From Acidimicrobiaceae bacterium (lineage in GTDB: Bacteria; Actinomycetota; Acidimicrobiia; Acidimicrobiales; RAAP-2), in assembly GCA_003138815.1 (NCBI GenBank), contig PLHD01000054.1, forward strand, positions 1 to 62,175: 62,175 bases of DNA. Reading direction: 5' to 3'. Below, piece after piece: positions 1 through 62,175 of this stretch (its first letter is position 1; each line of letters begins with the position of its first letter). The position numbers and the translations under genes were made by a program. The notes beneath the pieces were generated by a model that worked only from the letters and a program-made list of their open reading frames with translations, made no database searches and had not been told where the DNA came from.

Positions 1-95
1 AACGCGTCCGGATCTTGGATTTGCAAACCGGTGGCGCCGGGAGCCAGCGCCGTGGTCAGGATCGCTTCGGATTGTTCAGTACCATCAACCACCGC

Positions 96-113
96 GGGCC
101 GTAAGGCCCTTTT
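96..113 (+). terminator. Rho-independent terminator-like hairpin
   Basis: A perfect 5-bp stem (GGGCC, loop GTAA, GGCCC) is followed by TTTT. It lies 120 bases before the first gene, so it probably ends a transcript entering from the left. A short open frame running in from the window edge stops inside the hairpin loop, but it is too short to identify. Confidence 0.6.
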
Positions 114-168
114 CAGTGCTTTAATATTCCTGATCAGGGGGTTATGATCAGTGACTCAGCATCGACAT

Positions 169-234
169 TAAGTTACCACTTTCCGAGAAATAAGTTATCA
201 TTGACATTTACTAATGCCAGTGATAACTTATTTC
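169..234 (+). promoter_or_regulatory. Palindromic promoter/operator of the AlbA-RecG-like gene
   Basis: A 14-base perfect inverted repeat (187-200 and 221-234) has a TTGACA -35 box (201-206) between its arms and a TAACTT -10 box (224-229) inside the right arm; the spacer is 17 bases. A third copy of the half-site TAAGTTAYCA lies at 169-178, 22 bases upstream of the copy at 191-200. The start codon is at 239, so the mRNA would be leaderless or nearly so. A protein bound to the arms would cover the promoter; autoregulation is inferred. Confidence 0.65.
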
Positions 235-238
235 CTCA

Positions 239-1954
239 ATGGTTGAAAGTTCCGACGCCCTTACTGCCGCCATCGATGAACTGATCGCTGGCGTGCTCGG
301 AGGCGGCCAAGTTGACCCTCACGAAGGTCAAATTCTCGACTGCAAGGAGGATCCTTCCCGCCGTGGCGTACGCGGCGTGCTCGAACCCGGCCACCAGCAA
401 TCTGATGCCCTGGCCAAGACAGTGGCCGACGCGGCATCCTGCTTCGCCAACGCCGACGGCGGCGTCGTCGTCGTCGGCGTTGATGACAAAGCCACCGGGC
501 CGTCGGCCTTCATAGGAACCCCCTGCGACACGGCGTGGCTGCAGAACCGTATCCGCCAACTGGTCGGCATTGAAGTTCAGGTCATGGAAGTAACCGTTGA
601 AGGAAATCGCATTGTTACCGTCGCGGTCGAACCTTCGTCGATTCCTGTTGCCGACAGTTCTGGCAGGTATCGGCGGCGCCAGGGCCGTGACTGCCAGGCA
701 ATGACTGGCGCGGAACTCGGGCAGTTTTCTGTTGATCGGTCTGGTACAGACTGGTCGTCTGCGCCGTCGTCTGCCACATTCTCCGATACCGACCCCGCCG
801 CGATGCTTCAACTGCGCGAATGGCTTCGACAATCGGCCGAAGCTTCCCGCGAGGACCTTGCGGCTAGGGACGACCGTGCTCTTCTCCATCAACTCGGATT
901 GAGCACACCTGACGGCAAGCTCAATCGAGCGGGCGAACTGCTTTGTGTCAGGCTTCCTGGACGTGGGCCCCTCATTGATTTCATCTTCAGGCCAGCTCCT
1001 GGTGCCGACACCGAGTTGCGACTTGACCCGAGCGAGGCACCGCTCGCAATCGTGCTCTCCGAAGTTGAGGCGGCCATCAATGGCCACAACCCAGTCTTCA
1101 TTCTCCCAGCTGGACTCACGGTCGGCCAAATTCGAGCTCTTCCTGAACTGGCCCTGCGAGAGGCACTCGTGAACGCGGTCGCTCACCGCGACTGGGCTGC
1201 ACAGGGTCCCATCCGAGTGCAGTTGGAAGGAACGATGTTGACCGTCACCAATCCGGGTGGCTTTCTTCCAGGAGTGACCGCAGAGACTGTCATTACGGCT
1301 CCACCGCGATCACGTAATTCACAGCTCGCAAGGGCCCTTCGGGGGTTGCGTTTGGCGGAGTCGGAAGGCATCGGCGTCGACCGGATGTACCGGGAAACCG
1401 TCCGTCAGGGACTGCCCACCCCGGACATTGAAGAATTCCCCGACGGCAAAGGCATCCGCTGTGTCCTAATGGGGGGACCACCCGATATGGCCGTCATCGG
1501 TGTAGTGAGCAGCTTGCCGCATCCAGCTAGCCAGGACGTCGACATTCTCTTGCTGCTCAACAGACTTCTGACGGTGGCGACCGTTAACGCCACTCAACTC
1601 GCTCCAATCATCCAGAAGTCACGGGCGCAAGCGGTAGCCGCGATCGAAAGGGCCTTGGAAGCCGAACTAGTGGTCAAGTCAAGTCAAGTTAGCTACTACC
1701 GACTCGCTGATGGTCCGCGGCACGCGCTCGCTAAAAAACTGCCCTATATGCGTAGGACAGAGGCGGAGTACGCGAAAGTCATTGGTGACCTTCTCGCGGC
1801 CAGCGGAGAGATCCGAGCCAGGGACCTGATCGACGTCTGCGGAATCAAGCCTGTTCGGGCGTCACAAGCCCTCTCTCAGGCGGTCGAGAGCGGACTGCTT
1901 GAGCGTCATGGCGAATTGGGTGCCGGCGTCTACTACACCTTGAAGGCGCATTAG
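239..1954 (+). CDS. AlbA_2/Schlafen-type DNA-binding protein with RecG-like ATPase domain
   Basis: This 571-residue protein combines an N-terminal AlbA_2/divergent-AAA4 (Schlafen-related) region (about residues 25-150; DCKEDPS near the start) with a GHKL-type ATPase domain (HATPase_c_4). The latter shows EALVNAVAHRDW near residues 310-321 and a NPGGF motif. The C-terminal third resembles winged-helix segments. Proteins of this kind are annotated as transcriptional regulators or 'ATP-dependent DNA helicase RecG-related', and are often found in mobile or defence regions; the precise role is unknown. Base composition is visibly less GC-rich than the rest of the window, and the gene stands alone between a terminator and a tRNA gene. 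The start is fixed by the promoter ending nine bases upstream. Horizontal acquisition is inferred. Confidence 0.8.
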   Translation: MVESSDALTAAIDELIAGVLGGGQVDPHEGQILDCKEDPSRRGVRGVLEPGHQQSDALAKTVADAASCFANADGGVVVVGVDDKATGPSAFIGTPCDTAWLQNRIRQLVGIEVQVMEVTVEGNRIVTVAVEPSSIPVADSSGRYRRRQGRDCQAMTGAELGQFSVDRSGTDWSSAPSSATFSDTDPAAMLQLREWLRQSAEASREDLAARDDRALLHQLGLSTPDGKLNRAGELLCVRLPGRGPLIDFIFRPAPGADTELRLDPSEAPLAIVLSEVEAAINGHNPVFILPAGLTVGQIRALPELALREALVNAVAHRDWAAQGPIRVQLEGTMLTVTNPGGFLPGVTAETVITAPPRSRNSQLARALRGLRLAESEGIGVDRMYRETVRQGLPTPDIEEFPDGKGIRCVLMGGPPDMAVIGVVSSLPHPASQDVDILLLLNRLLTVATVNATQLAPIIQKSRAQAVAAIERALEAELVVKSSQVSYYRLADGPRHALAKKLPYMRRTEAEYAKVIGDLLAASGEIRARDLIDVCGIKPVRASQALSQAVESGLLERHGELGAGVYYTLKAH

Positions 1955-2414
1955 ACACATATCAAGACGAATGATACGTCTGCGGTCCCTCGACACGACA
2001 TCTTGTTTCAGGGTAACCATTCGTCACCCATCTTGGCGGCATGGCCCTACTGAAAATCGGTCGAATGCCTCTGAACATCGTGGGGGAACCATGACCGCTA
2101 CGTAATTGCCGAGATATCAGTCGGTCGACCCGCGGAAAGGGAGCTCTATATGTCCTAATTACTGATTGAGTGAGGTCGAACGGGAGAGCTGCAATGACTG
2201 CGGCAGGAGGTCGAGGATTGCATCCAGGTTTCTGCATCTGACGTACTCTCTTGCCTGCGATCGAGAGGGCGGCATCACGAGCAAATATTTCGGGCGCTTC
2301 GTGGGCGCTTCGTGGGCGCTAACGGGCGCCTAACACTGGGCATTGTCGGTACGCAGTGGACACTGCTGGTCAATTGAAAGCCCGTGCAATCATTGGGTTC
2401 TACAGCAAAATCCT
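1955..2414. other. Intergenic stretch, no convincing gene
   Basis: No coding region with family resemblance was found. A weak 5-bp hairpin (AGACG at 1965-1969, CGTCT at 1977-1981) follows the upstream gene. A run of short tandem repeats lies at 2292-2334. The right edge abuts the tRNA-Gly 3' end, the usual crossover point of tRNA-targeting integrases, but no integrase gene is visible. Confidence 0.6.
2292..2334 (+). repeat. Four-copy short tandem repeat
   Basis: Four head-to-tail units begin with GGGCGC: two identical 11-mers (GGGCGCTTCGT), then GGGCGCTAAC and GGGCGCCTAAC. The array lies 80 bases from the tRNA-Gly 3' end. Function is unknown; it could be slippage or part of an attachment region. 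Confidence 0.6.
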
Positions 2415-2488
2415 TGGAGCGGGCGACGGGAATCGAACCCGCGTTCTCAGCTTGGGAAGCTGATGTTCTGCCGCTGAACTACGCCCGC
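2415..2488 (-). tRNA. tRNA-Gly (anticodon CCC)
   Basis: Read on the minus strand, the acceptor stem GCGGGCG pairs with CGCCCGC, the anticodon loop TTCCCAA gives CCC, and the T-arm contains GGTTCGATTCCCG. The discriminator is T and CCA is encoded (2415-2417). Mature length is 71 nt before CCA, normal for tRNA-Gly. Confidence 0.95.
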
Positions 2489-2497
2489 GCGACTCCC

Positions 2498-2503
2498 AGC
2501 GTA
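2498..2503 (-). promoter_or_regulatory. -10 box of tRNA-Gly
   Basis: TACGCT (TANNNT) lies on the minus strand nine bases before the mature 5' end of the tRNA, so little or no 5' trimming would be needed. No clear -35 element is seen. Confidence 0.45.
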
Positions 2504-2621
2504 TCGCCTCGGAATCTCGCCGCACTTGGAGACTCCGGTCCTCGGTGTTGGGACCTTGGCCTGAGTAGCTTTGGCCTATCTCCCAAGCGTGCGAGTTCCG
2601 AGTGTTGCTACACCCTGGCGC

Positions 2622-2627
2622 TACCGT
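2622..2627 (+). promoter_or_regulatory. Possible -10 box for the RNA/dcd transcript
   Basis: TACCGT fits TANNNT and would place transcription start near 2634, just before the outer helix of the structured region. No good -35 box is present. Confidence 0.35.
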
Positions 2628-2641
2628 CGGCGCTGGATTCA

Positions 2642-2791
2642 CGGTGCCTCAGCGTGGTGAGTCCCGTGCCGCGAAGCACGGGAGAGGAGCCGTTCGCCAC
2701 CCGTACAGGCCTCGAAAGAGGCAGGACCTCGGGGCGGAACCGGCAAGTGTTGGTCCGAGTGGGCCAGCATCCGGACGCTGAGCAAGTACCG
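2642..2791 (+). ncRNA. Candidate structured RNA upstream of dcd
   Basis: A closing stem of 8 perfect pairs (CTCAGCGT 2648-2655 with ACGCTGAG 2775-2782) is extended by CGGT/ACCG (2642-2645, 2788-2791). It encloses three hairpins: 7 bp at 2663-2669/2676-2682; 5 bp with a GAAA tetraloop at 2709-2713/2718-2722; and 9 bp with a GAGT loop at 2748-2756/2761-2769, the last stacked on a CCGG/CCGG helix (2740-2743, 2771-2774). It does not show the core motifs I know for tmRNA, RNase P RNA, 4.5S RNA or common riboswitches. It could be the dcd leader or an independent small RNA; it ends 72 bases before the dcd start. Confidence 0.5.
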
Positions 2792-2863
2792 GCTGTTCAG
2801 TCGGTCAAGGCGAACCGGTGTGTGGAAGTAGGGCGCACGCTGTTACCAGGGAGTATCGTTGCC

Positions 2864-3436
2864 ATGGTTATGGTGCTCTCGGATCGCTCAATCAAGGAGG
2901 CCCTCGAACAGGGCCGTATCATCATCGACCCGCTCGGCGAGGACTGCATCCAGCCCTCTTCCGTTGACCTGCACATAGACCAACTCTTTCGCGTGTTCCG
3001 CAATCACACCGAGCGGGTCATTGACGTCCACGAGGCCCAGGAGGACCTGACCGAACTGATCGACGTCGGCCCCACCGAGCCAATGATCCTGCACCCCGGC
3101 GAGTTCCTCCTCGGATCAACGATGGAGCGAGTCGCGCTTCCCGATGACCTGGTCGCCCGCCTGGAAGGCAAGAGTTCGCTCGGCCGCCTCGGCCTGCTGA
3201 TCCACTCGACGGCGGGCTTCGTCGACGCCGGCTGGGACGGGCACCTCACCCTGGAACTGTCGAACGTGGCGAACCTGCCCATCACGCTCTATCCCGGAAT
3301 GAAGATCGGCCAGATCAGCTTCTTCGAGATGACCACGCCGGCTGATCGTCCATACGGGGCGAGCGGCCTGGGCTCGAAGTACCGTGGCCAGCGCGGCCCG
3401 ACGGCGAGCCGTTACTGGGAGAATTTCAACAAGTAG
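2864..3436 (+). CDS. dcd: dCTP deaminase, probably bifunctional deaminase/dUTPase
   Basis: The enzyme converts dCTP to dUTP (and, in the bifunctional type, on to dUMP) for thymidylate synthesis. The protein is 190 residues, the usual length. It shows PSSVDLHID near the start, the active-site segment [31 protein letters not shown], and the C-terminal [11 protein letters not shown] that closes over the nucleotide. HSTAGF matches the Mycobacterium/Methanocaldococcus bifunctional type rather than HVTAH of the monofunctional E. coli enzyme. AGGGAG (2848-2853) lies ten bases before the ATG chosen; an in-frame ATG at 2870 would give the family-typical N-terminus MVLSDRS. The open frame continues upstream across the tRNA-Gly and the RNA fold, but that part is not protein-like. 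Confidence 0.95.
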
Positions 3437-3476
3437 TCACATCCACGCTCGAACGAACTCAGAATGGGAGATGACG

Positions 3477-5582
3477 GTGCTTGCTCGGATCATCATCGGA
3501 CTTGGCGTCACGGTTATCTGCTTCGCGCTCGCGGGACGACGCTTCTACTGGCTTTCACGGCTTATTCGCAGCGGTCAAGAGGCCCCGCGCCGTTGGCAGG
3601 GCTTGCGCAAGCTCGGCGAGGCCGAGGTAGTCGAGGTCGCGGGTCAGAGGAAGATACTTCACTGGACGGTGCCGGGTCTGGCGCACTTCTTCACGATGTG
3701 GGGCTTCACCGTCCTCATGACCACCATCATCGAGGCCTACGGATCGCTCTTCGAGCGCAGCTTCCACATCCCGTGGATCGGCCAAAGCAACTGGCTGGCC
3801 TTCGTCGAGGACTTCTTCGCGACCGCGGTGCTCGTCTCGCTCGTGGTCTTCACCATCATCCGAATCAAGAACGCCCCGTCACGCAAGGATCGTTCGAGCC
3901 GCTTCTACGGCAGTCACCTCGGCGCCGCGTGGCTGGTGCTCTTCATGATCTCCCTGGTGATCATCACGCTGCTCGTCTACCGCGGAGCGCAGATCAATAC
4001 CGGCCACTTCCCCTACATGTACACACCGGCCAGGGGCCCGGTGCGCCTTGCGCCGGTCGCGTCGTCGTGGGCCTTCGCGAGCAAGATCGTGGCCAGCTGG
4101 CTGCACCCGCTCGGCGTGGGCGTGAACAGCGTCCTCGAGGCGACTTTCCTGCTCGCCAACATCGCGGTGATCGCCGGGTTCCTGGTCTTCGTCTCGTACT
4201 CCAAGCACCTGCACATCTTCCTCGCCCCAGTCAACATCGGGGTCTCGCGCCGGCCGCGCGCTCTGGGCGGACTCGACAAGACCCCCGACATGGACATGGA
4301 ACACGTCACCGAGGACACGGTCTTCGGCGTCGGCAAGATGGAGGACTTCACCTGGAAGCAGATGCTCGACTTCGCGACTTGCACCGAGTGCGGCCGCTGC
4401 CAGTCAGTTTGTCCGGCGTGGACCACGGGCAAGCCGCTGAGCCCGAAGCTGCTCATCATGGGACTGCGCGAGAACATGTTCGCCTCCGCGGACCGCCTGC
4501 TGTCGGGCGCGAGCAACGCCGAGGTCGCGACGCTGGTGCCCACGACGATCGACCCCGACGTCCTGTGGTCGTGCACGACGTGCGGGAGCTGCGTGGAGCA
4601 GTGCCCGGTCGACATCGAGCACGTCGATGCGATCATCGACATGCGCCGCTACGAGGTCCTGATGGAGTCGCGCTTCCCCACCGAGGCCGGCCTGCTGCTG
4701 CGCAACATGGAGAACCAGGGCGACCCGTGGGGGCTCGGCTCGTCCAAGCGCACCGAGTGGCTCGCCGCGTTGGATTTCGAGGTTCCGATCATCGACGGAC
4801 CGATCCCCGACGACATCGAGTACCTCTACTGGGTGGGCTGCGCGGGTTCGCTCGACGAGCGCGGACGCAAGCAGGTCGAGTCGACCGCGCGCATGCTGCA
4901 CCGCGCCGGCGTGACCTTCGGGATTCTGGGACCGCGCGAATCGTGCACCGGCGACCCGGCGAGGAGGATGGGCAACGAGTACCTCTTCCAGGAGATGGCC
5001 AAGGCCAACATCGCCACCCTGAACGAGGTGGGCGCTAAGAAGATCGTGGCGAGCTGCCCGCACTGCTTCAATACGATGAAGAACGAGTACCCCGGCCTCG
5101 GCGGGGAGTACGAGATGATCCATCACGCCCAGCTGCTCAGCCACCTCGTGGCCGGCGGCCGATTGGTGCCGGGCGTCTCCTACCAGGGCACGGTCACGTA
5201 CCACGACCCTTGCTACCTGGGCCGCCACAACCGCATCTTCGACGAGCCGCGCAGCGTGCTCGACGCGATTCCCGGGGTCACCCAGGTCGAGATGGGCCGG
5301 TGCCGCGAGAAGGGCTTCTGCTGCGGCGCCGGCGGCGCTCGCATGTGGATGGAGGAGAACATCGGCAAGCGCGTCAACATGGAGCGGACCAACGAGGCCC
5401 TGGAGACCGGCGCTGACGTCGTCTCGACGGCCTGCCCGTTTTGCATGATCATGCTCGACGACGCCGTGAAGGCGAACGGCAAGGGCGACGAGGTGTCGGT
5501 GCTGGACATCTCCCAGGTGGTCGAGCGCTCCTTGATGGTCCCGGCGCTCGGCGCGTCCGAGGCCGCGGACGAGCCAGCGTAG
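3477..5582 (+). CDS. EtfD-like membrane iron-sulfur oxidoreductase
   Basis: This 701-residue protein has an N-terminal membrane domain of about five helices (NarI-like, residues 1-270). Two [4Fe-4S] ferredoxin motifs follow: [12 protein letters not shown] at about residue 302 and [12 protein letters not shown] at about 366. Then come two CCG (heterodisulfide-reductase-type) domains, the second with [10 protein letters not shown] at about 615. The arrangement matches mycobacterial Rv0338c/EtfD, which passes electrons from acyl-CoA dehydrogenases via ETF to the membrane quinone pool; assignment to this role is by family. The GTG start is chosen because GGGAG (3466-3470) lies six bases before it; an ATG six bases earlier abuts that site. 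It follows dcd by 40 bases and may be co-transcribed. Confidence 0.85.
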
Positions 5583-5620
5583 TTCACACGCCCGAAACAC
5601 GTCGCTAACGATTCAGAAAT
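5583..5620 (+). promoter_or_regulatory. GlnR-like box upstream of amtB-glnB
   Basis: Four half-sites alternate with six-base gaps: TTCAC (5583-5587), GAAAC (5594-5598), CTAAC (5605-5609) and GAAAT (5616-5620). The Streptomyces GlnR consensus is gTnAC-n6-GaAAC repeated. Placement before an ammonium transporter and PII gene fits nitrogen control; the regulator itself is not in this window. Confidence 0.6.
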
Positions 5621-5691
5621 CCTCGGTGGGAAAAATGGTGCCAACAACCTGAGGTCAGCGTCGCCCTCTCCTAGTTACCGAAGGAGTGGAC

Positions 5692-7107
5692 GTGCTCTAC
5701 GCCGCGACGAACATCCCCTATCCCAGTTGGCTGAATCCGGCCGACAATACCTGGCAACTCATGGCCGCGACCCTGGTGGGTCTCATGAGCTTGCCGGGCC
5801 TGGCCGTGCTCTACGGAGGGTTGGTTCGCAAGAAGTGGATCGTGAACACCATGCTCATGGTGTTCACCGGCTTCTCGCTCACGCTCATCGTGTGGCTGCT
5901 CTGGGGCTACAACATGGCCTTTGGGCCGTTGTCGCACTTCGGGCCGACCGGATCGTTCTGGAGCGGGTTCATCGGTCACTTCACCCCGCTGTCGACGGCC
6001 AGTTCCGAGCAGAACCAGGCCGTCTCGGGAGCGAACACGCTCATCCCGTTCCACTTCCCGACCGCGACGCTCGCGTACTTCCAGTTCGTCTTCGCGGCGA
6101 TCACGCCGCTGCTCTTCGTGGGGGCCCTGGTCGGACGCCTCAAGTTCAAGGCCTGGCTGCTCATCGTGCCGCTGTGGATCACGGTGGTCTACTGCGTGAA
6201 TGCGGCCCTGCTCTGGGGCGGCGGCTTCTTCGCCCAGAAGGGCGCGGTGGACTACTCGGGCGGCTACGTCATCCACCTCAGCGCCGGCGTCGCGGCGTTC
6301 GTCGGGGCGGCGATCATCGGCCCTCGTCGCTGGCAGGACCGTGAGAACGCGTTCCCGAGCAACCTGATGATGGTGGCGGTAGGTGCGGGCATACTCTGGC
6401 TCGGCTGGAACGGATTCAACGGCGGGGACCCCTTCTACGCCGGCATCGACGCGGCGAGCGCGGTGCTCAACACCAACGTCGCCACGGCCATGGGCGTCAT
6501 CACCTGGCTGGTGCTGGACATGCTCCTCTCCAAGCAGAAGAAGCCGACATTCCTGGGCGCGATAAACGGGATGCTGTGCGGTCTCGTCGCGATCACCCCG
6601 AGCGCAGGCTGGGTGAATGGAACCGGCGCCCTGCTCGTCGGGCTCACCTCGGCGACGATCGTCTGGTTCGCGTGGAACTACCTGTCGCGCTGCCGTCCCT
6701 TCTCCAAGGTGGACGACGCGATGGGCGTGGTCTACACGCACGGGATCGCGGGACTGGTCGGGGGACTGCTGGTCGGGCTCCTCGCCGACCCGAGGATGAC
6801 GGAGTACGGCGTCGCCGGCGCCCACTTCAAGGGCGCGGGCAGTTTCTCGGTCGGAGGCTGGTTCTTCACCCACTCGTTCCATCAGCTCTGGGAGCAGTTC
6901 ATCGCGGCCCTGTGGATCATCGGCTGGACCGCCTTCGGCACGGCCCTGGTCTTCTATCTCGTAAAGTTCCTCCTCGGCGGCCTGCGTGAGGACGAGGAAG
7001 TCCTCGCGATTGGTGATATCTCTATCCATGAAGAGGAAGCGTTCCCGGAGCCCACCTTTGGTGAGCCATTGACGACGCCCAGCCACACGCACAGCGACAA
7101 CATCTAA
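5692..7107 (+). CDS. amtB: Ammonium transporter, Amt family
   Basis: A 471-residue polytopic membrane protein moves ammonium/ammonia into the cell. Family features include the early helix with PGLAVLYGGLV, the signature region VDYSGGYVIHLSAG containing the first pore histidine, and the later VYTHGIAGLVGG containing the second. The C-terminal cytosolic tail (after LLGGLRE) is where PII proteins dock. The GTG at 5692 is preferred because AAGGAG (5681-5686) lies five bases before it; a GTG at 5686 overlaps that site. glnB follows after eight bases, the standard amtB-PII pairing. Confidence 0.95.
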   Translation: MLYAATNIPYPSWLNPADNTWQLMAATLVGLMSLPGLAVLYGGLVRKKWIVNTMLMVFTGFSLTLIVWLLWGYNMAFGPLSHFGPTGSFWSGFIGHFTPLSTASSEQNQAVSGANTLIPFHFPTATLAYFQFVFAAITPLLFVGALVGRLKFKAWLLIVPLWITVVYCVNAALLWGGGFFAQKGAVDYSGGYVIHLSAGVAAFVGAAIIGPRRWQDRENAFPSNLMMVAVGAGILWLGWNGFNGGDPFYAGIDAASAVLNTNVATAMGVITWLVLDMLLSKQKKPTFLGAINGMLCGLVAITPSAGWVNGTGALLVGLTSATIVWFAWNYLSRCRPFSKVDDAMGVVYTHGIAGLVGGLLVGLLADPRMTEYGVAGAHFKGAGSFSVGGWFFTHSFHQLWEQFIAALWIIGWTAFGTALVFYLVKFLLGGLREDEEVLAIGDISIHEEEAFPEPTFGEPLTTPSHTHSDNI

Positions 7108-7115
7108 GGAGAATC

Positions 7116-7454
7116 ATGAAACTGGTCACTGCAATCGTAAAGCCATTCAAGTTGGATGAGGTGAAGTTCGCCCTGCAGAACATCGGGGTGGCGGGCATGA
7201 CCGTCACCCAGGCGCGTGGCTTCGGTCGCACGGGTGGGCACATCGAGATCTACCGGGGCAAGGAGTACGAGTTCGACTTCGTGGACAAGATCCACATCGA
7301 GGTCGTCTGCACCGACGAGACGGTCGACCTGATCGTCGATGCGATCGTGGCGGCCGCCCGCACCGACTCGCTGGGTGACGGCAAGGTGTGGGTCACGGGC
7401 ATCGAGAGCGTGGTGCGCGTTCGAACCAACGAGCGAGGTCCCGAAGCGGTGTAG
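7116..7454 (+). CDS. glnB: Nitrogen regulatory protein P-II
   Basis: This 112-residue PII trimer subunit senses 2-oxoglutarate/ATP/ADP and gates AmtB. The sequence has the T-loop with RGKEYEFDF (the tyrosine at the position modified in many PII proteins is present), the B-loop TDSLGDGKVWV and the C-terminal strand. AAGGAG lies five bases before the ATG. The nearest paralogue could equally be called glnK because it is paired with amtB. Its stop codon is one base from the stop of the convergent gpmA. Confidence 0.95.
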   Translation: MKLVTAIVKPFKLDEVKFALQNIGVAGMTVTQARGFGRTGGHIEIYRGKEYEFDFVDKIHIEVVCTDETVDLIVDAIVAAARTDSLGDGKVWVTGIESVVRVRTNERGPEAV

Positions 7455-7455
7455 T

Positions 7456-8211
7456 TCAGCCGGCCTGGCGTGCGACGGCTTCGGCCGCCGCCGCCGCGGC
7501 CGCGGGATCGCCGAGGTACCGTGCCTCGATGACGTCGAGCTCGTCGTCGAGCTTGATGCGGTAGGGGATTCCGGTCGGGATCTCGAGCTCGGCGATCTCG
7601 TCCTCCCCGATGCCCTGGAGCACCATGCGAAGGGCGCGGATGGAGTTGCCGTGCGCTACCACGATCACCGCCCCGCCACGTACCGCCTCCTTGCGCAGGT
7701 CGTCGATGATGACGTCGCTGAAGTAGGGAGTGACGCGCGCCACGACGTCCTTCAGGCACTCGGTCGCCGGGATGAACTCCGCGGGCACGTCGCGGTAGCG
7801 CGGGTCCTGGCCGCTGGCGCGCGGGTCGCCGTCGGGCAGCGGCGGCGGCGGCACGTCGTACGAGCGGCGCCAGAGCTTGACCTGTTCCATGCCGAACTGG
7901 TCGGCGGTCTCCTTCTTGTCCTTGCCGGTGAGGTCCCCGTAGTGGCGCTCGTTGAGCCGCCAGCTGCGCTTGACCGGCAGCCACGAGCGACCCGCGACGT
8001 GCAGGGTGATCTCGGCGGTGCGGATGGCCCGCGTGAGCACCGACGTGTGCAGCACGCGCAGGTCGAGACCGTCCTCGCCGGCGAGCAGTTGACCGGCGCC
8101 GCGGGCCTCGTCCTCTCCTTGGCTGGTCAGGTCCACGTCCTGCCAGCCCGTGAACAGGTTGAGCTGGTTCCATTCGGACTGGCCATGGCGAAGAAGTATC
8201 AGATCGGGCAC
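7456..8211 (-). CDS. gpmA: 2,3-bisphosphoglycerate-dependent phosphoglycerate mutase
   Basis: The 251-residue glycolytic enzyme interconverts 3- and 2-phosphoglycerate. The phosphohistidine motif LLRHGQSEWN is near the N-terminus, followed by FTGWQDVDLTSQG, LNERHYGDLTG and the second catalytic histidine in VVAHGNSIRAL. An alanine-rich tail ends the protein. The start is GTG; TACGCT (8218-8223) ends six bases before it, so the transcript is predicted leaderless. No Shine-Dalgarno site is present. Confidence 0.93.
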   Translation of the reverse strand: MPDLILLRHGQSEWNQLNLFTGWQDVDLTSQGEDEARGAGQLLAGEDGLDLRVLHTSVLTRAIRTAEITLHVAGRSWLPVKRSWRLNERHYGDLTGKDKKETADQFGMEQVKLWRRSYDVPPPPLPDGDPRASGQDPRYRDVPAEFIPATECLKDVVARVTPYFSDVIIDDLRKEAVRGGAVIVVAHGNSIRALRMVLQGIGEDEIAELEIPTGIPYRIKLDDELDVIEARYLGDPAAAAAAAEAVARQAG

Positions 8212-8217
8212 CCGAAT

Positions 8218-8223
8218 AGCGTA
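8218..8223 (-). promoter_or_regulatory. Leaderless -10 box of gpmA
   Basis: TACGCT on the minus strand, six bases before the GTG start. Confidence 0.55.
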
Positions 8224-8325
8224 CCGAGCGCACCGGGGACTGTCCAAAGGCACCCGAGTCGACAGGCCTGAGGAAGCCCTGAATTTCAGGCGTCTGAGTT
8301 GGTTGCATAGAACGGTGGAAGTTTT

Positions 8326-8356
8326 CTTGACAAGCAGAGGCTCAACTCTGTAGTCT
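8326..8356 (+). promoter_or_regulatory. dnaK operon promoter with HAIR-like operator
   Basis: A -35 TTGACA (8327-8332) and a -10 TAGTCT (8351-8356) are separated by 18 bases. Overlapping the -35, CTTGACA and GCTCAAC half-sites place TTGA and TCAA exactly 11 bases apart, as in the HspR inverted repeat CTTGAGT-N7-ACTCAAG, though the outer bases are degenerate. hspR is the fourth gene of the operon, so feedback repression is expected from family knowledge. Confidence 0.7.
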
Positions 8357-8412
8357 TGATTGTACGAGTTTCATCTTCCCGGAGGGTCCGGCGAGGCGGG
8401 ACCAGAACCTAA

Positions 8413-10236
<1,824 letters not shown>

Positions 10237-10237
10237 C

Positions 10238-10750
10238 ATGAGCGACGAAGTCTTCGAGAGCGACGTGGTGGCGGCTTCGGAGGAAGCCGTCATCCACATC
10301 GTCGACGAGCTGGGCGAAGCCCAGCGCGAACGTGACGAGTACCTCAACACGCTCCAGCACCTGCAGGCCGATTTCGAGAACTACCGCAAGCGGGTTGCCA
10401 AGTCGTCGGTGGAGGCCGGTGCGCGCGCCCAGGGCGATCTCGTGGCCAAGCTGCTGCCGGTGCTCGACGCCTTCGACTACGCCATGGCCCACTTCGACTC
10501 CTCGGGATCCGAGGAGTCCGCTGCGCTGAGCCAGGCGCGCAGCCTTCTGCTCGACACCCTCGCCAAGGAGGGCCTCGAACGCATCGACGTCGTCGGCACC
10601 GCCTTCGATCCCCAGGTCCACGACGCCGTGGCGCACATCGCGGATGATGGCGAGGGCGAAGGCGAGCAGGTCATCGACGAGGTGCTGCGGGCGGGCTACC
10701 GGTGGAAGGGTGCGGTGCTGCGCCCGGCCATGGTGAGAGTGATGGGCTAA
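10238..10750 (+). CDS. grpE: Nucleotide exchange factor GrpE
   Basis: The 170-residue cofactor releases ADP from DnaK. The N-terminal coiled-coil contains QRERDEYLNTLQHLQADFEN followed by YRKRV. The C-terminal beta domain has EGLERIDVVGTAFDPQVHDAV and the conserved end GYRWKGAVLRPAMVRV. It begins one base after the dnaK stop, so translation is likely coupled; the longer open frame starting inside dnaK is ignored. Confidence 0.96.
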   Translation: MSDEVFESDVVAASEEAVIHIVDELGEAQRERDEYLNTLQHLQADFENYRKRVAKSSVEAGARAQGDLVAKLLPVLDAFDYAMAHFDSSGSEESAALSQARSLLLDTLAKEGLERIDVVGTAFDPQVHDAVAHIADDGEGEGEQVIDEVLRAGYRWKGAVLRPAMVRVMG

Positions 10751-11836
10751 ATGGCCGAACGGGAGTGGTTCGACAAGGACTACTACAAGATTCTCGGTCT
10801 GACCGCCTCCGCGACCGACAAGGAGGTCACGCGCGCGTACCGCAAGCTGGCCAAGGAGCTCCACCCCGACACCAATCCCGGTTCCGAGGAGAAGTTCAAG
10901 GAGGTTTCCGGCGCCTACGACGTGCTCGGCGACGCGGCCAAGCGCAAGGAGTACGACGAGGTCCGCCGGCTCGGCCCGGCGGCGGCCGGCTTCGGGTCGC
11001 CCGGGGGGCAGACCCCCGGGGGCTTCAACTTCACCAGCGGCGACCTGGGCGACCTGGGCGACATCTTCGGTGGCCTATTCGGCGGCGGGCGCCGCAACCG
11101 CGCCCAGCGCGGCGCAGACCTCGAGACGGCGCTGCATCTGGGCTTCCGTGACGCGGTGGTCGGAGTGACCACCACCGTCAACCTGCCCAGCAACGAGCCA
11201 TGCCACAGTTGCGGCGGCCGGGGAGCGGCCCCGGGGAGCGGATTCGCCACTTGTGAACGCTGCGGCGGGCGCGGCACGATCAACGACGACCAGGGCCCCT
11301 TCGCAATGTCGAGCGTCTGCACGCTCTGCCAGGGGCGCGGCGGACGCATCGTCACGCCGTGCGCCACCTGCCACGGGACTGGACGCGAGCCGTCGTCACG
11401 CCGGGTGAACGTGCGCATCCCCGCCGGCGTGATCGACGGGCAGCGAATCCGTTTGAAGGCCAAGGGCAACCCCGGCAGCCACGGCGGAGCGCCCGGCGAC
11501 CTCTTCGTTGACGTGCACGTGAGCCCGGACAGCCGATTCGGACGGCGCGGTCGTCACGTGACGACCAGCGTGCCCGTGTCGGTGACCCAGGTCATGCTCG
11601 GAACGACCGTCGAGGTGGAGACGCTCGACGAGCCCGTGACGCTCAAGGTGCCGGCGGGAACCCAGTCGGGGACCACCATGCGGGTGAGGGGTCGCGGAGT
11701 GCCTGCCGCCGGCAAGCATCCGGCGGGCGACCTGCTGGTCACGATCGACGTGGCCATTCCCAAGAAGCTCAACAAGGAGCAGCGTACGCTGGTCGAGCGG
11801 CTGGCGAGCACCCTGGACGGGGAGGCGAGCCGATGA
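10751..11836 (+). CDS. dnaJ: Chaperone protein DnaJ (Hsp40)
   Basis: The 361-residue DnaK co-chaperone carries a J domain with the HPD motif (LHPDTNP, about residue 38), a Gly/Phe-rich segment (about 75-120), and a zinc-binding domain with four CxxCxGxG repeats (CHSCGGRG, CERCGGRG, CTLCQGRG, CATCHGTG). The C-terminal peptide-binding domains follow. The ATG follows the grpE stop directly (TAAATG), and the stop overlaps hspR by four bases. Confidence 0.97.
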   Translation: MAEREWFDKDYYKILGLTASATDKEVTRAYRKLAKELHPDTNPGSEEKFKEVSGAYDVLGDAAKRKEYDEVRRLGPAAAGFGSPGGQTPGGFNFTSGDLGDLGDIFGGLFGGGRRNRAQRGADLETALHLGFRDAVVGVTTTVNLPSNEPCHSCGGRGAAPGSGFATCERCGGRGTINDDQGPFAMSSVCTLCQGRGGRIVTPCATCHGTGREPSSRRVNVRIPAGVIDGQRIRLKAKGNPGSHGGAPGDLFVDVHVSPDSRFGRRGRHVTTSVPVSVTQVMLGTTVEVETLDEPVTLKVPAGTQSGTTMRVRGRGVPAAGKHPAGDLLVTIDVAIPKKLNKEQRTLVERLASTLDGEASR

Positions 11837-12219
11837 CCGAACGCCAGCAGCACCACGCCGTCTACGTCATCTCGGTCTTCGCCGAGATCGCGGGCGTGCA
11901 CCCCCAGACCCTGCGCAACTACGAGAGGAACGGGCTGCTGAAGCCGCGCCGCACCAGCGGCGGGTCGCGCCGATTCTCCGACGCCGACCTGGTGGCGCTG
12001 CGCCGGATCCAGGAACTCACCAACCAGGGGGTCAACCTCGAAGGGGTGAAGCGCATCATGGCCCTCGAGGCCGAACTCGCCGCCCGCGACGAGCGGATGA
12101 TCGATCTCGCCAGCGAGGCGAAGTCGAACGTCGAGCAGACCCATCGCCAGTACCGGCGCGACCTGGTGCCCGTGCAGAATACGATCGCGCTGTACATCGA
12201 GGCGCAACGTCGCCGGTAG
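11833..12219 (+). CDS. hspR: Heat-shock repressor HspR, MerR family
   Basis: This 128-residue DNA-binding protein has a MerR helix-turn-helix: YVISVFAEIAGVHPQTLRNY, then ERNGLLKPRRTSGGSRRFSD. A coiled-coil dimer helix follows. In actinomycetes HspR with DnaK as corepressor binds HAIR elements; a HAIR-like site is present upstream of dnaK. The ATG overlaps the dnaJ stop (ATGA). Confidence 0.93.
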   Translation: MTERQQHHAVYVISVFAEIAGVHPQTLRNYERNGLLKPRRTSGGSRRFSDADLVALRRIQELTNQGVNLEGVKRIMALEAELAARDERMIDLASEAKSNVEQTHRQYRRDLVPVQNTIALYIEAQRRR

Positions 12220-12230
12220 GGAGGTAGACC

Positions 12231-14720
12231 ATGACCCTTGACCCCCAACGATGGACCCTGAAGACCCGCGAGGCCTTCCAGGCGGCCACCACCCAGGCCC
12301 AGGCGGCCGGCAACCCGTTCGTCACGCCGGCGCACCTTCTGCTCGCATTACTGAATCAGTCCGACGGGGTCGCGCGACCGTTGCTCGCCGCGGCGAACAT
12401 CGACCCGGTGGCCACGGCGTCGGCGCTCAGCGAGAGGGTGGCCGGCGAACCGCGAACCGTCGGCGGTTCCCAGCCGGGCCTCTCGGTCGAGGCGCGCGAG
12501 GGACTCGAGGCGGCCGACGAGCTTCGCGCCGACCTCGGCGACGACTTCCTGTCGGTCGATCACGTCATCGTGGCCTGGGCGGACCTGCTCGGCACGACCC
12601 GCGAGGCTCTCCTCCAGGCGCTGCGCGGCATTCGCGGGTCGGCGCGCATCACGTCGGAGAACCCCGAAGGGACCTTCGCGTCGCTCGAGAAGTACGGGCG
12701 CGACCTCACCGACCTCGCGAAGGCCGGCAAGCTCGACCCCGTCATCGGCCGCGACGACGAGATCCGTCGGGTCATCCAGGTGCTGTCGCGGCGCACCAAG
12801 AACAACCCCGTGCTCATCGGCGAGCCCGGTGTGGGAAAGACCGCCATCGTCGAGGGCCTCGCGCTGCGGATCATCGAGGGCGACGTGCCCGAGTCGCTGC
12901 GAAACCGCCGGGTGATCGCGCTCGACCTCGGTTCGATGGTGGCCGGCGCCAAGTACCGCGGCGAGTTCGAGGAGCGGATGAAGGCGGTCCTGAAGGAGAT
13001 CCAGGACGCGGGCGGCGAGGTCATCACCTTCATCGATGAGTTGCACACGATCGTGGGAGCGGGGGCCAGCGAAGGGGCGATGGACGCCGGCAACATGATC
13101 AAGCCGCTGCTCGCCCGTGGCGAATTGCGGCTCATCGGCGCCACCACGCTGGACGAGTATCGCCAGTACATCGAGAAGGACGCCGCGCTGGAGCGTCGCT
13201 TCGCCCAGGTGTTCGTCGGCGAACCGTCGGTGCAGGACACCGTGGCGATCCTGCGAGGCCTGAAGGAGCGCTACGAGGTGCACCACGGAGTGCGGATCCA
13301 GGACGCGGCCCTGGTGGCGGCGGCGAGCCTGTCCCAGCGCTACGTCGCCAACCGATTCCTGCCCGACAAGGCGATCGACCTCATGGACGAGGCCGCGTCC
13401 AAGCTGCGCATCGAGATCGACTCGATGCCCACCGAGCTCGACGTCGTGATTCGGCGCATCCGCCAGCTCGAGATCGAGCGCGTGGCCCTCGAGGGCGAAA
13501 CCGACGCGGCGTCGCTCGAGCGCAGGTCCAAGCTGGACGAGGAGCTGGCCGACCAGCGCGAGAAGTCCGACGGGCTCGCGGCCAGGTGGCAGGCCGAGAA
13601 GCAGGCCATCGAGAAGATCCGCACCGCCAAGCACGAGCTCGAAGACCGCCGCGCCGAGGCCGAGCGCCTCGAGCGGGGCGGCGACCTGAACGGCGCGGCC
13701 GCGCTGCGCTACGGCACCATCCCCGAGCTGGAGCGGACCATCGACCAGGCGACGGGCGAGCTGGCGGAGCTGCAAGCCAACGGCGCGTTCCTGAAGGAGG
13801 AGGTGGACGCGGAGGACATCGCCGAGGTGGTCAGCCGTTGGACGGGCGTGCCGGTCTCCAAGCTCCTCGAGGGCGAGGTCGACAAGCTGCTGCGCATGGA
13901 GTCGCTGCTGCACACTCGCGTCGTCGGCCAGGACGAGGCGGTCTCTTCGGTCGCCAACGCGATCCGCCGGTCGCGCGCCGGCCTCTCCGATCCGAACCGC
14001 CCGATCGGCTCGTTCCTGTTCGTGGGACCCACCGGTGTTGGCAAGACCGAACTGGCCCGCGCCCTGGCGGAGTACCTCTTCGACGACGACAAGGCCATGG
14101 TGCGGCTCGACATGAGCGAGTACATGGAGAAGTTCTCGGTCAGCCGCCTCGTCGGCGCCCCTCCGGGGTACGTGGGCTACGAGGAGGGCGGCCAGCTCAC
14201 CGAGGCCGTGAGGCGCCGTCCCTACGCGGTGGTCCTGCTCGACGAGATCGAGAAGGCGCACCCCGACGTGTTCAACATCCTCCTGGCGCTGCTCGACGAC
14301 GGGCGCCTGACCGACGGCCAGGGCCGGACGGTCAACTTCACCAACGTGGTACTCATCATGACGAGCAACCTGGCCGGCGACCCCCAGGACTTCTTCCGGC
14401 CCGAGTTCGTGAACCGGATCGACGACATCATCCGGTTCCGGTCCCTGGACGAGAAGGACCTGGCGGTGATCGTGGGCATCCAGCTGGGCCGGCTGCGCAG
14501 CCGGCTCGCCGAACGCCATCTTGGCCTCGAGGTGACGCCGGGAGCGGCGGAGGTCCTGGCGCGCGAGGGCTTCGATCCGCACTACGGGGCGCGCCCGCTG
14601 AAGCGGGTGATCCAGCGTCGCGTCGAGGATCCCCTCGCGCTCGCGGTGCTCGAGGGCGACTACCACCCCGGCGATACCGTCACGGTCGACGAGGCCGACG
14701 GGGTGCTGACGTTCCGCTGA
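12231..14720 (+). CDS. clpB: Disaggregase ClpB (Hsp104 family)
   Basis: The 829-residue AAA+ chaperone rescues aggregated proteins together with DnaK. Domains in order: Clp N-domain (1-140), AAA-1 with [13 protein letters not shown], coiled-coil M domain (about 400-520), and AAA-2 with [14 protein letters not shown] and [16 protein letters not shown]. Between TSNL and FRPEF in AAA-2 there are only seven residues (AGDPQDF), where E. coli ClpB has about 28 and M. tuberculosis about 16. GGGAGG precedes the ATG by six bases, and the gene closes the HspR-controlled operon. Confidence 0.95.
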
Positions 14721-14749
14721 CGGGCGACGGGACCGCAAAACCCTTGCGA

Positions 14750-14755
14750 TAGGCT
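14750..14755 (+). promoter_or_regulatory. -10 box of the purA operon
   Basis: TAGGCT fits TANNNT; a leader of roughly 27 bases containing GAGGGAG would follow. No -35 box is obvious. Confidence 0.4.
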
Positions 14756-14788
14756 TGGCCTGCAACGAGGCCATCTCGAGGGAGTCCA

Positions 14789-16066
14789 GTGCCCGCAACC
14801 GTCGTAGTCGGTACCCAGTGGGGTGACGAAGGCAAGGGGAAGTTGACCGACCTCCTCGCCCGTGACATGGACATGGTCGTTCGCTACCAGGGCGGCCACA
14901 ACGCCGGACACCGGATTGTCGTCGACGGCGAGGCCTTCGCGCTCCAGCTCGTCCCCTCCGGGGTGCTCTACCCCCACATCACTCCCGTCATCGGCAACGG
15001 TGTCGTGGTCGACCCCGCGGTGCTGCTGGCCGAGCTCGACCGGCTGATCGCCAAGGGCATCGACGTCTCGAAACTCGTCGTCTCGGGCAATGCGCACCTG
15101 ATCATGCCCTACCACCAGGAGCTCGACCGGCTCACCGAACGGTTCCTCGGCAAGAACGCCCTCGGCACGACCAAGCGGGGCATCGGTCCCGCGTACGCCG
15201 ACAAGTCGTCGCGGGTCGGGCTGCGGGTCCAGGACCTGCTCGACGCGAAGATCTTCCGCGAGAAGCTGAACGTCGTCCTGCACGAGAAGAACCTGATCCT
15301 GACCAAGATCTACAACCGTCCGGCCATCAGCGCCAAGGACATCGCCGAGAAGTACCTCGACGAGCTCGCGCCGCGGATCGCGCCGATGATCGGCGACACG
15401 GTGGGCATGGTGCACGACGCGCTCGACCGCGGCGAGAGGATACTGCTCGAAGGGGCCCAGGCCACGTTCCTGGACCTCGATCACGGCACGTACCCCTTCG
15501 TCACCTCCTCGAACCCGGTGGCCGGCGGCGCCTGCACGGGATCGGGGCTGGGCCCCCGGGACCTCACCAGCATCGTGGGGATCGCCAAGGCGTACGTCAC
15601 TCGCGTCGGGGCCGGACCGTTTCCGACCGAGGTGGACGGCGAGATGGCCGAACTGCTGGTCGAGCGGGGACACGAGTTCGGCACCAACACCGGCCGCCGG
15701 CGCCGCGTGGGATGGTTCGACGCCGTCATGGCGCGCCAGGCCGCCCGGCTGAACTCGCTGACCGAAGTGGCGCTGACCAAGCTCGACGTGCTCGACACGC
15801 TCGACGAGATCAAGGTCTGCGTGAGCTATGAGGCCAACGGCGTGCGTTACGACTACCCGCCGTACCACCAGTCGGTCCTGCACGACGTCACGCCGATTTA
15901 CGAGGTGCTTCCCGGATGGCAGAGCGACCTCACCGAAGTCACCGAGTACGGGCAGCTGCCCAGCGCCGCCAAGGGCTACGTGAAGTTCCTGGAGGACACC
16001 ACCGGCGTCACGATCTCGGTGGTCGGGGTGGGCCCGGGCCGAGAGCAATTCGTGCGACCCTCGTGA
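14789..16066 (+). CDS. purA: Adenylosuccinate synthetase
   Basis: The 425-residue enzyme joins aspartate to IMP using GTP, the first step from IMP to AMP. It begins with the P-loop region [17 protein letters not shown] and continues with the IMP/aspartate motifs [40 protein letters not shown] and SVTGRRRR-like [10 protein letters not shown]. The GTG start is set by GAGGGAG (14778-14784) four bases upstream. It opens the purine operon and its stop overlaps the purD start. Confidence 0.97.
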
Positions 16067-17307
16067 GGCGCTGCGTCGTGGTCGGATCGGGTGCGCGTGA
16101 GCACGCGCTGGCGTGGGCGCTCGCGATGAGCGCCGAGGTCGTCGTCACCCCGGGCAACGTCGGCATCGCCGCGCACGGCATCGCGTGCGTCGACACGCCG
16201 GCCACCGGGCTCGACGCCGACCTCTTCGTGATCGGGCCGGAGCAGCCTCTCGTGGAGGGCCTGGCCGACCGCCTGCGGGCGCAGGGGAAGGCGGTCGTCG
16301 GGCCGGGCTGCGACGGCGCGATGCTGGAGGGATCCAAGGCCTTCATGAAGGAGTTCCTGGCGGCAGCGAACGTGCCGACGGCGGCCTTCGCGACGTTTCG
16401 CGACGCCGCGAGCGCGGTCGCTCACCTGGCCGTGACGAAGCCGCCGTACGTGATCAAGACCGACGGCCTCGCCGCGGGCAAGGGCGTGCTCGTCACCGAT
16501 GACTTCGACGAGGCCTGCGCGGACGTCCGCGACAAGCTGAGCGGCGCGGCCTTCGGCAGCGCCGGAACGACGATCGTCATCGAAGAGGGCCTCGACGGGC
16601 CGGAGTGCTCGCTGCTGGTGCTGTGCGACGGTACGGACGTGGTGGCGCTCGTGCCGGCCCAGGACTTCAAGCGGGTCGGCGACGACAACCAAGGCGCCAA
16701 CACGGGCGGCATGGGGGCCTACGCGCCCATGGCGTCGATGGGCGACCAGCAGGTCGGTGAAGTGATGCGCACGATCATCGCCCCGACACTGAGGGAGCTC
16801 TCGAGGCGCTCCATCGATTTCCGCGGTGTGCTCTACGCCGGCGTGATGCTGACGAGCGAGGGCCCCAAGCTGCTCGAGTACAACGTCCGCTTCGGGGACC
16901 CCGAGGCGGAGGTCCTCGCCCCGCTCTACGGCGGGGACCTCTACGACCTGCTGGTGCGCGTGGGGACCGGGGGCCTGCACGGATCGTCGGCGCGGACCTC
17001 GGGCAGCGCCGTCACCGTGGTGCTCGCGTCGCACGGCTACCCCGCGAGCCCGCGCCAGGGCGACGTGATCCACGGGCTCGGTGACGACGGCCAGCTGGCC
17101 ACGCCCCTCGAAGGCGTGACCATCTTCCACGCGGGCACCCGGCGCGACGATCAGAACCGCTTCGTGACCGCGGGCGGACGGGTGCTCGCCGTCACCGGCG
17201 TCGCCGAGTCGATGGCCGAGGCTCGGCGACGCGCCTACGTGGCGGCGACGCTCGTAACCTTTGAGGGCAAGGTCATGCGCACCGACATCGCCCGTGACGT
17301 GGCCTAG
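16063..17307 (+). CDS. purD: Phosphoribosylamine-glycine ligase
   Basis: The 414-residue ATP-grasp enzyme makes GAR, the second purine step. Motifs: [15 protein letters not shown] at the N-terminus, [23 protein letters not shown], and [12 protein letters not shown]. The GTG start overlaps the purA TGA (GTGA), giving a normal N-terminus ([14 protein letters not shown]); an upstream open frame inside purA is not used. Confidence 0.96.
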
Positions 17308-17316
17308 AGGAGACAG

Positions 17317-18624
17317 ATGATTCCGAGGTACTCACCCAAGGACGTGGCCGCACTCTTCAGCGACGAGAACCGCTTCGAGACGATGCTGGAGGTCGAGCTG
17401 CTCGTCGCCGAGGCGCTGGCCGAGCAGGGCGTGCTGGTCCGCGGCGACGTCGACGAACTGCGGCGGCGCCGTCCCGTCATCGACGCGGCTTTCGTCGCGG
17501 AAGTCGCGGAGCGTGAGCTGATCACCAATCACGACACCGCCGCCTTCGTGGACCTGGTCCAGGCCAAGATCGGGATGCCCGAGGGCGCCTGGATCCACTA
17601 CGGTCTCACGTCCTCGGATGTCGTGGACACCGCGCTCTGCCGCGTGCTGGCGAGCGCGATGGACATCGTCATCGCCGAGGCGACGGCCCTTCGCGACGCG
17701 TTGACGGCGCGGGCGGTCGAGACGATCGACTGGCCCATCACCGGACGCACGCACGGCATGGCTGCCGAACCGACGACCTACGGCGTCAAGTTCTCGCTCT
17801 TCGCGTTGCAGGTCCAGCGCGACCTCGAACGCGCCGCGCACGCGCGAAAGGGGATCGCGGTCGGCAAGCTCTCGGGCGCGGTCGGGACCTATTCGAATAT
17901 CGATCCGGTTGTCGAGGCGATGGTCTGCACCCGGCTCGGGCTCGTCGCGGTGCCCGCGACCCAAGTGGTCGCTCGCGACCGCCACGCCGAGGTCCTCTAC
18001 GCCTGCGCGGCACTGGGCACGACGATGGAGCAGTTCGCCCTCGAGGTGCGCCACCTCGCGCGCAGCGAGGTGGGTGAGGCCGAGGAGCCGTTCGCCACGG
18101 GGCAGAAGGGCTCCTCGGCGATGCCCCACAAGCGCAATCCCATCCTGTCCGAGCGCCTCTGCGGTTTGTCACGGGTGCTTCGCGGCTACCTGCAGGCGGG
18201 CCTGGAGGACGTCGCGCTGTGGCACGAGCGAGACATCTCACACTCCAGCGTCGAACGCATCGTCCTGCCCGACGCACTCCAGCTGACGGTCTACATGCTG
18301 CGTAAGGCCACCGGACTCGCTGCGGACCTCGTGCTGCATCCCGAGCGCGCGCTGGAGAACCTCACGGTCAACTCGCTGGGCCTCGTCTTCTCCCAGTCGG
18401 TGCTGCTGGCCCTCGTGGACTCGGGCATGACGCGTGACGACGCGTACCGGATCGTCCAGGCCGCGGCGCGCGAGGCGGTCGAGCAACGGCGCAACTTCCG
18501 CGAAGTCATTGAGAAGGATCGCGCGGTGACGCTGAGCGGCGAAGCGCTGGACCGGGCGTTCGACGCGCAACGGCTGCTGGCGCACCGTGGCAAGTTTCTC
18601 GACGCACTAACGTGGCGCTCGTGA
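17317..18624 (+). CDS. purB: Adenylosuccinate lyase
   Basis: The 435-residue fumarase-superfamily lyase acts at two purine steps (SAICAR to AICAR, and adenylosuccinate to AMP). Signature SSAMPHKRNPILSE is present, with TSSDVVDTA near residue 90 and the catalytic histidine region GRTHGMAAEP. GAGGAG precedes the ATG. Confidence 0.97.
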   Translation: MIPRYSPKDVAALFSDENRFETMLEVELLVAEALAEQGVLVRGDVDELRRRRPVIDAAFVAEVAERELITNHDTAAFVDLVQAKIGMPEGAWIHYGLTSSDVVDTALCRVLASAMDIVIAEATALRDALTARAVETIDWPITGRTHGMAAEPTTYGVKFSLFALQVQRDLERAAHARKGIAVGKLSGAVGTYSNIDPVVEAMVCTRLGLVAVPATQVVARDRHAEVLYACAALGTTMEQFALEVRHLARSEVGEAEEPFATGQKGSSAMPHKRNPILSERLCGLSRVLRGYLQAGLEDVALWHERDISHSSVERIVLPDALQLTVYMLRKATGLAADLVLHPERALENLTVNSLGLVFSQSVLLALVDSGMTRDDAYRIVQAAAREAVEQRRNFREVIEKDRAVTLSGEALDRAFDAQRLLAHRGKFLDALTWRS

Positions 18625-19511
18625 GCGAGCTCCTCCCGCACCTCTACTCGGGCAAGGTCCGCGACCTCTACGAGGTCGACGAGGAGCACCTCTTGATGGT
18701 GGCGTCGGACCGGCTGAGCGCATTCGACGTCGTGATGAACGAGCCGATCCCCCAGAAGGGCCGTGTCCTCACCGGACTCACGCACTACTGGGTCCGCGAG
18801 TTCGGCCAGTCGGTCCCCAGCGCGCTCGTGGCCTGCGACCCGGCGGTGATCGAGGAGTTCGTGCCCGGCTTCGAAGCCGAGACGCAGTGGCACGGTCGCG
18901 CGATGCTGGTGCGCCGGGCGCGGATGTTGCCCCTCGAGTGCATCGTGCGCGGACGTCTCGCCGGTCAGGCCTTCGACGAGTACGTCGAGAGCGGCACGGT
19001 TCACCAGATGGCCGCGCCCGCCGGGATGCGCCTGACCGACCCGTTCCCCGAGCCGATCTTCACGCCGTCGACGAAGGCGACCTCCGGCCACGACGTCAAC
19101 ATCGACTTGGCGAGCGCCGCGGCCATCGTGGGCGATGAGGCGCTGTCCCAGGCCCAGGCGCTCTGCCTGGACCTCTTCACGAGGGCGGCGGACACGCTCG
19201 CGCTCCAGGGCCTCGTGCTGGCCGACACCAAGTTCGAGCTGGGCTTCGTCGACGACCAGCTGGTGCTCTGCGACGAGGTCCTTACTCCCGACTCCTCTCG
19301 AATATGGCCGGCCGACCAGGTCCACCCCGGCGACACGCCCCCTTCGTTCGACAAGCAGCCGTTTCGTGACTGGCTTTCGGCCCAGCGATGGAACCGCACG
19401 CCCCCGCCGCCCAAGGTCCCCTACTCAGTGATCGCGACCACGGCGGCGCGCTACGCCGAGGGATACGAGCGGATGACCGGGCGCCTGCTCAGCGACTGGT
19501 ACGGTGCGTAG
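18621..19511 (+). CDS. purC: SAICAR synthetase
   Basis: The 296-residue enzyme condenses CAIR with aspartate. Motifs: YSGKVRDLYEV at the N-terminus, LLMVASDRLSAFDVV, ECIVRGRLAG, and DTKFELGF. The GTG at 18621 gives the same GTGA overlap as other joints here; a GTG at 18612, in the same frame, is the alternative. Confidence 0.95.
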   Translation: MSELLPHLYSGKVRDLYEVDEEHLLMVASDRLSAFDVVMNEPIPQKGRVLTGLTHYWVREFGQSVPSALVACDPAVIEEFVPGFEAETQWHGRAMLVRRARMLPLECIVRGRLAGQAFDEYVESGTVHQMAAPAGMRLTDPFPEPIFTPSTKATSGHDVNIDLASAAAIVGDEALSQAQALCLDLFTRAADTLALQGLVLADTKFELGFVDDQLVLCDEVLTPDSSRIWPADQVHPGDTPPSFDKQPFRDWLSAQRWNRTPPPPKVPYSVIATTAARYAEGYERMTGRLLSDWYGA

Positions 19512-19513
19512 TC

Positions 19514-19774
19514 GTGAACTTCCCCGTGATTGTCGACGTGACGCTCCGTGAAGGAATCGCCGATCCCGAAGGGGCCACGATCGAGCGGGCGTTGCCGGCC
19601 CTGGGCTTTACGGGCGTGACGAACGTTCGGGCGGCCAAGTCGTTCCGGCTCGATGTCGAGGCTACCGACGAGGCTTCGGCCCTGGCCAAGGCTACGGCCC
19701 TGGCCGAGCGGCTCCTGTCGAATCCGGTGATCGAGAACGCCGTGGCGCGAAGCGGTCGGGGTTCGACGCCGTGA
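19514..19774 (+). CDS. purS: FGAM synthase subunit PurS
   Basis: The 86-residue small subunit bridges PurL and PurQ in the three-part formylglycinamidine synthase. It shows VDVTLREGIADPEGATIERAL, then LGFTGVTNVRAAKSF, and the C-terminal LLSNPVIENA. It starts with GTG two bases after purC and overlaps purQ by four bases. Confidence 0.95.
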   Translation: MNFPVIVDVTLREGIADPEGATIERALPALGFTGVTNVRAAKSFRLDVEATDEASALAKATALAERLLSNPVIENAVARSGRGSTP

Positions 19775-20442
19775 CGCGCATCGGCGTCGTCATCTTCCCC
19801 GGGTCCAACTGCGATTACGACGCCGCCTCGGCGGTGAGCGAGCTGGGTGCGACCTGCGAGTACGTCTGGCATTCGGCCACCGACCTGTCGGGCTTCGACG
19901 GCGTCATCCTGCCCGGGGGATTCGCGCACGGCGACTACTTGCGTCCGGGCGCGCTGGCGCGCTTCTCTCCCGTGATGGAGGCGGTCGCCAATTTCGCCGC
20001 CGACGGCGGGGCGGTGCTGGGGATCTGCAACGGCTTCCAGGTGCTCACCGAGGCCGGGCTCCTGCCTGGTGCGTTGCAGAAGAACCGCGGGCTCACGTTC
20101 CTGTGCCAGCCCACGACGCTGATCGTGGCGTCAACGCGATCGGTCCTGACCTGCGCGGCGACCAAGGGCCAGGAGCTGGTCATCCCGATCAGCCACTTCT
20201 CGGGCGCCTACACGTGCGACGACGAGACCTACGAGGCCCTTGAGGCGAACGGGCAGGTGGTGCTTCGCTACCGCGACAATCCCAACGGATCGCGCGGCGA
20301 CATCGCCGGCGTGGCGAACGAGGCGGGCAACGTGGTCGGTCTCATGCCCCACCCCGAGCGGGCGATGTCGACGTTGCTCGGCAGCGCCGACGGACGCGTG
20401 CTGCTGAGCGGTTTCGTGTCAGCGCCGGTCGATGTCCACTAG
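19771..20442 (+). CDS. purQ: FGAM synthase glutaminase subunit PurQ
   Basis: The 223-residue class I glutamine amidotransferase supplies ammonia to PurL. The nucleophile is Cys86 in VLGICNGFQVL; the catalytic His/Glu pair lies in GLMPHPERAM. Starts at GTG overlapping the purS stop; its TAG overlaps the stop of the opposing gene within a CTAG. Confidence 0.97.
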   Translation: MTRIGVVIFPGSNCDYDAASAVSELGATCEYVWHSATDLSGFDGVILPGGFAHGDYLRPGALARFSPVMEAVANFAADGGAVLGICNGFQVLTEAGLLPGALQKNRGLTFLCQPTTLIVASTRSVLTCAATKGQELVIPISHFSGAYTCDDETYEALEANGQVVLRYRDNPNGSRGDIAGVANEAGNVVGLMPHPERAMSTLLGSADGRVLLSGFVSAPVDVH

Positions 20443-20879
20443 GTGCGGGCTCGACTGATGCCGCAGCGCTTCAGCACGTCGGCGCTCACGCCCAATTCGC
20501 GGAACGCGCTGTAGCTAATACCGTTGCGGCTGGCGTAGGATTTCGCGATTTTCACGAAATCCTTCTCGACACTCGTGAGGTCAATTCGTGACGTGAGACG
20601 CTCGTGTTCGCCGACCAGGTCGTAGCGCTTCTGGGTGAGCTCGAGCTTGCGAATTGGGGCCGCGTTGACGATCTCCTTGTCAATGCGGGCAATCTGAATG
20701 CTGATCGACTCGGGAGTGCGCTTGCGTCCGCGCTTGCCCTTGCCGGCGGCCAGCGCTTCGAGATACTTGGCCACGACACGAGACTCATTGCGGCCTTGGG
20801 CGAGCTTGGCCTTGTGGTCCGCGCTCATCGTGCGTTTTGCCGGCTTCCTGGTGACTGGTTTCTTCGCTATTGCCGCCAT
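20439..20879 (-). CDS. Basic protein of unknown function
   Basis: I do not recognise a named family for this 146-residue protein. Residues 1-60 are lysine/arginine/alanine-rich (KKPVTRKPAKRTM, GKRGRKRTPES), a helical middle follows, and the C-terminus (YASRNGISYSAFRELGV, then SADVLKRCGI) looks like a small helix-turn-helix. DNA binding, perhaps nucleoid-associated, is a guess from composition. GGAG lies four bases before the ATG and a perfect TATAAT -10 box upstream. It sits convergently between purQ and purL. Confidence 0.8.
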   Translation of the reverse strand: MAAIAKKPVTRKPAKRTMSADHKAKLAQGRNESRVVAKYLEALAAGKGKRGRKRTPESISIQIARIDKEIVNAAPIRKLELTQKRYDLVGEHERLTSRIDLTSVEKDFVKIAKSYASRNGISYSAFRELGVSADVLKRCGISRART

Positions 20880-20909
20880 GATTCTCCAAAATTTATGAGG
20901 GGAATCATG

Positions 20910-20915
20910 ATTATA
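20910..20915 (-). promoter_or_regulatory. -10 box of the basic protein gene
   Basis: A perfect TATAAT on the minus strand, with a leader of about 24 bases carrying GGAG; no clear -35. Confidence 0.55.
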
Positions 20916-21196
20916 GCGACGAGAAATTTGGTTCGCTTATAAATGGACATATTCTTACCTAGAGATGACATACATGCGAAAGGAAGGCGAATCTGATTAA
21001 ACTTTTTGACTACATCGATGGTCGGCAATTGGTGCCCCGAGCGTGGACGTGCCGCTGCCGATGTTCGACGACGAGCGAGATCGCCTCCTCGCGGTGCCGT
21101 CGTCTCGGCGAGACTACTCCGCTTTGAAGTCAAGGGGCGCCGCGAGCGCCGCTGCGCGAGTGGAGTTGGCTCGGCGTCGGGGCCATTGCGGGCCGG

Positions 21197-21202
21197 TAGT
21201 TT
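21197..21202 (+). promoter_or_regulatory. Leaderless -10 box of purL
   Basis: TAGTTT ends six bases before the GTG start. Confidence 0.55.
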
Positions 21203-21208
21203 GGTGGG

Positions 21209-23485
21209 GTGAGTAGCTCTCCAGAACCCCTGCACCGTGCCCTTGGTCTCACCGACTCCGAGTTTGACGACATCCGCAAGGTGCTCGGAAGGGAGCCCAA
21301 CCATCTCGAGCTGGCTCTCTACGGCGTGATGTGGAGCGAGCACTGCTCGTACAAGTCGTCGCGGATCCACCTGAAGCGCCTGCCCACCGAGGCCCCGCAC
21401 GTGCTGGTCGGCCCCGGGGAGAACGCGGGCGTCATCGACGCCGGCGACGGTATCGCCGTGGCCATCCGCATCGAGAGCCACAACCACCCCTCGGCCATCG
21501 AGCCCTACCAGGGCGCCGCCACCGGCGTCGGCGGCATCCTTCGCGACGTCTTCACGATGGGCGCGCGCCCGTTGGTGCTCATGGACCCTCTCTTCTTCGG
21601 CCGGTTGACCGATGCGCGCCAGCGCTGGCTCGTGGAGGGGGTGGTGTCGGGCATCTCGGGGTACGGCAACTCCGTGGGCGTTCCCACCATCGGCGGCGAG
21701 CTAACCTTCGACGACTGCTACTCGTCCAACCCTCTGGTGAACGTGCTCTGCGCCGGGGCGCTGCCCACCGAGCGCCTCGTGCTCGGCGTCGCCTCCGGGG
21801 TCGGGAACCTCGCCGTGCTGCTCGGCTCGTCGACGGGCCGCGACGGGATCGGCGGGGTCTCGGTGCTCGCGTCGGCCGGGTTCTCGGGTGACGACGGAGC
21901 CGCCTCGCTCGATGACGCCAAGCGTCCCAGCGTCCAGGTCGGCGACCCCTACGAGGAGAAGCGCCTCATCGAGGCCTGCCTCGAGCTGCTCGATCGGGGC
22001 CTGGTGCTCGGCATTCAGGACCTCGGCGGCGCGGGGCTGGTCTGCGCGACGAGCGAGACCGCCGCTCGCGGCGGGGTGGGCATGGACGTGGACATCACGG
22101 CCGTCGCGCTTCGCGAGGCCGACATGGCGCCCTTCGAGATCATGACGTCCGAGAGCCAGGAGCGGATGCTCGCCATCATCACCCCCGAGAGCTGGGCCGC
22201 CGTGTCGGGGCTCTGCGCCAAGTGGGAGGTCCGCGCGAGGGTCGTCGGCCACGTGGTCGAGCCTGTCCGCGACCACGACGGAAACGCCGTCGGGATGCTG
22301 CGCGTGCGGCGCGGCTTCGAGGGCGAGGTCCTGGCACAGGTCCCGGCCGCCTCCCTGGCCGACCAGGCACCGCTGTACGACCGGCCCCGCCAGCGCCCGG
22401 CGGACCTCGACGCGGTGCGCGCGGACGATCCGACGGATGACGAGCCGGTCGGCTCGCCGAATGACGACCTCCTGGCGCTGCTCATCGACCCGGCCTGGGT
22501 GTATCGCCAGTACGACTCGCAGCTCTTCCTGAACACGGTGGTGGGGCCGGGACGCGACGCCGCGCTGCTGCGCCTCGCGGGACCGGGTCTGCCGCCGTCG
22601 CGGCGAGGCATCGCGCTCTCGACGGACTCGAACCCGCGCTGGTGCGCGCTCGATCCCCGCGCGGGCACGGCTCTCACCGTGGCTGAGAGCGTGGCCAACC
22701 TGGCCTGCGTCGGCGCGACCGCGAAGGCCGTCGTCAACTGCCTCAACTTCGGCAATCCCGAGCACCCGGAGGTGATGTGGCAGCTCTCGGAGTCGATCGA
22801 CGGGATGGCCGAGGCGTGCAGGGGGCTGGACCTGCCCGTCATCGGCGGCAACGTGTCGCTCTACAACGAGAGCGGCGGCAGCGACATCGACCCGACGCCC
22901 GTCGTGGGACTGCTGGGCGTTGTCGACTCGCTGGTGGCTCCGCCGCCGGGCTGGGCGTGGGACGAGGGCGACGCCCTGGTGCTCGTCGGCACCCGCACCG
23001 TACCGGGCCCGCGGCCCTTCCCCCTGGGCGGCACGAAGTGGGCCACCATGCGCGCTCGGCGCGGAGGAAGCGTCCCCTCTTTCGATCCCGGTCCCTTCGC
23101 CAGGACGGTCCGCTTCGTCGCGGGTGAGGTGGCCGCGATCTGCGCCGGCACCGCGAGCGACGTCACCGCGGTGCACGACGTGGGCGGCGGCGGCCTGGCG
23201 GTCGCGCTCGCCGAGATGGTGGCGGTGACCGGCGTCGGCGCCGAGGTCGGTGAACTGCTGGGCCACGGCGAGCTCTTCAGCGAGTTCCCGGGGCGGTTCG
23301 TCATGACCACCAGCGACGTCGAGGTCTTCAGCGCCCGTGCGCAGGCGGCCGGCGTCGCCTGGGCACGCCTGGGCACGATCGGGGGGAGCCGTCTGCGGGT
23401 CGAAGGTGCCATCGACCTCTCGGTGGGTGACATCGCCGCGCGCCGTCGGGACGCCCTTGAGGACGCGCTCGCGTCAGCCGGCTAG
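21209..23485 (+). CDS. purL: FGAM synthase large subunit PurL (small type)
   Basis: The 758-residue ATP-dependent synthase converts FGAR to FGAM in complex with PurS and PurQ. It carries the duplicated AIRS fold: ALYGVMWSEHCSYKSSR and ESHNHPSAIEPYQGAATGVG in the first half, and NCLNFGNPEHPEVMWQ then GGNVSLYNES in the second. Its length is that of the PurS-dependent type, not the 1300-residue E. coli form. It has its own predicted leaderless promoter, so purL is split transcriptionally from purSQ by the basic-protein gene. Confidence 0.97.
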   Translation: MSSSPEPLHRALGLTDSEFDDIRKVLGREPNHLELALYGVMWSEHCSYKSSRIHLKRLPTEAPHVLVGPGENAGVIDAGDGIAVAIRIESHNHPSAIEPYQGAATGVGGILRDVFTMGARPLVLMDPLFFGRLTDARQRWLVEGVVSGISGYGNSVGVPTIGGELTFDDCYSSNPLVNVLCAGALPTERLVLGVASGVGNLAVLLGSSTGRDGIGGVSVLASAGFSGDDGAASLDDAKRPSVQVGDPYEEKRLIEACLELLDRGLVLGIQDLGGAGLVCATSETAARGGVGMDVDITAVALREADMAPFEIMTSESQERMLAIITPESWAAVSGLCAKWEVRARVVGHVVEPVRDHDGNAVGMLRVRRGFEGEVLAQVPAASLADQAPLYDRPRQRPADLDAVRADDPTDDEPVGSPNDDLLALLIDPAWVYRQYDSQLFLNTVVGPGRDAALLRLAGPGLPPSRRGIALSTDSNPRWCALDPRAGTALTVAESVANLACVGATAKAVVNCLNFGNPEHPEVMWQLSESIDGMAEACRGLDLPVIGGNVSLYNESGGSDIDPTPVVGLLGVVDSLVAPPPGWAWDEGDALVLVGTRTVPGPRPFPLGGTKWATMRARRGGSVPSFDPGPFARTVRFVAGEVAAICAGTASDVTAVHDVGGGGLAVALAEMVAVTGVGAEVGELLGHGELFSEFPGRFVMTTSDVEVFSARAQAAGVAWARLGTIGGSRLRVEGAIDLSVGDIAARRRDALEDALASAG

Positions 23486-24405
23486 CGCGCGGCCTTCAGC
23501 TCGTCGAGTATCTCGTCGGGCACCCTCAAGTCGCCCGAGTAGCCGAATCCGAGCGACGTGTCTTCCTTGTAGTGGCCGTGGTAGTCCGACCCGCCGGTGG
23601 GAATCATGCCGGCGTCGCGGGTCAGCTTCACCATCAGCGCGCGGGTCTGGGCGCTGGTGCCTCCGTAGTACGCCTCGATGCCGGCGAAGCCCCGCTCGCG
23701 CAGGCTCGCCATGACCCGCGGCATCGTGGACTGGATCCCCTGCGAAGTGACAGCGTCCAGGTAGTTCACGAGGGGGTGGGCGATCGAGAAGACGGTGCCC
23801 GATCCCTTCGCCGAGTCGACGAACTCCTCGATGGGCATGCTGGTCTTAGGGACGTACGCCCGGCCTTCGCTGCCGAGCCAGTCGATGAATAGCCGGTTCC
23901 ACGCCTCGTCGGTGCGCTCGCCGACAATCTCGGGATGGAGCTCGAACATGGCGCGCGCGAAGTGCGGTCGGCCGATCGAGTCCACGTTGCCCGAAAGGGT
24001 CGCCAGATAGTCGATGGTGATCCGCTCGAGGCCCTGCTCCTGGAGCAGGGCGACCAGCTTGCGGTTGCGCACGTCTCGGTCGCGGCGGAGCGAGGCGAGC
24101 TTCAACTGCAGCGGGTGCGCCGGGTCCAGGGGCAGGAAGTAGGCCAGGACGTGGACACTGCGCGCGATCGCCGGCTCGCCGTGGCGCTGCCTCGGGAATT
24201 CGTGGTCGCGAAGCGAGACCTCCACCCCGCTCACCAGCTCGAGGCCGCCGCGCTCGCAGGCCGCGGCCATCTCCTCGTGGCTGGCGGTCGTGTCGTGGTC
24301 GGTCAGGGCGATCGCCGAAAGCCCCAGATCGTGGGCCGTTTGGGCCAGCTGGGCCGGAGTGTCCGATCCGTCGGAGAACGTGGAGTGGGTATGAAGATCT
24401 ATCAC
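23482..24405 (-). CDS. PHP-domain phosphatase (RNase AM / YciV-like)
   Basis: The 307-residue metal-dependent phosphoesterase has IDLHTHSTFSDGSDTP at the N-terminus, ALTDHDTT, a later RPHFARAM, and STGGSDYHG-type IPTGGSDYHGHY. All are PHP metal ligands. YciV relatives hydrolyse 3',5'-nucleotides (pAp) and trim RNA 5' ends; the substrate here is not proven. The GTG start lies six bases after TACGCT. Its stop overlaps the purL stop in CTAG. Confidence 0.88.
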   Translation of the reverse strand: MIDLHTHSTFSDGSDTPAQLAQTAHDLGLSAIALTDHDTTASHEEMAAACERGGLELVSGVEVSLRDHEFPRQRHGEPAIARSVHVLAYFLPLDPAHPLQLKLASLRRDRDVRNRKLVALLQEQGLERITIDYLATLSGNVDSIGRPHFARAMFELHPEIVGERTDEAWNRLFIDWLGSEGRAYVPKTSMPIEEFVDSAKGSGTVFSIAHPLVNYLDAVTSQGIQSTMPRVMASLRERGFAGIEAYYGGTSAQTRALMVKLTRDAGMIPTGGSDYHGHYKEDTSLGFGYSGDLRVPDEILDELKAAR

Positions 24406-24411
24406 ATACGA

Positions 24412-24417
24412 AGCGTA
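24412..24417 (-). promoter_or_regulatory. Leaderless -10 box of the PHP gene
   Basis: TACGCT on the minus strand ends six bases before the GTG start; divergent from purF. Confidence 0.55.
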
Positions 24418-24485
24418 CCGACAGAGCGTGGCGGCCCCGGGCGTCTGTGCGAGAATGTCCCAGTGCCTTTGCTGCCCGCGACCCT

Positions 24486-24491
24486 TAGAGT
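24486..24491 (+). promoter_or_regulatory. -10 box of purF
   Basis: TAGAGT ends nine bases before the ATG, giving a leaderless or very short-leader mRNA. Confidence 0.45.
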
Positions 24492-24500
24492 AGAGGGCAG

Positions 24501-25901
24501 ATGAAAGAAGCCTGTGGCGTCGTCGGGATCGTGGCCCCGGGCCGAGATGTTTCGTACCTCTGCTACGACTCGCTCTACGCGCTCCAGCACCGTGGCCAGG
24601 AGTCCGCCGGGATGGCCACCTTCAACAATCACCAGATCACGGTCGTGAAGGACAACGGACTGGTGAGCCACGTGTTCGCCGACACCACGCTGCGGGCCCT
24701 CGCGGGCTCGCTGGTCATTGGCCACACCCGCTACTCGACGTCGGGCTCGGCGAACTGGACCGCGGCCCAGCCCGTCTACCGCTCGGCCGGCTCATCGGGC
24801 TTCGCCCTCGCCCATAACGGCAACCTGACCAACACCAACGAGCTCGCCAACGCGGCCGGCATCCAGTTCACGTCCATGCTGTCGGACTCCGACTTGGTCG
24901 CCGAACTCCTCGCGCGCGAAGTGGAGGCCGGCCTGACGCTGTCCGAGGCCATGAAGGTGGTCCTGGCCCAGGCCCACGGTGCCTTCTCGATGGTGGTGCT
25001 CGAAGCGAACGCGGTGCACGCGGTGAGAGACCCGTTCGGTTTCCGGCCCCTCTGCCTCGGACGTCTGGGCACCGAGGACGCGCCCGAAGGGTGGATCGTC
25101 GCCTCCGAGAGCCCGGCGCTCGACGTGGTGGGCGCGGCGTTCGTCCGCGAGGTCCGTCCTGGAGAGATGGTCACCATCACGAGCAGCGGCGTCACCTCGG
25201 TGCAGCTGCTGGAGCCGGCGGGCGAGAAGGAGAAACTCTGCATCTTCGAGTTCGTCTACTTCGCGCGGCCCGATACCTACCTGATGGGCCACCAGGTCCA
25301 CACCACGCGCCGGCGCATGGGCGAGCTGCTCGCCCGACAGTCGTCGGTCGAGGCGGACATCGTCATGGGGGTGCCGGATTCGGGAGTGCCCGCGGCCGAG
25401 GGGTACGCCAAGGCGTCGGGCATCCCGTTCGGCTACGGCCTCGTGAAGAATCGCTACATCGGGCGCACCTTCATCTCGCCCAACCAGAACATGCGCGAGG
25501 CGAGCGTTCGGCGCAAGCTGAACCCCTTGCGCGAGAACATCGACGGTCAGCGCCTGGTGGTCGTCGACGACTCGATCGTGCGCGGCACGACGACCAAGGC
25601 CCTCGTGGGGATGCTGCGCGACGCGGGCGCCACGGAGGTTCACCTGCGCATCTCCTCGCCGCCGTTCATGTGGCCGTGCTACTTCGGCATCGACACCCCG
25701 ACGCGCGACGACCTCCTCGCCGCGAACCACTCGGTCGACGAGATGCGAGACTACATCGGCTGCGACTCGCTGGAGTTCATCACCCTCGAGAATCTGCGCG
25801 CGGCGATCCGCCTCGACGGGGAGTGCTGCGACGCGTGCCTGACCGGAAACTACCCCGCTCCGGTTCCGGTGGCACTGGGCAAGTCGGGCGGGCGCTGGTG
25901 A
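24501..25901 (+). CDS. purF: Amidophosphoribosyltransferase
   Basis: The 466-residue enzyme catalyses the first committed purine step from PRPP and glutamine. It is an Ntn-type glutaminase: Cys5 after a four-residue propeptide (MKEA) should become the N-terminal nucleophile (CGVVGI). The PRPP loop is VVVDDSIVRGTTTKAL, and conserved cysteines (CGVVGI, CDSLEF, CCDACLTG) may ligate an Fe-S cluster as in Bacillus PurF. It overlaps purM by GTGA. Confidence 0.97.
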   Translation: MKEACGVVGIVAPGRDVSYLCYDSLYALQHRGQESAGMATFNNHQITVVKDNGLVSHVFADTTLRALAGSLVIGHTRYSTSGSANWTAAQPVYRSAGSSGFALAHNGNLTNTNELANAAGIQFTSMLSDSDLVAELLAREVEAGLTLSEAMKVVLAQAHGAFSMVVLEANAVHAVRDPFGFRPLCLGRLGTEDAPEGWIVASESPALDVVGAAFVREVRPGEMVTITSSGVTSVQLLEPAGEKEKLCIFEFVYFARPDTYLMGHQVHTTRRRMGELLARQSSVEADIVMGVPDSGVPAAEGYAKASGIPFGYGLVKNRYIGRTFISPNQNMREASVRRKLNPLRENIDGQRLVVVDDSIVRGTTTKALVGMLRDAGATEVHLRISSPPFMWPCYFGIDTPTRDDLLAANHSVDEMRDYIGCDSLEFITLENLRAAIRLDGECCDACLTGNYPAPVPVALGKSGGRW

Positions 25902-26959
25902 GCCGACTGCTCGACCAGCCCAGCGGCGGCCTGACCTACGCCGGCGCGGGGGTCTCGATCGAGGCCGGCGACGAGGCGGTTGCGCGGATAAAGGTGGTGG
26001 TGGACAGCACCAGGCGTTCCGAGGTACTGGGCGGAATCGGCGGCTTCGGCGGGCTGTTCGCCCTCGACACGTCGAAGTTCAAGGAGCCGGTTCTGGTGGC
26101 GTCGGCCGACGGCGTGGGCACCAAGCTCGAGGTGGCGAGGATGCTGGGTCGCTACGACACGGTGGGCATCGACCTGGTGGCGATGCTGGTCGACGACCTC
26201 GCGTGCGTCGGTGCCGAGCCCCTCTTCCTGCTGGACTACGTCGCGGTGGGTGCGCTCGATCCTGCGCGGCTCGAGGAGCTGGTTGGCGGCATCGCCAATG
26301 GTTGTCGGCTCGCCAAGACGGCGCTGCTGGGCGGGGAGACCGCCGAGCACGGCGGGGTCATGGGGCCCGACGATCTCGACGTCGCCGGATTCGCGGTCGG
26401 CGTCGTCGAGCGCGGGCACGAACTGGGCGCACATCGGGTACGCCCCGGCGACGTCCTGGTGGGCTTCGGATCGCCGGGACTGCGCTCGAACGGCTACAGC
26501 CTCGCGCGCAAGATCCTGGTGACCAGCGTCAGCGCGCTGCACGAGAGCGCGTACGAGGGGTCGTCGCGGACGCTCGGCGATGAACTGCTTGTGCCGTCAG
26601 TGATCTACGCGCCCGCGGTGACGGCGTTGGGCGAGGAGCTCGGCCCTGCGTTGCACGCGGTGGCTCACGTGACTGGCGGCGGAATCCTCGGCAACGTGGC
26701 GCGAATCCTGGGCGACGATCTCGACGCCGTCATCGACATGACGAGCTTCCAGACGCCCGAGATCTTCTTCGAGATCCAGCGCCGGGGACACGTGAGCGCC
26801 GATGAGATGGTCCGCGTCTTCAACTGCGGCCTCGGAATGGTCCTCGCCCTGGACGCGAACGCGGCGAACGCCGCTGTGACGCTGGCCCGCAGCTCGGGCA
26901 TCGCGGCTTCGGTGGTCGGCGAGGTCCGCTCCGGCGGCGCCAAGGTCGTGCTGACGTGA
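25898..26959 (+). CDS. purM: AIR synthetase (FGAM cyclo-ligase)
   Basis: The 353-residue ATP-dependent enzyme closes the imidazole ring. It has LTYAGAGVSIEAGDEAV, DGVGTKLEVA, GIDLVAMLVDDLACVGAEPL, LLGGETAEHG and the C-terminal HVTGGGILGNVAR. The GTG start overlaps the purF stop; the frame open upstream within purF is ignored. Confidence 0.97.
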   Translation: MSRLLDQPSGGLTYAGAGVSIEAGDEAVARIKVVVDSTRRSEVLGGIGGFGGLFALDTSKFKEPVLVASADGVGTKLEVARMLGRYDTVGIDLVAMLVDDLACVGAEPLFLLDYVAVGALDPARLEELVGGIANGCRLAKTALLGGETAEHGGVMGPDDLDVAGFAVGVVERGHELGAHRVRPGDVLVGFGSPGLRSNGYSLARKILVTSVSALHESAYEGSSRTLGDELLVPSVIYAPAVTALGEELGPALHAVAHVTGGGILGNVARILGDDLDAVIDMTSFQTPEIFFEIQRRGHVSADEMVRVFNCGLGMVLALDANAANAAVTLARSSGIAASVVGEVRSGGAKVVLT

Positions 26960-27510
26960 GCGATGCTCGCGAACGCGTGCGCCAGCACCTCCTCGAGCAC
27001 TCCGTGCGCCGCGGCGACTTCACGCTGAAGTCGGGCCGTCCGTCATCGTGGTTCATCGATTCGAAGCAGACCATCTGCGCCCCCGAGACGATGGTGGACG
27101 TGGCGGCCCTGCTGCTGGAGAGGATCCCCTTGAACGCGACGGCGATTGGAGGGCTCACCATGGGTGCCGACGGCGCGGCGTTCATCACCGCGGGAGTGGC
27201 CGCGACGAGGGGCCGTCTGCTGCGGGCCTTCAGCGTGCGCAAGGAAGTGAAGGATCACGGGGCCGGAGGTCGCATCGCCGGTGCGCTGCTCGTTGGCGAC
27301 CGGGTCGTCATCACCGAGGACACCGTGACGCGCGGCACGAGCCTGCTCGAGGCCGCGCACGTCGTCCGCGACTTCGGCGCCGAGGTCGTGCTGCTGCTCG
27401 CGGTGGTCGACCGCGGCGGCACCGTCGAGGCGATGGCGAGCCAGGAGGGGTTGGTCTTTGACGCGCTCTACTCCGCTCTCGACCTCGGGTTCGCCTATGA
27501 GGGCGCCTAG
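26956..27510 (+). CDS. pyrE: Orotate phosphoribosyltransferase
   Basis: The 184-residue pyrimidine enzyme converts orotate plus PRPP to OMP. It shows FTLKSGRPSSWFIDSK (orotate region), GGLTMGADGAAF, RKEVKDHG, and the PRPP loop RVVITEDTVTRGTSLLEA. It overlaps purM by GTGA, so a pyrimidine gene is translationally tied to the purine operon. Confidence 0.94.
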   Translation: MSDARERVRQHLLEHSVRRGDFTLKSGRPSSWFIDSKQTICAPETMVDVAALLLERIPLNATAIGGLTMGADGAAFITAGVAATRGRLLRAFSVRKEVKDHGAGGRIAGALLVGDRVVITEDTVTRGTSLLEAAHVVRDFGAEVVLLLAVVDRGGTVEAMASQEGLVFDALYSALDLGFAYEGA

Positions 27511-28571
27511 CTCGAGGCGAGCACGTCGAGCACCCGGCTGCGCCACGCCTGGAGCGCCGGGTAGTTCTCCTCGGGTGTGCGCCCGAAGCGCAGCACGAGC
27601 GCGTCGAGTGCGGGCACCACGCTGATCATCTGGCCCTCGAATCCGCTGGCCCAGTAGGTGCCGTACCGGTCACCGGTGACCCACCAATGCCAGGAATAGA
27701 AGTCGCCGCTCTCCTCGTCCTGGCTGAGCGGCACCTGGGCCGTGTCGGTCCATGACGTCGACGTCAGTCGGCGGCCGTCCCACTCGCCGCCTCGCAGGTA
27801 CAACAGGCCGAATCTGGCGAAGTCCTGGGCCGTGGCGTGAAGCCAGCTCGAGGCGATCCAGTTGCCCGAGGGATCGAGCAAGGGCTGGGCGCTGCGCATG
27901 CCGACGGGACCAAACAGCCGGTCCTGCAGGTAGCTAACGTAGTCGTCGCCGTAGCCGACGCAATCGGCGACGATGCGACTGAGCAGGTTGGTCGTTCCGC
28001 TGGAGTAGTTGAAGCAGGTTCCTGGCTCGTGGGCGAGAGGCCGCCCGGCCGCGTAGGCCGCCATGTCGTTCGCCCCTTCGCCCACGAGCATCTCGATGAC
28101 GTCGCTGTCCCGGCCGACCTCGTAGTTCTCGGCGAAGTCGAGTCCGTCGCGCATCGCGAGCATGTCGGCGATGCGGATCTCGCGGCGCGGGTCGCCGAGG
28201 TCGCTCCACTCGGGCACCGGCGCCGGCTGGGCCGGATCGAGTCGCCGCTCGTCCACCAGCGTGCCGAGGATCATGTGGAGCACCGATTTGGCGAGGGACT
28301 GCGAGATGAACCGGCTGGTGGACGAGAATGGCTCGGCCGGTCGGTCGAAGAACTCCTGGACGCCGCCGTAGCGCTCGACCAGAACGCGACCGCCCTGGAC
28401 GACCAGCACCGAGTGCGTGGTAGCGAGGTCGTCGCGGCTGAACAACTCGTCAACCTCCTCCTCCAGCTCGCCCTGTCGAGCGATCGTGGCGCGGGGCCAC
28501 TCGTCGGTGGGCCACGCCACGCCGGCGGGCTGAGGTGCGTAACTCGGTGTGACGTGCGCCAGATCGGCCAT
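27507..28571 (-). CDS. Beta-lactamase-family serine hydrolase
   Basis: The 354-residue class C beta-lactamase/esterase fold protein has the catalytic SxxK as SLAK in FISQSLAKSVLH, then a tyrosine motif FNYSSGTTNLL, and the third box region YWASGFEGQMI. There is no signal peptide, so it is probably cytosolic; substrate unknown. The internal ATG is chosen because AGGAGAG lies four bases upstream; a longer start (MQQCVV) is less supported. Its stop overlaps that of pyrE in a CTAG. Confidence 0.85.
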   Translation of the reverse strand: MADLAHVTPSYAPQPAGVAWPTDEWPRATIARQGELEEEVDELFSRDDLATTHSVLVVQGGRVLVERYGGVQEFFDRPAEPFSSTSRFISQSLAKSVLHMILGTLVDERRLDPAQPAPVPEWSDLGDPRREIRIADMLAMRDGLDFAENYEVGRDSDVIEMLVGEGANDMAAYAAGRPLAHEPGTCFNYSSGTTNLLSRIVADCVGYGDDYVSYLQDRLFGPVGMRSAQPLLDPSGNWIASSWLHATAQDFARFGLLYLRGGEWDGRRLTSTSWTDTAQVPLSQDEESGDFYSWHWWVTGDRYGTYWASGFEGQMISVVPALDALVLRFGRTPEENYPALQAWRSRVLDVLASS

Positions 28572-28629
28572 TCGACTCTCCTCGTGGGGTACAACGCATT
28601 GTTGCACGAGACGTGTTACATCTTCTCGG

Positions 28630-28635
28630 TACGTT
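28630..28635 (+). promoter_or_regulatory. Leaderless -10 box of the 95-residue protein gene
   Basis: TACGTT ends six bases before the GTG. Confidence 0.5.
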
Positions 28636-28641
28636 CAGTTC

Positions 28642-28929
28642 GTGACGCAGATCCATGAGCAGGCCACCGATCAGTTCTTCTACCGGTCGGTGGCGCCCTC
28701 CAGCCGTCACCGACATCACGTGAGCGTCTACCTGGTCCAGAGGCTGAACGGATCGAAGGTGGTGGCTCGGATCGAGCCACTGGGGCTGGTGCACGTGAAG
28801 TTCGGCGAGCACGAGCTCGTGATCAAGGGTCTGCACCGAAACCTGGTGCTGAGCGGCCGCTGGCACGCCACGCGGAGCCGGCGCCACGCGCGGGTGCGGG
28901 TCGTCCAGGCCCCCGCGGCTCAAAGGTAA
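28642..28929 (+). CDS. Small protein of unknown function
   Basis: A 95-residue protein with no family I recognise. It is beta-strand-like in the middle (HHVSVYLVQRL, KVVARIEPLGLVHVKFG, HELVIKGL) and arginine/histidine-rich at the end (RWHATRSRRHARVRVVQ), suggesting a small basic fold. The GTG start is supported by the promoter box six bases upstream and by codon use; the frame upstream of it is not protein-like. It is divergent from the serine hydrolase and convergent with the tRNA pair. Confidence 0.65.
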   Translation: MTQIHEQATDQFFYRSVAPSSRHRHHVSVYLVQRLNGSKVVARIEPLGLVHVKFGEHELVIKGLHRNLVLSGRWHATRSRRHARVRVVQAPAAQR

Positions 28930-28935
28930 TGCGAT

Positions 28936-28960
28936 CGTCTCACGCAGTGGCGGTGAGACG
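28936..28960. terminator. Hairpin between the small gene and tRNA-Phe
   Basis: An 8-bp perfect stem (CGTCTCAC / GTGAGACG) with a nine-base loop lies between the convergent small protein gene and the tRNA genes, so it could terminate both. Neither side has a strong U run. Confidence 0.5.
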
Positions 28961-28967
28961 ACCTCAG

Positions 28968-29043
28968 TGGTGGTCGAGACCGGCGTCGATCCGGTGACCT
29001 CACGCTTTTCAGGCGCGCGCTCTACCAACTGAGCTACTCGACC
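28968..29043 (-). tRNA. tRNA-Phe (anticodon GAA)
   Basis: Acceptor stem GGTCGAG/CTCGACC, anticodon stem CGCGC/GCGTG with loop CTGAAAA, and a standard D arm (TAGCTCAGTTGGTAGAGC). Discriminator A and CCA are encoded (28968-28970). Confidence 0.95.
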
Positions 29044-29071
29044 TAACCTCTCCACCCTTTCGGGTGTCGAG

Positions 29072-29146
29072 CGGACCTGACGGGATTTGAACCCGCGACC
29101 TCCGCCTTGACAGGGCGGCGTGCACTCCGAGCTGCACCACAGGTCC
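29072..29146 (-). tRNA. tRNA-Asp (anticodon GTC)
   Basis: Acceptor stem GGACCTG/CAGGTCC, anticodon loop CTGTCAA between CCGCC and GGCGG, T-arm with GGTTCAAATCC, and discriminator G as expected for Asp. CCA is not encoded. It is 28 bases upstream of tRNA-Phe and probably co-transcribed. Confidence 0.95.
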
Positions 29147-29186
29147 TCGGTGTTCTCGAAGTCAAGACCTCGAGACGCGAAACGTA

Positions 29187-29192
29187 AGTCTA
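29187..29192 (-). promoter_or_regulatory. Possible -10 box of the tRNA-Asp/tRNA-Phe unit
   Basis: TAGACT on the minus strand (within TATAGACT), about 40 bases before tRNA-Asp; the leader would be removed by RNase P. Confidence 0.35.
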
Positions 29193-29305
29193 TACGGTGT
29201 GACCACTGCGCCCCGAGGCCCTCATTCTGACCGAATCGTCCACGCCCGTGGGATGCTGGCCGTGGCCAAGGCTTCGACGGCGGCGTTGCAGCCGGCAGGC
29301 GTCTG

Positions 29306-29682
29306 GTGACAACGACGGTCGTACTCGTGATTCTGGGTGCCGGTCTCGTGCACGCTCTCTGGAACGCGCTGACCAGGAGTCAGCACGATCAGTTCGCCAG
29401 CTTCGCGCTCCTGAACCTGAGCGTCGCTCTCGTCAGTTGGGTGGTGCTGCCCATCGTCGGCCTGCCCAGGTCCGCGTCGTGGGTGTACCTCGGGCTGTCG
29501 ATTTTCTGCCACCTCGGCTTCGAGCTGTTCCTGATGGGCGCCTACCGTCGCGCCGACTTCTCGCGGTCCTATCCGATCGCCCGAGGCGTGGCCCCCGGCT
29601 GGTCTCGCTCGGCGGGCTGATCTTCGCGAGCGAGCACCTAACGGGCGGCACGAGCGCCTCTCTTGCCTCGCGGCTCATTTGA
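29306..29682 (+). pseudogene. Broken EamA/DMT-family transporter
   Basis: The first 95 or so codons encode typical DMT helices (GAGLVHALWNALTR; AYRRADFSRSYPIARGVAP). After a run of C residues near 29594 the frame shifts: the continuation VSLGGLIFASEHLTGG is read in another frame and stops at 29680-29682. An intact EamA protein has about ten helices and 280-300 residues; this remnant codes for about 125 and its end overlaps the opposing GH1 gene by eight bases. Frameshift and loss of the C-terminal half are both seen. Confidence 0.75.
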
Positions 29683-30853
29683 CGCTGTCGGGGAAGTCGC
29701 GCGCGGCCTCGGCGTACCACCGCGCGGACGGCTTGGGCGTACGCGCGAAGGTCTTCCTGTCGACCTCGACGATCCCGAACTTGGGGCCGTAGCCGAGGGT
29801 CCACTCGAAGTTGTCGAGCAGCGACCATTGGAAGTAGCCGCGCACGTCCACGCCGCTGTCCTGGGCGTTGCGAACTCCGCGTAACGCCTCGGTGAGGTAG
29901 CGGATCCGCTGCGCGTCGTCGTTGGTGCCGATCCCGTTCTCGGTCACGATGACCGGCAGTCCGGTCTCTCGGGCCGCGCGGCGCACGGTGTACTCGACGC
30001 ACTGGGGCCAGTAGAGGTAGCCCATCTCGGTCGTCTCGCCGTCCGGCGCGACGAGCCCGGAGGGGCCCAGCTGGATCTTCGTGTAGCACTGCACGCCGAT
30101 GAAGTCGTCGTCGCCGACGCAGCGGAGGTACTCGTCCTCCATCTCGGCCAGCAGCGAGGCGACCAGGTCGTGCGCGCCGTCGATCGCCTCGTACTCCTGC
30201 ATCGAGAGGCAGAGCCCTATGGGGAAGTCGCCATCGACGCCGCGTAGCGCGTCGCCCATCGCGAGGTGGCACGCCCGCATGGCCGTGTTGACCTTGGAGA
30301 ACCGGTCCCAGTTGCTCGCCCCGGGCGGGAAGTCGCCCATGAGGTAGCCCATGAGCGCGACGATGTTCGGCTCGTTCACCGTGCAGGCGACGCCGATCTT
30401 GTCGCCGAGCGCCTCGGCGACGGTGCGGGCGTAGTCGCCCATCCAGGCGGCGATATTGGGGTTCTCGAATCCGCCTGCGTCGGCCACCCAGATCGGCAGC
30501 GTGAAGTGATGCAGCGTCACGACCGCCAGGATCGAACGCCGCTCGCAGCTCTCGAGGACCCGCCGGTAGTGATCGAGCGCGCCCGGGGAGAACGAGCCTT
30601 GTTCGGGTTCGATGCGCGCCCACTCGAGCGAGAAGCGATACGCGTTGAGGCCCAGCGTCTCGATGAGGTCAAGATCCTCCTCGAAACGGTTCCAAGAGTC
30701 GCAGGCGTCGCCGCACGGCTCGACGACCTTGGTGCCGGGAGCGCGCTCGAAGCGCCACCAGTCGGAGTTCGTGTTGCCGCCCTCGATCTGGTACGCCGAG
30801 GTGGCTGTGCCCCACGAAAAGGTGGCGGGAAACCGGGCGTGGCGCTTGGTGAT
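29675..30853 (-). CDS. GH1 family beta-glucosidase-like enzyme without a canonical start codon
   Basis: Glycoside hydrolase family 1. Translation in one uninterrupted frame shows FPATFSWGTATSAYQIEGG near the N-terminus, WNRFEEDLDLIETLGLNAYR, TLHHFTLP, the acid/base TVNEP (Glu about 161) and the nucleophile IVTENGIG (Glu about 305). Between the in-frame stop at 30893-30895 and the GTG at 30520 there is no ATG, GTG or TTG. Starting at 30520 would delete the first 111 residues of the barrel. An ATC at 30851-30853 is placed exactly where family members start (I-TKRHARFPATF) and would give 392 residues. Either ATC initiates or a start-codon mutation has silenced the gene. Confidence 0.75.
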   Translation of the reverse strand: MTKRHARFPATFSWGTATSAYQIEGGNTNSDWWRFERAPGTKVVEPCGDACDSWNRFEEDLDLIETLGLNAYRFSLEWARIEPEQGSFSPGALDHYRRVLESCERRSILAVVTLHHFTLPIWVADAGGFENPNIAAWMGDYARTVAEALGDKIGVACTVNEPNIVALMGYLMGDFPPGASNWDRFSKVNTAMRACHLAMGDALRGVDGDFPIGLCLSMQEYEAIDGAHDLVASLLAEMEDEYLRCVGDDDFIGVQCYTKIQLGPSGLVAPDGETTEMGYLYWPQCVEYTVRRAARETGLPVIVTENGIGTNDDAQRIRYLTEALRGVRNAQDSGVDVRGYFQWSLLDNFEWTLGYGPKFGIVEVDRKTFARTPKPSARWYAEAARDFPDSVK

Positions 30854-30982
30854 GTCCTTGAACCTATCTCCCGGCCGGACACGACGCGGCGACTAGCGAA
30901 GGGAGCCTGGCGCTCCGGCTCGAGGACACCGCCCGTCGGTAGTATCGCTGGTGACCAGCACCGTTTATCAGGAGGAGCAAGG

Positions 30983-31618
30983 ATGCCCGAGCGACCGCAG
31001 AGAATCTCCTACTTCCCTCTGTCGAAGATGGATGACGCCATGATGGACGAGATGCGTCGATGCGCCCTCGAGGGCACGCCGCGACCGGAGAGCTCGGCTG
31101 TCCGCGGCCATTCGTCGGCGGCGTTCTGGGCGTTCGCCAATTCGTGGGCCGCGCTTTTTCGCGGCGGGGTGGTGGAGCATTCGCTCAAGGAGCTGTGCAG
31201 GGTCTACGTGTCGCGCTCGCTCAAGTGCGAGTACTGCGGCAACCAGCGCAGTTCCGAGGCCCGGGCCCAGGGCATATCGGAGGGCCAACTCGATCAGCTC
31301 ATGAACTTCGAGACTTCCGGGGTGTACGACGAGCGCCAGAAGGCGGCGCTGGGCTACGCCGAGGCCATCACCTGGAGGCTGGACCCGGACGATGCCTTCT
31401 GGGAGCGCCTGCACGGCGAGTTCTCCGAGGAGGAGCTCGTCGAACTCGCCTGCTTCATCGCGCTCACCATGGGCCAGCAGAGCTGGATCCGTCTGCTCAA
31501 CATCGATCATCATCAGGTGATGGCGGGAAGCCCCGCATCGTTGGCCCCGGGACTCGAGGACGGGGAAGCCCTGGAGGTCGCCAGGTCCAGTCCTGACTAC
31601 TGGGCCGCGAGGCCGTGA
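30983..31618 (+). CDS. Carboxymuconolactone decarboxylase/AhpD-like protein
   Basis: The 211-residue all-helical protein has the CxxC redox pair in SLKCEYCGNQRSSEA, as in AhpD-like peroxidase partners. The helix ALGYAEAITWRLDPDD is also typical. Substrate unknown; a peroxide or alkylhydroperoxidase-type role is inferred from the family. AGGAGGAG lies just before the ATG. The open frame extends far upstream but that part is a shadow of the GH1 gene. Confidence 0.82.
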   Translation: MPERPQRISYFPLSKMDDAMMDEMRRCALEGTPRPESSAVRGHSSAAFWAFANSWAALFRGGVVEHSLKELCRVYVSRSLKCEYCGNQRSSEARAQGISEGQLDQLMNFETSGVYDERQKAALGYAEAITWRLDPDDAFWERLHGEFSEEELVELACFIALTMGQQSWIRLLNIDHHQVMAGSPASLAPGLEDGEALEVARSSPDYWAARP

Positions 31619-31620
31619 AG

Positions 31621-31872
31621 CTACTTCTGGACGATGTAGTAGAAGCCCCAGGCGACCGTCGCCACGATGAGGAGAGTCGCCAGCGACATGGCCACGCCGC
31701 TCAGGTAGCGCACGCCAAGCGTCGAGCCCTGACGACGGTACGTCGAGAGCGAGTAGACGCCGATCGTGAACACCACGATGATCCCGACGCCGACGCCGAG
31801 ACTGATGGCGAACACCGCCCAGAGGGAGTGCCAGTCGATGAGAGGCGTCGGCGGGGTCACGGTGGCGAGCAT
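31621..31872 (-). CDS. Small two-helix membrane protein, probable Pit partner
   Basis: This 83-residue protein has two hydrophobic segments (FAISLGVGVGIIVVFTIGVY and AMSLATLLIVATVAWGFYYI) around a short basic loop (STYRRQGS). It begins eight bases after the end of pit, so the two are almost surely co-transcribed. I know no named family; a role in or near the phosphate transporter is inferred from position only. Confidence 0.75.
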   Translation of the reverse strand: MLATVTPPTPLIDWHSLWAVFAISLGVGVGIIVVFTIGVYSLSTYRRQGSTLGVRYLSGVAMSLATLLIVATVAWGFYYIVQK

Positions 31873-31880
31873 GGCGTCCC

Positions 31881-33041
31881 TCAAGCCCCCGTCGAGACCG
31901 GCTCGTGGACCTTCTCGAAGGCCTCGGAGTGGTCGCCCCAGTGGTCGTTCACGTTGTTGGCGTTGATCTTGTCGCGGCGCGAGCGCAGGTAGATGAACGT
32001 GCAGTACAGGGCCAACACGAGCCCGATGACCAGTTCCCCGAGCGAGAATCCGAAGATCCTCTCGCCGTAGAAGCTCACCGCTCCGCAGGCCGCCGCGCTC
32101 GGCAGCGTGATCAGCCAGGCCGGGCCGACCCGGCCGACCACCGACCACCGAACGGAGCGCTTCTTGGTACCGAGTCCCGAGCCGAGGATCGAGCCGGTCG
32201 CGACGTACGTCGTGGACAGCGGCATGCCGAAGTGGCTCGACGACAGGATGACCGCCGACGAGGTGATCTGGGAGGCGAACCCCTGGGTGGGGCTTAGCTT
32301 GGTGAATCCCTGACCCATGGTCCGGATGATCCGCCAGCCGCCGATGTAGGGGCCCAGCCCGATCGCCAGACCGCAGACCAGCACCACCCACTTCGGCGTG
32401 GCGCCGTTGGCCGCCAGGGTGCCGTTGGCGATGAGGGCCAGGGTGATGACGCCCATGGTCTTCTGCGCGTCGTTGGTGCCGTGGGCGATGGAGAGCATCG
32501 CGGACGAGCCGATCTGACCGGCCTTCATGCCCATTGACTTCGTGGAATCGTCGGACTTCACGCTCAGGCGGCGCGAGAGCGCCGTGGCGATGGCCGCGAT
32601 GACGAGGGCGAAGATGGGAGCCGCGATGGAGGGCGCCAGGACCTTGCCCACGATGCCGCTCCAGAGCACCGCGCTGCCCCCGGCGTGAGCCATCATCGCG
32701 CCGATGACGTCTCCGATGAGCGCGTGGCTAGAACTTGAAGGTATCCCGAAATACCAGGTGGTGATGTTCCAGGCGATGGCGCCGACCAGGCCGGCGAAGA
32801 CCACGGGCAGGATTATCTGGGTTTGGCTGACGATGCCACTGGCGACCGTCGCGGCGACCTTCAGCGAGATGAACGCGCCGACCACGTTCAAGAGGCCCGA
32901 AAGCAGGACGGCGACGCGAGGCTTCAGCGCGCCCGTGGCGATGCTCGGGGCCACCGCGTTGGCGGTGTCGTGGAAACCATTTGTGAAGTCAAATCCGACG
33001 GCGACAACAATGACGAGTGCTAAGAGGAAGGTGTTGTGCAC
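31881..33041 (-). CDS. pit: Low-affinity inorganic phosphate transporter
   Basis: The 386-residue PiT-family symporter imports metal-phosphate with protons. The duplicated signature is clear: GFDFTNGFHDTANAVAPSIA at the N-terminus and SIAHGTNDAQKTMGVI in the second half. About ten membrane segments are seen, with the cytosolic loop containing KSDDSTKSMG. Start is GTG with a weak ribosome site. No PHO box was found. Confidence 0.94.
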   Translation of the reverse strand: MHNTFLLALVIVVAVGFDFTNGFHDTANAVAPSIATGALKPRVAVLLSGLLNVVGAFISLKVAATVASGIVSQTQIILPVVFAGLVGAIAWNITTWYFGIPSSSSHALIGDVIGAMMAHAGGSAVLWSGIVGKVLAPSIAAPIFALVIAAIATALSRRLSVKSDDSTKSMGMKAGQIGSSAMLSIAHGTNDAQKTMGVITLALIANGTLAANGATPKWVVLVCGLAIGLGPYIGGWRIIRTMGQGFTKLSPTQGFASQITSSAVILSSSHFGMPLSTTYVATGSILGSGLGTKKRSVRWSVVGRVGPAWLITLPSAAACGAVSFYGERIFGFSLGELVIGLVLALYCTFIYLRSRRDKINANNVNDHWGDHSEAFEKVHEPVSTGA

Positions 33042-33175
33042 ACAGCACTCTTAGCAAGCAGTCCGCGTCACTCCCGGAGAAGGGGCACCATTTAAAGCAC
33101 TTTTGTCCCAGAGACCATCTTCGTGTCACTTTTGGGCCCCCAACCTCGACGCGAGGGCGCGCGAAAGGTTCTAAC

Positions 33176-33997
33176 CTACTTCGCCAGCTTGTTCTGCGTG
33201 CTCACGATCTTGGAGAATTGCGCACTGAGGCTCGTCGCCAAAGCAGCCAACTCGGTCTGGGAGGTTGATGACTTCTTGCCCTCAAGAGTGAGGATCGACG
33301 CGCTGCTCTCCTTGGTCTGGGTGGAGGCGAACTTGACCAGCAACGCGTTGAACGCGGCGTTCGGTCCATTGGCGTCGCTCCTGAGACTCGTGGCCTCGAG
33401 CAGGAGGCTGCGGTTGGCGCTGATGTCGGTGGCCGTCGACGCCTTCGAGGACTCGGCCTGGGTGTCGACCTGCATGGCGTAGACGACGCCCACGACGCCG
33501 ACGCTCCATTGCGAGAAGCTGACCGGCACCTTGCTGATGACGGCGTCGAGAAGGTAGGAGTCGGACCCAACGTTGGCGCTCTGGTAGTAGATGATTCCGG
33601 CGTTCTGTGCCTCGTCGTCTGGGTTCTTCTGCTTGGGGTAGAGGGCCACGGCGCTGATGAGTGCCCGAGCGTCGACTCCGTACTTGTGGACGAGCCTCGA
33701 TTCCGAAGACGGGACCGAGTCGTTCATCATCAGCTTCAAGTAGGCGTCGATTCCGGCGACGGCGCTGAGCACCTTGGCCTTGTTGGCGGCGACCTCCTTC
33801 TTGCACTTGGACGTCTGGCAGAAGAAGTACTGGCGGATCTGATTGACGAAGGTGTTGGTTCCCGTGATGATCGTCTTGGTCGGTAGCGCCTTGGGCGTTG
33901 AGCCAGAAGAGAGGGTGGCGGGCACCACCAGCAGTCCGAGCTGCACGACGCCGATGGTGAGAACCACGAGGGTCCGCTTGAGGAACTGGATGGACAC
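33176..33997 (-). CDS. Secreted or membrane-anchored protein of unknown function
   Basis: A 273-residue protein with one N-terminal hydrophobic segment (FLKRTLVVLTIGVVQLGLLV) after a basic start. This could be a signal peptide or anchor. The outside part has one cysteine pair (FFCQTSKCKKE) and long Ser/Thr/Ala helices rich in polar residues (SSKASTATDISANRSLLLEA). No family is recognised. The GTG start with AAGGA about ten bases upstream is preferred; a longer frame begins at 34048. Confidence 0.7.
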   Translation of the reverse strand: MSIQFLKRTLVVLTIGVVQLGLLVVPATLSSGSTPKALPTKTIITGTNTFVNQIRQYFFCQTSKCKKEVAANKAKVLSAVAGIDAYLKLMMNDSVPSSESRLVHKYGVDARALISAVALYPKQKNPDDEAQNAGIIYYQSANVGSDSYLLDAVISKVPVSFSQWSVGVVGVVYAMQVDTQAESSKASTATDISANRSLLLEATSLRSDANGPNAAFNALLVKFASTQTKESSASILTLEGKKSSTSQTELAALATSLSAQFSKIVSTQNKLAK

Positions 33998-34195
33998 GGA
34001 GATTGGTTCCTTGCTTCTCGAGAGTGGTTGATCGGTCGTCGCGGGCACTCGGCCTCGGGCTCGTGGTCGCCCACGGGGCTCCCGCGTCGACCCTCGACCC
34101 CGGTCAAGGCTAATTGCAAGCGGGACCGTTCAGGTCTCGGCGTCGTGGGGTTATCCCAGCCCAGGCCCAGGCCCCGGGTGCGGGGATTGCGCCGC

Positions 34196-34576
34196 TTAAT
34201 CCTCCAGGACGAGGCAGAACGGGTGGCCTACCGGGTCCAGGAAGACCCGGAACGTCTCGCCCGGCTGGAAGTCCGGCTTGCTGGCACCGAGTGAGAGGGC
34301 CACTGCTTCGCTCGCGTCGAGATCGTCGACGTCGAAGTCCAGGTGCAGCTGCTGGGGCACCGGACCCTCGGGCCACGTCGGTGCGACGAACGCCGGCACC
34401 TTCTGGAATCCGATGGTTGGCCCGCCGTCACTCAGCAGCTCGATCCATGTGACGTCGCCCGGGGGGAAGTCCCCCAGGGGCTCGACTTCGAGACCGGTGA
34501 GCCGTGCATAGAAGTTGGCGAGTTCTAGTGGGTCCGGGCAGTCGAGGGCCGCGACCGAGAAGTTGATGTGCGTCAT
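34196..34576 (-). CDS. VOC-family (glyoxalase/bleomycin-resistance fold) protein
   Basis: The 126-residue protein carries the two beta-alpha-beta-beta-beta units of the vicinal oxygen chelate fold: ALDCPDPLELANFYARLTGL in the first, and LHLDFDVDDLDASEAVALSL then FRVFLDPVGHPFCLV in the second. Substrate unknown. The ATG follows TACATT by exactly six bases, so a leaderless transcript is predicted. Confidence 0.87.
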   Translation of the reverse strand: MTHINFSVAALDCPDPLELANFYARLTGLEVEPLGDFPPGDVTWIELLSDGGPTIGFQKVPAFVAPTWPEGPVPQQLHLDFDVDDLDASEAVALSLGASKPDFQPGETFRVFLDPVGHPFCLVLED

Positions 34577-34582
34577 GGCTCC

Positions 34583-34588
34583 AATGTA
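34583..34588 (-). promoter_or_regulatory. Leaderless -10 box of the VOC gene
   Basis: TACATT on the minus strand, six bases before the ATG. Confidence 0.55.
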
Positions 34589-34707
34589 GCGACGCCGGGC
34601 CCGGCCACGGTCCGGTCCTCACTTGAGCCGGCGTCGCGAAACGCTCGGTCCGGGCGAATCGGAGATGGCTCCCTGCGGGACTGGCGAGGTCACCTCGTCT
34701 CGGGTCC

Positions 34708-34979
34708 ATGAACGTGGACCTCCTCACCATCGTCGTCGATGACTACGACGAGGCACCCGACTTCTACGTGAGGGTCCTGGGCTTCGACCTGGTCGAGGAC
34801 ACTCCCGCGCTGACGAGGACCCGGAGAGGTGAAGCGCTGGGTCGTCGTGCGAACCGTGAACGCGCGCACCGGGATGCTCCTGGCCCGCCAGGACGGCGAG
34901 CGTTAAGCGCCCCGGGTCGGCGACCGGGTGGGCTTCTTTCTCAGGGCTGACGACTTCGAGGCCTCGCTGCCGCGGATCA
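34708..34979 (+). pseudogene. Frameshifted VOC-family gene
   Basis: The frame from the ATG reads MNVDLLTIVVDDYDEAP, then FYVRVLGFDLVEDTPAL, a clear glyoxalase-like start. A second frame then encodes VKRWVVVRTVNARTGMLLAR before a TAA, and a third encodes VGDRVGFFLRADDFEASL. At least two frameshifts are therefore needed to follow the family pattern, and the last third is missing where the opposing permease gene ends. Confidence 0.75.
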
Positions 34980-36413
34980 GTCGACCGTTTCTGGCGCGCC
35001 CTGCTCTGACGCCGGCTCGCGCACCGGCCGACGCCTCGGCCGAGACGCCGCGTTCCTCGCCGCCGCGGCGCGCTGGAGCCTGGGGACGACGGCCAGGACG
35101 TACGTCGTCGATATGGCCCCGAGCACCGCGATGACGCTGAACGGAGCAACCGAGAAGTGGCTGGGGTCCTTGGGGTCGGCGAAGGCCGTGGCGACGAACA
35201 GCACGCTGAAGAGGACCACGCCGAAGGACGCGAGGGGCCTCCCGGCGATGACCTTGAAGGGACGTTTTCGATCGACGCGTGAACGAAGAATCAAGAGGCA
35301 GAGCGATCCGACGGCGTAGATCGCGCACTCGATGGCCGCGCCGACCGACACCAGCAGGAGCCACTGCCCGGTGGCGAACACGATCGCCGCAACCACCGAA
35401 GAAGTCACGGCCAGTGCGGTGACCGCCAGCCAAGGCACCGCGTTCATGTTGAGCCGCGCGAACTGACGGGGGAGGTTTCCCTCGCGCGCGGCGGCGTAGA
35501 TGAACCTTGAAGCCACGAGGAAGCCGCCGTTGAAGGTGTTGAGCGCGGTTAGCACCGTGAGCGCGAGCATCCAGAGCTCGCCGACCGTCCCGAGGGCCGC
35601 TCGCCCGAGCAGCAACTGGGGATAGGCGCTCGCGTGCAGGGTCGAGAAGCTCACGAGGTGCGCCAGGGCCAGCGCGAAGAGGGTGGCGACGATCCAGATC
35701 AGCACGGGAGCGACGAAGAGGGCCCGGGTGATCACCCGGGGTGTACGCGCCTCTTCGGCCGTCGTGGTGACCCATTCGAACGCCGCGTAGAGGAACAGGG
35801 CGAAGGCGACGGCCTGGATGCCCGAGAACGTTCCCTTGCCGAAGAGATCGAGCGGGTGCCGGAAGGCTCCGCCGACGTGAAAGAGGGCGACGACCGAAAG
35901 GATCGAGGTGCCCGCGAGCACCGTGTAGGTCACCACGGTCTGTACCCAGCCCGCGATTCGCACTCCCCGGAGGTTCGCCGCGAGCGCGACCGCCAGCAGC
36001 ACGATGATCCACACGTATGCCAGCGCTGCGGGTTCGCGGAGGACGTGGCGCACCGCCGCGCCGATCAGGAAGGCGTCGGCCGCGATGACGAGCACGACGG
36101 TGGTCATGTAGGTGAACGTCACCGACAGCGCCGTCCGGTTGCCGATTGCCCGCCCCAGGTACAGCCGTATCCCGGCGGCGGTGGGGTAGAGGCCATTGAG
36201 TTCGGCGAAGATCGCCGAGACGAGCACGACGACGAGCCCTCCGATGAGGATGGCGAACGCGGCCGTCGCCCCTGGAGCGTAGGCCAGGATCGACACGACG
36301 CCGAGGTAATCGATGGCGGCGAAGGCCAGGCCCGCCGAGGTCGCGGTGGCCGTTGACGTCCCTACCGACCGGCGTAGCGTGATGACCGCTTCGGCGGGTT
36401 GCTCACCCATCAA
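34977..36413 (-). CDS. APC-family amino acid/polyamine permease
   Basis: The 478-residue membrane protein has about twelve hydrophobic segments and the APC core: AFAAIDYLGVVSILAYAPGA in helix 1, AELNGLYPTAAGIRLYLGRA, and a helix 6 region FALFLYAAFEWVTTTAEEAR. It is the last gene of a three-gene operon and overlaps the SCP2 gene by four bases. The paired aminotransferase suggests an amine or amino acid substrate (inference). Confidence 0.87.
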   Translation of the reverse strand: MMGEQPAEAVITLRRSVGTSTATATSAGLAFAAIDYLGVVSILAYAPGATAAFAILIGGLVVVLVSAIFAELNGLYPTAAGIRLYLGRAIGNRTALSVTFTYMTTVVLVIAADAFLIGAAVRHVLREPAALAYVWIIVLLAVALAANLRGVRIAGWVQTVVTYTVLAGTSILSVVALFHVGGAFRHPLDLFGKGTFSGIQAVAFALFLYAAFEWVTTTAEEARTPRVITRALFVAPVLIWIVATLFALALAHLVSFSTLHASAYPQLLLGRAALGTVGELWMLALTVLTALNTFNGGFLVASRFIYAAAREGNLPRQFARLNMNAVPWLAVTALAVTSSVVAAIVFATGQWLLLVSVGAAIECAIYAVGSLCLLILRSRVDRKRPFKVIAGRPLASFGVVLFSVLFVATAFADPKDPSHFSVAPFSVIAVLGAISTTYVLAVVPRLQRAAAARNAASRPRRRPVREPASEQGAPETVD

Positions 36414-36769
36414 GCGTCGGGCCAGATGACGTAGCTGATGGCGTCGAGGCGCAAGACGTCCTCCTGCGAGCCCTTCACCGCGATCTCGCCGCGCAGGTAC
36501 TTCTGGACCGGGTTCAGGTCCCCCCAGAACATGTCGCAGAACGTCTCGGACGTGGTGGTGACGACGATGTCGGGCACACCGACGTGGCCGGCGACGGTGG
36601 CGACAATTTCTCCCTTGTCGACGTCCATGGTGAAGGTGTCCGCGGTGTCCGAGCAGATGAAGTGCAGCACCCTCGTCCAGTCCCGCTGCATCTTGCGCAG
36701 CCGGGCGTTCTCGTTGCAGCTGACGGTGTAGTCGGCGAGAGCCTCGCTTATCTCATCCCACTCGGCCAC
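36410..36769 (-). CDS. SCP2-like sterol/lipid-binding domain protein
   Basis: A 119-residue single-domain protein resembling the SCP-2 fold: FTMDVDKGEIVATVAGHVGV, then PDIVVTTTSETFCDMFWGDL, and GEIAVKGSQEDVLRLDAI. In bacteria such domains often accompany enzymes acting on hydrophobic or CoA substrates. GAGGGG precedes the ATG; it begins nine bases after the aminotransferase and overlaps the permease. Confidence 0.75.
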   Translation of the reverse strand: MAEWDEISEALADYTVSCNENARLRKMQRDWTRVLHFICSDTADTFTMDVDKGEIVATVAGHVGVPDIVVTTTSETFCDMFWGDLNPVQKYLRGEIAVKGSQEDVLRLDAISYVIWPDA

Positions 36770-36778
36770 GGCGGCCCC

Positions 36779-38131
36779 TCAGGTCGCTGGCGCCGGACGA
36801 GCCGGACGCCGCTTGGCCCGGCCGTGCGCTTCGTTTGGACCGACGCCGGCCTTCAGGTCCTTGATGGCGAGGTGCATGGCGTCGAGCAGGAACGTCACCT
36901 CCGCCTCTTCGATCACGAGCGAGGGCATCAGCCGCATGACGGACGGCTGGTTGCCGCTGTAGATCGCCAGGACCCCGTGCTGGGCCAGGTGGTAGGACAT
37001 CCTCGGGCCCAGCGAGTCCTCGGCGTACTGGATGCCCGCCATGAGGCCCAGGCCACGCACCTCGGCGATGATGTCGGGGTGCTCGCCGGCAATCTCGTGG
37101 AGACCGTCGAACATCAGCGATCCCATGGCGGCGGCGTGCTCGACCAGCCCCGTCTCTTCGATCACGTTGATCACTTCGAGCGCGATGGCGCACGCGACGT
37201 CCGAGCCGCCGAAGGTCGAGAGGTGGATGAACGGGTTGGGGATCATGAACTCGCGCAGCTCCTCGCTGAAGACCGTCGCCGAGATCGACACCAGCGATCC
37301 GCCGAGCGACTTGGCGATGGTCATGATGTCGGGAACGACGCCGTAGTGCTCGCTGGCCCACCACTTGCCGGTTCGTCCCAGGCCGGTCTGGATCTCGTCG
37401 AGGATGAGCAGCGCCCCGGCCCGGTCGCACGCCGCCCGCACGTCGGCCAGGTAGCCCGCCGGCGCCACGATGATGCCGCCCTCTCCCTGGACCGGCTCGA
37501 GCAGGACGGCGGCGGTGTTTTCGTCGATCTCCTCGAGCATTGCTTGGGTGTCGCCGAAGGGCACCTGGACGAACCCGGGCATCAACGGCTCGAACGGCTG
37601 GCGGAACGCGCTGCGCCCCGCGGCCGAAAGCGCGAAGCCCGTGTGGCCGTGGTAGCCGTTGATGGTCGAGATGATCTTGGGGCGCCGGGTCGCCCCACGA
37701 GCCAACTTGATGGCGAAGTCGTTCGCCTCGCCCCCGCCGGTCCCGAACATGGTGCAGGAAAGGTCGCCGGGCGCAATTTGGGCCAGCCGGGCGGCGAGCT
37801 CGGCCTTCTGGCGCGAGCAAAGCAGGAAGTTGCCGTGGTCGAGCCGGTCCAGCGCTTCGTGGGCGGCCGCGACAATCCGGGGATTCCTGCGCCCGGTGTT
37901 GAAGGACCCCGCCGACGTGAAGCAGTCGAGGAAACGTCGGCCGTCGAGGTCCCACACCCACGCGCCGCTTCGTTCGGCCTCGATGAGGTCGAGGCCCGCC
38001 GAACGCATTACGCGAACCTTCTGGGGGTTGAGGTACGTTGCGAAGTCGTCCAGTGCCCGTTGCTTGGCTGCGGGGTCGGGGATGAAATCTATTTCGGTCG
38101 CCCACGCGTCCAAGGGACGATCGTTTTCCAT
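36779..38131 (-). CDS. Class III PLP-dependent aminotransferase
   Basis: The 450-residue fold-type I enzyme has the PLP lysine in TIAKSLGG (Lys274) and the conserved Asp in LLILDEIQTGLGRTG (Asp245). Its GTGGGEANDFAIKLAR and PVQGEGGI segments are also typical. Relatives act on ornithine, GABA, putrescine or beta-alanine; which of these applies cannot be told from sequence alone. First gene of an operon with SCP2 and an APC permease. TAGGGT ends six bases before the ATG. Confidence 0.9.
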   Translation of the reverse strand: MENDRPLDAWATEIDFIPDPAAKQRALDDFATYLNPQKVRVMRSAGLDLIEAERSGAWVWDLDGRRFLDCFTSAGSFNTGRRNPRIVAAAHEALDRLDHGNFLLCSRQKAELAARLAQIAPGDLSCTMFGTGGGEANDFAIKLARGATRRPKIISTINGYHGHTGFALSAAGRSAFRQPFEPLMPGFVQVPFGDTQAMLEEIDENTAAVLLEPVQGEGGIIVAPAGYLADVRAACDRAGALLILDEIQTGLGRTGKWWASEHYGVVPDIMTIAKSLGGSLVSISATVFSEELREFMIPNPFIHLSTFGGSDVACAIALEVINVIEETGLVEHAAAMGSLMFDGLHEIAGEHPDIIAEVRGLGLMAGIQYAEDSLGPRMSYHLAQHGVLAIYSGNQPSVMRLMPSLVIEEAEVTFLLDAMHLAIKDLKAGVGPNEAHGRAKRRPARPAPAT

Positions 38132-38137
38132 AGCTGG

Positions 38138-38143
38138 ACCCTA
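38138..38143 (-). promoter_or_regulatory. Leaderless -10 box of the aminotransferase operon
   Basis: TAGGGT on the minus strand, six bases before the ATG. Confidence 0.55.
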
Positions 38144-38276
38144 TCTCCGCAGCAGGCTGCCTCGCAAGATTCGGCGACGCCGCCTCGAGGGTGATTCGAG
38201 CCGAAGTCCTGAGTCGGCCGTCGAGGTGTCGTCGGGTGTCAGAGCGATGTCGCCGCGGCGGGCGCAGCGCCTCGGG

Positions 38277-38639
38277 TCAGGCGCCCGCGTAGGTGCCGAA
38301 CGACCACCAGTTTCCCTCGATGTCGCGCACGGTGAACTCACGCGATCCGCAGTTTGTGTGGTTGGGCGCGCGCACTACCGTCGCGCCTGCAGGGACGGTT
38401 CGCTCGAAAGCGTCGACGCGATTGGCCACCACGTAAGTGCCGGTGGAACCTGGCGTGACGTGGCAATCGTTGTCACCGTCGCGCGCGGAGCCGACCATCA
38501 GCCCGCGCCCCCGGGGCCAGGCGAGCTGGCAGTGGTCGACGAGGTCGTCGATCAACTGGCGAGCTTCGCGGGCACGAATGGTCGGCCAGACGTACGTGGT
38601 CGGCCTCGTCATCCCCGGGGCCACTGCGGTCGATGACAT
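38277..38639 (-). CDS. Shortened VOC-family protein
   Basis: The C-terminal half is typical of PhnB-like VOC proteins: WPRGRGLMVGSARDGD and REFTVRDIEGNWWSFGTY. The N-terminal half jumps from RQLIDDLVD straight to HCQLAWPRG, missing about 20 residues that usually form a strand pair of the first module. 120 residues against the usual 140. It may be a decayed gene that is still in frame. The ATG chosen has no clear ribosome site. Confidence 0.6.
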   Translation of the reverse strand: MSSTAVAPGMTRPTTYVWPTIRAREARQLIDDLVDHCQLAWPRGRGLMVGSARDGDNDCHVTPGSTGTYVVANRVDAFERTVPAGATVVRAPNHTNCGSREFTVRDIEGNWWSFGTYAGA

Positions 38640-38947
38640 GGTTCGATCATGGCACGAGGAATGGCGACGCACGCGGGAAACCTCGCCCGGTCGAATGGGC
38701 TGCTCCAGGGGTCGAGCCGCGCCGGCACCCCTTCTCGCGGGTCCGCCGCCACGGCGCCAATGTGGTCGTCGGCCGCTGCAATGCCTCGCCGGGCCGCGAC
38801 CTTTTGCAGCGGGCATGTCGCGGGGTCAAGGTCGACCACCGGTGCGGGCCACGGGCCGTTCTGCGGGTGAAGCGTGGATCACGCGCCTTATAGAGTCCTT
38901 AGTTATCATGCACGCTTCCGTCACCCTCCTTACGTAGCCTGCTCCGG
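38640..38947. other. Intergenic region without a recognised gene
   Basis: Several short overlapping frames exist but none has protein-like features. The right end holds TAGCCT (38935-38940), seven bases before the start of the next gene. Confidence 0.5.
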
Positions 38948-40297
38948 ATGCCGATCGCCCTGCGTGCCCCGCCGCCGTCGCGGCGCGAGGTGCTGGCCGG
39001 CGTCGCGGCGTTCGCCATCTTCGCCGCAGTAGTGCTCCTGAAGGCCAGCGCCATGCTCGAGCCGGATGACTTCGCGTATCGTGCCTCGATCGTGGCGCTG
39101 AGTCACGGGCACATCCTGCTCACCAACGCGCAGTACCTCGCTCTCCAGCGTCAGTTATCGGCGGGAGGGGGCCGGGGAATCCTCCAGTGGCATCACCTGG
39201 TGTCGGGAAGGTGGATCAGCGAGAAGAACCCCGGTTACCCGTTCTTCGCGGTGCTCTTCTACATGATTGGAGCGTTGCGTGTCGCACCCCTCTTCTATGG
39301 GGTACTCGGGTGCGTGGGTCTCTTCTACGGGGCGCGGGCCTGGCTCGGGAAGTGGGCGGGCACCTACGCGGTCTGGCTCTACTGCTTCTCGGGAGCCGCA
39401 CTGGTCTTCGCGTGGCGCGCCACGATGCCCAGCTTCACCGACGCGTCGTTGATCGCGGCTGGATTCGGCGCGCTGCTATGGGTGCTCTGTACGGCCTACG
39501 CGCCGACGCGCCGACGCCTCTTGATCGGTCTGTGCGCCTTCCTCGCTCTCGAGGGCGCGGTCTTCATCCGGTACACCGACGTCGTTGAGCTGGCCGTGGC
39601 CGTTGGTGCCGTGCTGGTGCTGCGCCGATCGACGCGACTCTCGTGGCGCACGGTCCTGGTGTGGACGGCATCGGTGGTTCTCTTCACGGGCGGCTTGCTC
39701 GCCTTCGACCAGTGGGCGTACGGGCGGGCCACGTCCAGCGGCTACTCCGCCGGAGAGATCTCGTTCTCGTTGTCGAGCATCTGGCCCAATCTGAAGGGGA
39801 TGTCGCGGCAACTGACCACGTCGATGCCCTTGTGGATACTCGCTTCGTTGGCGCTCGCGTGGATCCTCGTCCGCTGGACTCGGCAGCGCGACGCGCGGGG
39901 CTCGCCGCAAGACAGGGCGGCGAGGCGCGACGCGGCGGTTGCCTTAGTGCTCGGAGCGGGCTGGCTCGGGCTCTGGGTTCTCTACCTCACCTACTCGTGG
40001 ACGGTGTCGCAGCTGAGCGCACCCGGCGGCGCAAGCGTCACCGTGCACGTCATCCGCTTCTACCTGCCGGCGCTGGGACTCATCGTTCTGCTGGCGACGT
40101 GGTTGCTCACGAGGCTCCCCCACCGGGTGTCTTGGACGGTCGTCGTCGCGCTGGTCGTCGCTGGACTGCTTTCCTTCCACGCAATGGTTGGCGCAGCCGG
40201 CGGCGCACCGCCGGGAGGGACGAATTCCCCGCCCGGGAACCCGCCCGCTGGTGACGTCGGTCCCGGCGGGGTCGCACCGAATGGTTCGGGACCATAG
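38948..40297 (+). CDS. Polytopic membrane protein, GT39/ArnT-like
   Basis: A 449-residue protein with ten or more hydrophobic segments. An acidic pair (EPDD, residues 38-41) follows helix 1, as in polyprenol-sugar-dependent glycosyltransferases of the PMT/ArnT type. A second loop contains WHHLVSGRWISEKNPGYPFF. The tail (from about residue 408) is a low-complexity Gly/Pro/Asn stretch, probably outside the membrane. The glycosyltransferase role is inference from topology. Predicted leaderless (box seven bases upstream). Confidence 0.65.
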   Translation: MPIALRAPPPSRREVLAGVAAFAIFAAVVLLKASAMLEPDDFAYRASIVALSHGHILLTNAQYLALQRQLSAGGGRGILQWHHLVSGRWISEKNPGYPFFAVLFYMIGALRVAPLFYGVLGCVGLFYGARAWLGKWAGTYAVWLYCFSGAALVFAWRATMPSFTDASLIAAGFGALLWVLCTAYAPTRRRLLIGLCAFLALEGAVFIRYTDVVELAVAVGAVLVLRRSTRLSWRTVLVWTASVVLFTGGLLAFDQWAYGRATSSGYSAGEISFSLSSIWPNLKGMSRQLTTSMPLWILASLALAWILVRWTRQRDARGSPQDRAARRDAAVALVLGAGWLGLWVLYLTYSWTVSQLSAPGGASVTVHVIRFYLPALGLIVLLATWLLTRLPHRVSWTVVVALVVAGLLSFHAMVGAAGGAPPGGTNSPPGNPPAGDVGPGGVAPNGSGP

Positions 40298-40360
40298 GGC
40301 GGCGAGTTGCCGAGAAAGGGTTGCCTTCCCGCCTCCCTGGGAGAGGACCGGGTTGGCTGC

Positions 40361-41083
40361 TCAGATCGGTGTCGCGAGGGTCATTCCGTGGAGGAACTGC
40401 TCGCGGCCATCGCGGGTGAGCCGCCACACCGACTGACGGCCCTGCACGGTCCACTTCGCTGGTCCGCCCACCAGGGCCGTGTCCTCGTCTATTCCAATGA
40501 CCGTGATGGCAGGGTCGTGGGGCAGCAGGAATCGGGTAACGATGTCGGGGATCTTGTCGCTGAAGAAGTCGAAGTGAGGGATGACCCTCATGTGCGGCAG
40601 CAGCGAGAGGCCGTGCGTGCCGCCGCTTCGCGGATGGCGCAACGACGGGACCCACGAAGTCATCGCCATCGCGCCGGCGCTGCATCCCGCGAGCGCCGCG
40701 CCGGCGCGCCACGCGGTGACGATCGCCGCCCAGACGGCGGTGTCTCGAAGGGTGTCGGCGAGGTACGCGGGATTGCCTCCGGAGAGGTAGATGAGGCCGG
40801 CGCCGGAAACCATCTCGGCGATCGCCGGGTCGTCGGCATCCGCGCGGTCGCTGACCGGAACGATGACCGCCTCGACGTCGAGGCGCTTGGCCTGCTCGAT
40901 CCCCAAGTTGTGCCAGCGCTCGACCACGGACGGGCCGTCGGGAACGGCGGCCGTGGCCAGTTGCACGTAGCGCGTAGGACGGCCCGCCAGCAGCCCGCCT
41001 TCGATCTCGGTCATCTGTGGCAGGTATTCGCCAGAGCCCACCAGCGCCAGGGGGCCAGGAGCCGTCGTCTCGTTGTCCATCAT
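40361..41083 (-). CDS. Peptidase S51/cyanophycinase-like protein
   Basis: The 240-residue class I glutamine-amidotransferase-fold protein has a serine nucleophile (Ser135) in ALAGCSAGAMAM, preceded by YLSGGNPAYLADTL and followed by HFDFFSDKIPD. Dipeptidase E and cyanophycinase belong here, so cleavage of Asp-containing peptides is possible. No leader box at the usual spacing was found. Confidence 0.85.
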   Translation of the reverse strand: MMDNETTAPGPLALVGSGEYLPQMTEIEGGLLAGRPTRYVQLATAAVPDGPSVVERWHNLGIEQAKRLDVEAVIVPVSDRADADDPAIAEMVSGAGLIYLSGGNPAYLADTLRDTAVWAAIVTAWRAGAALAGCSAGAMAMTSWVPSLRHPRSGGTHGLSLLPHMRVIPHFDFFSDKIPDIVTRFLLPHDPAITVIGIDEDTALVGGPAKWTVQGRQSVWRLTRDGREQFLHGMTLATPI

Positions 41084-41315
41084 GCCGACTGCCTCGATTG
41101 GTCACGTGAAATCAACACTCACTCGTTCTACTCGCACTTCGACTGCTCGTGTCTCGGTGTGCGGGCATGGACTGCGCATCATCCGACCGCCCCTGGAGCT
41201 CCTTGTACCAGGGGCGGAGGTGTCCGGAGGCGCTCGAAGCGCGCTGAAGGCTGGGCGAACGGCCCAAGGGGCATCAATTTCGTAGCGGTAAGGTTTAGGC
41301 AACGAGAGGAATCCC

Positions 41316-41627
41316 ATGTCCCAAACCTCAGGTCCCGTCCATCTGAACAACCATCACCGTGACACCCTGGTATCGATCTTCCAACATCGCACCAGCCACA
41401 ACATCGACTGGAAAGCGGTGGAGTCGCTGCTCGAAGTGGTCGGATCGGTGGTCCAGACCGATGACGACAAGTTCCACGTCCAGATCGGCGAGGAAGAACA
41501 GGTATTCGTGAGGCCACGCCACAAGGATCTCGACACCCAGCAGATCGTGGATCTGCGTCGAATGCTGACCAACGCCGGCTACGCGGGCCTGGTCGAAGAG
41601 ACGACGGGCGAAGGCAAAGAGGTCTGA
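41316..41627 (+). CDS. Conserved actinobacterial protein, function unknown
   Basis: The 103-residue protein begins SQTSGPVHLNNHHRDTLVSI and has HNIDWKAVESLLEVVGSV, then DKFHVQIGEEEQVFVRPRHK and VDLRRMLTNAGY. I recall near-identical proteins across actinobacteria without a function. The layout (short strand-helix-strand, then a histidine-bearing basic loop) resembles HicA-like folds, but no antitoxin partner is adjacent. GAGGAA precedes the ATG. Confidence 0.75.
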   Translation: MSQTSGPVHLNNHHRDTLVSIFQHRTSHNIDWKAVESLLEVVGSVVQTDDDKFHVQIGEEEQVFVRPRHKDLDTQQIVDLRRMLTNAGYAGLVEETTGEGKEV

Positions 41628-41754
41628 CGCTTCGTCTTACTCAGATGGTTCGTGCCCGAGCCTCGAATGCCGAGCGCGATAGCTGAAAAGCGACTTGCCG
41701 CCAGGGCAGGCCCGACGCAGGTCGCTGCAACTGCGCTGGCCGTGCGCCCGTCGC

Positions 41755-42267
41755 CTAGGGCAGCGCGAGGTTCTCCTCGACGTCGGCGAGGTGATGCTCG
41801 GCCTCGTGGAGGGCCTGCGCGCCCGCCCAGAGGACCGTCACGGTCTTCGGCGTGACGGGGCTCCACGTGAACTGGCGGGTTTCGTAGCCCGGGGGCAGCG
41901 ACTGAATGGTCTTGGCGAAGAGATGCGACACGCACTCGAGTTCGCTGGCCACCTCGGACGGCGTGTCGGGCCCGTAGAAGCCAAGGTCGATACGTTCTTC
42001 GCGATGGATCGCCGAGCCCGTGGGCCCGTCCTCGATGCAGGCCGTCAGGATGCGCTCTCGAACCGAGATCAGCACGTCGCGCAGATGGGATCCGTACTCG
42101 AGTATCGACCATCGCTGGGGCGAGGGACGCAGCGCGGCTTTGGTATCGGCAGAGAAGATGACGTCGACGAACGAGTCGGTCGCCCTCTTCAGGCGCCCCG
42201 GAATCTCCGCGGCCGAAACCGCGTCCCACTGGAAGCCGCATACCTCGCAGGACTCTGCTGACACCAT
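41755..42267 (-). CDS. DinB-superfamily protein
   Basis: This 170-residue four-helix DinB/YfiT-type protein has the metal-ligand pattern spread over SPQRWSILEYGSHLRDVLIS and the last helix ALHEAEHHLADVEENL. An N-terminal CEVCGFQWD pair of cysteines may bind zinc. DinB proteins include thiol-dependent transferases; the substrate is unknown. TATGTT lies six bases before the ATG, which fixes the start. Confidence 0.82.
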   Translation of the reverse strand: MVSAESCEVCGFQWDAVSAAEIPGRLKRATDSFVDVIFSADTKAALRPSPQRWSILEYGSHLRDVLISVRERILTACIEDGPTGSAIHREERIDLGFYGPDTPSEVASELECVSHLFAKTIQSLPPGYETRQFTWSPVTPKTVTVLWAGAQALHEAEHHLADVEENLALP

Positions 42268-42273
42268 GTGTTC

Positions 42274-42279
42274 AACATA
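42274..42279 (-). promoter_or_regulatory. Leaderless -10 box of the DinB gene
   Basis: TATGTT on the minus strand, six bases before the ATG. Confidence 0.55.
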
Positions 42280-42467
42280 CCCGGCGTGCGGCGCCGGTGG
42301 TGGCGGCCGGCAGCCGGTCCTCGGTCCAGCCTCCTCGATCGTTCGAGGACCCCACGGCCGGGAGGGAACCGCAGCGCCACCTGGATCTCGCCCGGCGCAG
42401 CGGTCATAGTCGAACCGTCGCGGTCGACCCTCGTCGGACTGGACCCACTCGCGACTCGTCGGCCCGC

Positions 42468-43358
42468 CTAACGCGAATCGGCGTGTTGGGGCGAGCAGCT
42501 CGTGCTCACGTTGTCCTTCGTGCATTCGTCGCAGAGCAGTATGAGCTTGCGACAGGCGAGATTGGCGCAGTTGTAGAACCTGCTGGTGGGTGCGGCGCAC
42601 CGTTCGCACGCGCCGATCACCTTCGTCTCGCCGGGGAACTCGTGGTTCATGCGCGCATCGAAGATGTACAGCGAGCCTTCCCAGAGTCCGCCGTTCGCGA
42701 ACTGCTCCCCGTAGCGAACGATGCCGCCGTCGACTTGGTAGACCTCGCTGAAGCCGCGCGTCCTCATCACCGAAGACAGGACCTCGCACCGCACGCCGCC
42801 GGTGCAGTAGGTGACGATCGGGCGGTCCTTGAGGTGGTCGTACTTGCCGCTGTCGAGTTCGCCGACGAAGTCGCGCGTGGTCCTCACGTCAGGGACCACG
42901 GCGTTCTTGAACTTGCCGATCTTGGCCTCGAAGGCATTGCGGCCATCGAAGAAGACGACGCCATCGCCCCGTTCGGCGACCAACTGGTTGACCTGGCTCG
43001 GCGTGAGGCGAACGCCGCCACCGACGACCCCGTGGCGGTCGACGACCAGTTCGTCCGGTGCCCCGAACGAGACGATCTCGTCACGGACCCGGACGCGCAG
43101 GCGAGGAAAGTCGTCCCCGTGGCCGTCGGACCACTTGAAGTCGATGTGCTTGAAGCCGGGATACTCCTTGGTCAGCCTCACGTATCTCTTCACCGCTGAC
43201 ATGTCGCCGCCGACGGTGCCGTTGATCCCGTGGGGGGAGATGAGGATGCGACCCTTCAGGCCCAGGGATTCGCACAGGTTTCGCTGCCAAAGGCGAACCG
43301 CGTCCGGGTCCTTCAGTGGTGTGAAGCAGTAGTAGAGAATTACCTTCTGGGCTTCCAC
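42468..43358 (-). CDS. trhO: tRNA uridine(34) hydroxylase TrhO (rhodanese family)
   Basis: The 296-residue enzyme makes 5-hydroxyuridine at the tRNA wobble position. N-terminal domain: [38 protein letters not shown]. Rhodanese domain: active cysteine in [19 protein letters not shown]-terminal cysteine-rich tail ([23 protein letters not shown]) may bind zinc. Start is GTG six bases after TAAAAT. Confidence 0.92.
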
Positions 43359-43364
43359 ATGGAG

Positions 43365-43370
43365 ATTTTA
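43365..43370 (-). promoter_or_regulatory. Leaderless -10 box of trhO
   Basis: TAAAAT on the minus strand, six bases before the GTG. Confidence 0.55.
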
Positions 43371-43710
43371 TCGGTGCGCCCGACGTCAGCCGCCGGCGGT
43401 GCGCGCGCCCCCCCGCGGTCGCGAAGGGCCGCCTCGGGCCCGGCCGCCCTCAGGGCCGAGCCGCATCCGTGGCGCCCCGGGCCGATCGGGCGTTCGACTG
43501 GCCTTCAGGACGCCGCGAGTTCGAAGTAGATCAGAAGAACGGGCATCTCATTGCTCCACTCTTGAGGCCGAGGGGCCTCCGGTCCCCTGCGGTCGTGCGC
43601 CACCGTGGCCTCGAGGGTCCCGCAGGATCCCCCGCCCGGTGTCGAGCAGTCCGCCACCGTCCCCGTGGCGACGCCAGCGTGGCAAGGTTGGAACCGAAAC
43701 CAGGCGATGC
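43371..43710. other. Intergenic region, no gene seen
   Basis: A GC-rich stretch between trhO and the AIM24-linked gene. Only short shadow frames are present, and no clear terminator or repeat was found. Confidence 0.5.
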
Positions 43711-44037
43711 CTAGAGGGTGAAGCCGCCCTCCGGGGGAGTCTCCGTCTCTGGCGGAGTTTCCGGTTCCTGTCCGGAGGAAGCCGACGCGTCGAGTGGACC
43801 GTTCTCGGACTCGAAGGCGGACAGCTCACCGACCAATCGCTCGATCTCGGCGGCGTTGTCGTCGCCCGCCTTTCCTGAGCGCTGCGCGTAGACGGCGGCT
43901 CCGAGCTGGCGCAGCAACGCGTCGGCGCGTCGGCGGGACTGAACGTCCTCCAACTTCGACTGCCCGGCCTTGCCGGCCTCCTGGGCCTTCTGCGCAACCA
44001 CTGCTGCCTGCGCCTTTATCTTGTCAATGAGGGCCAT
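43711..44037 (-). CDS. Small coiled-coil protein of unknown function
   Basis: This 108-residue protein has an Ala/Lys/Gln helical N-half (IDKIKAQAAVVAQKAQEAG, KLEDVQSRRRADALLRQLG) predicted to coil, and an acidic Pro/Glu/Thr-rich tail (PETPPETETPPEGG). It resembles conserved actinobacterial cell-envelope or stress proteins that lack a name. AGGAG precedes the ATG; it starts 18 bases after the AIM24 gene, so one operon. Confidence 0.75.
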   Translation of the reverse strand: MALIDKIKAQAAVVAQKAQEAGKAGQSKLEDVQSRRRADALLRQLGAAVYAQRSGKAGDDNAAEIERLVGELSAFESENGPLDASASSGQEPETPPETETPPEGGFTL

Positions 44038-44055
44038 GGCTCTCCTGCTTTCTCT

Positions 44056-44862
44056 CTAGATTCGACCGAGGATTCCTTCGCGCATCGGATTCGTCGAACC
44101 CTCCTCGTTGTGCTCGTCGGATTCGAATTCCCGGTGCAGCGTCGACTGGAGGATGACGGGACCGTCGCCGGTGAGGGTTACGAGATTGAGACCCTGACCC
44201 CCGAAGACCGCGCTCATCGCGGTCTGGGCGTTCAGCGCGCCCACCCGCTCCACGTTGAACGAGACCGAGTCGGCGAAGGCCACCACCGCGCCGCCGTGGA
44301 CCTGGAGCTTCCCGCCGTAGGTGGCGGGATTGAGTTCGATCAAGGTGCCGCCACCGCCGAGAACGATCGTGCCGTTGCCGGTGAAGTGCTCAAAGATGAG
44401 ACCCTGTCGCGAACGCCGACCGAGGTTGAATCCGGCGAAGTCGATGTCGTACTTCACGCTCGCCTCCGCGCAGATGAAGGCCCGACTCTCCGCTCGCCAG
44501 CCGCTCGCCCCGTCGAGTTCGATCAAGCGCACCTGACCCGGAACTTCGCCGGCGAACGCGACGAGACCCGAACCCCCGGCGGGGGTGAACCATTGGAACG
44601 CGAGGCTCTGGCCGGCCAGCGCACGCTTGCCCACCTCAGTGGCCGTTGCGAGCGCCGCCTTCAAGAAGCCGCCGCCGCTCTGCTGGGCTTGCCTGTTCGC
44701 CGCGTCGGCGCCGCCGCCGGGCACCGAGAGGCGTGTCTCGATGGAAACGTTCGTGGTCTTCCAGCGGAACTTCGTCGCGTCCGCGAACACCGATTGCCCG
44801 GCGTCGAGCTGGCAGGTGATGTGTTGGGCGAACTCCCCGGTTACTTTGCATGCAATGGTCAT
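44056..44862 (-). CDS. AIM24/TerB-linked beta-solenoid protein
   Basis: The 268-residue AIM24-family protein has the repeated beta-rich pattern: VTGEFAQHITCQLDAGQSVF, FQWFTPAGGSGLVAFAGEVP, and GLIFEHFTGNGTIVLGGGG. Function in bacteria is poorly defined. GAGGTG precedes the ATG, and TATTCT about 20 bases further up may be its -10 box. It forms an operon with the coiled-coil gene. Confidence 0.85.
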   Translation of the reverse strand: MTIACKVTGEFAQHITCQLDAGQSVFADATKFRWKTTNVSIETRLSVPGGGADAANRQAQQSGGGFLKAALATATEVGKRALAGQSLAFQWFTPAGGSGLVAFAGEVPGQVRLIELDGASGWRAESRAFICAEASVKYDIDFAGFNLGRRSRQGLIFEHFTGNGTIVLGGGGTLIELNPATYGGKLQVHGGAVVAFADSVSFNVERVGALNAQTAMSAVFGGQGLNLVTLTGDGPVILQSTLHREFESDEHNEEGSTNPMREGILGRI

Positions 44863-44939
44863 GTGTCACCTCGCCACCGAAGAATAGCCCGCCGGAATCC
44901 GGATTGCTTCCGGCGAGGGCCGACCCTGGATGGAGCCGT

Positions 44940-45629
44940 CTAGAGCAGGTCCGGTGAATCGAGGAATCGCTGCAGGGAACTCGTCGCTCCATCCACCCTC
45001 ACCGCCGAGAGCGCGATTCGTCCGTGGAGGAGGAGGACCAACTCCGAGGTGGTGGCGCTCACCTCGGCCGCGAAAGGTGCGTCGCCACCGACGCGCCACC
45101 GGCCACCGGAGTCGGTGGCCGTGAGCAGCACGCTCTCTCCCGGGGCGACCTCGAGCTCGTCCCCGTGCACCTCGAGGAACTCCGAAACGCCGTCCAGGGC
45201 GATCTCCGCCGCGACTGGCTTGGGGTCACCCGTGGTCAACTGAGCATCCCAGCAGTGGACGGCCGCCTCTTGGACCTGGTGCCGACCCACCGCGCCCGAC
45301 GTGAGAGGGTCGCCCCACCACGTCCAGCAGGGTGAGTCGTTGCCCACTTCTCGAAGAGCGTTGCGCAACGATTTGGTGCAATCCCTGAACCATTGCAGCA
45401 GGGCGTCATCTGTCGGGTCAGCGCGCTGACTGCCCGACCGGAGTGGTGCCGCGCTGTTCCTGGCCAAGAGATTGGCGACCCAGAAGGATTGGACCGAGCC
45501 GAGGTGCATGACCAGGTCCCCGAGGGTCCAGTCCGGACACGACGGGACCCGGAGCGAGAGGTCCGCCTGGGCGGCCAAGCGGGCGATCTCCTCGCTGCAT
45601 TGCCAGATCGAGTCGTGCATCGTCGCCAT
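44940..45629 (-). CDS. MDMPI-family (mycothiol-dependent isomerase-like) protein
   Basis: The 229-residue protein belongs to the maleylpyruvate isomerase/DinB_2 group (TIGR03083-like). N-terminal helices carry the histidine metal ligand in LGDLVMHLGSVQSFWVANLL, and VQEAAVHCWDAQLTTGDP carries the later one. A C-terminal SCP2-like MDMPI_C domain follows. Many members use mycothiol, the actinobacterial thiol; the reaction here is unknown. TATCTT lies six bases before the ATG, which selects this start over longer frames. Confidence 0.83.
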   Translation of the reverse strand: MATMHDSIWQCSEEIARLAAQADLSLRVPSCPDWTLGDLVMHLGSVQSFWVANLLARNSAAPLRSGSQRADPTDDALLQWFRDCTKSLRNALREVGNDSPCWTWWGDPLTSGAVGRHQVQEAAVHCWDAQLTTGDPKPVAAEIALDGVSEFLEVHGDELEVAPGESVLLTATDSGGRWRVGGDAPFAAEVSATTSELVLLLHGRIALSAVRVDGATSSLQRFLDSPDLL

Positions 45630-45635
45630 GGGGCC

Positions 45636-45641
45636 AAGATA
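45636..45641 (-). promoter_or_regulatory. Leaderless -10 box of the MDMPI gene
   Basis: TATCTT on the minus strand, six bases before the ATG. Confidence 0.55.
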
Positions 45642-45690
45642 CCCGCCTGGGTCGCCGCGAGCGCCGCGAGATGTGGGTGCAGCTCTTGCC

Positions 45691-45723
45691 CGGCGCATGC
45701 GAACCGCTGGTTCGCATGCGCCG
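45691..45723. repeat. 33-base inverted repeat (15-base perfect arms)
   Basis: Two perfectly complementary 15-base arms (45691-45705, 45709-45723) flank a GCT loop; each arm contains GCGCATGCGAACC or its complement. It lies about 62 bases upstream of the MDMPI start, upstream of its promoter. It is not followed by a T run on either strand, so an operator or a cruciform/RNA hairpin is more likely than a terminator. Confidence 0.75.
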
Positions 45724-46015
45724 CCAGGTTGCCACGTTGCGCCGATGAGCACACGCGGCTTGGGGCAACGACAGTCTCCCGAATGGCGCCCGTCACGAAT
45801 ATCCTGGGTTGCACGGACGACCAGGAGCGGGGCCAACGCAATGGGCAGGAAGGCTGACGAGGCGTTCCTCCAGCTGCGCGTCGAGGCGCAACATGACCGG
45901 CACTTCGGATATGCGGGGGGTTGGGGGTTCTGGCGACTCACACACGCAACAGACGACCGGTCGGTTCGCACGAGGCCGCGCGTGACGGGCAGTTCATCGT
46001 TTCAGTCACCGCCGC

Positions 46016-46459
46016 CTATTGAAGTCGCTCGACTAGCTCAAAACGCTCGAGGACGACCAACGTCGTGTCGTCCACCGCAAAAGTGGGGTCGTCAAGAACA
46101 GTGAGCATTTCCTTGCTCTGCCAGAAGGCTTCATGGCCTGTTCTCCAAGCGTGAACAGTCGCGTGGCCTTCACCCTCGTCCATGGCGTGGGAAAGATCTA
46201 CCTCACCGAGGAGAACGACGAGCACGCTCGTGACCTCAATTACTGCAACTGGATGATTACTCGAGTCGACAACCACGAACCGTTGGCCCGGCTGTGGCAG
46301 CGGTTCGTGCTCAACTTCGTACTCCAACGCCAGACCAGTCGTTGAAACCTTACGTCCATTCAGAATGGCGCCAACCAACCGATCTCGAAGTGGCCCAGGG
46401 AAAGCAAACTCCGCGATCGGCAACTCGGGGAAGAGGTTTGCAGCGGAGGGCTCGCCCAT
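46016..46459 (-). CDS. ASCH-domain protein
   Basis: The 147-residue protein has the beta-barrel ASCH pattern: LRDRLVGAILNGRKVSTTGL near the start, PQPGQRFVVVDSSNHPVAVI, and VDLSHAMDEGEGHATVHAW, then RTGHEAFW. ASCH proteins bind RNA or modified nucleosides; some are amidohydrolases on N4-acetylcytidine. TACGCT ends seven bases before the ATG. Confidence 0.85.
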   Translation of the reverse strand: MGEPSAANLFPELPIAEFAFPGPLRDRLVGAILNGRKVSTTGLALEYEVEHEPLPQPGQRFVVVDSSNHPVAVIEVTSVLVVLLGEVDLSHAMDEGEGHATVHAWRTGHEAFWQSKEMLTVLDDPTFAVDDTTLVVLERFELVERLQ

Positions 46460-46843
46460 TTCGAAAAGCGTAGTGGCCTGCGCCCCCTAATTTCCGAAGA
46501 TCCGGCAAGGCGCGATTCTCGGACTCCCGTATCGGTCGCGAATTCATCTGCGCCCGGAGGCAGTGTGGCCCGAGACGAATCCCTCGCGGCCAGTGGACCA
46601 CTCGGTTGCGTCCGGGGCACGACGCCGGTGCGCAGCGCCCGGGCGGCGTTCGACCCGACATTGTCAATTTTCGCCACGGGTCGACTCGTTGGCGTGTCGC
46701 AAGGGCCAGGTGATGTCCCGCCACGTGATCGTGAGTGGGTTCGCGACCTCGGTGCCCTTGGCACCTCCCAACGCCCGGGGCACCGCGGGTTGGGAGGTTA
46801 TATTCGGAGCTGGCTGGGCAATCCATGACTCCGGGGGGACAGC
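46460..46843. other. Intergenic region with acyl-CoA ligase promoter
   Basis: No gene was recognised. TACGCT at 46467-46472 serves the ASCH gene on the minus strand. TATATT at 46799-46804 is a probable -10 box for the acyl-CoA ligase, followed by a leader of about 33 bases with a GGGGGGA ribosome site. Confidence 0.5.
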
Positions 46844-48424
46844 ATGAGTGAGAGCGAACGAGTTGCTTCGGGCGCGCAAGAGCCGCCGATCGAGGCGGGA
46901 ATCGTGCGCGGAGGTGTCTTCGTGTCGCTGCACCAACTGAACGACCGCGCGCTTCGCGCCGCCTCGGGCCTGCAGTCACTCGGCGTCGGCGCGGGCGACA
47001 CCATCGCGCTCCTGCTGCGCAACGACATCGAGTTCTTCGAGGCGGCGTTCGCCGCCGCCGCCCTGGGAGCCGCGTCGGTGCCCGTCAACTGGCACGGGAG
47101 CGCAGAAGAGGTCAGCTACGTCGTGGCGGATTCGAAGGCGCTGGTTCTGGTGGCGCACGCCGATCTACTGCACGGGGTGCGCCACGCCCTGCCCGCGGGC
47201 GTCATGGTGCTCGGGGTTCCCACGCCGGCGAGCATCGCTTCGGAGTTCGACGTATCGGTTGCTCTGTCGACCCTGCCCGCGGAGGTCACGGAGTGGTCCA
47301 ACTGGCGCGACGGCTTCCTACCCCTCGACGAGGCCCACGCGGGCGATCCGATCTCGATGATCTACACGTCGGGCACGACCGGTCACCCCAAGGGAGTACG
47401 TCGACTGCCCGGAACGCACGACGTCGAGGGGGTCGTTGGCTACATGGGCGACGTCGTGCGGCTCTTCGGCCTCTGGCCGGGCGTGAGGACGGTCATTGCG
47501 GGACCGATGTACCACTCCGCGCCCTACGCGTACGCAATGTCCGTGGCCCGAACGTTCGGGGGGCTGCTCGTGCTCCAGGACCGCTTCGACCCCGAGGGGC
47601 TCCTGTCCCTCATCGAGCAGTATCGAATCACCTCCCTTTACATGGTGCCGACGATGTTCGTGCGCCTGCTGCGCCTGCCCGTCGAAATCCGCGAGCGCTA
47701 CGACACCTCGTCGCTCACGAACATCTCCCACACCGCCGCGCCCTGCCCGCCGGACGTGAAGCGGGCCCTGATCGAGTGGCTGGGACCGATCATCACCGAG
47801 TTCTACGGCAGCACCGAGGTCGGCTTCATCGCCGGCTGCGATAGCGAGGAATGGCTCGCCCATCCTGGCACGGTCGGAAGGGCGCTGGCCTCGTGTGAGA
47901 TCGAGATCGTGGGCGACGATGGTCCGCTTCCGGTGGGAGAGACCGGAGAGGTGTTCGTTCGAGCCAGGGGAATGCCCGACTTCACCTACCAAGGCAAGTC
48001 CGAGGCCCGCGCCGAGATCGAGCGAGAGGGGCTGATCACGTGCGGCGACGTCGGCTTCTTCGACGAGGACGGCTTCCTCTACCTCTGCGACCGTGTGCGC
48101 GACATGGTCATTTCCGGCGGCGTCAATATCTACCCGATCGAAATCGAAGCGTGCCTGCTCAAGCTCCACGGCATCGCCGACTGCGCCGTCTTTGGAATAC
48201 CCGACAGCGAATACGGTGAATCGATCTGCGCGGCCGTGAAGCTGGAGCCCAACGCGAAGCTGAGCGAGTCGGACATTAGGGCGCACGTGCGCGAGCACCT
48301 AGCGGGCTTCAAGGTCCCCAAGCTGATCACCTTCCACGACAGCCTGCCTCGCGAGGATTCGGGCAAGATGTTCAAGCGCAAGCTCCGCGCACCGTATTGG
48401 GAGCAGGCCGGCCGCTCCATCTGA
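46844..48424 (+). CDS. Acyl-CoA synthetase (AMP-forming ligase)
   Basis: The 526-residue ANL-superfamily enzyme activates a carboxylic acid through an acyl-adenylate. The phosphate-binding loop MIYTSGTTGHPKGVR is at about residue 171, ITEFYGSTEVGFIAG follows, then CGDVGFFDEDGFLYLCDRVR and ISGGVNIYPIEIE. The catalytic lysine is near the C-terminus in PREDSGKMFKRKLR. Chain-length preference is unknown; fatty or aromatic acids are possible. It stands alone with a GGGGGGA ribosome site four bases before the ATG. The EtfD-like protein elsewhere in this window would serve downstream beta-oxidation. Confidence 0.9.
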   Translation: MSESERVASGAQEPPIEAGIVRGGVFVSLHQLNDRALRAASGLQSLGVGAGDTIALLLRNDIEFFEAAFAAAALGAASVPVNWHGSAEEVSYVVADSKALVLVAHADLLHGVRHALPAGVMVLGVPTPASIASEFDVSVALSTLPAEVTEWSNWRDGFLPLDEAHAGDPISMIYTSGTTGHPKGVRRLPGTHDVEGVVGYMGDVVRLFGLWPGVRTVIAGPMYHSAPYAYAMSVARTFGGLLVLQDRFDPEGLLSLIEQYRITSLYMVPTMFVRLLRLPVEIRERYDTSSLTNISHTAAPCPPDVKRALIEWLGPIITEFYGSTEVGFIAGCDSEEWLAHPGTVGRALASCEIEIVGDDGPLPVGETGEVFVRARGMPDFTYQGKSEARAEIEREGLITCGDVGFFDEDGFLYLCDRVRDMVISGGVNIYPIEIEACLLKLHGIADCAVFGIPDSEYGESICAAVKLEPNAKLSESDIRAHVREHLAGFKVPKLITFHDSLPREDSGKMFKRKLRAPYWEQAGRSI

Positions 48425-48531
48425 GTAGGCCGCTCTGGGCACCGGGCAAGTGCCGGGAACGGCCGTCGGGACCGAGCCCGGAATTGAGTGAAACGGGGGT
48501 GGCGAACCGGTTTCCCGAGAGCCCGGCGGGG

Positions 48532-48537
48532 TAGGTT
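48532..48537 (+). promoter_or_regulatory. Leaderless -10 box of the methyltransferase gene
   Basis: TAGGTT ends six bases before the GTG. Confidence 0.55.
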
Positions 48538-48543
48538 CAGTGC

Positions 48544-49173
48544 GTGAGTTGGTACCGGGACCATGTTCTGCCGCGATTGGTCGATCGGGCCTGCGCCGGA
48601 ACGGGGATGGAGCGCTGGCGGTCCAAGGTCACGGGCGGGCTGAAGGGTCGGGTCGTCGAGGTCGGGTTCGGATCGGGGCTCAACATCGAGCACTACCCCG
48701 GTGAGGTCGATATCGTGCTGGCGGTTGAACCGGCGGCGGTCGCGAGGAGACTGGCGCGCCAGCGGATCGCTGCCTCCTCGGTGCCGATTGAGCACATTGG
48801 CTTGGATGGTCAGTCAATCCCCCTCGATGACGGATCGTGCGACTGCGCGTTGGCGACCTTCACTCTTTGCACCGTGCCCGACGCCCGTCAAGTCCTGGCG
48901 GAACTGCGCCGAGTCCTGAAGCCGGGCGGCTCGTTCCACTTCCTCGAGCACGGGCTCTCTCCCGATGAGTCAGTGGCGCGGTGGCAGCGCAGGCTCGATC
49001 CGCTCCAACGCCGCCTCGCCGATGGTTGCCACCTCACGCGGGATCCGCTGGCGCTGCTCTCCGAGGCGGGGTTCCGCATCGAATGGTCCCAGCAGCGCTA
49101 CGCCAGGGGACCGCGGCCCTGGAGCTACTTCACGGTAGGCGTGGCCACCAAGGCGGCCGACGCGGCCCCCTAG
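48544..49173 (+). CDS. Class I SAM-dependent methyltransferase
   Basis: The 209-residue Methyltransf_11-type protein has motif I VVEVGFGSGLNIEHYPGEV, an acidic end of strand 2 (LAVEP), motif DGSCDCALATFTLCTVPDA, and LKPGGSFHFLEHGLSPDE. The last is shared with phospholipid/quinone methyltransferase relatives and METTL7-like proteins. Substrate unknown. GTG start follows TAGGTT by six bases. Confidence 0.88.
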   Translation: MSWYRDHVLPRLVDRACAGTGMERWRSKVTGGLKGRVVEVGFGSGLNIEHYPGEVDIVLAVEPAAVARRLARQRIAASSVPIEHIGLDGQSIPLDDGSCDCALATFTLCTVPDARQVLAELRRVLKPGGSFHFLEHGLSPDESVARWQRRLDPLQRRLADGCHLTRDPLALLSEAGFRIEWSQQRYARGPRPWSYFTVGVATKAADAAP

Positions 49174-49179
49174 CGCCGC

Positions 49180-49692
49180 TCAGGCCGGCGGGTAGCAGCT
49201 GCCGGCCTGCCAGTTCCACGCTGCGAGCACTGCGGCGGGAATCTCGATCGGACACGTCGAATCCTGAGCGGCCCCGAGCCCGTCGTCGTAGACGGTCCAG
49301 GTCGACGATCCCTCGAGCTTCGTGAACAGGTTGTACGCGCCGTCGTCCTGGGTTCCGACCTGGGCCGGCAGCGAGCTCGAACTGGGCACGAGGCCCGCTG
49401 CGGCGTAGTACGTCCTTCTCGCGGGATCGAACGCGTAGTACGTTATGCCGGCCCGCAGGCGCACGTAGTCCGACGCCGGCAGCTGGTGATACGCGGCCGC
49501 CGCGTCGAGCAGGCTGCGGCGCACCGCCGGCGTTACCCTCAGATCCTCAGCGTGGGCGATGGTCGTCGTGGTCGGCGCCACGCTGGTCGTCGTCGCTGCC
49601 GTGGTCGTGGACGCCGGGGACGACCCGCACGCTCCGAGCAGCAGAGCACTGGCCAGCATCGCGGGAACGATGAGGGTCCTTCGAGTCATCAC
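49180..49692 (-). CDS. Putative lipoprotein
   Basis: The 170-residue protein has a signal peptide ending in a lipobox (LLLGACGSS; cysteine about 22), followed by a Ser/Thr-rich linker (STTTAATTTSVAPTTTT) and a folded part with ITYYAFDPARRTYYAAAGL and DDGAYNLFTKLEGSSTWTVY. No enzymatic family is recognised. GGAG precedes the ATG by eight bases. Confidence 0.82.
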   Translation of the reverse strand: MMTRRTLIVPAMLASALLLGACGSSPASTTTAATTTSVAPTTTTIAHAEDLRVTPAVRRSLLDAAAAYHQLPASDYVRLRAGITYYAFDPARRTYYAAAGLVPSSSSLPAQVGTQDDGAYNLFTKLEGSSTWTVYDDGLGAAQDSTCPIEIPAAVLAAWNWQAGSCYPPA

Positions 49693-49817
49693 TCGTCTCC
49701 TTCGTGCTGCCTTGGCTTCCTGGTTACACGTACAAATTAGCGATGCGGGCCTGCTCGGGTCGCACCAACCCGCGCCGCGGGCACGTCGCGCCGCTCAGCC
49801 ACTCGCCACGCCGTCCG

Positions 49818-50651
49818 TCAGTTGACCTGAACCACCGGCAGGATCGGGGGCGCGGACCGTGCGGGCCACGGGACGATCGGCGAGGTTCGCTGCCTGTACA
49901 GCACGTACTCGGGGTACCGCGAAAGCGTGATCCTCTCGGTGAACGCCGTCGAACCCACGAAGAGCAGGCTGAGCAGGAACGCGCCGATGACGGTCCACTG
50001 GAGCAGCGACTGCGCCGCCACCGCCCCCATGAGGAAGAAGATCCACCATTGACCGATCTCGAAGAAGTAATTGGGGTGGCGCGAGTAGCGAAAGAGGCCG
50101 GTCTGGACGAAGCGCGGGCTCGGGGTGCGGGCAGCCTCGACCTCGGCGCGCTTCCACGACTGGAATCGCCACTGCTGCTCGTCGGCAATCGTCTCGCCCA
50201 CCGTGAAGGCGAGGAAGGCGGCCGCGAGAACGACGTCGACGGGGCCGAAGGACGTGGCGCGGTCCTGGTACGCGGTCCAGGCGGGCAGCGCCAGCAGGAC
50301 GAGGATGAGGTTCTGGTAGATGACGATGAAGAAGAGGTTGAGTAGCTGGAACTGCCACCGGCGCATCGAGGAGCGCAGCACGCTCCAGCGATAGTCCTCC
50401 ACGCCGGAGTATCCGCCCTTTCGCGCGAAGTTGAACGTGAGGCGCGAACCCCACGCGGTCACGACCACCGCCATGACGTCCAGGCGGGCGTTGTCGAGGT
50501 GCGCCGCTGAGGCGAAGACCCATACGAAGATCACGGGCAGGATCGACCAGCTCCGGTCCACCCACGACGTATCACCGCTGACGAGCGACGCGACCCAGGC
50601 GAAGGCGCAGGCCGCGGCCGAGACGAGGACAATAACCTGAAGGGGCGCCAT
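49818..50651 (-). CDS. DUF1295/steroid 5-alpha-reductase-like membrane protein
   Basis: The 277-residue protein has about six hydrophobic segments and the family signature FRYSRHPNYFFEIGQWWIFF, preceded by AYQDRATSFGPVDVVLAA. Homologues of this isoprenylcysteine-methyltransferase-like fold reduce or methylate lipids; the reaction is unknown. The ATG at 50651 is preferred because TATGCT ends seven bases upstream; longer starts (50702) lack support. Confidence 0.82.
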   Translation of the reverse strand: MAPLQVIVLVSAAACAFAWVASLVSGDTSWVDRSWSILPVIFVWVFASAAHLDNARLDVMAVVVTAWGSRLTFNFARKGGYSGVEDYRWSVLRSSMRRWQFQLLNLFFIVIYQNLILVLLALPAWTAYQDRATSFGPVDVVLAAAFLAFTVGETIADEQQWRFQSWKRAEVEAARTPSPRFVQTGLFRYSRHPNYFFEIGQWWIFFLMGAVAAQSLLQWTVIGAFLLSLLFVGSTAFTERITLSRYPEYVLYRQRTSPIVPWPARSAPPILPVVQVN

Positions 50652-50807
50652 CCGCGTGAGCATACCGGGATGAACCGCAATTCCCCAGCGTTCGCGTTCC
50701 AACGAGTCCTCGCCGACACCTGATCTCGCAGGAATTGAGCGCCGTCATCCGGTGGAGACGACCGTCGCGCTTCACCCGCGCCAGAGGCTGGTGCCCGCGG
50801 CTTCTCC

Positions 50808-50813
50808 TAATGT
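50808..50813 (+). promoter_or_regulatory. Leaderless -10 box of the amidase gene
   Basis: TAATGT ends six bases before the ATG. Confidence 0.55.
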
Positions 50814-50819
50814 TGGGCA

Positions 50820-52286
50820 ATGACCGACCCTCACGAGACGAGCGCCACCCTCTGCTTCTTGAGCGCCGAGGAGATTCTGAAGCGTCTTGAAGGCGGTGCG
50901 GTCACGTCGTCGCAGTTCGTCGATACCTGCCTTGAGCGGATTGCCGCCCTGGACGCCGGTGGCACCGAGATCGCGCTGAACTCCATAGCTGCGATCAGCG
51001 CGGACGCCCGTGCGGTGGCGAGGGAGCGCGACGAAGAGCGAGCTAGGGGCGTGTCGCGCGGGACGCTGCACGGCGTGCCGGTGCTGATCAAGGACAACAT
51101 CGAGGCGGTCGGACTCCCCGGGCTCGCCGGGTCCACCGCGCTCGTGGGCCGGCCAAGCCGCGACGCCGGCTTGGTGACGCGCCTGCGCGATGCGGGGGCG
51201 ATCATCCTGGCCAGCACGAACCTCAGCCAGTGGGCGAACATCCGTTCCCCACGCTCCACCAGCGGCTACTCGGCGAGCGGGGGACTCGTCGCCAACCCGT
51301 GGGCTCTCGACCGATCCGCCGGAGGGTCGTCGTCGGGTTGCGCCGCCGCGCTCGCCGCCGGTCTCGCCCCCCTCGCCGTCGGCACCGAGACCGACGGGTC
51401 GATCGTCTGCCCGGCCTCGGTCAATGGCGTCGTCGGGTTGAAGCCCACCGTGGGCGCCGTGCCCACGACCCGCGTCGTGCCGATCAGCGCCAGCCAGGAC
51501 AGTCCGGGTCCCATGGGGCGAAGCGTCGGCGACGTCGCCCTGCTCTACAGCGTGCTCGCCCAGAGCACGCAACCCGGGACCGTTACGGTCCCGACGTTCG
51601 CCGCCGTGACGAACTGGCGCACCGGTCACCCCCTGACCGACGAACTCTTCGACAACGTCCTCGCCGAGCTTCGTGCGGACGGCCTGAGCATCATCGACCG
51701 CGAGATGGCCCTGCCCAAGGACCAGGAGTACCGCGACGAGGGCGTCGTGCTCTTCGCGGAGCTCCTCGACGACCTGAGCGCGTACCTGGGCGAGCGACCC
51801 GGAAGCGGCGTCCACTCGCTCGACGACGTGATTGCCTACGAGGACCAGTACCGCGAGCGCGAACAGACCTACTTCGGCCACGAGAACTTCATCACTGCGG
51901 TCCTTTCGGGCGGACGCGGCGGCCCCGATTACGCCGAAGCCCGCCAACGCAACCTCGCGTGGGCCGTCGACACGTGCCTCACGCCGGGGCTGGACGGCGT
52001 CGACGTGATCATCGCCCCGGCGTACGGACCGAGCTGGAAGAGCGACCTCGTGGTCGGCGGCCACCCCGGCCCGTCGAGCCCGGCGACGATGGCCTCGGCG
52101 ATCGCCGGATGGCCGATCATGTGTCTTCCCCTCGGGCTCGTCGAGGGGCTGCCGGTCGGCGTGGCGGTCATCGGTCGCGCTCACCGCGAGTGGACGATCA
52201 TCGAAGCCGCGCGCCGGATCGAGGGGATCGTGCGCCGCCATCACGCGCTGCCCTCGCCCCGCTGGAGCCAGCCCACCCGCGGTTGA
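50820..52286 (+). CDS. Amidase-signature-family amidase
   Basis: The 488-residue amidase has the Ser-cisSer-Lys triad: Lys91 in VPVLIKDNIEA, a serine in AGGSSSGCAAALAAG (about 170), and the nucleophile about Ser194 in GTETDGSIVCPAS. It resembles general amidases (and glutamyl-tRNA amidotransferase subunit A), but no gatB or gatC lies nearby, so a catabolic amidase is likelier. Confidence 0.9.
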   Translation: MTDPHETSATLCFLSAEEILKRLEGGAVTSSQFVDTCLERIAALDAGGTEIALNSIAAISADARAVARERDEERARGVSRGTLHGVPVLIKDNIEAVGLPGLAGSTALVGRPSRDAGLVTRLRDAGAIILASTNLSQWANIRSPRSTSGYSASGGLVANPWALDRSAGGSSSGCAAALAAGLAPLAVGTETDGSIVCPASVNGVVGLKPTVGAVPTTRVVPISASQDSPGPMGRSVGDVALLYSVLAQSTQPGTVTVPTFAAVTNWRTGHPLTDELFDNVLAELRADGLSIIDREMALPKDQEYRDEGVVLFAELLDDLSAYLGERPGSGVHSLDDVIAYEDQYREREQTYFGHENFITAVLSGGRGGPDYAEARQRNLAWAVDTCLTPGLDGVDVIIAPAYGPSWKSDLVVGGHPGPSSPATMASAIAGWPIMCLPLGLVEGLPVGVAVIGRAHREWTIIEAARRIEGIVRRHHALPSPRWSQPTRG

Positions 52287-52356
52287 GTTCAGCCGCTCAA
52301 GCGACGAACCGTGGAGGCCACCCGGATGGCGCCAACCCAGGATCGCCGCCGAGGTC

Positions 52357-52839
52357 TCAGTCGTCGCCCTCGCCGTGTAGGTGCTCGCTGTAGCTGAGGA
52401 TGAGGAGCCCGAGCAGGAGAAGGACCACGACGCCGACGCCGACGCCAAGCGAGATCAGGGTGTCATTGAACGTCGGCTGCGAATTGGCGCCACTCAGGGT
52501 CAGGCGCGCCGAGGCGCTGAGGATGTCCCGAACCCCGGCCAGGATGCCGATGACGAGGAACGGCCTCACCGGGAAGAACGACTTGTGCAGGTGTTGAAAG
52601 ACGGTGTGAGCGATGTCCAAGAGAATGATGACCACGAGGATGCCGTCGATCGCCGCGACGACCGTTTGCGGGAACGCTCCCCAGTGGCTGAAGAAGCTGA
52701 CCAGGGTCCGCACGATCACGACGCCGGCCACTACGAGCAGGCTGACGACGATGGCGTATTCGATCACGTGGACGAGCCCCTTCATGGCCGCGTCCGCCGC
52801 GACGTTCCCAGCCCTCTTCGCGTCTGGTCTCTCAGCCAT
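52357..52839 (-). CDS. PsiE-like (phosphate-starvation-inducible family) membrane protein
   Basis: The 160-residue protein has four hydrophobic segments. The central stretch LLDIAHTVFQHLHKSFFPVR, then PFLVIGILAGVRDIL, matches the PsiE family. The last segment is followed by an acidic histidine-containing tail (SEHLHGEGDD). TATGGT ends eight bases before the ATG. The family name describes E. coli induction; function is unknown. Confidence 0.78.
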   Translation of the reverse strand: MAERPDAKRAGNVAADAAMKGLVHVIEYAIVVSLLVVAGVVIVRTLVSFFSHWGAFPQTVVAAIDGILVVIILLDIAHTVFQHLHKSFFPVRPFLVIGILAGVRDILSASARLTLSGANSQPTFNDTLISLGVGVGVVVLLLLGLLILSYSEHLHGEGDD

Positions 52840-52853
52840 TACTGCGCACCATA

Positions 52854-53332
52854 GTGGCAGACGGCAGTGAGTGGTTGTATCGGCCTCGCCCGGACCGCGT
52901 AGGAGCGCGGGCCGCGACGTGCAGAGCGCTCGGGCTCGTCGTAGCGTGCGTCGCGCGCCGGCCGGGGAGGCTGCGATGACAGTTCCGTGCACTCCGTCGT
53001 GGTCCGGCCCGGCGGGATGCACCGGCCCTTGCGGGCCGGCGTCGAACTCGACTTGCACGAGCCGAGCCGGGTCGGCGAGTGCCACATTTCTTGCATCGCC
53101 GCCGGCGTCTCCAATTGGATCTGGACCGTTACGTCGGCTCCTCCTTGGTACAAGGGTCCCAGCGGCAACCTCTGAAACTCAGCTCCTGGCGGAGTGGAGC
53201 GAGAGTCGCCTTGATCACGCCGCCGCCGAAGAAGGGCTCTCATCCGTGAACGACAAGGGCGCGGCCGGAGCCGCCACCCCAGGGGTGGGTCGGTAGTAGC
53301 TTCAACGTTCTAGGCATCGAAAGGAGCGGGCG
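52854..53332. other. Intergenic region with hairpins, no clear gene
   Basis: A perfect 7-bp hairpin (CCGGCCC, loop TTGC, GGGCCGG) lies at 53022-53039 and a smaller CCTTG-GTA-CAAGG hairpin near 53145. A 62-codon plus-strand frame (52987-53175) and longer minus-strand frames exist; none is protein-like enough to call. Confidence 0.4.
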
Positions 53333-53680
53333 ATGTCCACACCGAGCGAAGTGGTGCAGAGGTTCGTTGACAATGTGGTCGCCCGGAACGTCGAAGGGGT
53401 CGTGCACTGCTTCTCGCAGGATGCCGTTATCTCTCAGAACGGAGTGACGACCCTGGCCAGCGGCCGCGACGAGATCGGCAAGATGTACGAGCGCATGTTC
53501 ATCGCCCAGCCGGACACCGAGATCGAGGTGAAGAACCGGATCGAGATCGGCACGGTCGTCGTCGACCAGGAACACGCCGAGGGATTCCAGGTCGACGGAG
53601 TGGCCACCGCGTGGGACGTCGTGTTCGTCTACCGGGTTCAGGACGGCTTCATCATCGCAATATTCTGGTTCACGCCCTAA
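53333..53680 (+). CDS. SnoaL/NTF2-like protein
   Basis: The 115-residue cone-shaped alpha+beta domain begins with TPSEVVQRFVDNVVARNVEG, then VVHCFSQDAVISQNG and YRVQDGFIIAIFWFTP at the end. Members bind or convert small hydrophobic ligands. AAGGAG lies before the ATG. Confidence 0.85.
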   Translation: MSTPSEVVQRFVDNVVARNVEGVVHCFSQDAVISQNGVTTLASGRDEIGKMYERMFIAQPDTEIEVKNRIEIGTVVVDQEHAEGFQVDGVATAWDVVFVYRVQDGFIIAIFWFTP

Positions 53681-53768
53681 CGCGACTGGGAAGCCCACTC
53701 GACTCGACGCCCAAGGCCGCCGTGGGAGCTCGCTGCGAAGGTGCCTCGACAGCCGAGGGCGAGTTGGG

Positions 53769-53774
53769 TACCTT
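53769..53774 (+). promoter_or_regulatory. Leaderless -10 box of the ABM gene
   Basis: TACCTT ends six bases before the ATG. Confidence 0.55.
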
Positions 53775-53780
53775 TGGTGA

Positions 53781-54092
53781 ATGACGATCGTGACGGTGTT
53801 CAGGAGTCGCCTACGTCCTGGTGTGGAGGGCGCCTACGAGCCGGTGTCCAGAGAGATGAGCCGAGTCGCTTCCTCGATGGAAGGGTTCATCGACCAGAAG
53901 TCGTACGTTGCCCCAGACGGCGAGCGGGTGACGGTCGTGAGGTTCCGTGACCGGGAATGCCAACGAGCGTGGGCGCAGCACCCCGAGCACGTGGCGGCCC
54001 AGAAGAGGGGTCGCGAGGAGTTCTACTTCTGGTACGACATCTCGGTGAGCGAGGAGACGTACGGTCGCATTTACGAGTGTCCGGTCAGCTGA
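53781..54092 (+). CDS. Antibiotic-biosynthesis-monooxygenase (ABM) domain protein
   Basis: This 103-residue dimeric alpha/beta barrel protein begins IVTVFRSRLRPGVEGAYEPV, then MEGFIDQKSYVAPDGERVTV and RAWAQHPEHVAAQKRGREEF. ABM proteins range from quinone monooxygenases to haem degraders; the substrate is not visible. Its end overlaps the opposing GNAT fragment by eight bases. Confidence 0.83.
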   Translation: MTIVTVFRSRLRPGVEGAYEPVSREMSRVASSMEGFIDQKSYVAPDGERVTVVRFRDRECQRAWAQHPEHVAAQKRGREEFYFWYDISVSEETYGRIYECPVS

Positions 54093-54285
54093 TCGTCGTC
54101 GAACCCGACCGGCCCGGCGGGTTGGACAGCGTGAGATACGCGTGTCCCACGGAGATGTCGTCGATCCATTCGACGAGGTGGGGCCCGTCCCCCTGATGAA
54201 GTCGGGTCAGTCCGAGGTACTCGCAGACCGTCTCCACCTCCGAGTCGTCGAGCACCCTCACGTCGGCCTGGTCCGGAGACTCCAC
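54085..54285 (-). pseudogene. Truncated GNAT acetyltransferase
   Basis: A 66-residue frame starts like GNAT proteins: ADVRVLDDSEVETVCEYLGL, then HLVEWIDDISVGHAYLTLSN (the strand pair before the acetyl-CoA motif). It then stops, so the CoA-binding RxxGxG/A motif and the rest are missing. GAGGGAG lies eight bases before the GTG, so it may still be translated. A genuine very small protein is the alternative. Confidence 0.55.
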
Positions 54286-54352
54286 CTCGGCAACTCCCTC
54301 ATGTGTAGCATCTCGAGCGCCACCGGTTGCCTCCAGGCACGGGGCCGCCGTC

Positions 54353-55225
54353 TCAGAGCTGTGCGAAGCCGTCGGTCGCGATCTTCTCGAAGGTCTTCAT
54401 TTCGACGTCGAACAAGGAGTCGGGTTCAGGCCAGTGGATGACCAGTTCGGTGATTCCTAGGGCCTGGTAGCGGCCGGCCCAGTCAACGAAGGCATCGACC
54501 GACACGAGCGGCCTCTCACTGTTCAGTCCATCGAGCAGGACCCGGCCGATGCTGGCCGGTGATCGACCGATCGCGGCTAGCGCGTCGTCTAGACGGCTCA
54601 GCTGCGCCGTGACCGCGTCGAAGCAGGACTCCTCGGGCCTGGACGATCGGCCTATCGACACCCAGGCCTCGCCGTGACGAGCGGCTACCTCCATGCCTCG
54701 TCTCCCCGTCGCTGCGATGCAGAACGGTGGCCGCGGCTGCTGGATCGTGCCGGGCAGCATGCGGGCCTCCTTCGCGCTGTAGAAGGGGCCCGGCTGCGTG
54801 ATGAGGCTCTCGCGCAGCAGCTCGTCGAGCAGGTTGACGAAGTTCACGAATCGGTCCATCCGCTCTCGCGGCGACCACGCCTCGCCTCCCAGAACCGTGG
54901 CGTCGTTGTCGTGGACACCGGCGCCGATGCCGACCGTGAGTCGGCCGGAGGAGACGTCGTCCACGCTGAGCAGGTCCTTCGCCAGGGGCACTGGGTGGCG
55001 GAAGTTCGGTGTTGTCACCAAGGTTCCCAGTCGAATCGTCGACGTCTCGACGGCCGCCGCGGTGAGCGTGGGGATCGACGCGAACCACGGCCGATCCCGG
55101 AAATGCGGCCACGAGAGATGGTCGTAGATGTAAGCGGCGAAGAAGCCCAGTTCCTCGGCGCGGCGCCACTTCTCGCGCGACAGGGGCCACCGCTCCAGGG
55201 GGAGGATCACCGTGCTGAGGCGCAT
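54353..55225 (-). CDS. LLM-class F420/FMN-dependent oxidoreductase
   Basis: The 290-residue luciferase-like TIM-barrel flavoprotein has AEELGFFAAYIYDHLSWPHF, RLGTLVTTPNFRHPVPLAKD, SSGRLTVGIGAGVHD, and EAWVSIGRSSRPEE. In actinobacteria these usually use coenzyme F420. TATGGT ends exactly six bases before the ATG, selecting this start from a longer frame that runs to 55516. Confidence 0.88.
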   Translation of the reverse strand: MRLSTVILPLERWPLSREKWRRAEELGFFAAYIYDHLSWPHFRDRPWFASIPTLTAAAVETSTIRLGTLVTTPNFRHPVPLAKDLLSVDDVSSGRLTVGIGAGVHDNDATVLGGEAWSPRERMDRFVNFVNLLDELLRESLITQPGPFYSAKEARMLPGTIQQPRPPFCIAATGRRGMEVAARHGEAWVSIGRSSRPEESCFDAVTAQLSRLDDALAAIGRSPASIGRVLLDGLNSERPLVSVDAFVDWAGRYQALGITELVIHWPEPDSLFDVEMKTFEKIATDGFAQL

Positions 55226-55231
55226 GCAACG

Positions 55232-55237
55232 ACCATA
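55232..55237 (-). promoter_or_regulatory. Leaderless -10 box of the LLM gene
   Basis: TATGGT on the minus strand, six bases before the ATG. Confidence 0.55.
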
Positions 55238-55348
55238 GATTGAATTGGAGGCACTGGACCGAATCCCGTCAACGCCGGCGAGACGCAACGTGCTTGGCCG
55301 GGTCGCGCGGGCCTGGTCGTCTCGCGAGGTGCGACGATACTGTTTGGC

Positions 55349-55426
55349 ATGGATGAGTTGGTGCGACGTCGCGTCGCCGGGGGCATCAGCTGCTCGACCG
55401 CGGTGTCCCGGGCGACCGACGGGTGA
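55349..55426 (+). CDS. Possible 25-residue leader peptide
   Basis: TACTGT (55338-55343) ends five bases before an ATG that opens a 25-codon frame (ending AVSRATDG). Its TGA overlaps a GTG in the frame of the downstream membrane protein (GTGA). The arrangement suggests a leaderless coupled upstream ORF; it could also be a chance frame. Confidence 0.35.
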   Translation: MDELVRRRVAGGISCSTAVSRATDG

Positions 55427-55443
55427 GAAGGGGGAGGTCGGCC

Positions 55444-56469
55444 GTGCTCGATGTCGCAGACCCGGTGCGGGCACAGCTTCGACGAGCCGTCTACGGTTCG
55501 CTGGCGTTGGCCGCACTGTTCACCCTGACGACCGGGCCGGTGAAGCAGTACCGGCCGCTGTTCAACCACGCGCCCTGGCTCAACGACCCCTTCGATACGG
55601 TGATCTCGTTCATGATGTTCTTCGTGCCCTTCGCCGCCGCGTGCTGCGTCGCCCGAGTTCCGTTGTGCCGGCGCTACGAGCCGCTCCCGGCCGTGCGCGC
55701 CCGCGACCTGCTTCGCGGCTGCCAGGTCATCCTCGCCGGGGTCGCGCTCACGTTGTCGAGCGAGTGGGTCGCGGTCGCCATCGGGGCGAATCGCGCTGCT
55801 TGGAGTGGCGCCACGATTGCGCAGGTCGCCGTCCTGGCGGCCCTCAGCGTTGCCACGGTGTTGGCCGCCCGAGCCGTCGCACGCCACGGGCTTCGGGCCC
55901 TGGCCGGCCTGGCGCCGCAGCGCGAGGAGCCCGACTGGTTGGGCGACGTCGTAGCGTTGGCGTTGCTGCGTTCCGGTTGGTTCGGTCCGATGAGGTCGCT
56001 GATTGCCCGCGCCGTTTCCTGGTGCGACCGTCGGGTGGTCACCGTCGTTCGACGTCACCCGTTGTGGTGCGCAGCCGCGCTCTGGGGCGCGTTCGCGCTG
56101 GCGATCGGTGTTCGCCAGTCGCTCAACGAGGGGTACAGCCTGGGGGCGGCGTCGCTCCTCGTCGTCCTGCTCGGAGGGGGCATGTTCGGACTCAGCGTTC
56201 TGGCGGGGGGCTATCTCGGCATCGTCCACAGCGTTCGCCATCTGAGTGGTCCGCGGCGACGCGCCGTCGACGCGCTGGTGGCGACCTGCGTGGGCGTCCT
56301 CGTGCCGTTCGCCCTGCGCTACCACCTCTGGTGGGTCGTCGGCAGCACGAATGCGGTGGCCGGCCTCAGCCAGCTCGTCGGGCTCCTGGGCGTGTCGGCG
56401 TTCATCATCTTCGGAACGACCTTCGGGGCCGAGACGGCCCTGGGGCGCCACACGCGGCCGGGCACCTGA
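55444..56469 (+). CDS. Polytopic membrane protein of unknown function
   Basis: A 341-residue protein with about eight hydrophobic segments (VYGSLALAALFTLTTGPV; VISFMMFFVPFAAACCVARV; FALRYHLWWVVGSTNAVAGL). A loop with arginines and histidines lies in the middle. No family is recognised. GGGGGAGG precedes the GTG at 55444 by seven bases; a GTG at 55423 in the same frame overlaps the upstream mini-ORF stop and is the alternative start. Confidence 0.7.
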   Translation: MLDVADPVRAQLRRAVYGSLALAALFTLTTGPVKQYRPLFNHAPWLNDPFDTVISFMMFFVPFAAACCVARVPLCRRYEPLPAVRARDLLRGCQVILAGVALTLSSEWVAVAIGANRAAWSGATIAQVAVLAALSVATVLAARAVARHGLRALAGLAPQREEPDWLGDVVALALLRSGWFGPMRSLIARAVSWCDRRVVTVVRRHPLWCAAALWGAFALAIGVRQSLNEGYSLGAASLLVVLLGGGMFGLSVLAGGYLGIVHSVRHLSGPRRRAVDALVATCVGVLVPFALRYHLWWVVGSTNAVAGLSQLVGLLGVSAFIIFGTTFGAETALGRHTRPGT

Positions 56470-56506
56470 GAGCGGCTCCTACTTGGTGAGCTGTAGTCCT
56501 GGAGCG

Positions 56507-56911
56507 TCAGCTGCGAGGTCGGCGCAGCTCGCGACGCCACACCAGCCTCAGCCCCGTCCACGTTTCGTCCATGGCGCACACCTTGTTGTCGACGAGGCCT
56601 CGAGGTAGAGCGAGGCCGCGCACCGAGTGGTCCGTGATATCGGTCGCCACGCGAGAGGATCTCTTCGGCCACGCGATCCACAGGCCCCCCGACGGGAAGA
56701 CCATCGCGCGCAGCGCGTCGAAGCGCTTCTCGAGCAGGGCGTGACGAGTGTAGAAGGCGACGACCACGTCACAGCGAGCTTGCGCCCGGTGATGTACCAC
56801 CACGCTCGGTGGCAGCTCCAAGTCGAGGTCCCGGGGAGGGTGCAGGATTACCACCGACGACCCATCTCGGAGTCCGAGTTTGACCGCCATCGGGACGACC
56901 GGCTCAGCCAT
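56507..56911 (-). CDS. DUF3052 family protein
   Basis: The 134-residue protein matches the actinobacterial DUF3052 pattern: MAVKLGLRDGSSVVILHPPR, RCDVVVAFYTRHALLEKRFD, GGLWIAWPKRSSRVATDITD, and the highly conserved GLVDNKVCAMDETWTGLRLV. Function unknown. GAGG lies seven bases before the ATG; a GTG immediately upstream is an alternative. Confidence 0.85.
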   Translation of the reverse strand: MAEPVVPMAVKLGLRDGSSVVILHPPRDLDLELPPSVVVHHRAQARCDVVVAFYTRHALLEKRFDALRAMVFPSGGLWIAWPKRSSRVATDITDHSVRGLALPRGLVDNKVCAMDETWTGLRLVWRRELRRPRS

Positions 56912-57016
56912 CACCGTGCCTCAGTATTCCATGTCGCGGGGTTGAGCGCGGACGTGGATTGGCGGCCTTGCGCTTCGCGTGGTTCCGCGAGGAGCTGCGG
57001 GGTCGCCAGCGGGGGC

Positions 57017-57450
57017 TCACCCTCGGACAGGGTTGCGCAACTCCATCCAGAGGCCGGGATTCGCCACGACCTTGGACCCGAACTGCTCGTAGAGGCCGTG
57101 GGCGTCGTTGGTGACCGGGAGTCGCAGCTTGATCCCGACGACCTCGGGGTGACTGACGGCGGACCCGACGATGAACTTGCCGAGGCCCTTCCCGCGGTTT
57201 CGGTGTCGCCGACGACGTCACAGAGCCGCGCGATCGCGGCTCGATCGGTCACCCATCTCGCGACGCCGGCCTGTTCGCCTTGCGGACTCAAGCACGTGAG
57301 GGCGACGGAGTTCTCGATTGCCTTGGCCACGACATCCATGGTCCGCCCGAGCGCCCAGTACTGCCCGGTGAGCCATCGATGGGTCTTCTCGACGTCGATG
57401 CGGGTCTGGTCGTCGGTGGCCAGGAAGACATCGTCGCGTAACCACTCCAC
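57017..57450 (-). pseudogene. Frameshifted GNAT acetyltransferase
   Basis: The first frame (GTG at 57450) gives EWLRDDVFLATDDQTRIDVE, KTHRWLTGQYWALGRTMDVV and RAAIARLCDVV. Near 57198 the acetyl-CoA motif RGKGLGKFIVGSAVSHPEVV appears in a different frame and runs through NDAHGLYEQFGSKVV to a stop at 57017. A small deletion at the frame change is therefore likely, or a sequencing or assembly error. TAGTTT lies nine bases before the start. Confidence 0.75.
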
Positions 57451-57587
57451 CGTGGCTCGAAACTAGCCGACTGGTCGCGCCCGCGACGCCGGACCCGGCA
57501 CGTCCGTCGCGAAATGGCGTCCGAACTGCGCCGACCGGAGCCGACCCGTGGCGCGTCTCGGGTTCGGCGCGGCCGACGGGCTTACGA

Positions 57588-59186
57588 TCACGGATCGATG
57601 AGCACACCGGGATTGAGCATCGCGCCAGGATCCACGACTTTCTTGGCGGCGCGCAGTTGCGCGGCGAAGAGTGCCGGTCGCTCGAGGTCGTACCCCGCAC
57701 GGTGGTCGCGTCCCACCGAATGGTGATGCGTCACCGTGCCGCCACCGTCGTTGATGGCCGTCATGACCGCCGCCTTCACGTCTCGCCACTGCGCCACTCT
57801 CGACGAACCTCTGCCCGGTGCGAGGATCGTGAAGTAGGGGGCTGCACCGTCGGGATAGACGTGCGTCAGTCGGCACGTGACGATCGCCGGCCACGCGCCC
57901 GCGCCTCGCAGCGCCTCCTCCGCCGACGCCTTGATCTCGCTGACGAAGACGTCGAACCGGTCCCAGGTGATCGCGGTCTCGAACGTCTCGCTGATGAGGC
58001 CCAAGCACACGAGGCTGTCGCGAATGTAGGGCGCGCGCAGGAAGGCCGAGCGCCACTGGTCCGCGGCGTCGGTGCGCCCCGGGCCAGTGGCGCTCGCGCT
58101 CCGGTCGCGAATCTCGATGGCCCCGCCATGATCGCGTGCGAGCATCGCCGCCCTCGCCATGGCGTCGTCCACCGCGTGGTCGGCGGACTCGAAGCCGATC
58201 AGTAGGAGATGCGCCTCGCCCGAGCCGGCTCCGGTCATCAACGCCTCGCCGGCGTCGAGCAGCCGGCAGTTCGCCGGCCAAAGACCCGACTGGGCCAGGG
58301 CCCGGGCCGCTCGGGCGCCGGCTTCGAAGGTGGCGAAGCGCGCGACGGCGGAGGCCCGGAAGCGGGGGCGATCCTGGAGGCGCATCCAGGCGCAGGTGAT
58401 CACGCCAAGAATCCCTTCCGAGCCGAGCAGCAGCCGGTCCGGCGAGGGTCCGGCGCCGGATCCGGGAAGGCGGCGAGACTCCCAAAGCCCTGCGGGGGTC
58501 ACCGCCTTGACCGACTCGACGAAGTCGTCGATATGCGTATGCAGCGTGGCGTAGTGCCCGCCCGAGCGAGTCGCGATCCAGCCACCCAGCGACGAGACCT
58601 CGAAGCTCTGCGGATAGTGGCGCAGGGTGAGCTCGTACGGGCGCAGCTGCGCCTCGAGCGACGGTCCGAGCACGCCGGCCTGGATGAGCGCGGCCCGCGA
58701 CGCCGTGTCGACTTCGAGCACGCGGTCCAGGCGTGAGAGGTCGCAACTGATCACGGGCCGATCGTCGCCGCGCGGCGCCTCGACCCCGCCGACGACGGAG
58801 GAGCCCCCGCCGTACGGGATGACCACCGCATCGATCCGCGACGCCCATTCGAGGACCGCGACGACCCCCGCCTCGTCGGGAGGCGCCGCCACCACGTCCG
58901 GGGGCCGCTCCCATCGACGCTCCAGCGCTCGGACCACGTCCGCGAATGACTTGCCGTAGGTGTGGCCCGCGCGCGATGCGGCGTCGACCCGGCACCACGA
59001 GGCGATCGAATCGGGTGGTCGGATTCGCGGGGACCGCAGGTGGATCTCGTCGGGCGTCGGGGGAATGATCGGGTCCGATTCGATGGGGATGAAGGGCTGG
59101 ACCCGCTGGGCGAGAGCACGCTGTTCGGTCGCGTCGAGGCCCGCACCCTCGAATCCCCATCCCCAGAAACATCGGTCCGTGCCCAC
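57588..59186 (-). CDS. FAD-linked oxidase, alkyl-DHAP synthase-like
   Basis: The 532-residue VAO/PCMH flavoprotein resembles alkyldihydroxyacetonephosphate synthase: a FAD-binding loop VVIPYGGGSSVVGGVEAPRG, then LGGWIATRSGGHYATLHTHI and LLGSEGILGVITCAWMRLQD. The C-terminal His motif THHHSVGRDHRAGY and the end DPGAMLNPGVLIDP are typical. Bacterial members may act in ether-lipid or other oxidations; not proven here. The start is GTG; TAGCGT ends eight bases upstream. Confidence 0.87.
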   Translation of the reverse strand: MGTDRCFWGWGFEGAGLDATEQRALAQRVQPFIPIESDPIIPPTPDEIHLRSPRIRPPDSIASWCRVDAASRAGHTYGKSFADVVRALERRWERPPDVVAAPPDEAGVVAVLEWASRIDAVVIPYGGGSSVVGGVEAPRGDDRPVISCDLSRLDRVLEVDTASRAALIQAGVLGPSLEAQLRPYELTLRHYPQSFEVSSLGGWIATRSGGHYATLHTHIDDFVESVKAVTPAGLWESRRLPGSGAGPSPDRLLLGSEGILGVITCAWMRLQDRPRFRASAVARFATFEAGARAARALAQSGLWPANCRLLDAGEALMTGAGSGEAHLLLIGFESADHAVDDAMARAAMLARDHGGAIEIRDRSASATGPGRTDAADQWRSAFLRAPYIRDSLVCLGLISETFETAITWDRFDVFVSEIKASAEEALRGAGAWPAIVTCRLTHVYPDGAAPYFTILAPGRGSSRVAQWRDVKAAVMTAINDGGGTVTHHHSVGRDHRAGYDLERPALFAAQLRAAKKVVDPGAMLNPGVLIDP

Positions 59187-59246
59187 TCGACCGCACGCTA
59201 CATCGCGGCCGAGCGTCGCGGAACAAAGACCTGCTCCTGGTTCAGG

Positions 59247-60221
59247 TCAGCTCCTGGGTGCGGCCCGAGTTCGGACCTCGTCGTTCGCGGCGAGTGGTCG
59301 ACGGTGGAGACGGTCCTGGGCGAGCGCGGCACCAACGAGGATGAGCAGGGCGCCCACTGGCTCGTTCCAACTCAAGGACTCGCCGAGAAACGCGACGCCG
59401 ACGACGACGGCGAAGACGGGCGTGAGGTACGTGACGCTGCTGGCGATGGTTGCCGGAGCCTGGCGCACGATATGGAAGTTGAGTATGTAGGCGACGCCGG
59501 TGCCGAGGATACCGAGGGCACCCAAGGCCAGCAGCGATGACAGCGGGCGATGGGCCTGGACGTGGCCGAACGCGAGGGAAAAGGGCAACAGCTGCAGGGT
59601 CCCGCACAGGACCTGACCCGTGGCCAGGGCGACCGGCTTGTCGGGGAGCCTGCTGAGGTGGGCGCGCGCGTACGAGAAGCCGAAGCCGTAACAGATGACG
59701 GCAACGAGGCAAGCGCCGATGCCCAGCAGCTGGCTCTTGCCGAAGCCGTTCCAGGCTCCGATGACCACCACGACGCCGACCAGCCCGATGACCAGTCCGC
59801 CGATGATCTTGGAGCTGAACTGCTCCTGGCGCAGGATGAACAGAGCGACGATCACCGTGGCGAGCGGGGTGAAGGCGTTGATGAGCCCCGCCAGCACCGC
59901 CGAGATGTGGGTCTCGCCGTAGGAGAAGAGCGTGAAGGGCGCGCTGTTGAGCAGCGTCGAAAGCACGAAGAGGTGCCCCCACGTCCTTAGCCTCCGAGGC
60001 AGCGGCGTGCGGGTGAGTGCGGCGATCACCAGCAGCGTGCCGGCGCCGGCGACGAGCCGGGCGAAGGCGACGTCCACGGGCGACATCGCCCGCAACCCGA
60101 GCTTGATCCACCAGAATGAACAGCCCCATATGGCTCCCAGAAGCACGAACCATGCCTGCCACGCCACGACGACGCGGCGGCGGCCGGTCCTGACGTGCGT
60201 CGTGGCGGCCGCTCCCGTCAT
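59247..60221 (-). CDS. EamA-family (DMT) transporter
   Basis: The 324-residue protein has ten hydrophobic segments in two EamA repeats: LLGAIWGCSFWWIKLGLRAM starts the first, and GVAFLGESLSWNEPVGALLI ends the second. It has the short basic N-terminus (RTGRRRV) expected on the cytosolic side. It overlaps the ada stop by four bases (ATGA), so the exporter is translationally coupled to ada. Its substrate is unknown. Confidence 0.87.
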   Translation of the reverse strand: MTGAAATTHVRTGRRRVVVAWQAWFVLLGAIWGCSFWWIKLGLRAMSPVDVAFARLVAGAGTLLVIAALTRTPLPRRLRTWGHLFVLSTLLNSAPFTLFSYGETHISAVLAGLINAFTPLATVIVALFILRQEQFSSKIIGGLVIGLVGVVVVIGAWNGFGKSQLLGIGACLVAVICYGFGFSYARAHLSRLPDKPVALATGQVLCGTLQLLPFSLAFGHVQAHRPLSSLLALGALGILGTGVAYILNFHIVRQAPATIASSVTYLTPVFAVVVGVAFLGESLSWNEPVGALLILVGAALAQDRLHRRPLAANDEVRTRAAPRS

Positions 60222-61273
60222 GGACTCCGACGGGCGCCTTCGGCCTCGAGCAACGCCTCCTTCGCTTCCAGCCCCCATCGGTAACCACCCAGCGAGCCGT
60301 CTCGGCGGATCACGCGGTGACAAGGCACGACGAGCGCGGCGGGGTTCGCCGCGCAGGCCGACCCGACCGCTCGCACCGCTCGCGGCGCACCGATCCGGGC
60401 CGCGACCTCCGAGTACGTGAGCGTGCAGCCGGAGGGCACGCCGCGCAGGGCCTCCCACACGCGCATTTGGAATGCGGTGCCCTCGAGGTCCAGTGGGAGC
60501 AATGCCGCCTCGGCTTCACCGCGCACGGCGTCTGCGAGCACCCGCACCAGTTCGGCGAGGCCGTCGTCGTCGCGCTCCAGGACTGCGTTGGGGAATTCGG
60601 CCGCGAGTTCCCTCTCGAGCGCGGCCTCGTCGGACCCGATCCGCACCGCACATACGCCCCGGGCTGTGCTCGCCGCGAGGATCATGCCGATCGGCGTTGA
60701 GAGCGAGGTGAAGCCAATCCGCTCCCCGCTCCCTCCCGCCCTGTACGTTCCCGGTGCCATGCCGAGCCGAAAGGCACCGTGCTCGTAGAAGGCTCGGCTT
60801 GACCCGTACCCGGCCTCGTAGATGGCCTGGGTCACGGGCACCTTCGAGTGAAGCGCCCTTCGGACTCGCTCGGCCCGCTGGGCTCTGGCGTAACTCGCGA
60901 CCGGCACTCCCAGAACTTGGGAGAATCGTCGACGAAGGTGGCGCTCGCTGTAGCCGCACTGCGCGGCGAACGCACCGACGTCAACGGCGGTATCGGCTTC
61001 CTCCAGTTGGCGACACAGCGAGATCACCGAGGCCAGGGCCGGATCGGAGACCTGGCTCTCGTCCGGCTGGCATCGTCGGCAGGCCCGATAGCCGGCGCGG
61101 GCGGCGTCGGACGCGGTGGCGAAGTACTCGACGTTACGGCGCAGCGGCCTGCGCGAACCGCACCCCGGCCTGCAGTAGACGCCAGTGGTAGAGACGGCGT
61201 AGACGAACACGCCCGCGGCGCTGACGTCGCGAGACTCCACTGCGCGCCATCTTCCTTCATCGAGATTGTCCAC
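60218..61273 (-). CDS. ada: Ada-type methylation sensor and O6-methylguanine-DNA methyltransferase
   Basis: The 351-residue protein joins three parts. Ada zinc domain: VYCRPGCGSRRPLRRNVEYF, then YRACRRCQPDE; Cys34 corresponds to E. coli Cys38, the methylphosphotriester acceptor. AraC helix-turn-helix: CGYSERHLRRRFSQVLGVPV. C-terminal MGMT: AANPAALVVPCHRVIRRDGS. It repairs alkylated DNA and, when methylated, activates transcription. The GTG at 61273 is chosen because TAGATT ends seven bases upstream and the N-terminus then matches the family; longer frames to 61588 do not. Confidence 0.92.
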   Translation of the reverse strand: MDNLDEGRWRAVESRDVSAAGVFVYAVSTTGVYCRPGCGSRRPLRRNVEYFATASDAARAGYRACRRCQPDESQVSDPALASVISLCRQLEEADTAVDVGAFAAQCGYSERHLRRRFSQVLGVPVASYARAQRAERVRRALHSKVPVTQAIYEAGYGSSRAFYEHGAFRLGMAPGTYRAGGSGERIGFTSLSTPIGMILAASTARGVCAVRIGSDEAALERELAAEFPNAVLERDDDGLAELVRVLADAVRGEAEAALLPLDLEGTAFQMRVWEALRGVPSGCTLTYSEVAARIGAPRAVRAVGSACAANPAALVVPCHRVIRRDGSLGGYRWGLEAKEALLEAEGARRSP

Positions 61274-61280
61274 ACCGCGT

Positions 61281-61286
61281 AATCTA
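61281..61286 (-). promoter_or_regulatory. -10 box of the ada-eamA operon
   Basis: TAGATT on the minus strand, seven bases before the GTG. Confidence 0.5.
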
Positions 61287-61533
61287 CGGGAGGTCAGGGC
61301 CAGGCGCCCTCCGTTCCCGGACATCCAATTGCGACCTCGGCCGCCTGGCGCACCCTCGCCACGGAATCGTCCTGGAACGCGGCGGCGACGTTGAGCGCCG
61401 GGTCGATCTTGCGACGTGCGGTCACCCTCAGGGCCATCCCTCGCGTCATCGCGGGGATCGTCGGCGCCGCCGAGCAGATGCCGCTCGCCTCTTCTTGAAC
61501 GCGGAACCGGACGGAAGGACTCCGCCGAGGACC

Positions 61534-62175
61534 TCAAAGGCAGCCGTAGGTGGCGTCCAGCAGCGCCCGGTTGCGGGGATCCTGCCACCGCAGGCCGAAT
61601 CGGTTCATGCAGTAGCCGAAGGCGATCTTTGTGTCGGGATCGGCCATGCCCAGCGATCCCCCCGCGCCGTAGTGCCCGAAACTGGATCGTCCGGGACCGA
61701 GCGGTCGTTCAGGCATGGTCAGCTGGAAGCCGAAGCCGAAGCGTGATTTTCGGTCAAGGATTAAGTCGTGGCCTGATGAGAGCTCCGAGGTTGCCGCGCT
61801 CAAGGTCGCCGGGCCGAGCAAGCGGACGCCGTCGAGGCTTCCGCCACCCGCGAGCAGGCCGTAGATGCGCGCGATGGCCCGCGCGTTGGAATGGCCGTTG
61901 GTCGATGGGTGAACTGCCGCACGCCACGCTCGAGAGTTGACAGTTCCGATGCCTGAGGCCCCAGGGGGGTTCGCGTAAATGAAGTTGAAGTCGTCGGTAG
62001 CCTGCTCAGGCGTCGGGAAGTTGGCGGGCGAAGGGAACTGGAAGTCGGAGACTCTTGCGTCCTGCGCCGGATCGATGCCGAAGAGGAAGTCCGCCCCGAG
62101 GGGTCCGGCGACTTCGCGAGCGAAGAACTCGGCGAAGGGTGTGCCGCTCACCCTGCGCACCAGCTCACCGCCTAG
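61534..62175 (-). CDS. Beta-lactamase-family serine hydrolase (5' end outside window)
   Basis: The C-terminal 214 residues of a class C beta-lactamase/esterase are visible; the frame is open through the right edge of the window. The edge sequence ELVRRVSGTPFAEFFAREVA is followed by GPLGADFLFGI. Later ARIYGLLAGGGSLDGVRLLG and SSFGHYGAGGSLGMADPDTK (third active-site box) are typical of EstB-like enzymes. The SxxK serine must lie beyond the window. Confidence 0.85.
   Translation of the reverse strand, partial: LGGELVRRVSGTPFAEFFAREVAGPLGADFLFGIDPAQDARVSDFQFPSPANFPTPEQATDDFNFIYANPPGASGIGTVNSRAWRAAVHPSTNGHSNARAIARIYGLLAGGGSLDGVRLLGPATLSAATSELSSGHDLILDRKSRFGFGFQLTMPERPLGPGRSSFGHYGAGGSLGMADPDTKIAFGYCMNRFGLRWQDPRNRALLDATYGCL

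Follow-up and report, generated by a model that had tools for sequence, protein, structure and literature searches.

A conserved palindrome as the probable autoregulatory operator of a Schlafen-ATPase-winged-helix gene

Winged-helix repressors of the MarR/ArsR type often bind their own promoters, and type II toxin-antitoxin operons are autorepressed. Links between Schlafen-type effectors of bacteria and phage defence are emerging and, according to the main text of PMC12839542, the backup effectors listed for BREX and BREX-related systems include Schlafen RNases in fusion with a minimal histidine kinase and a wHTH; the terms "operator", "inverted repeat" and "autoregulat" have 0 occurrences in that main text. 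The solved protein most similar to the one studied here, DIP2311 of Corynebacterium diphtheriae, is a structural-genomics entry (PDB 3lmm) whose title presents it merely as a protein. We found no account of the operators of the Schlafen-ATPase-winged-helix family in the literature searched, which lacked most subscription papers and preprints. Autoregulation itself is ordinary; no Schlafen-type gene with the design described below turned up in that literature.

Here we describe the DNA upstream of such a gene in an Acidimicrobiaceae draft genome of 2.53 Mb. The gene lies in a stretch of 62,175 nucleotides, which was analysed as a whole and is called the window below; the window begins at a contig end.

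Half-sites, palindrome and promoter-like elements

The first-pass annotation had proposed a three-half-site operator built from TAAGTTAYCA, with copies at 169-178, 191-200 and, inverted, 221-230. All three copies are present at these places, as TAAGTTACCA at 169-178 (+) and as TAAGTTATCA at 191-200 (+) and 221-230 (-), and the reading as an operator was retained, but the core unit proved to be one long palindrome accompanied by a weaker accessory site. This imperfect palindrome covers 48 bp at 187-234, with 22-nt arms (187-208 and 213-234) around a 4-nt centre and 20/22 positions complementary, and its downstream end is 4 bp short of the ATG. The left half-site (191-200) and the right, inverted one (221-230), which includes a -10-like hexamer, are the outer parts of the palindrome. 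The accessory half-site (169-178) lies 22 bp upstream in direct orientation. A possible fourth site, GTTATGATCA at 141-150 (+), is weak and tentative; it was matched by eye, and the block around it aligns in the orthologous loci L040 and L041. With up to one mismatch, TAAGTTAYCA had four matches in the 62 kb of the window, of which three belong to this cluster; 0.31 matches would be expected, and 0/100 shuffles reached four. The cluster at 169-230 is not due to chance.

As had also been annotated, TTGACA lies between the arms (201-206, +) and a -10-like element, TAACTT (224-229, +), lies inside the inverted copy. The latter fits TANNNT and has an extended -10 context (TGATAACTT); the two hexamers are 17 bp apart, and the ATG (239) follows 9 bp past TAACTT. 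In actinobacteria TANNNT is read as a -10 element, and leaders may be short or absent. By eye, TANNNT occurs 8-9 nt ahead of the ATG in all four relatives with upstream DNA (L040, L041, L042 and L044), and no Shine-Dalgarno-like sequence was seen before the ATG at 239. A leaderless start of the gene is plausible. The TTGACA/TAACTT pair was missing from the list of a mechanical sigma-70 scan, which gave two other promoter-like sites, at 121-148 and 173-201 (0.7 expected by chance). We also noticed by eye that the palindrome at 187-234 renders the promoter-like elements almost symmetric, so that transcription could also run leftward from there.

The exact sequence TAAGTTATCA occurs twice in the draft genome, both times at the operator. 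With one mismatch it has 9 matches, compared with 16 for the reversed control pattern; across the genome the 10-mer by itself shows no enrichment, only clustering at this locus. The pair AAGTTATCA-N20-TGATAACTT with up to three mismatches has one occurrence in its own genome and one each in genomes G043, G082 and G083, each time about 10 bp ahead of the Schlafen-like gene. The same search gave no match in G070, where a contig end cuts the gene copy; in G043 the reversed control of the pair had a match as well. Of 198 genomes searched for the exact pair TAAGTTATCA-N10..30-TGATAACTTA, one had it, namely the gene's own. A search for TAAGTTAYCA pairs elsewhere in the genome, which the first-pass annotation had suggested, thus led to one address, at the Schlafen-like gene, in the four genomes with the pair. 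One pair per genome speaks for a single, self-directed target, and on the strength of this address in each of four genomes the site of a global regulator was rejected.

The encoded protein and its orthologues

The gene at 239-1954 (+) encodes a 571-aa protein in which Pfam, a structure model and structural matches distinguish a Schlafen/AlbA_2 domain, a HATPase and tandem winged helices. The Schlafen/AlbA_2 domain (residues 1-170; 239-748, +) matched PF04326 with E 9e-11 (42.8 bits, curated cut-off 25.3) and resembled SLFN13, SLFN11, SLFN5, SLFN14 and the SAMD9 tRNase domain in structure, with Z ~9. Residues 236-415 (944-1483, +) correspond to a GHKL/histidine-kinase-type ATPase (HATPase_c_4, PF13749, E 1e-13, 51.5 bits, cut-off 26), a fold backed by matches to histidine kinase CA domains and to PDK (Z ~9). 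Two winged helices are predicted, one at residues 417-490 (1487-1708, +) from its secondary structure and a CadC-type match (Z 9.5) and the other at residues 506-571 (1754-1951, +) from its secondary structure and matches to Zalpha, DsrD and MntR (Z 9-10). The secondary structure is that of the AlphaFold2 model, which is confident (mean pLDDT 91.1, pTM 0.73) and has both winged helices at the C-terminus. The domain-level structural matches assigned the N-terminal part to Schlafen/SAMD9 nucleases, the middle to histidine-kinase ATPases and the C-terminal part to winged helices, with Z ~9-11, little above the tool's "middling" level. For the whole chain, a profile of 52 relatives matched PDB 3lmm (2.9e-128), Schlafens (best 1.1e-9) and AdcR (1.3e-4), and Foldseek with VIA placed 3lmm first (Z 35.9, rmsd 15.5 over 475 residues). 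Of the earlier name for the gene, AlbA/RecG-like, the first half is borne out by the PF04326 score, but the second had to be abandoned: the 9 Pfam families listed for the protein with E values up to 1 include no helicase motor family, and the nearest solved structures are 3lmm and then, far behind, Schlafens.

The Schlafen nuclease-site motif (E...E/D-x-K...D) aligns with the SLFN8 and SLFN11 chains, and its acidic residues are present. In the 52-row alignment of relatives, E29 is kept in 30/30 rows that have a letter there (22 rows are gapped, partly because they were cut at the match), D or E occupies position 34 in 37/37 lettered rows (15 of 52 gapped), and D83 is found in 44/52 rows. We take the counterparts of E29, D/E34 and D83 to be catalytic in Schlafens, with which the entry titles SLFN11 E209A and SLFN14 E211A agree. 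The protein is a putative RNase. As a separate observation, prokaryotic Argonaute-type models of PADLOC matched the ATPase region of the gene (239-1951) with E 5e-11 to 2e-9, which hints at a recurrence of this ATPase type in defence proteins.

Orthologues with intact upstream DNA are available from four loci, L040 (90% protein identity), L041 (84%), L042 (79%) and L044 (69%); a fifth, L043 (80%), was excluded from the upstream comparison, its gene copy being cut by a contig end. Upstream similarity in the alignment is limited to roughly the last 75 bp, and a weaker block reaches about -118 in L040 and L041. When palindrome centres lying 10.5 to 69.5 bp upstream of the ATG, in half-integer positions, were compared, the centre at 28.5 bp (27.5 in L042) was the best in the window and in 4/4 orthologues, with 18 of 20 possible pairs in the window, 13 in L040, 16 in L041, 13 in L042 and 15 in L044. 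Absence of the repeat upstream of close homologues had been named as the result that would speak against an operator; the opposite was observed, in that all four relatives with upstream DNA keep the palindrome. Conservation of the site at the promoter of the gene itself, as expected of an autoregulatory operator, thus holds for 4/4 orthologues in addition to the window.

TTGACA is also seen in L040, L041 and L042; in L044 it is replaced together with the central sequence, and palindromy is retained. By eye, the 22-bp spacing of the accessory site recurs in L040 and L041 and is degenerate in L042, and no accessory half-site was seen in the upstream DNA of L044. The winged helices of L044 diverge from those of the window protein more than the winged helices of closer relatives do, which fits co-evolution with the operator without proving it, since the whole L044 protein is more distant. 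One position is changed symmetrically in the two arms of L044; this was considered as proof of covariation and dropped, as the position varies freely in the other relatives.

The recognised neighbours of the orthologues vary and comprise ETF genes, an AadA-like gene, AMP-binding and acyl-CoA dehydrogenase genes, and an integrase fragment (20 flanking ORFs scanned, 10 of them without a Pfam match at E 1e-4); an acyl-CoA dehydrogenase neighbour is common to L042 and L043. Given these differences in recognised neighbours, the one target seen in common is the Schlafen-like gene. PADLOC gave no match to a BREX model on 10 orthologue-flanking ORFs, and one match to the candidate model PDC-S09 (E 2e-8).

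Several features of the setting deserve mention in their own right. A tRNA-Gly(ccc) gene lies at 2415-2488 (-) of the window, with its 3' end toward the Schlafen-like gene, and no att repeat was found. The G+C content of 1-2400 is 0.50-0.63 per 300 bp compared with 0.67 for the window, as at the edge of a genomic island. Upstream of a homologue with 34-35% identity there is likewise a tRNA-Gly(ccc) close by (L015:846-917), and ~0.7 kb upstream of the L044 orthologue an open frame (L044:1-564, -) carries a phage-integrase N-terminal domain.

A probable autoregulatory operator and its alternatives

We give a probability of about 0.72 to the palindrome being a single-target autoregulatory operator, probably repressive, that is bound by the winged helices of the encoded protein. 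The first-pass annotation had likewise suggested that the operator is bound by the gene's own product. This is probably correct: the palindrome is kept in 4/4 relatives, the pair has one address in four genomes, and two winged helices are modelled in the protein. That the operator acts on the Schlafen-like gene is well supported too. The tight repression predicted in the annotation would follow from its overlap with the promoter-like elements, and the operator probably represses. The protein, presumably a dimer with two winged helices per subunit, would bind the palindrome at both arms and, with lower strength, the accessory half-site that lies 22 bp further upstream. Once bound, it would cover both promoter-like hexamers and the spacer between them, most likely blocking RNA polymerase and limiting its own synthesis. 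Its release, perhaps linked to the ATPase, would allow more of the Schlafen-like putative RNase to be expressed.

The symmetry of the site could also have its origin in RNA, the palindrome being a hairpin in a longer 5' leader that starts upstream of 187 and serves translation control or is bound or cleaved by the Schlafen domain. In structural terms this is the main rival. The 48 nt indeed folded as RNA far better than shuffles in 4/5 sequences (z -9.2, -3.9, -8.1 and -5.9), but L042 folded poorly (z -0.7), and as single-stranded DNA both L040 and L042 did so. In the palindrome alignment 82.7% of the cells pair, above 500/500 shuffles and every slid version, 5/22 pairs change on both sides (reached by 45/500 shuffles), and the covariation score of 0.255 was reached by 3/500 shuffles. 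However, similar pair counts also arise from palindromic operators and not from RNA hairpins alone, and an A.C mismatch occurs at the same position in 4/5 palindrome sequences. A promoter-like site exists further upstream, at 121-148; against this stand the promoter-like elements inside the palindrome, of which the -10-like one keeps its distance from the ATG in the relatives, and the dyad spacers of 20-29 nt in several homologues, which are typical of operators. The search for known RNA families in 1-600 gave just sub-threshold matches to microRNA models, within the coding region. On balance, a hairpin is quite unlikely to be what is conserved here. The idea that the operator serves a different, host-encoded regulator fares similarly and appears improbable to us: many genes have such sites and nothing specific favours it, whereas the pair has one copy in each of the four genomes, the site persists with the Schlafen-like gene amid different neighbours, and the half-site spelling diverges along the protein family.

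Binding of the operator by the gene's own protein may have another outcome than simple repression, namely activation or holding the level constant. The accessory upstream site is where activators can sit, and the promoter of L044, having lost TTGACA, may need help. Yet the strongest and best-conserved arms overlie the core promoter-like elements. Binding over core promoter elements normally excludes polymerase, and we consider a mainly activating or homeostatic role unlikely. Finally, the gene looks mobile, with recognised neighbours that differ in relatives and a tRNA-Gly adjoining it in the window, and the palindrome might be a recombination, terminal-repeat or att site instead of a regulatory one. 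The distance from the ATG is fixed, with a 1-bp shift in L042, and this argues otherwise, as do the lack of any other exact copy in the window (there is one single-mismatch match, at 38899), the lack of repeats in 1900-2520 and the lack of a second site pair in the genome. With no second copy seen in window or genome, we rejected an att site or terminal repeat as highly improbable.

Relatives, repeated units and known systems

Beyond the orthologues, 102 loci with a match represented 97 distinct ones, of which 70 passed the filters for score, coverage and upstream sequence (27 dropped); reduction at <60% identity left 47 non-redundant representatives. In a 195-bp stretch around the start, compared with its own shuffles, 18/47 homologues had a significant inverted repeat (p<=0.05), compared with 7/76 control gene starts from the same DNA; the latter figure shows that the shuffle test is somewhat lenient. 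The excess over own shuffles was higher in the homologues (n=47) than in the controls (n=76), with a Mann-Whitney p of 1.9e-8. No significant repeat around the start was detected in the other 29/47 homologues, and in two of the 18 (L093 and L114) the repeat lies so close to the anchor residue, D38, that it is probably within the coding sequence. In L040 an unanchored scan placed another repeat above the operator. Several homologues have dyads with a 20-29 nt spacer, and the half-sites vary by lineage, with, for example, AGTTTGGCGGA in L016 and L018, TATGCCATACTT in L084 and GTTATATTT in L092. These patterns suggest that some relatives carry switches of their own with a different spelling, a few of them as short arrays.

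Such arrays appeared as upstream repeats with a lag of 50-52 bp and a score >=10 in 10/70 loci (L070, L089, L090, L091, L098, L099, L100, L110, L111 and L112); among lags of 15-100, none outside 50-52 had more than 2 loci. All 10 belong to a 23-locus group that has weak support (0.51) and that forms, together with the window's clade of 5, a 28-member group with support of 0.997. Arrays thus occur in 10/28 loci inside the well-supported group that includes the window and in 0/42 outside it. A family-wide period of 50-52 bp was rejected, since the mean score by lag over the 47 representatives is only weakly raised at this period (z 1.85) and the repeats are confined to one group. The copy number reaches 4.2 (L111), and some near-identical copies may be recent duplications. 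By eye, the spacers have diverged and the half-sites are still in register in L099, L070, L089 and L110, as they also are in L127, a 71% relative of L111 outside the 70 loci. In the L111 genome the repeat unit occurs four times with up to three mismatches, all within its own array. The outer sites of the window are 52 bp apart (169 to 221); this is a single distance, and we claim no array for the window. At another locus, L119, a perfect 97-bp tandem repeat of 2.1 copies (1241-1447 in reverse-complement coordinates) ends at the start of the homologue's open frame. As for mobile elements, no viral relative was confirmed in viral_contigs; 3 phage records match over at most 52% of the query, and plasmid records gave 22 matches, 1 of them covering at least 80%.

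The 50-52 bp arrays suggest cooperative or titratable control and provide a marker for finding more members. The lineage-specific half-site spelling, the single address and these arrays on a Schlafen-type gene make the system worth following: a private, easily recognised operator would be a direct handle on how cells keep putative Schlafen RNases quiet. From such an operator one would predict self-repression; the sequence on which to test this is already defined, and the operator would seem to evolve along with the protein. Extending the autoregulatory reading, we tentatively propose, as a possible if rather doubtful scheme, that the Schlafen-ATPase-winged-helix protein is a toxin and repressor in one polypeptide. 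The winged helices would park a latent RNase on its private operator, the palindrome in the window's clade and 50-52 bp units in close relatives, and a phage or stress signal read by the ATPase would cause release, with derepression of the gene and RNA cleavage.

The closest described protein, DIP2311, has the same domain order over nearly the whole chain and matches the window protein with a phmmer E of 2.7e-53, in addition to the profile and VIA scores for 3lmm given above; the high rmsd reflects domains that are placed differently in the two proteins. The BREX-linked effectors, as worded in the main text of PMC12839542, share the architecture of Schlafen domain, histidine-kinase-type ATPase and C-terminal winged helix, from which the window protein differs in having two winged helices. 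Its C-terminal part resembles repressors of the MarR/ArsR type, by profile AdcR and ZitR (E 1.3e-4 and 7.2e-4) and by structure CadC and MntR. In contrast to these, its winged helices are joined to a Schlafen domain and an ATPase, and the operator is a 48-bp palindrome, or 50-52 bp repeated units in some relatives. With type II toxin-antitoxin systems (cf. PMC7730913 and PMC3874152) it would share a potentially toxic effector controlled by a DNA-binding part on its own promoter; unlike in those systems, effector and DNA-binding part would here be one polypeptide.
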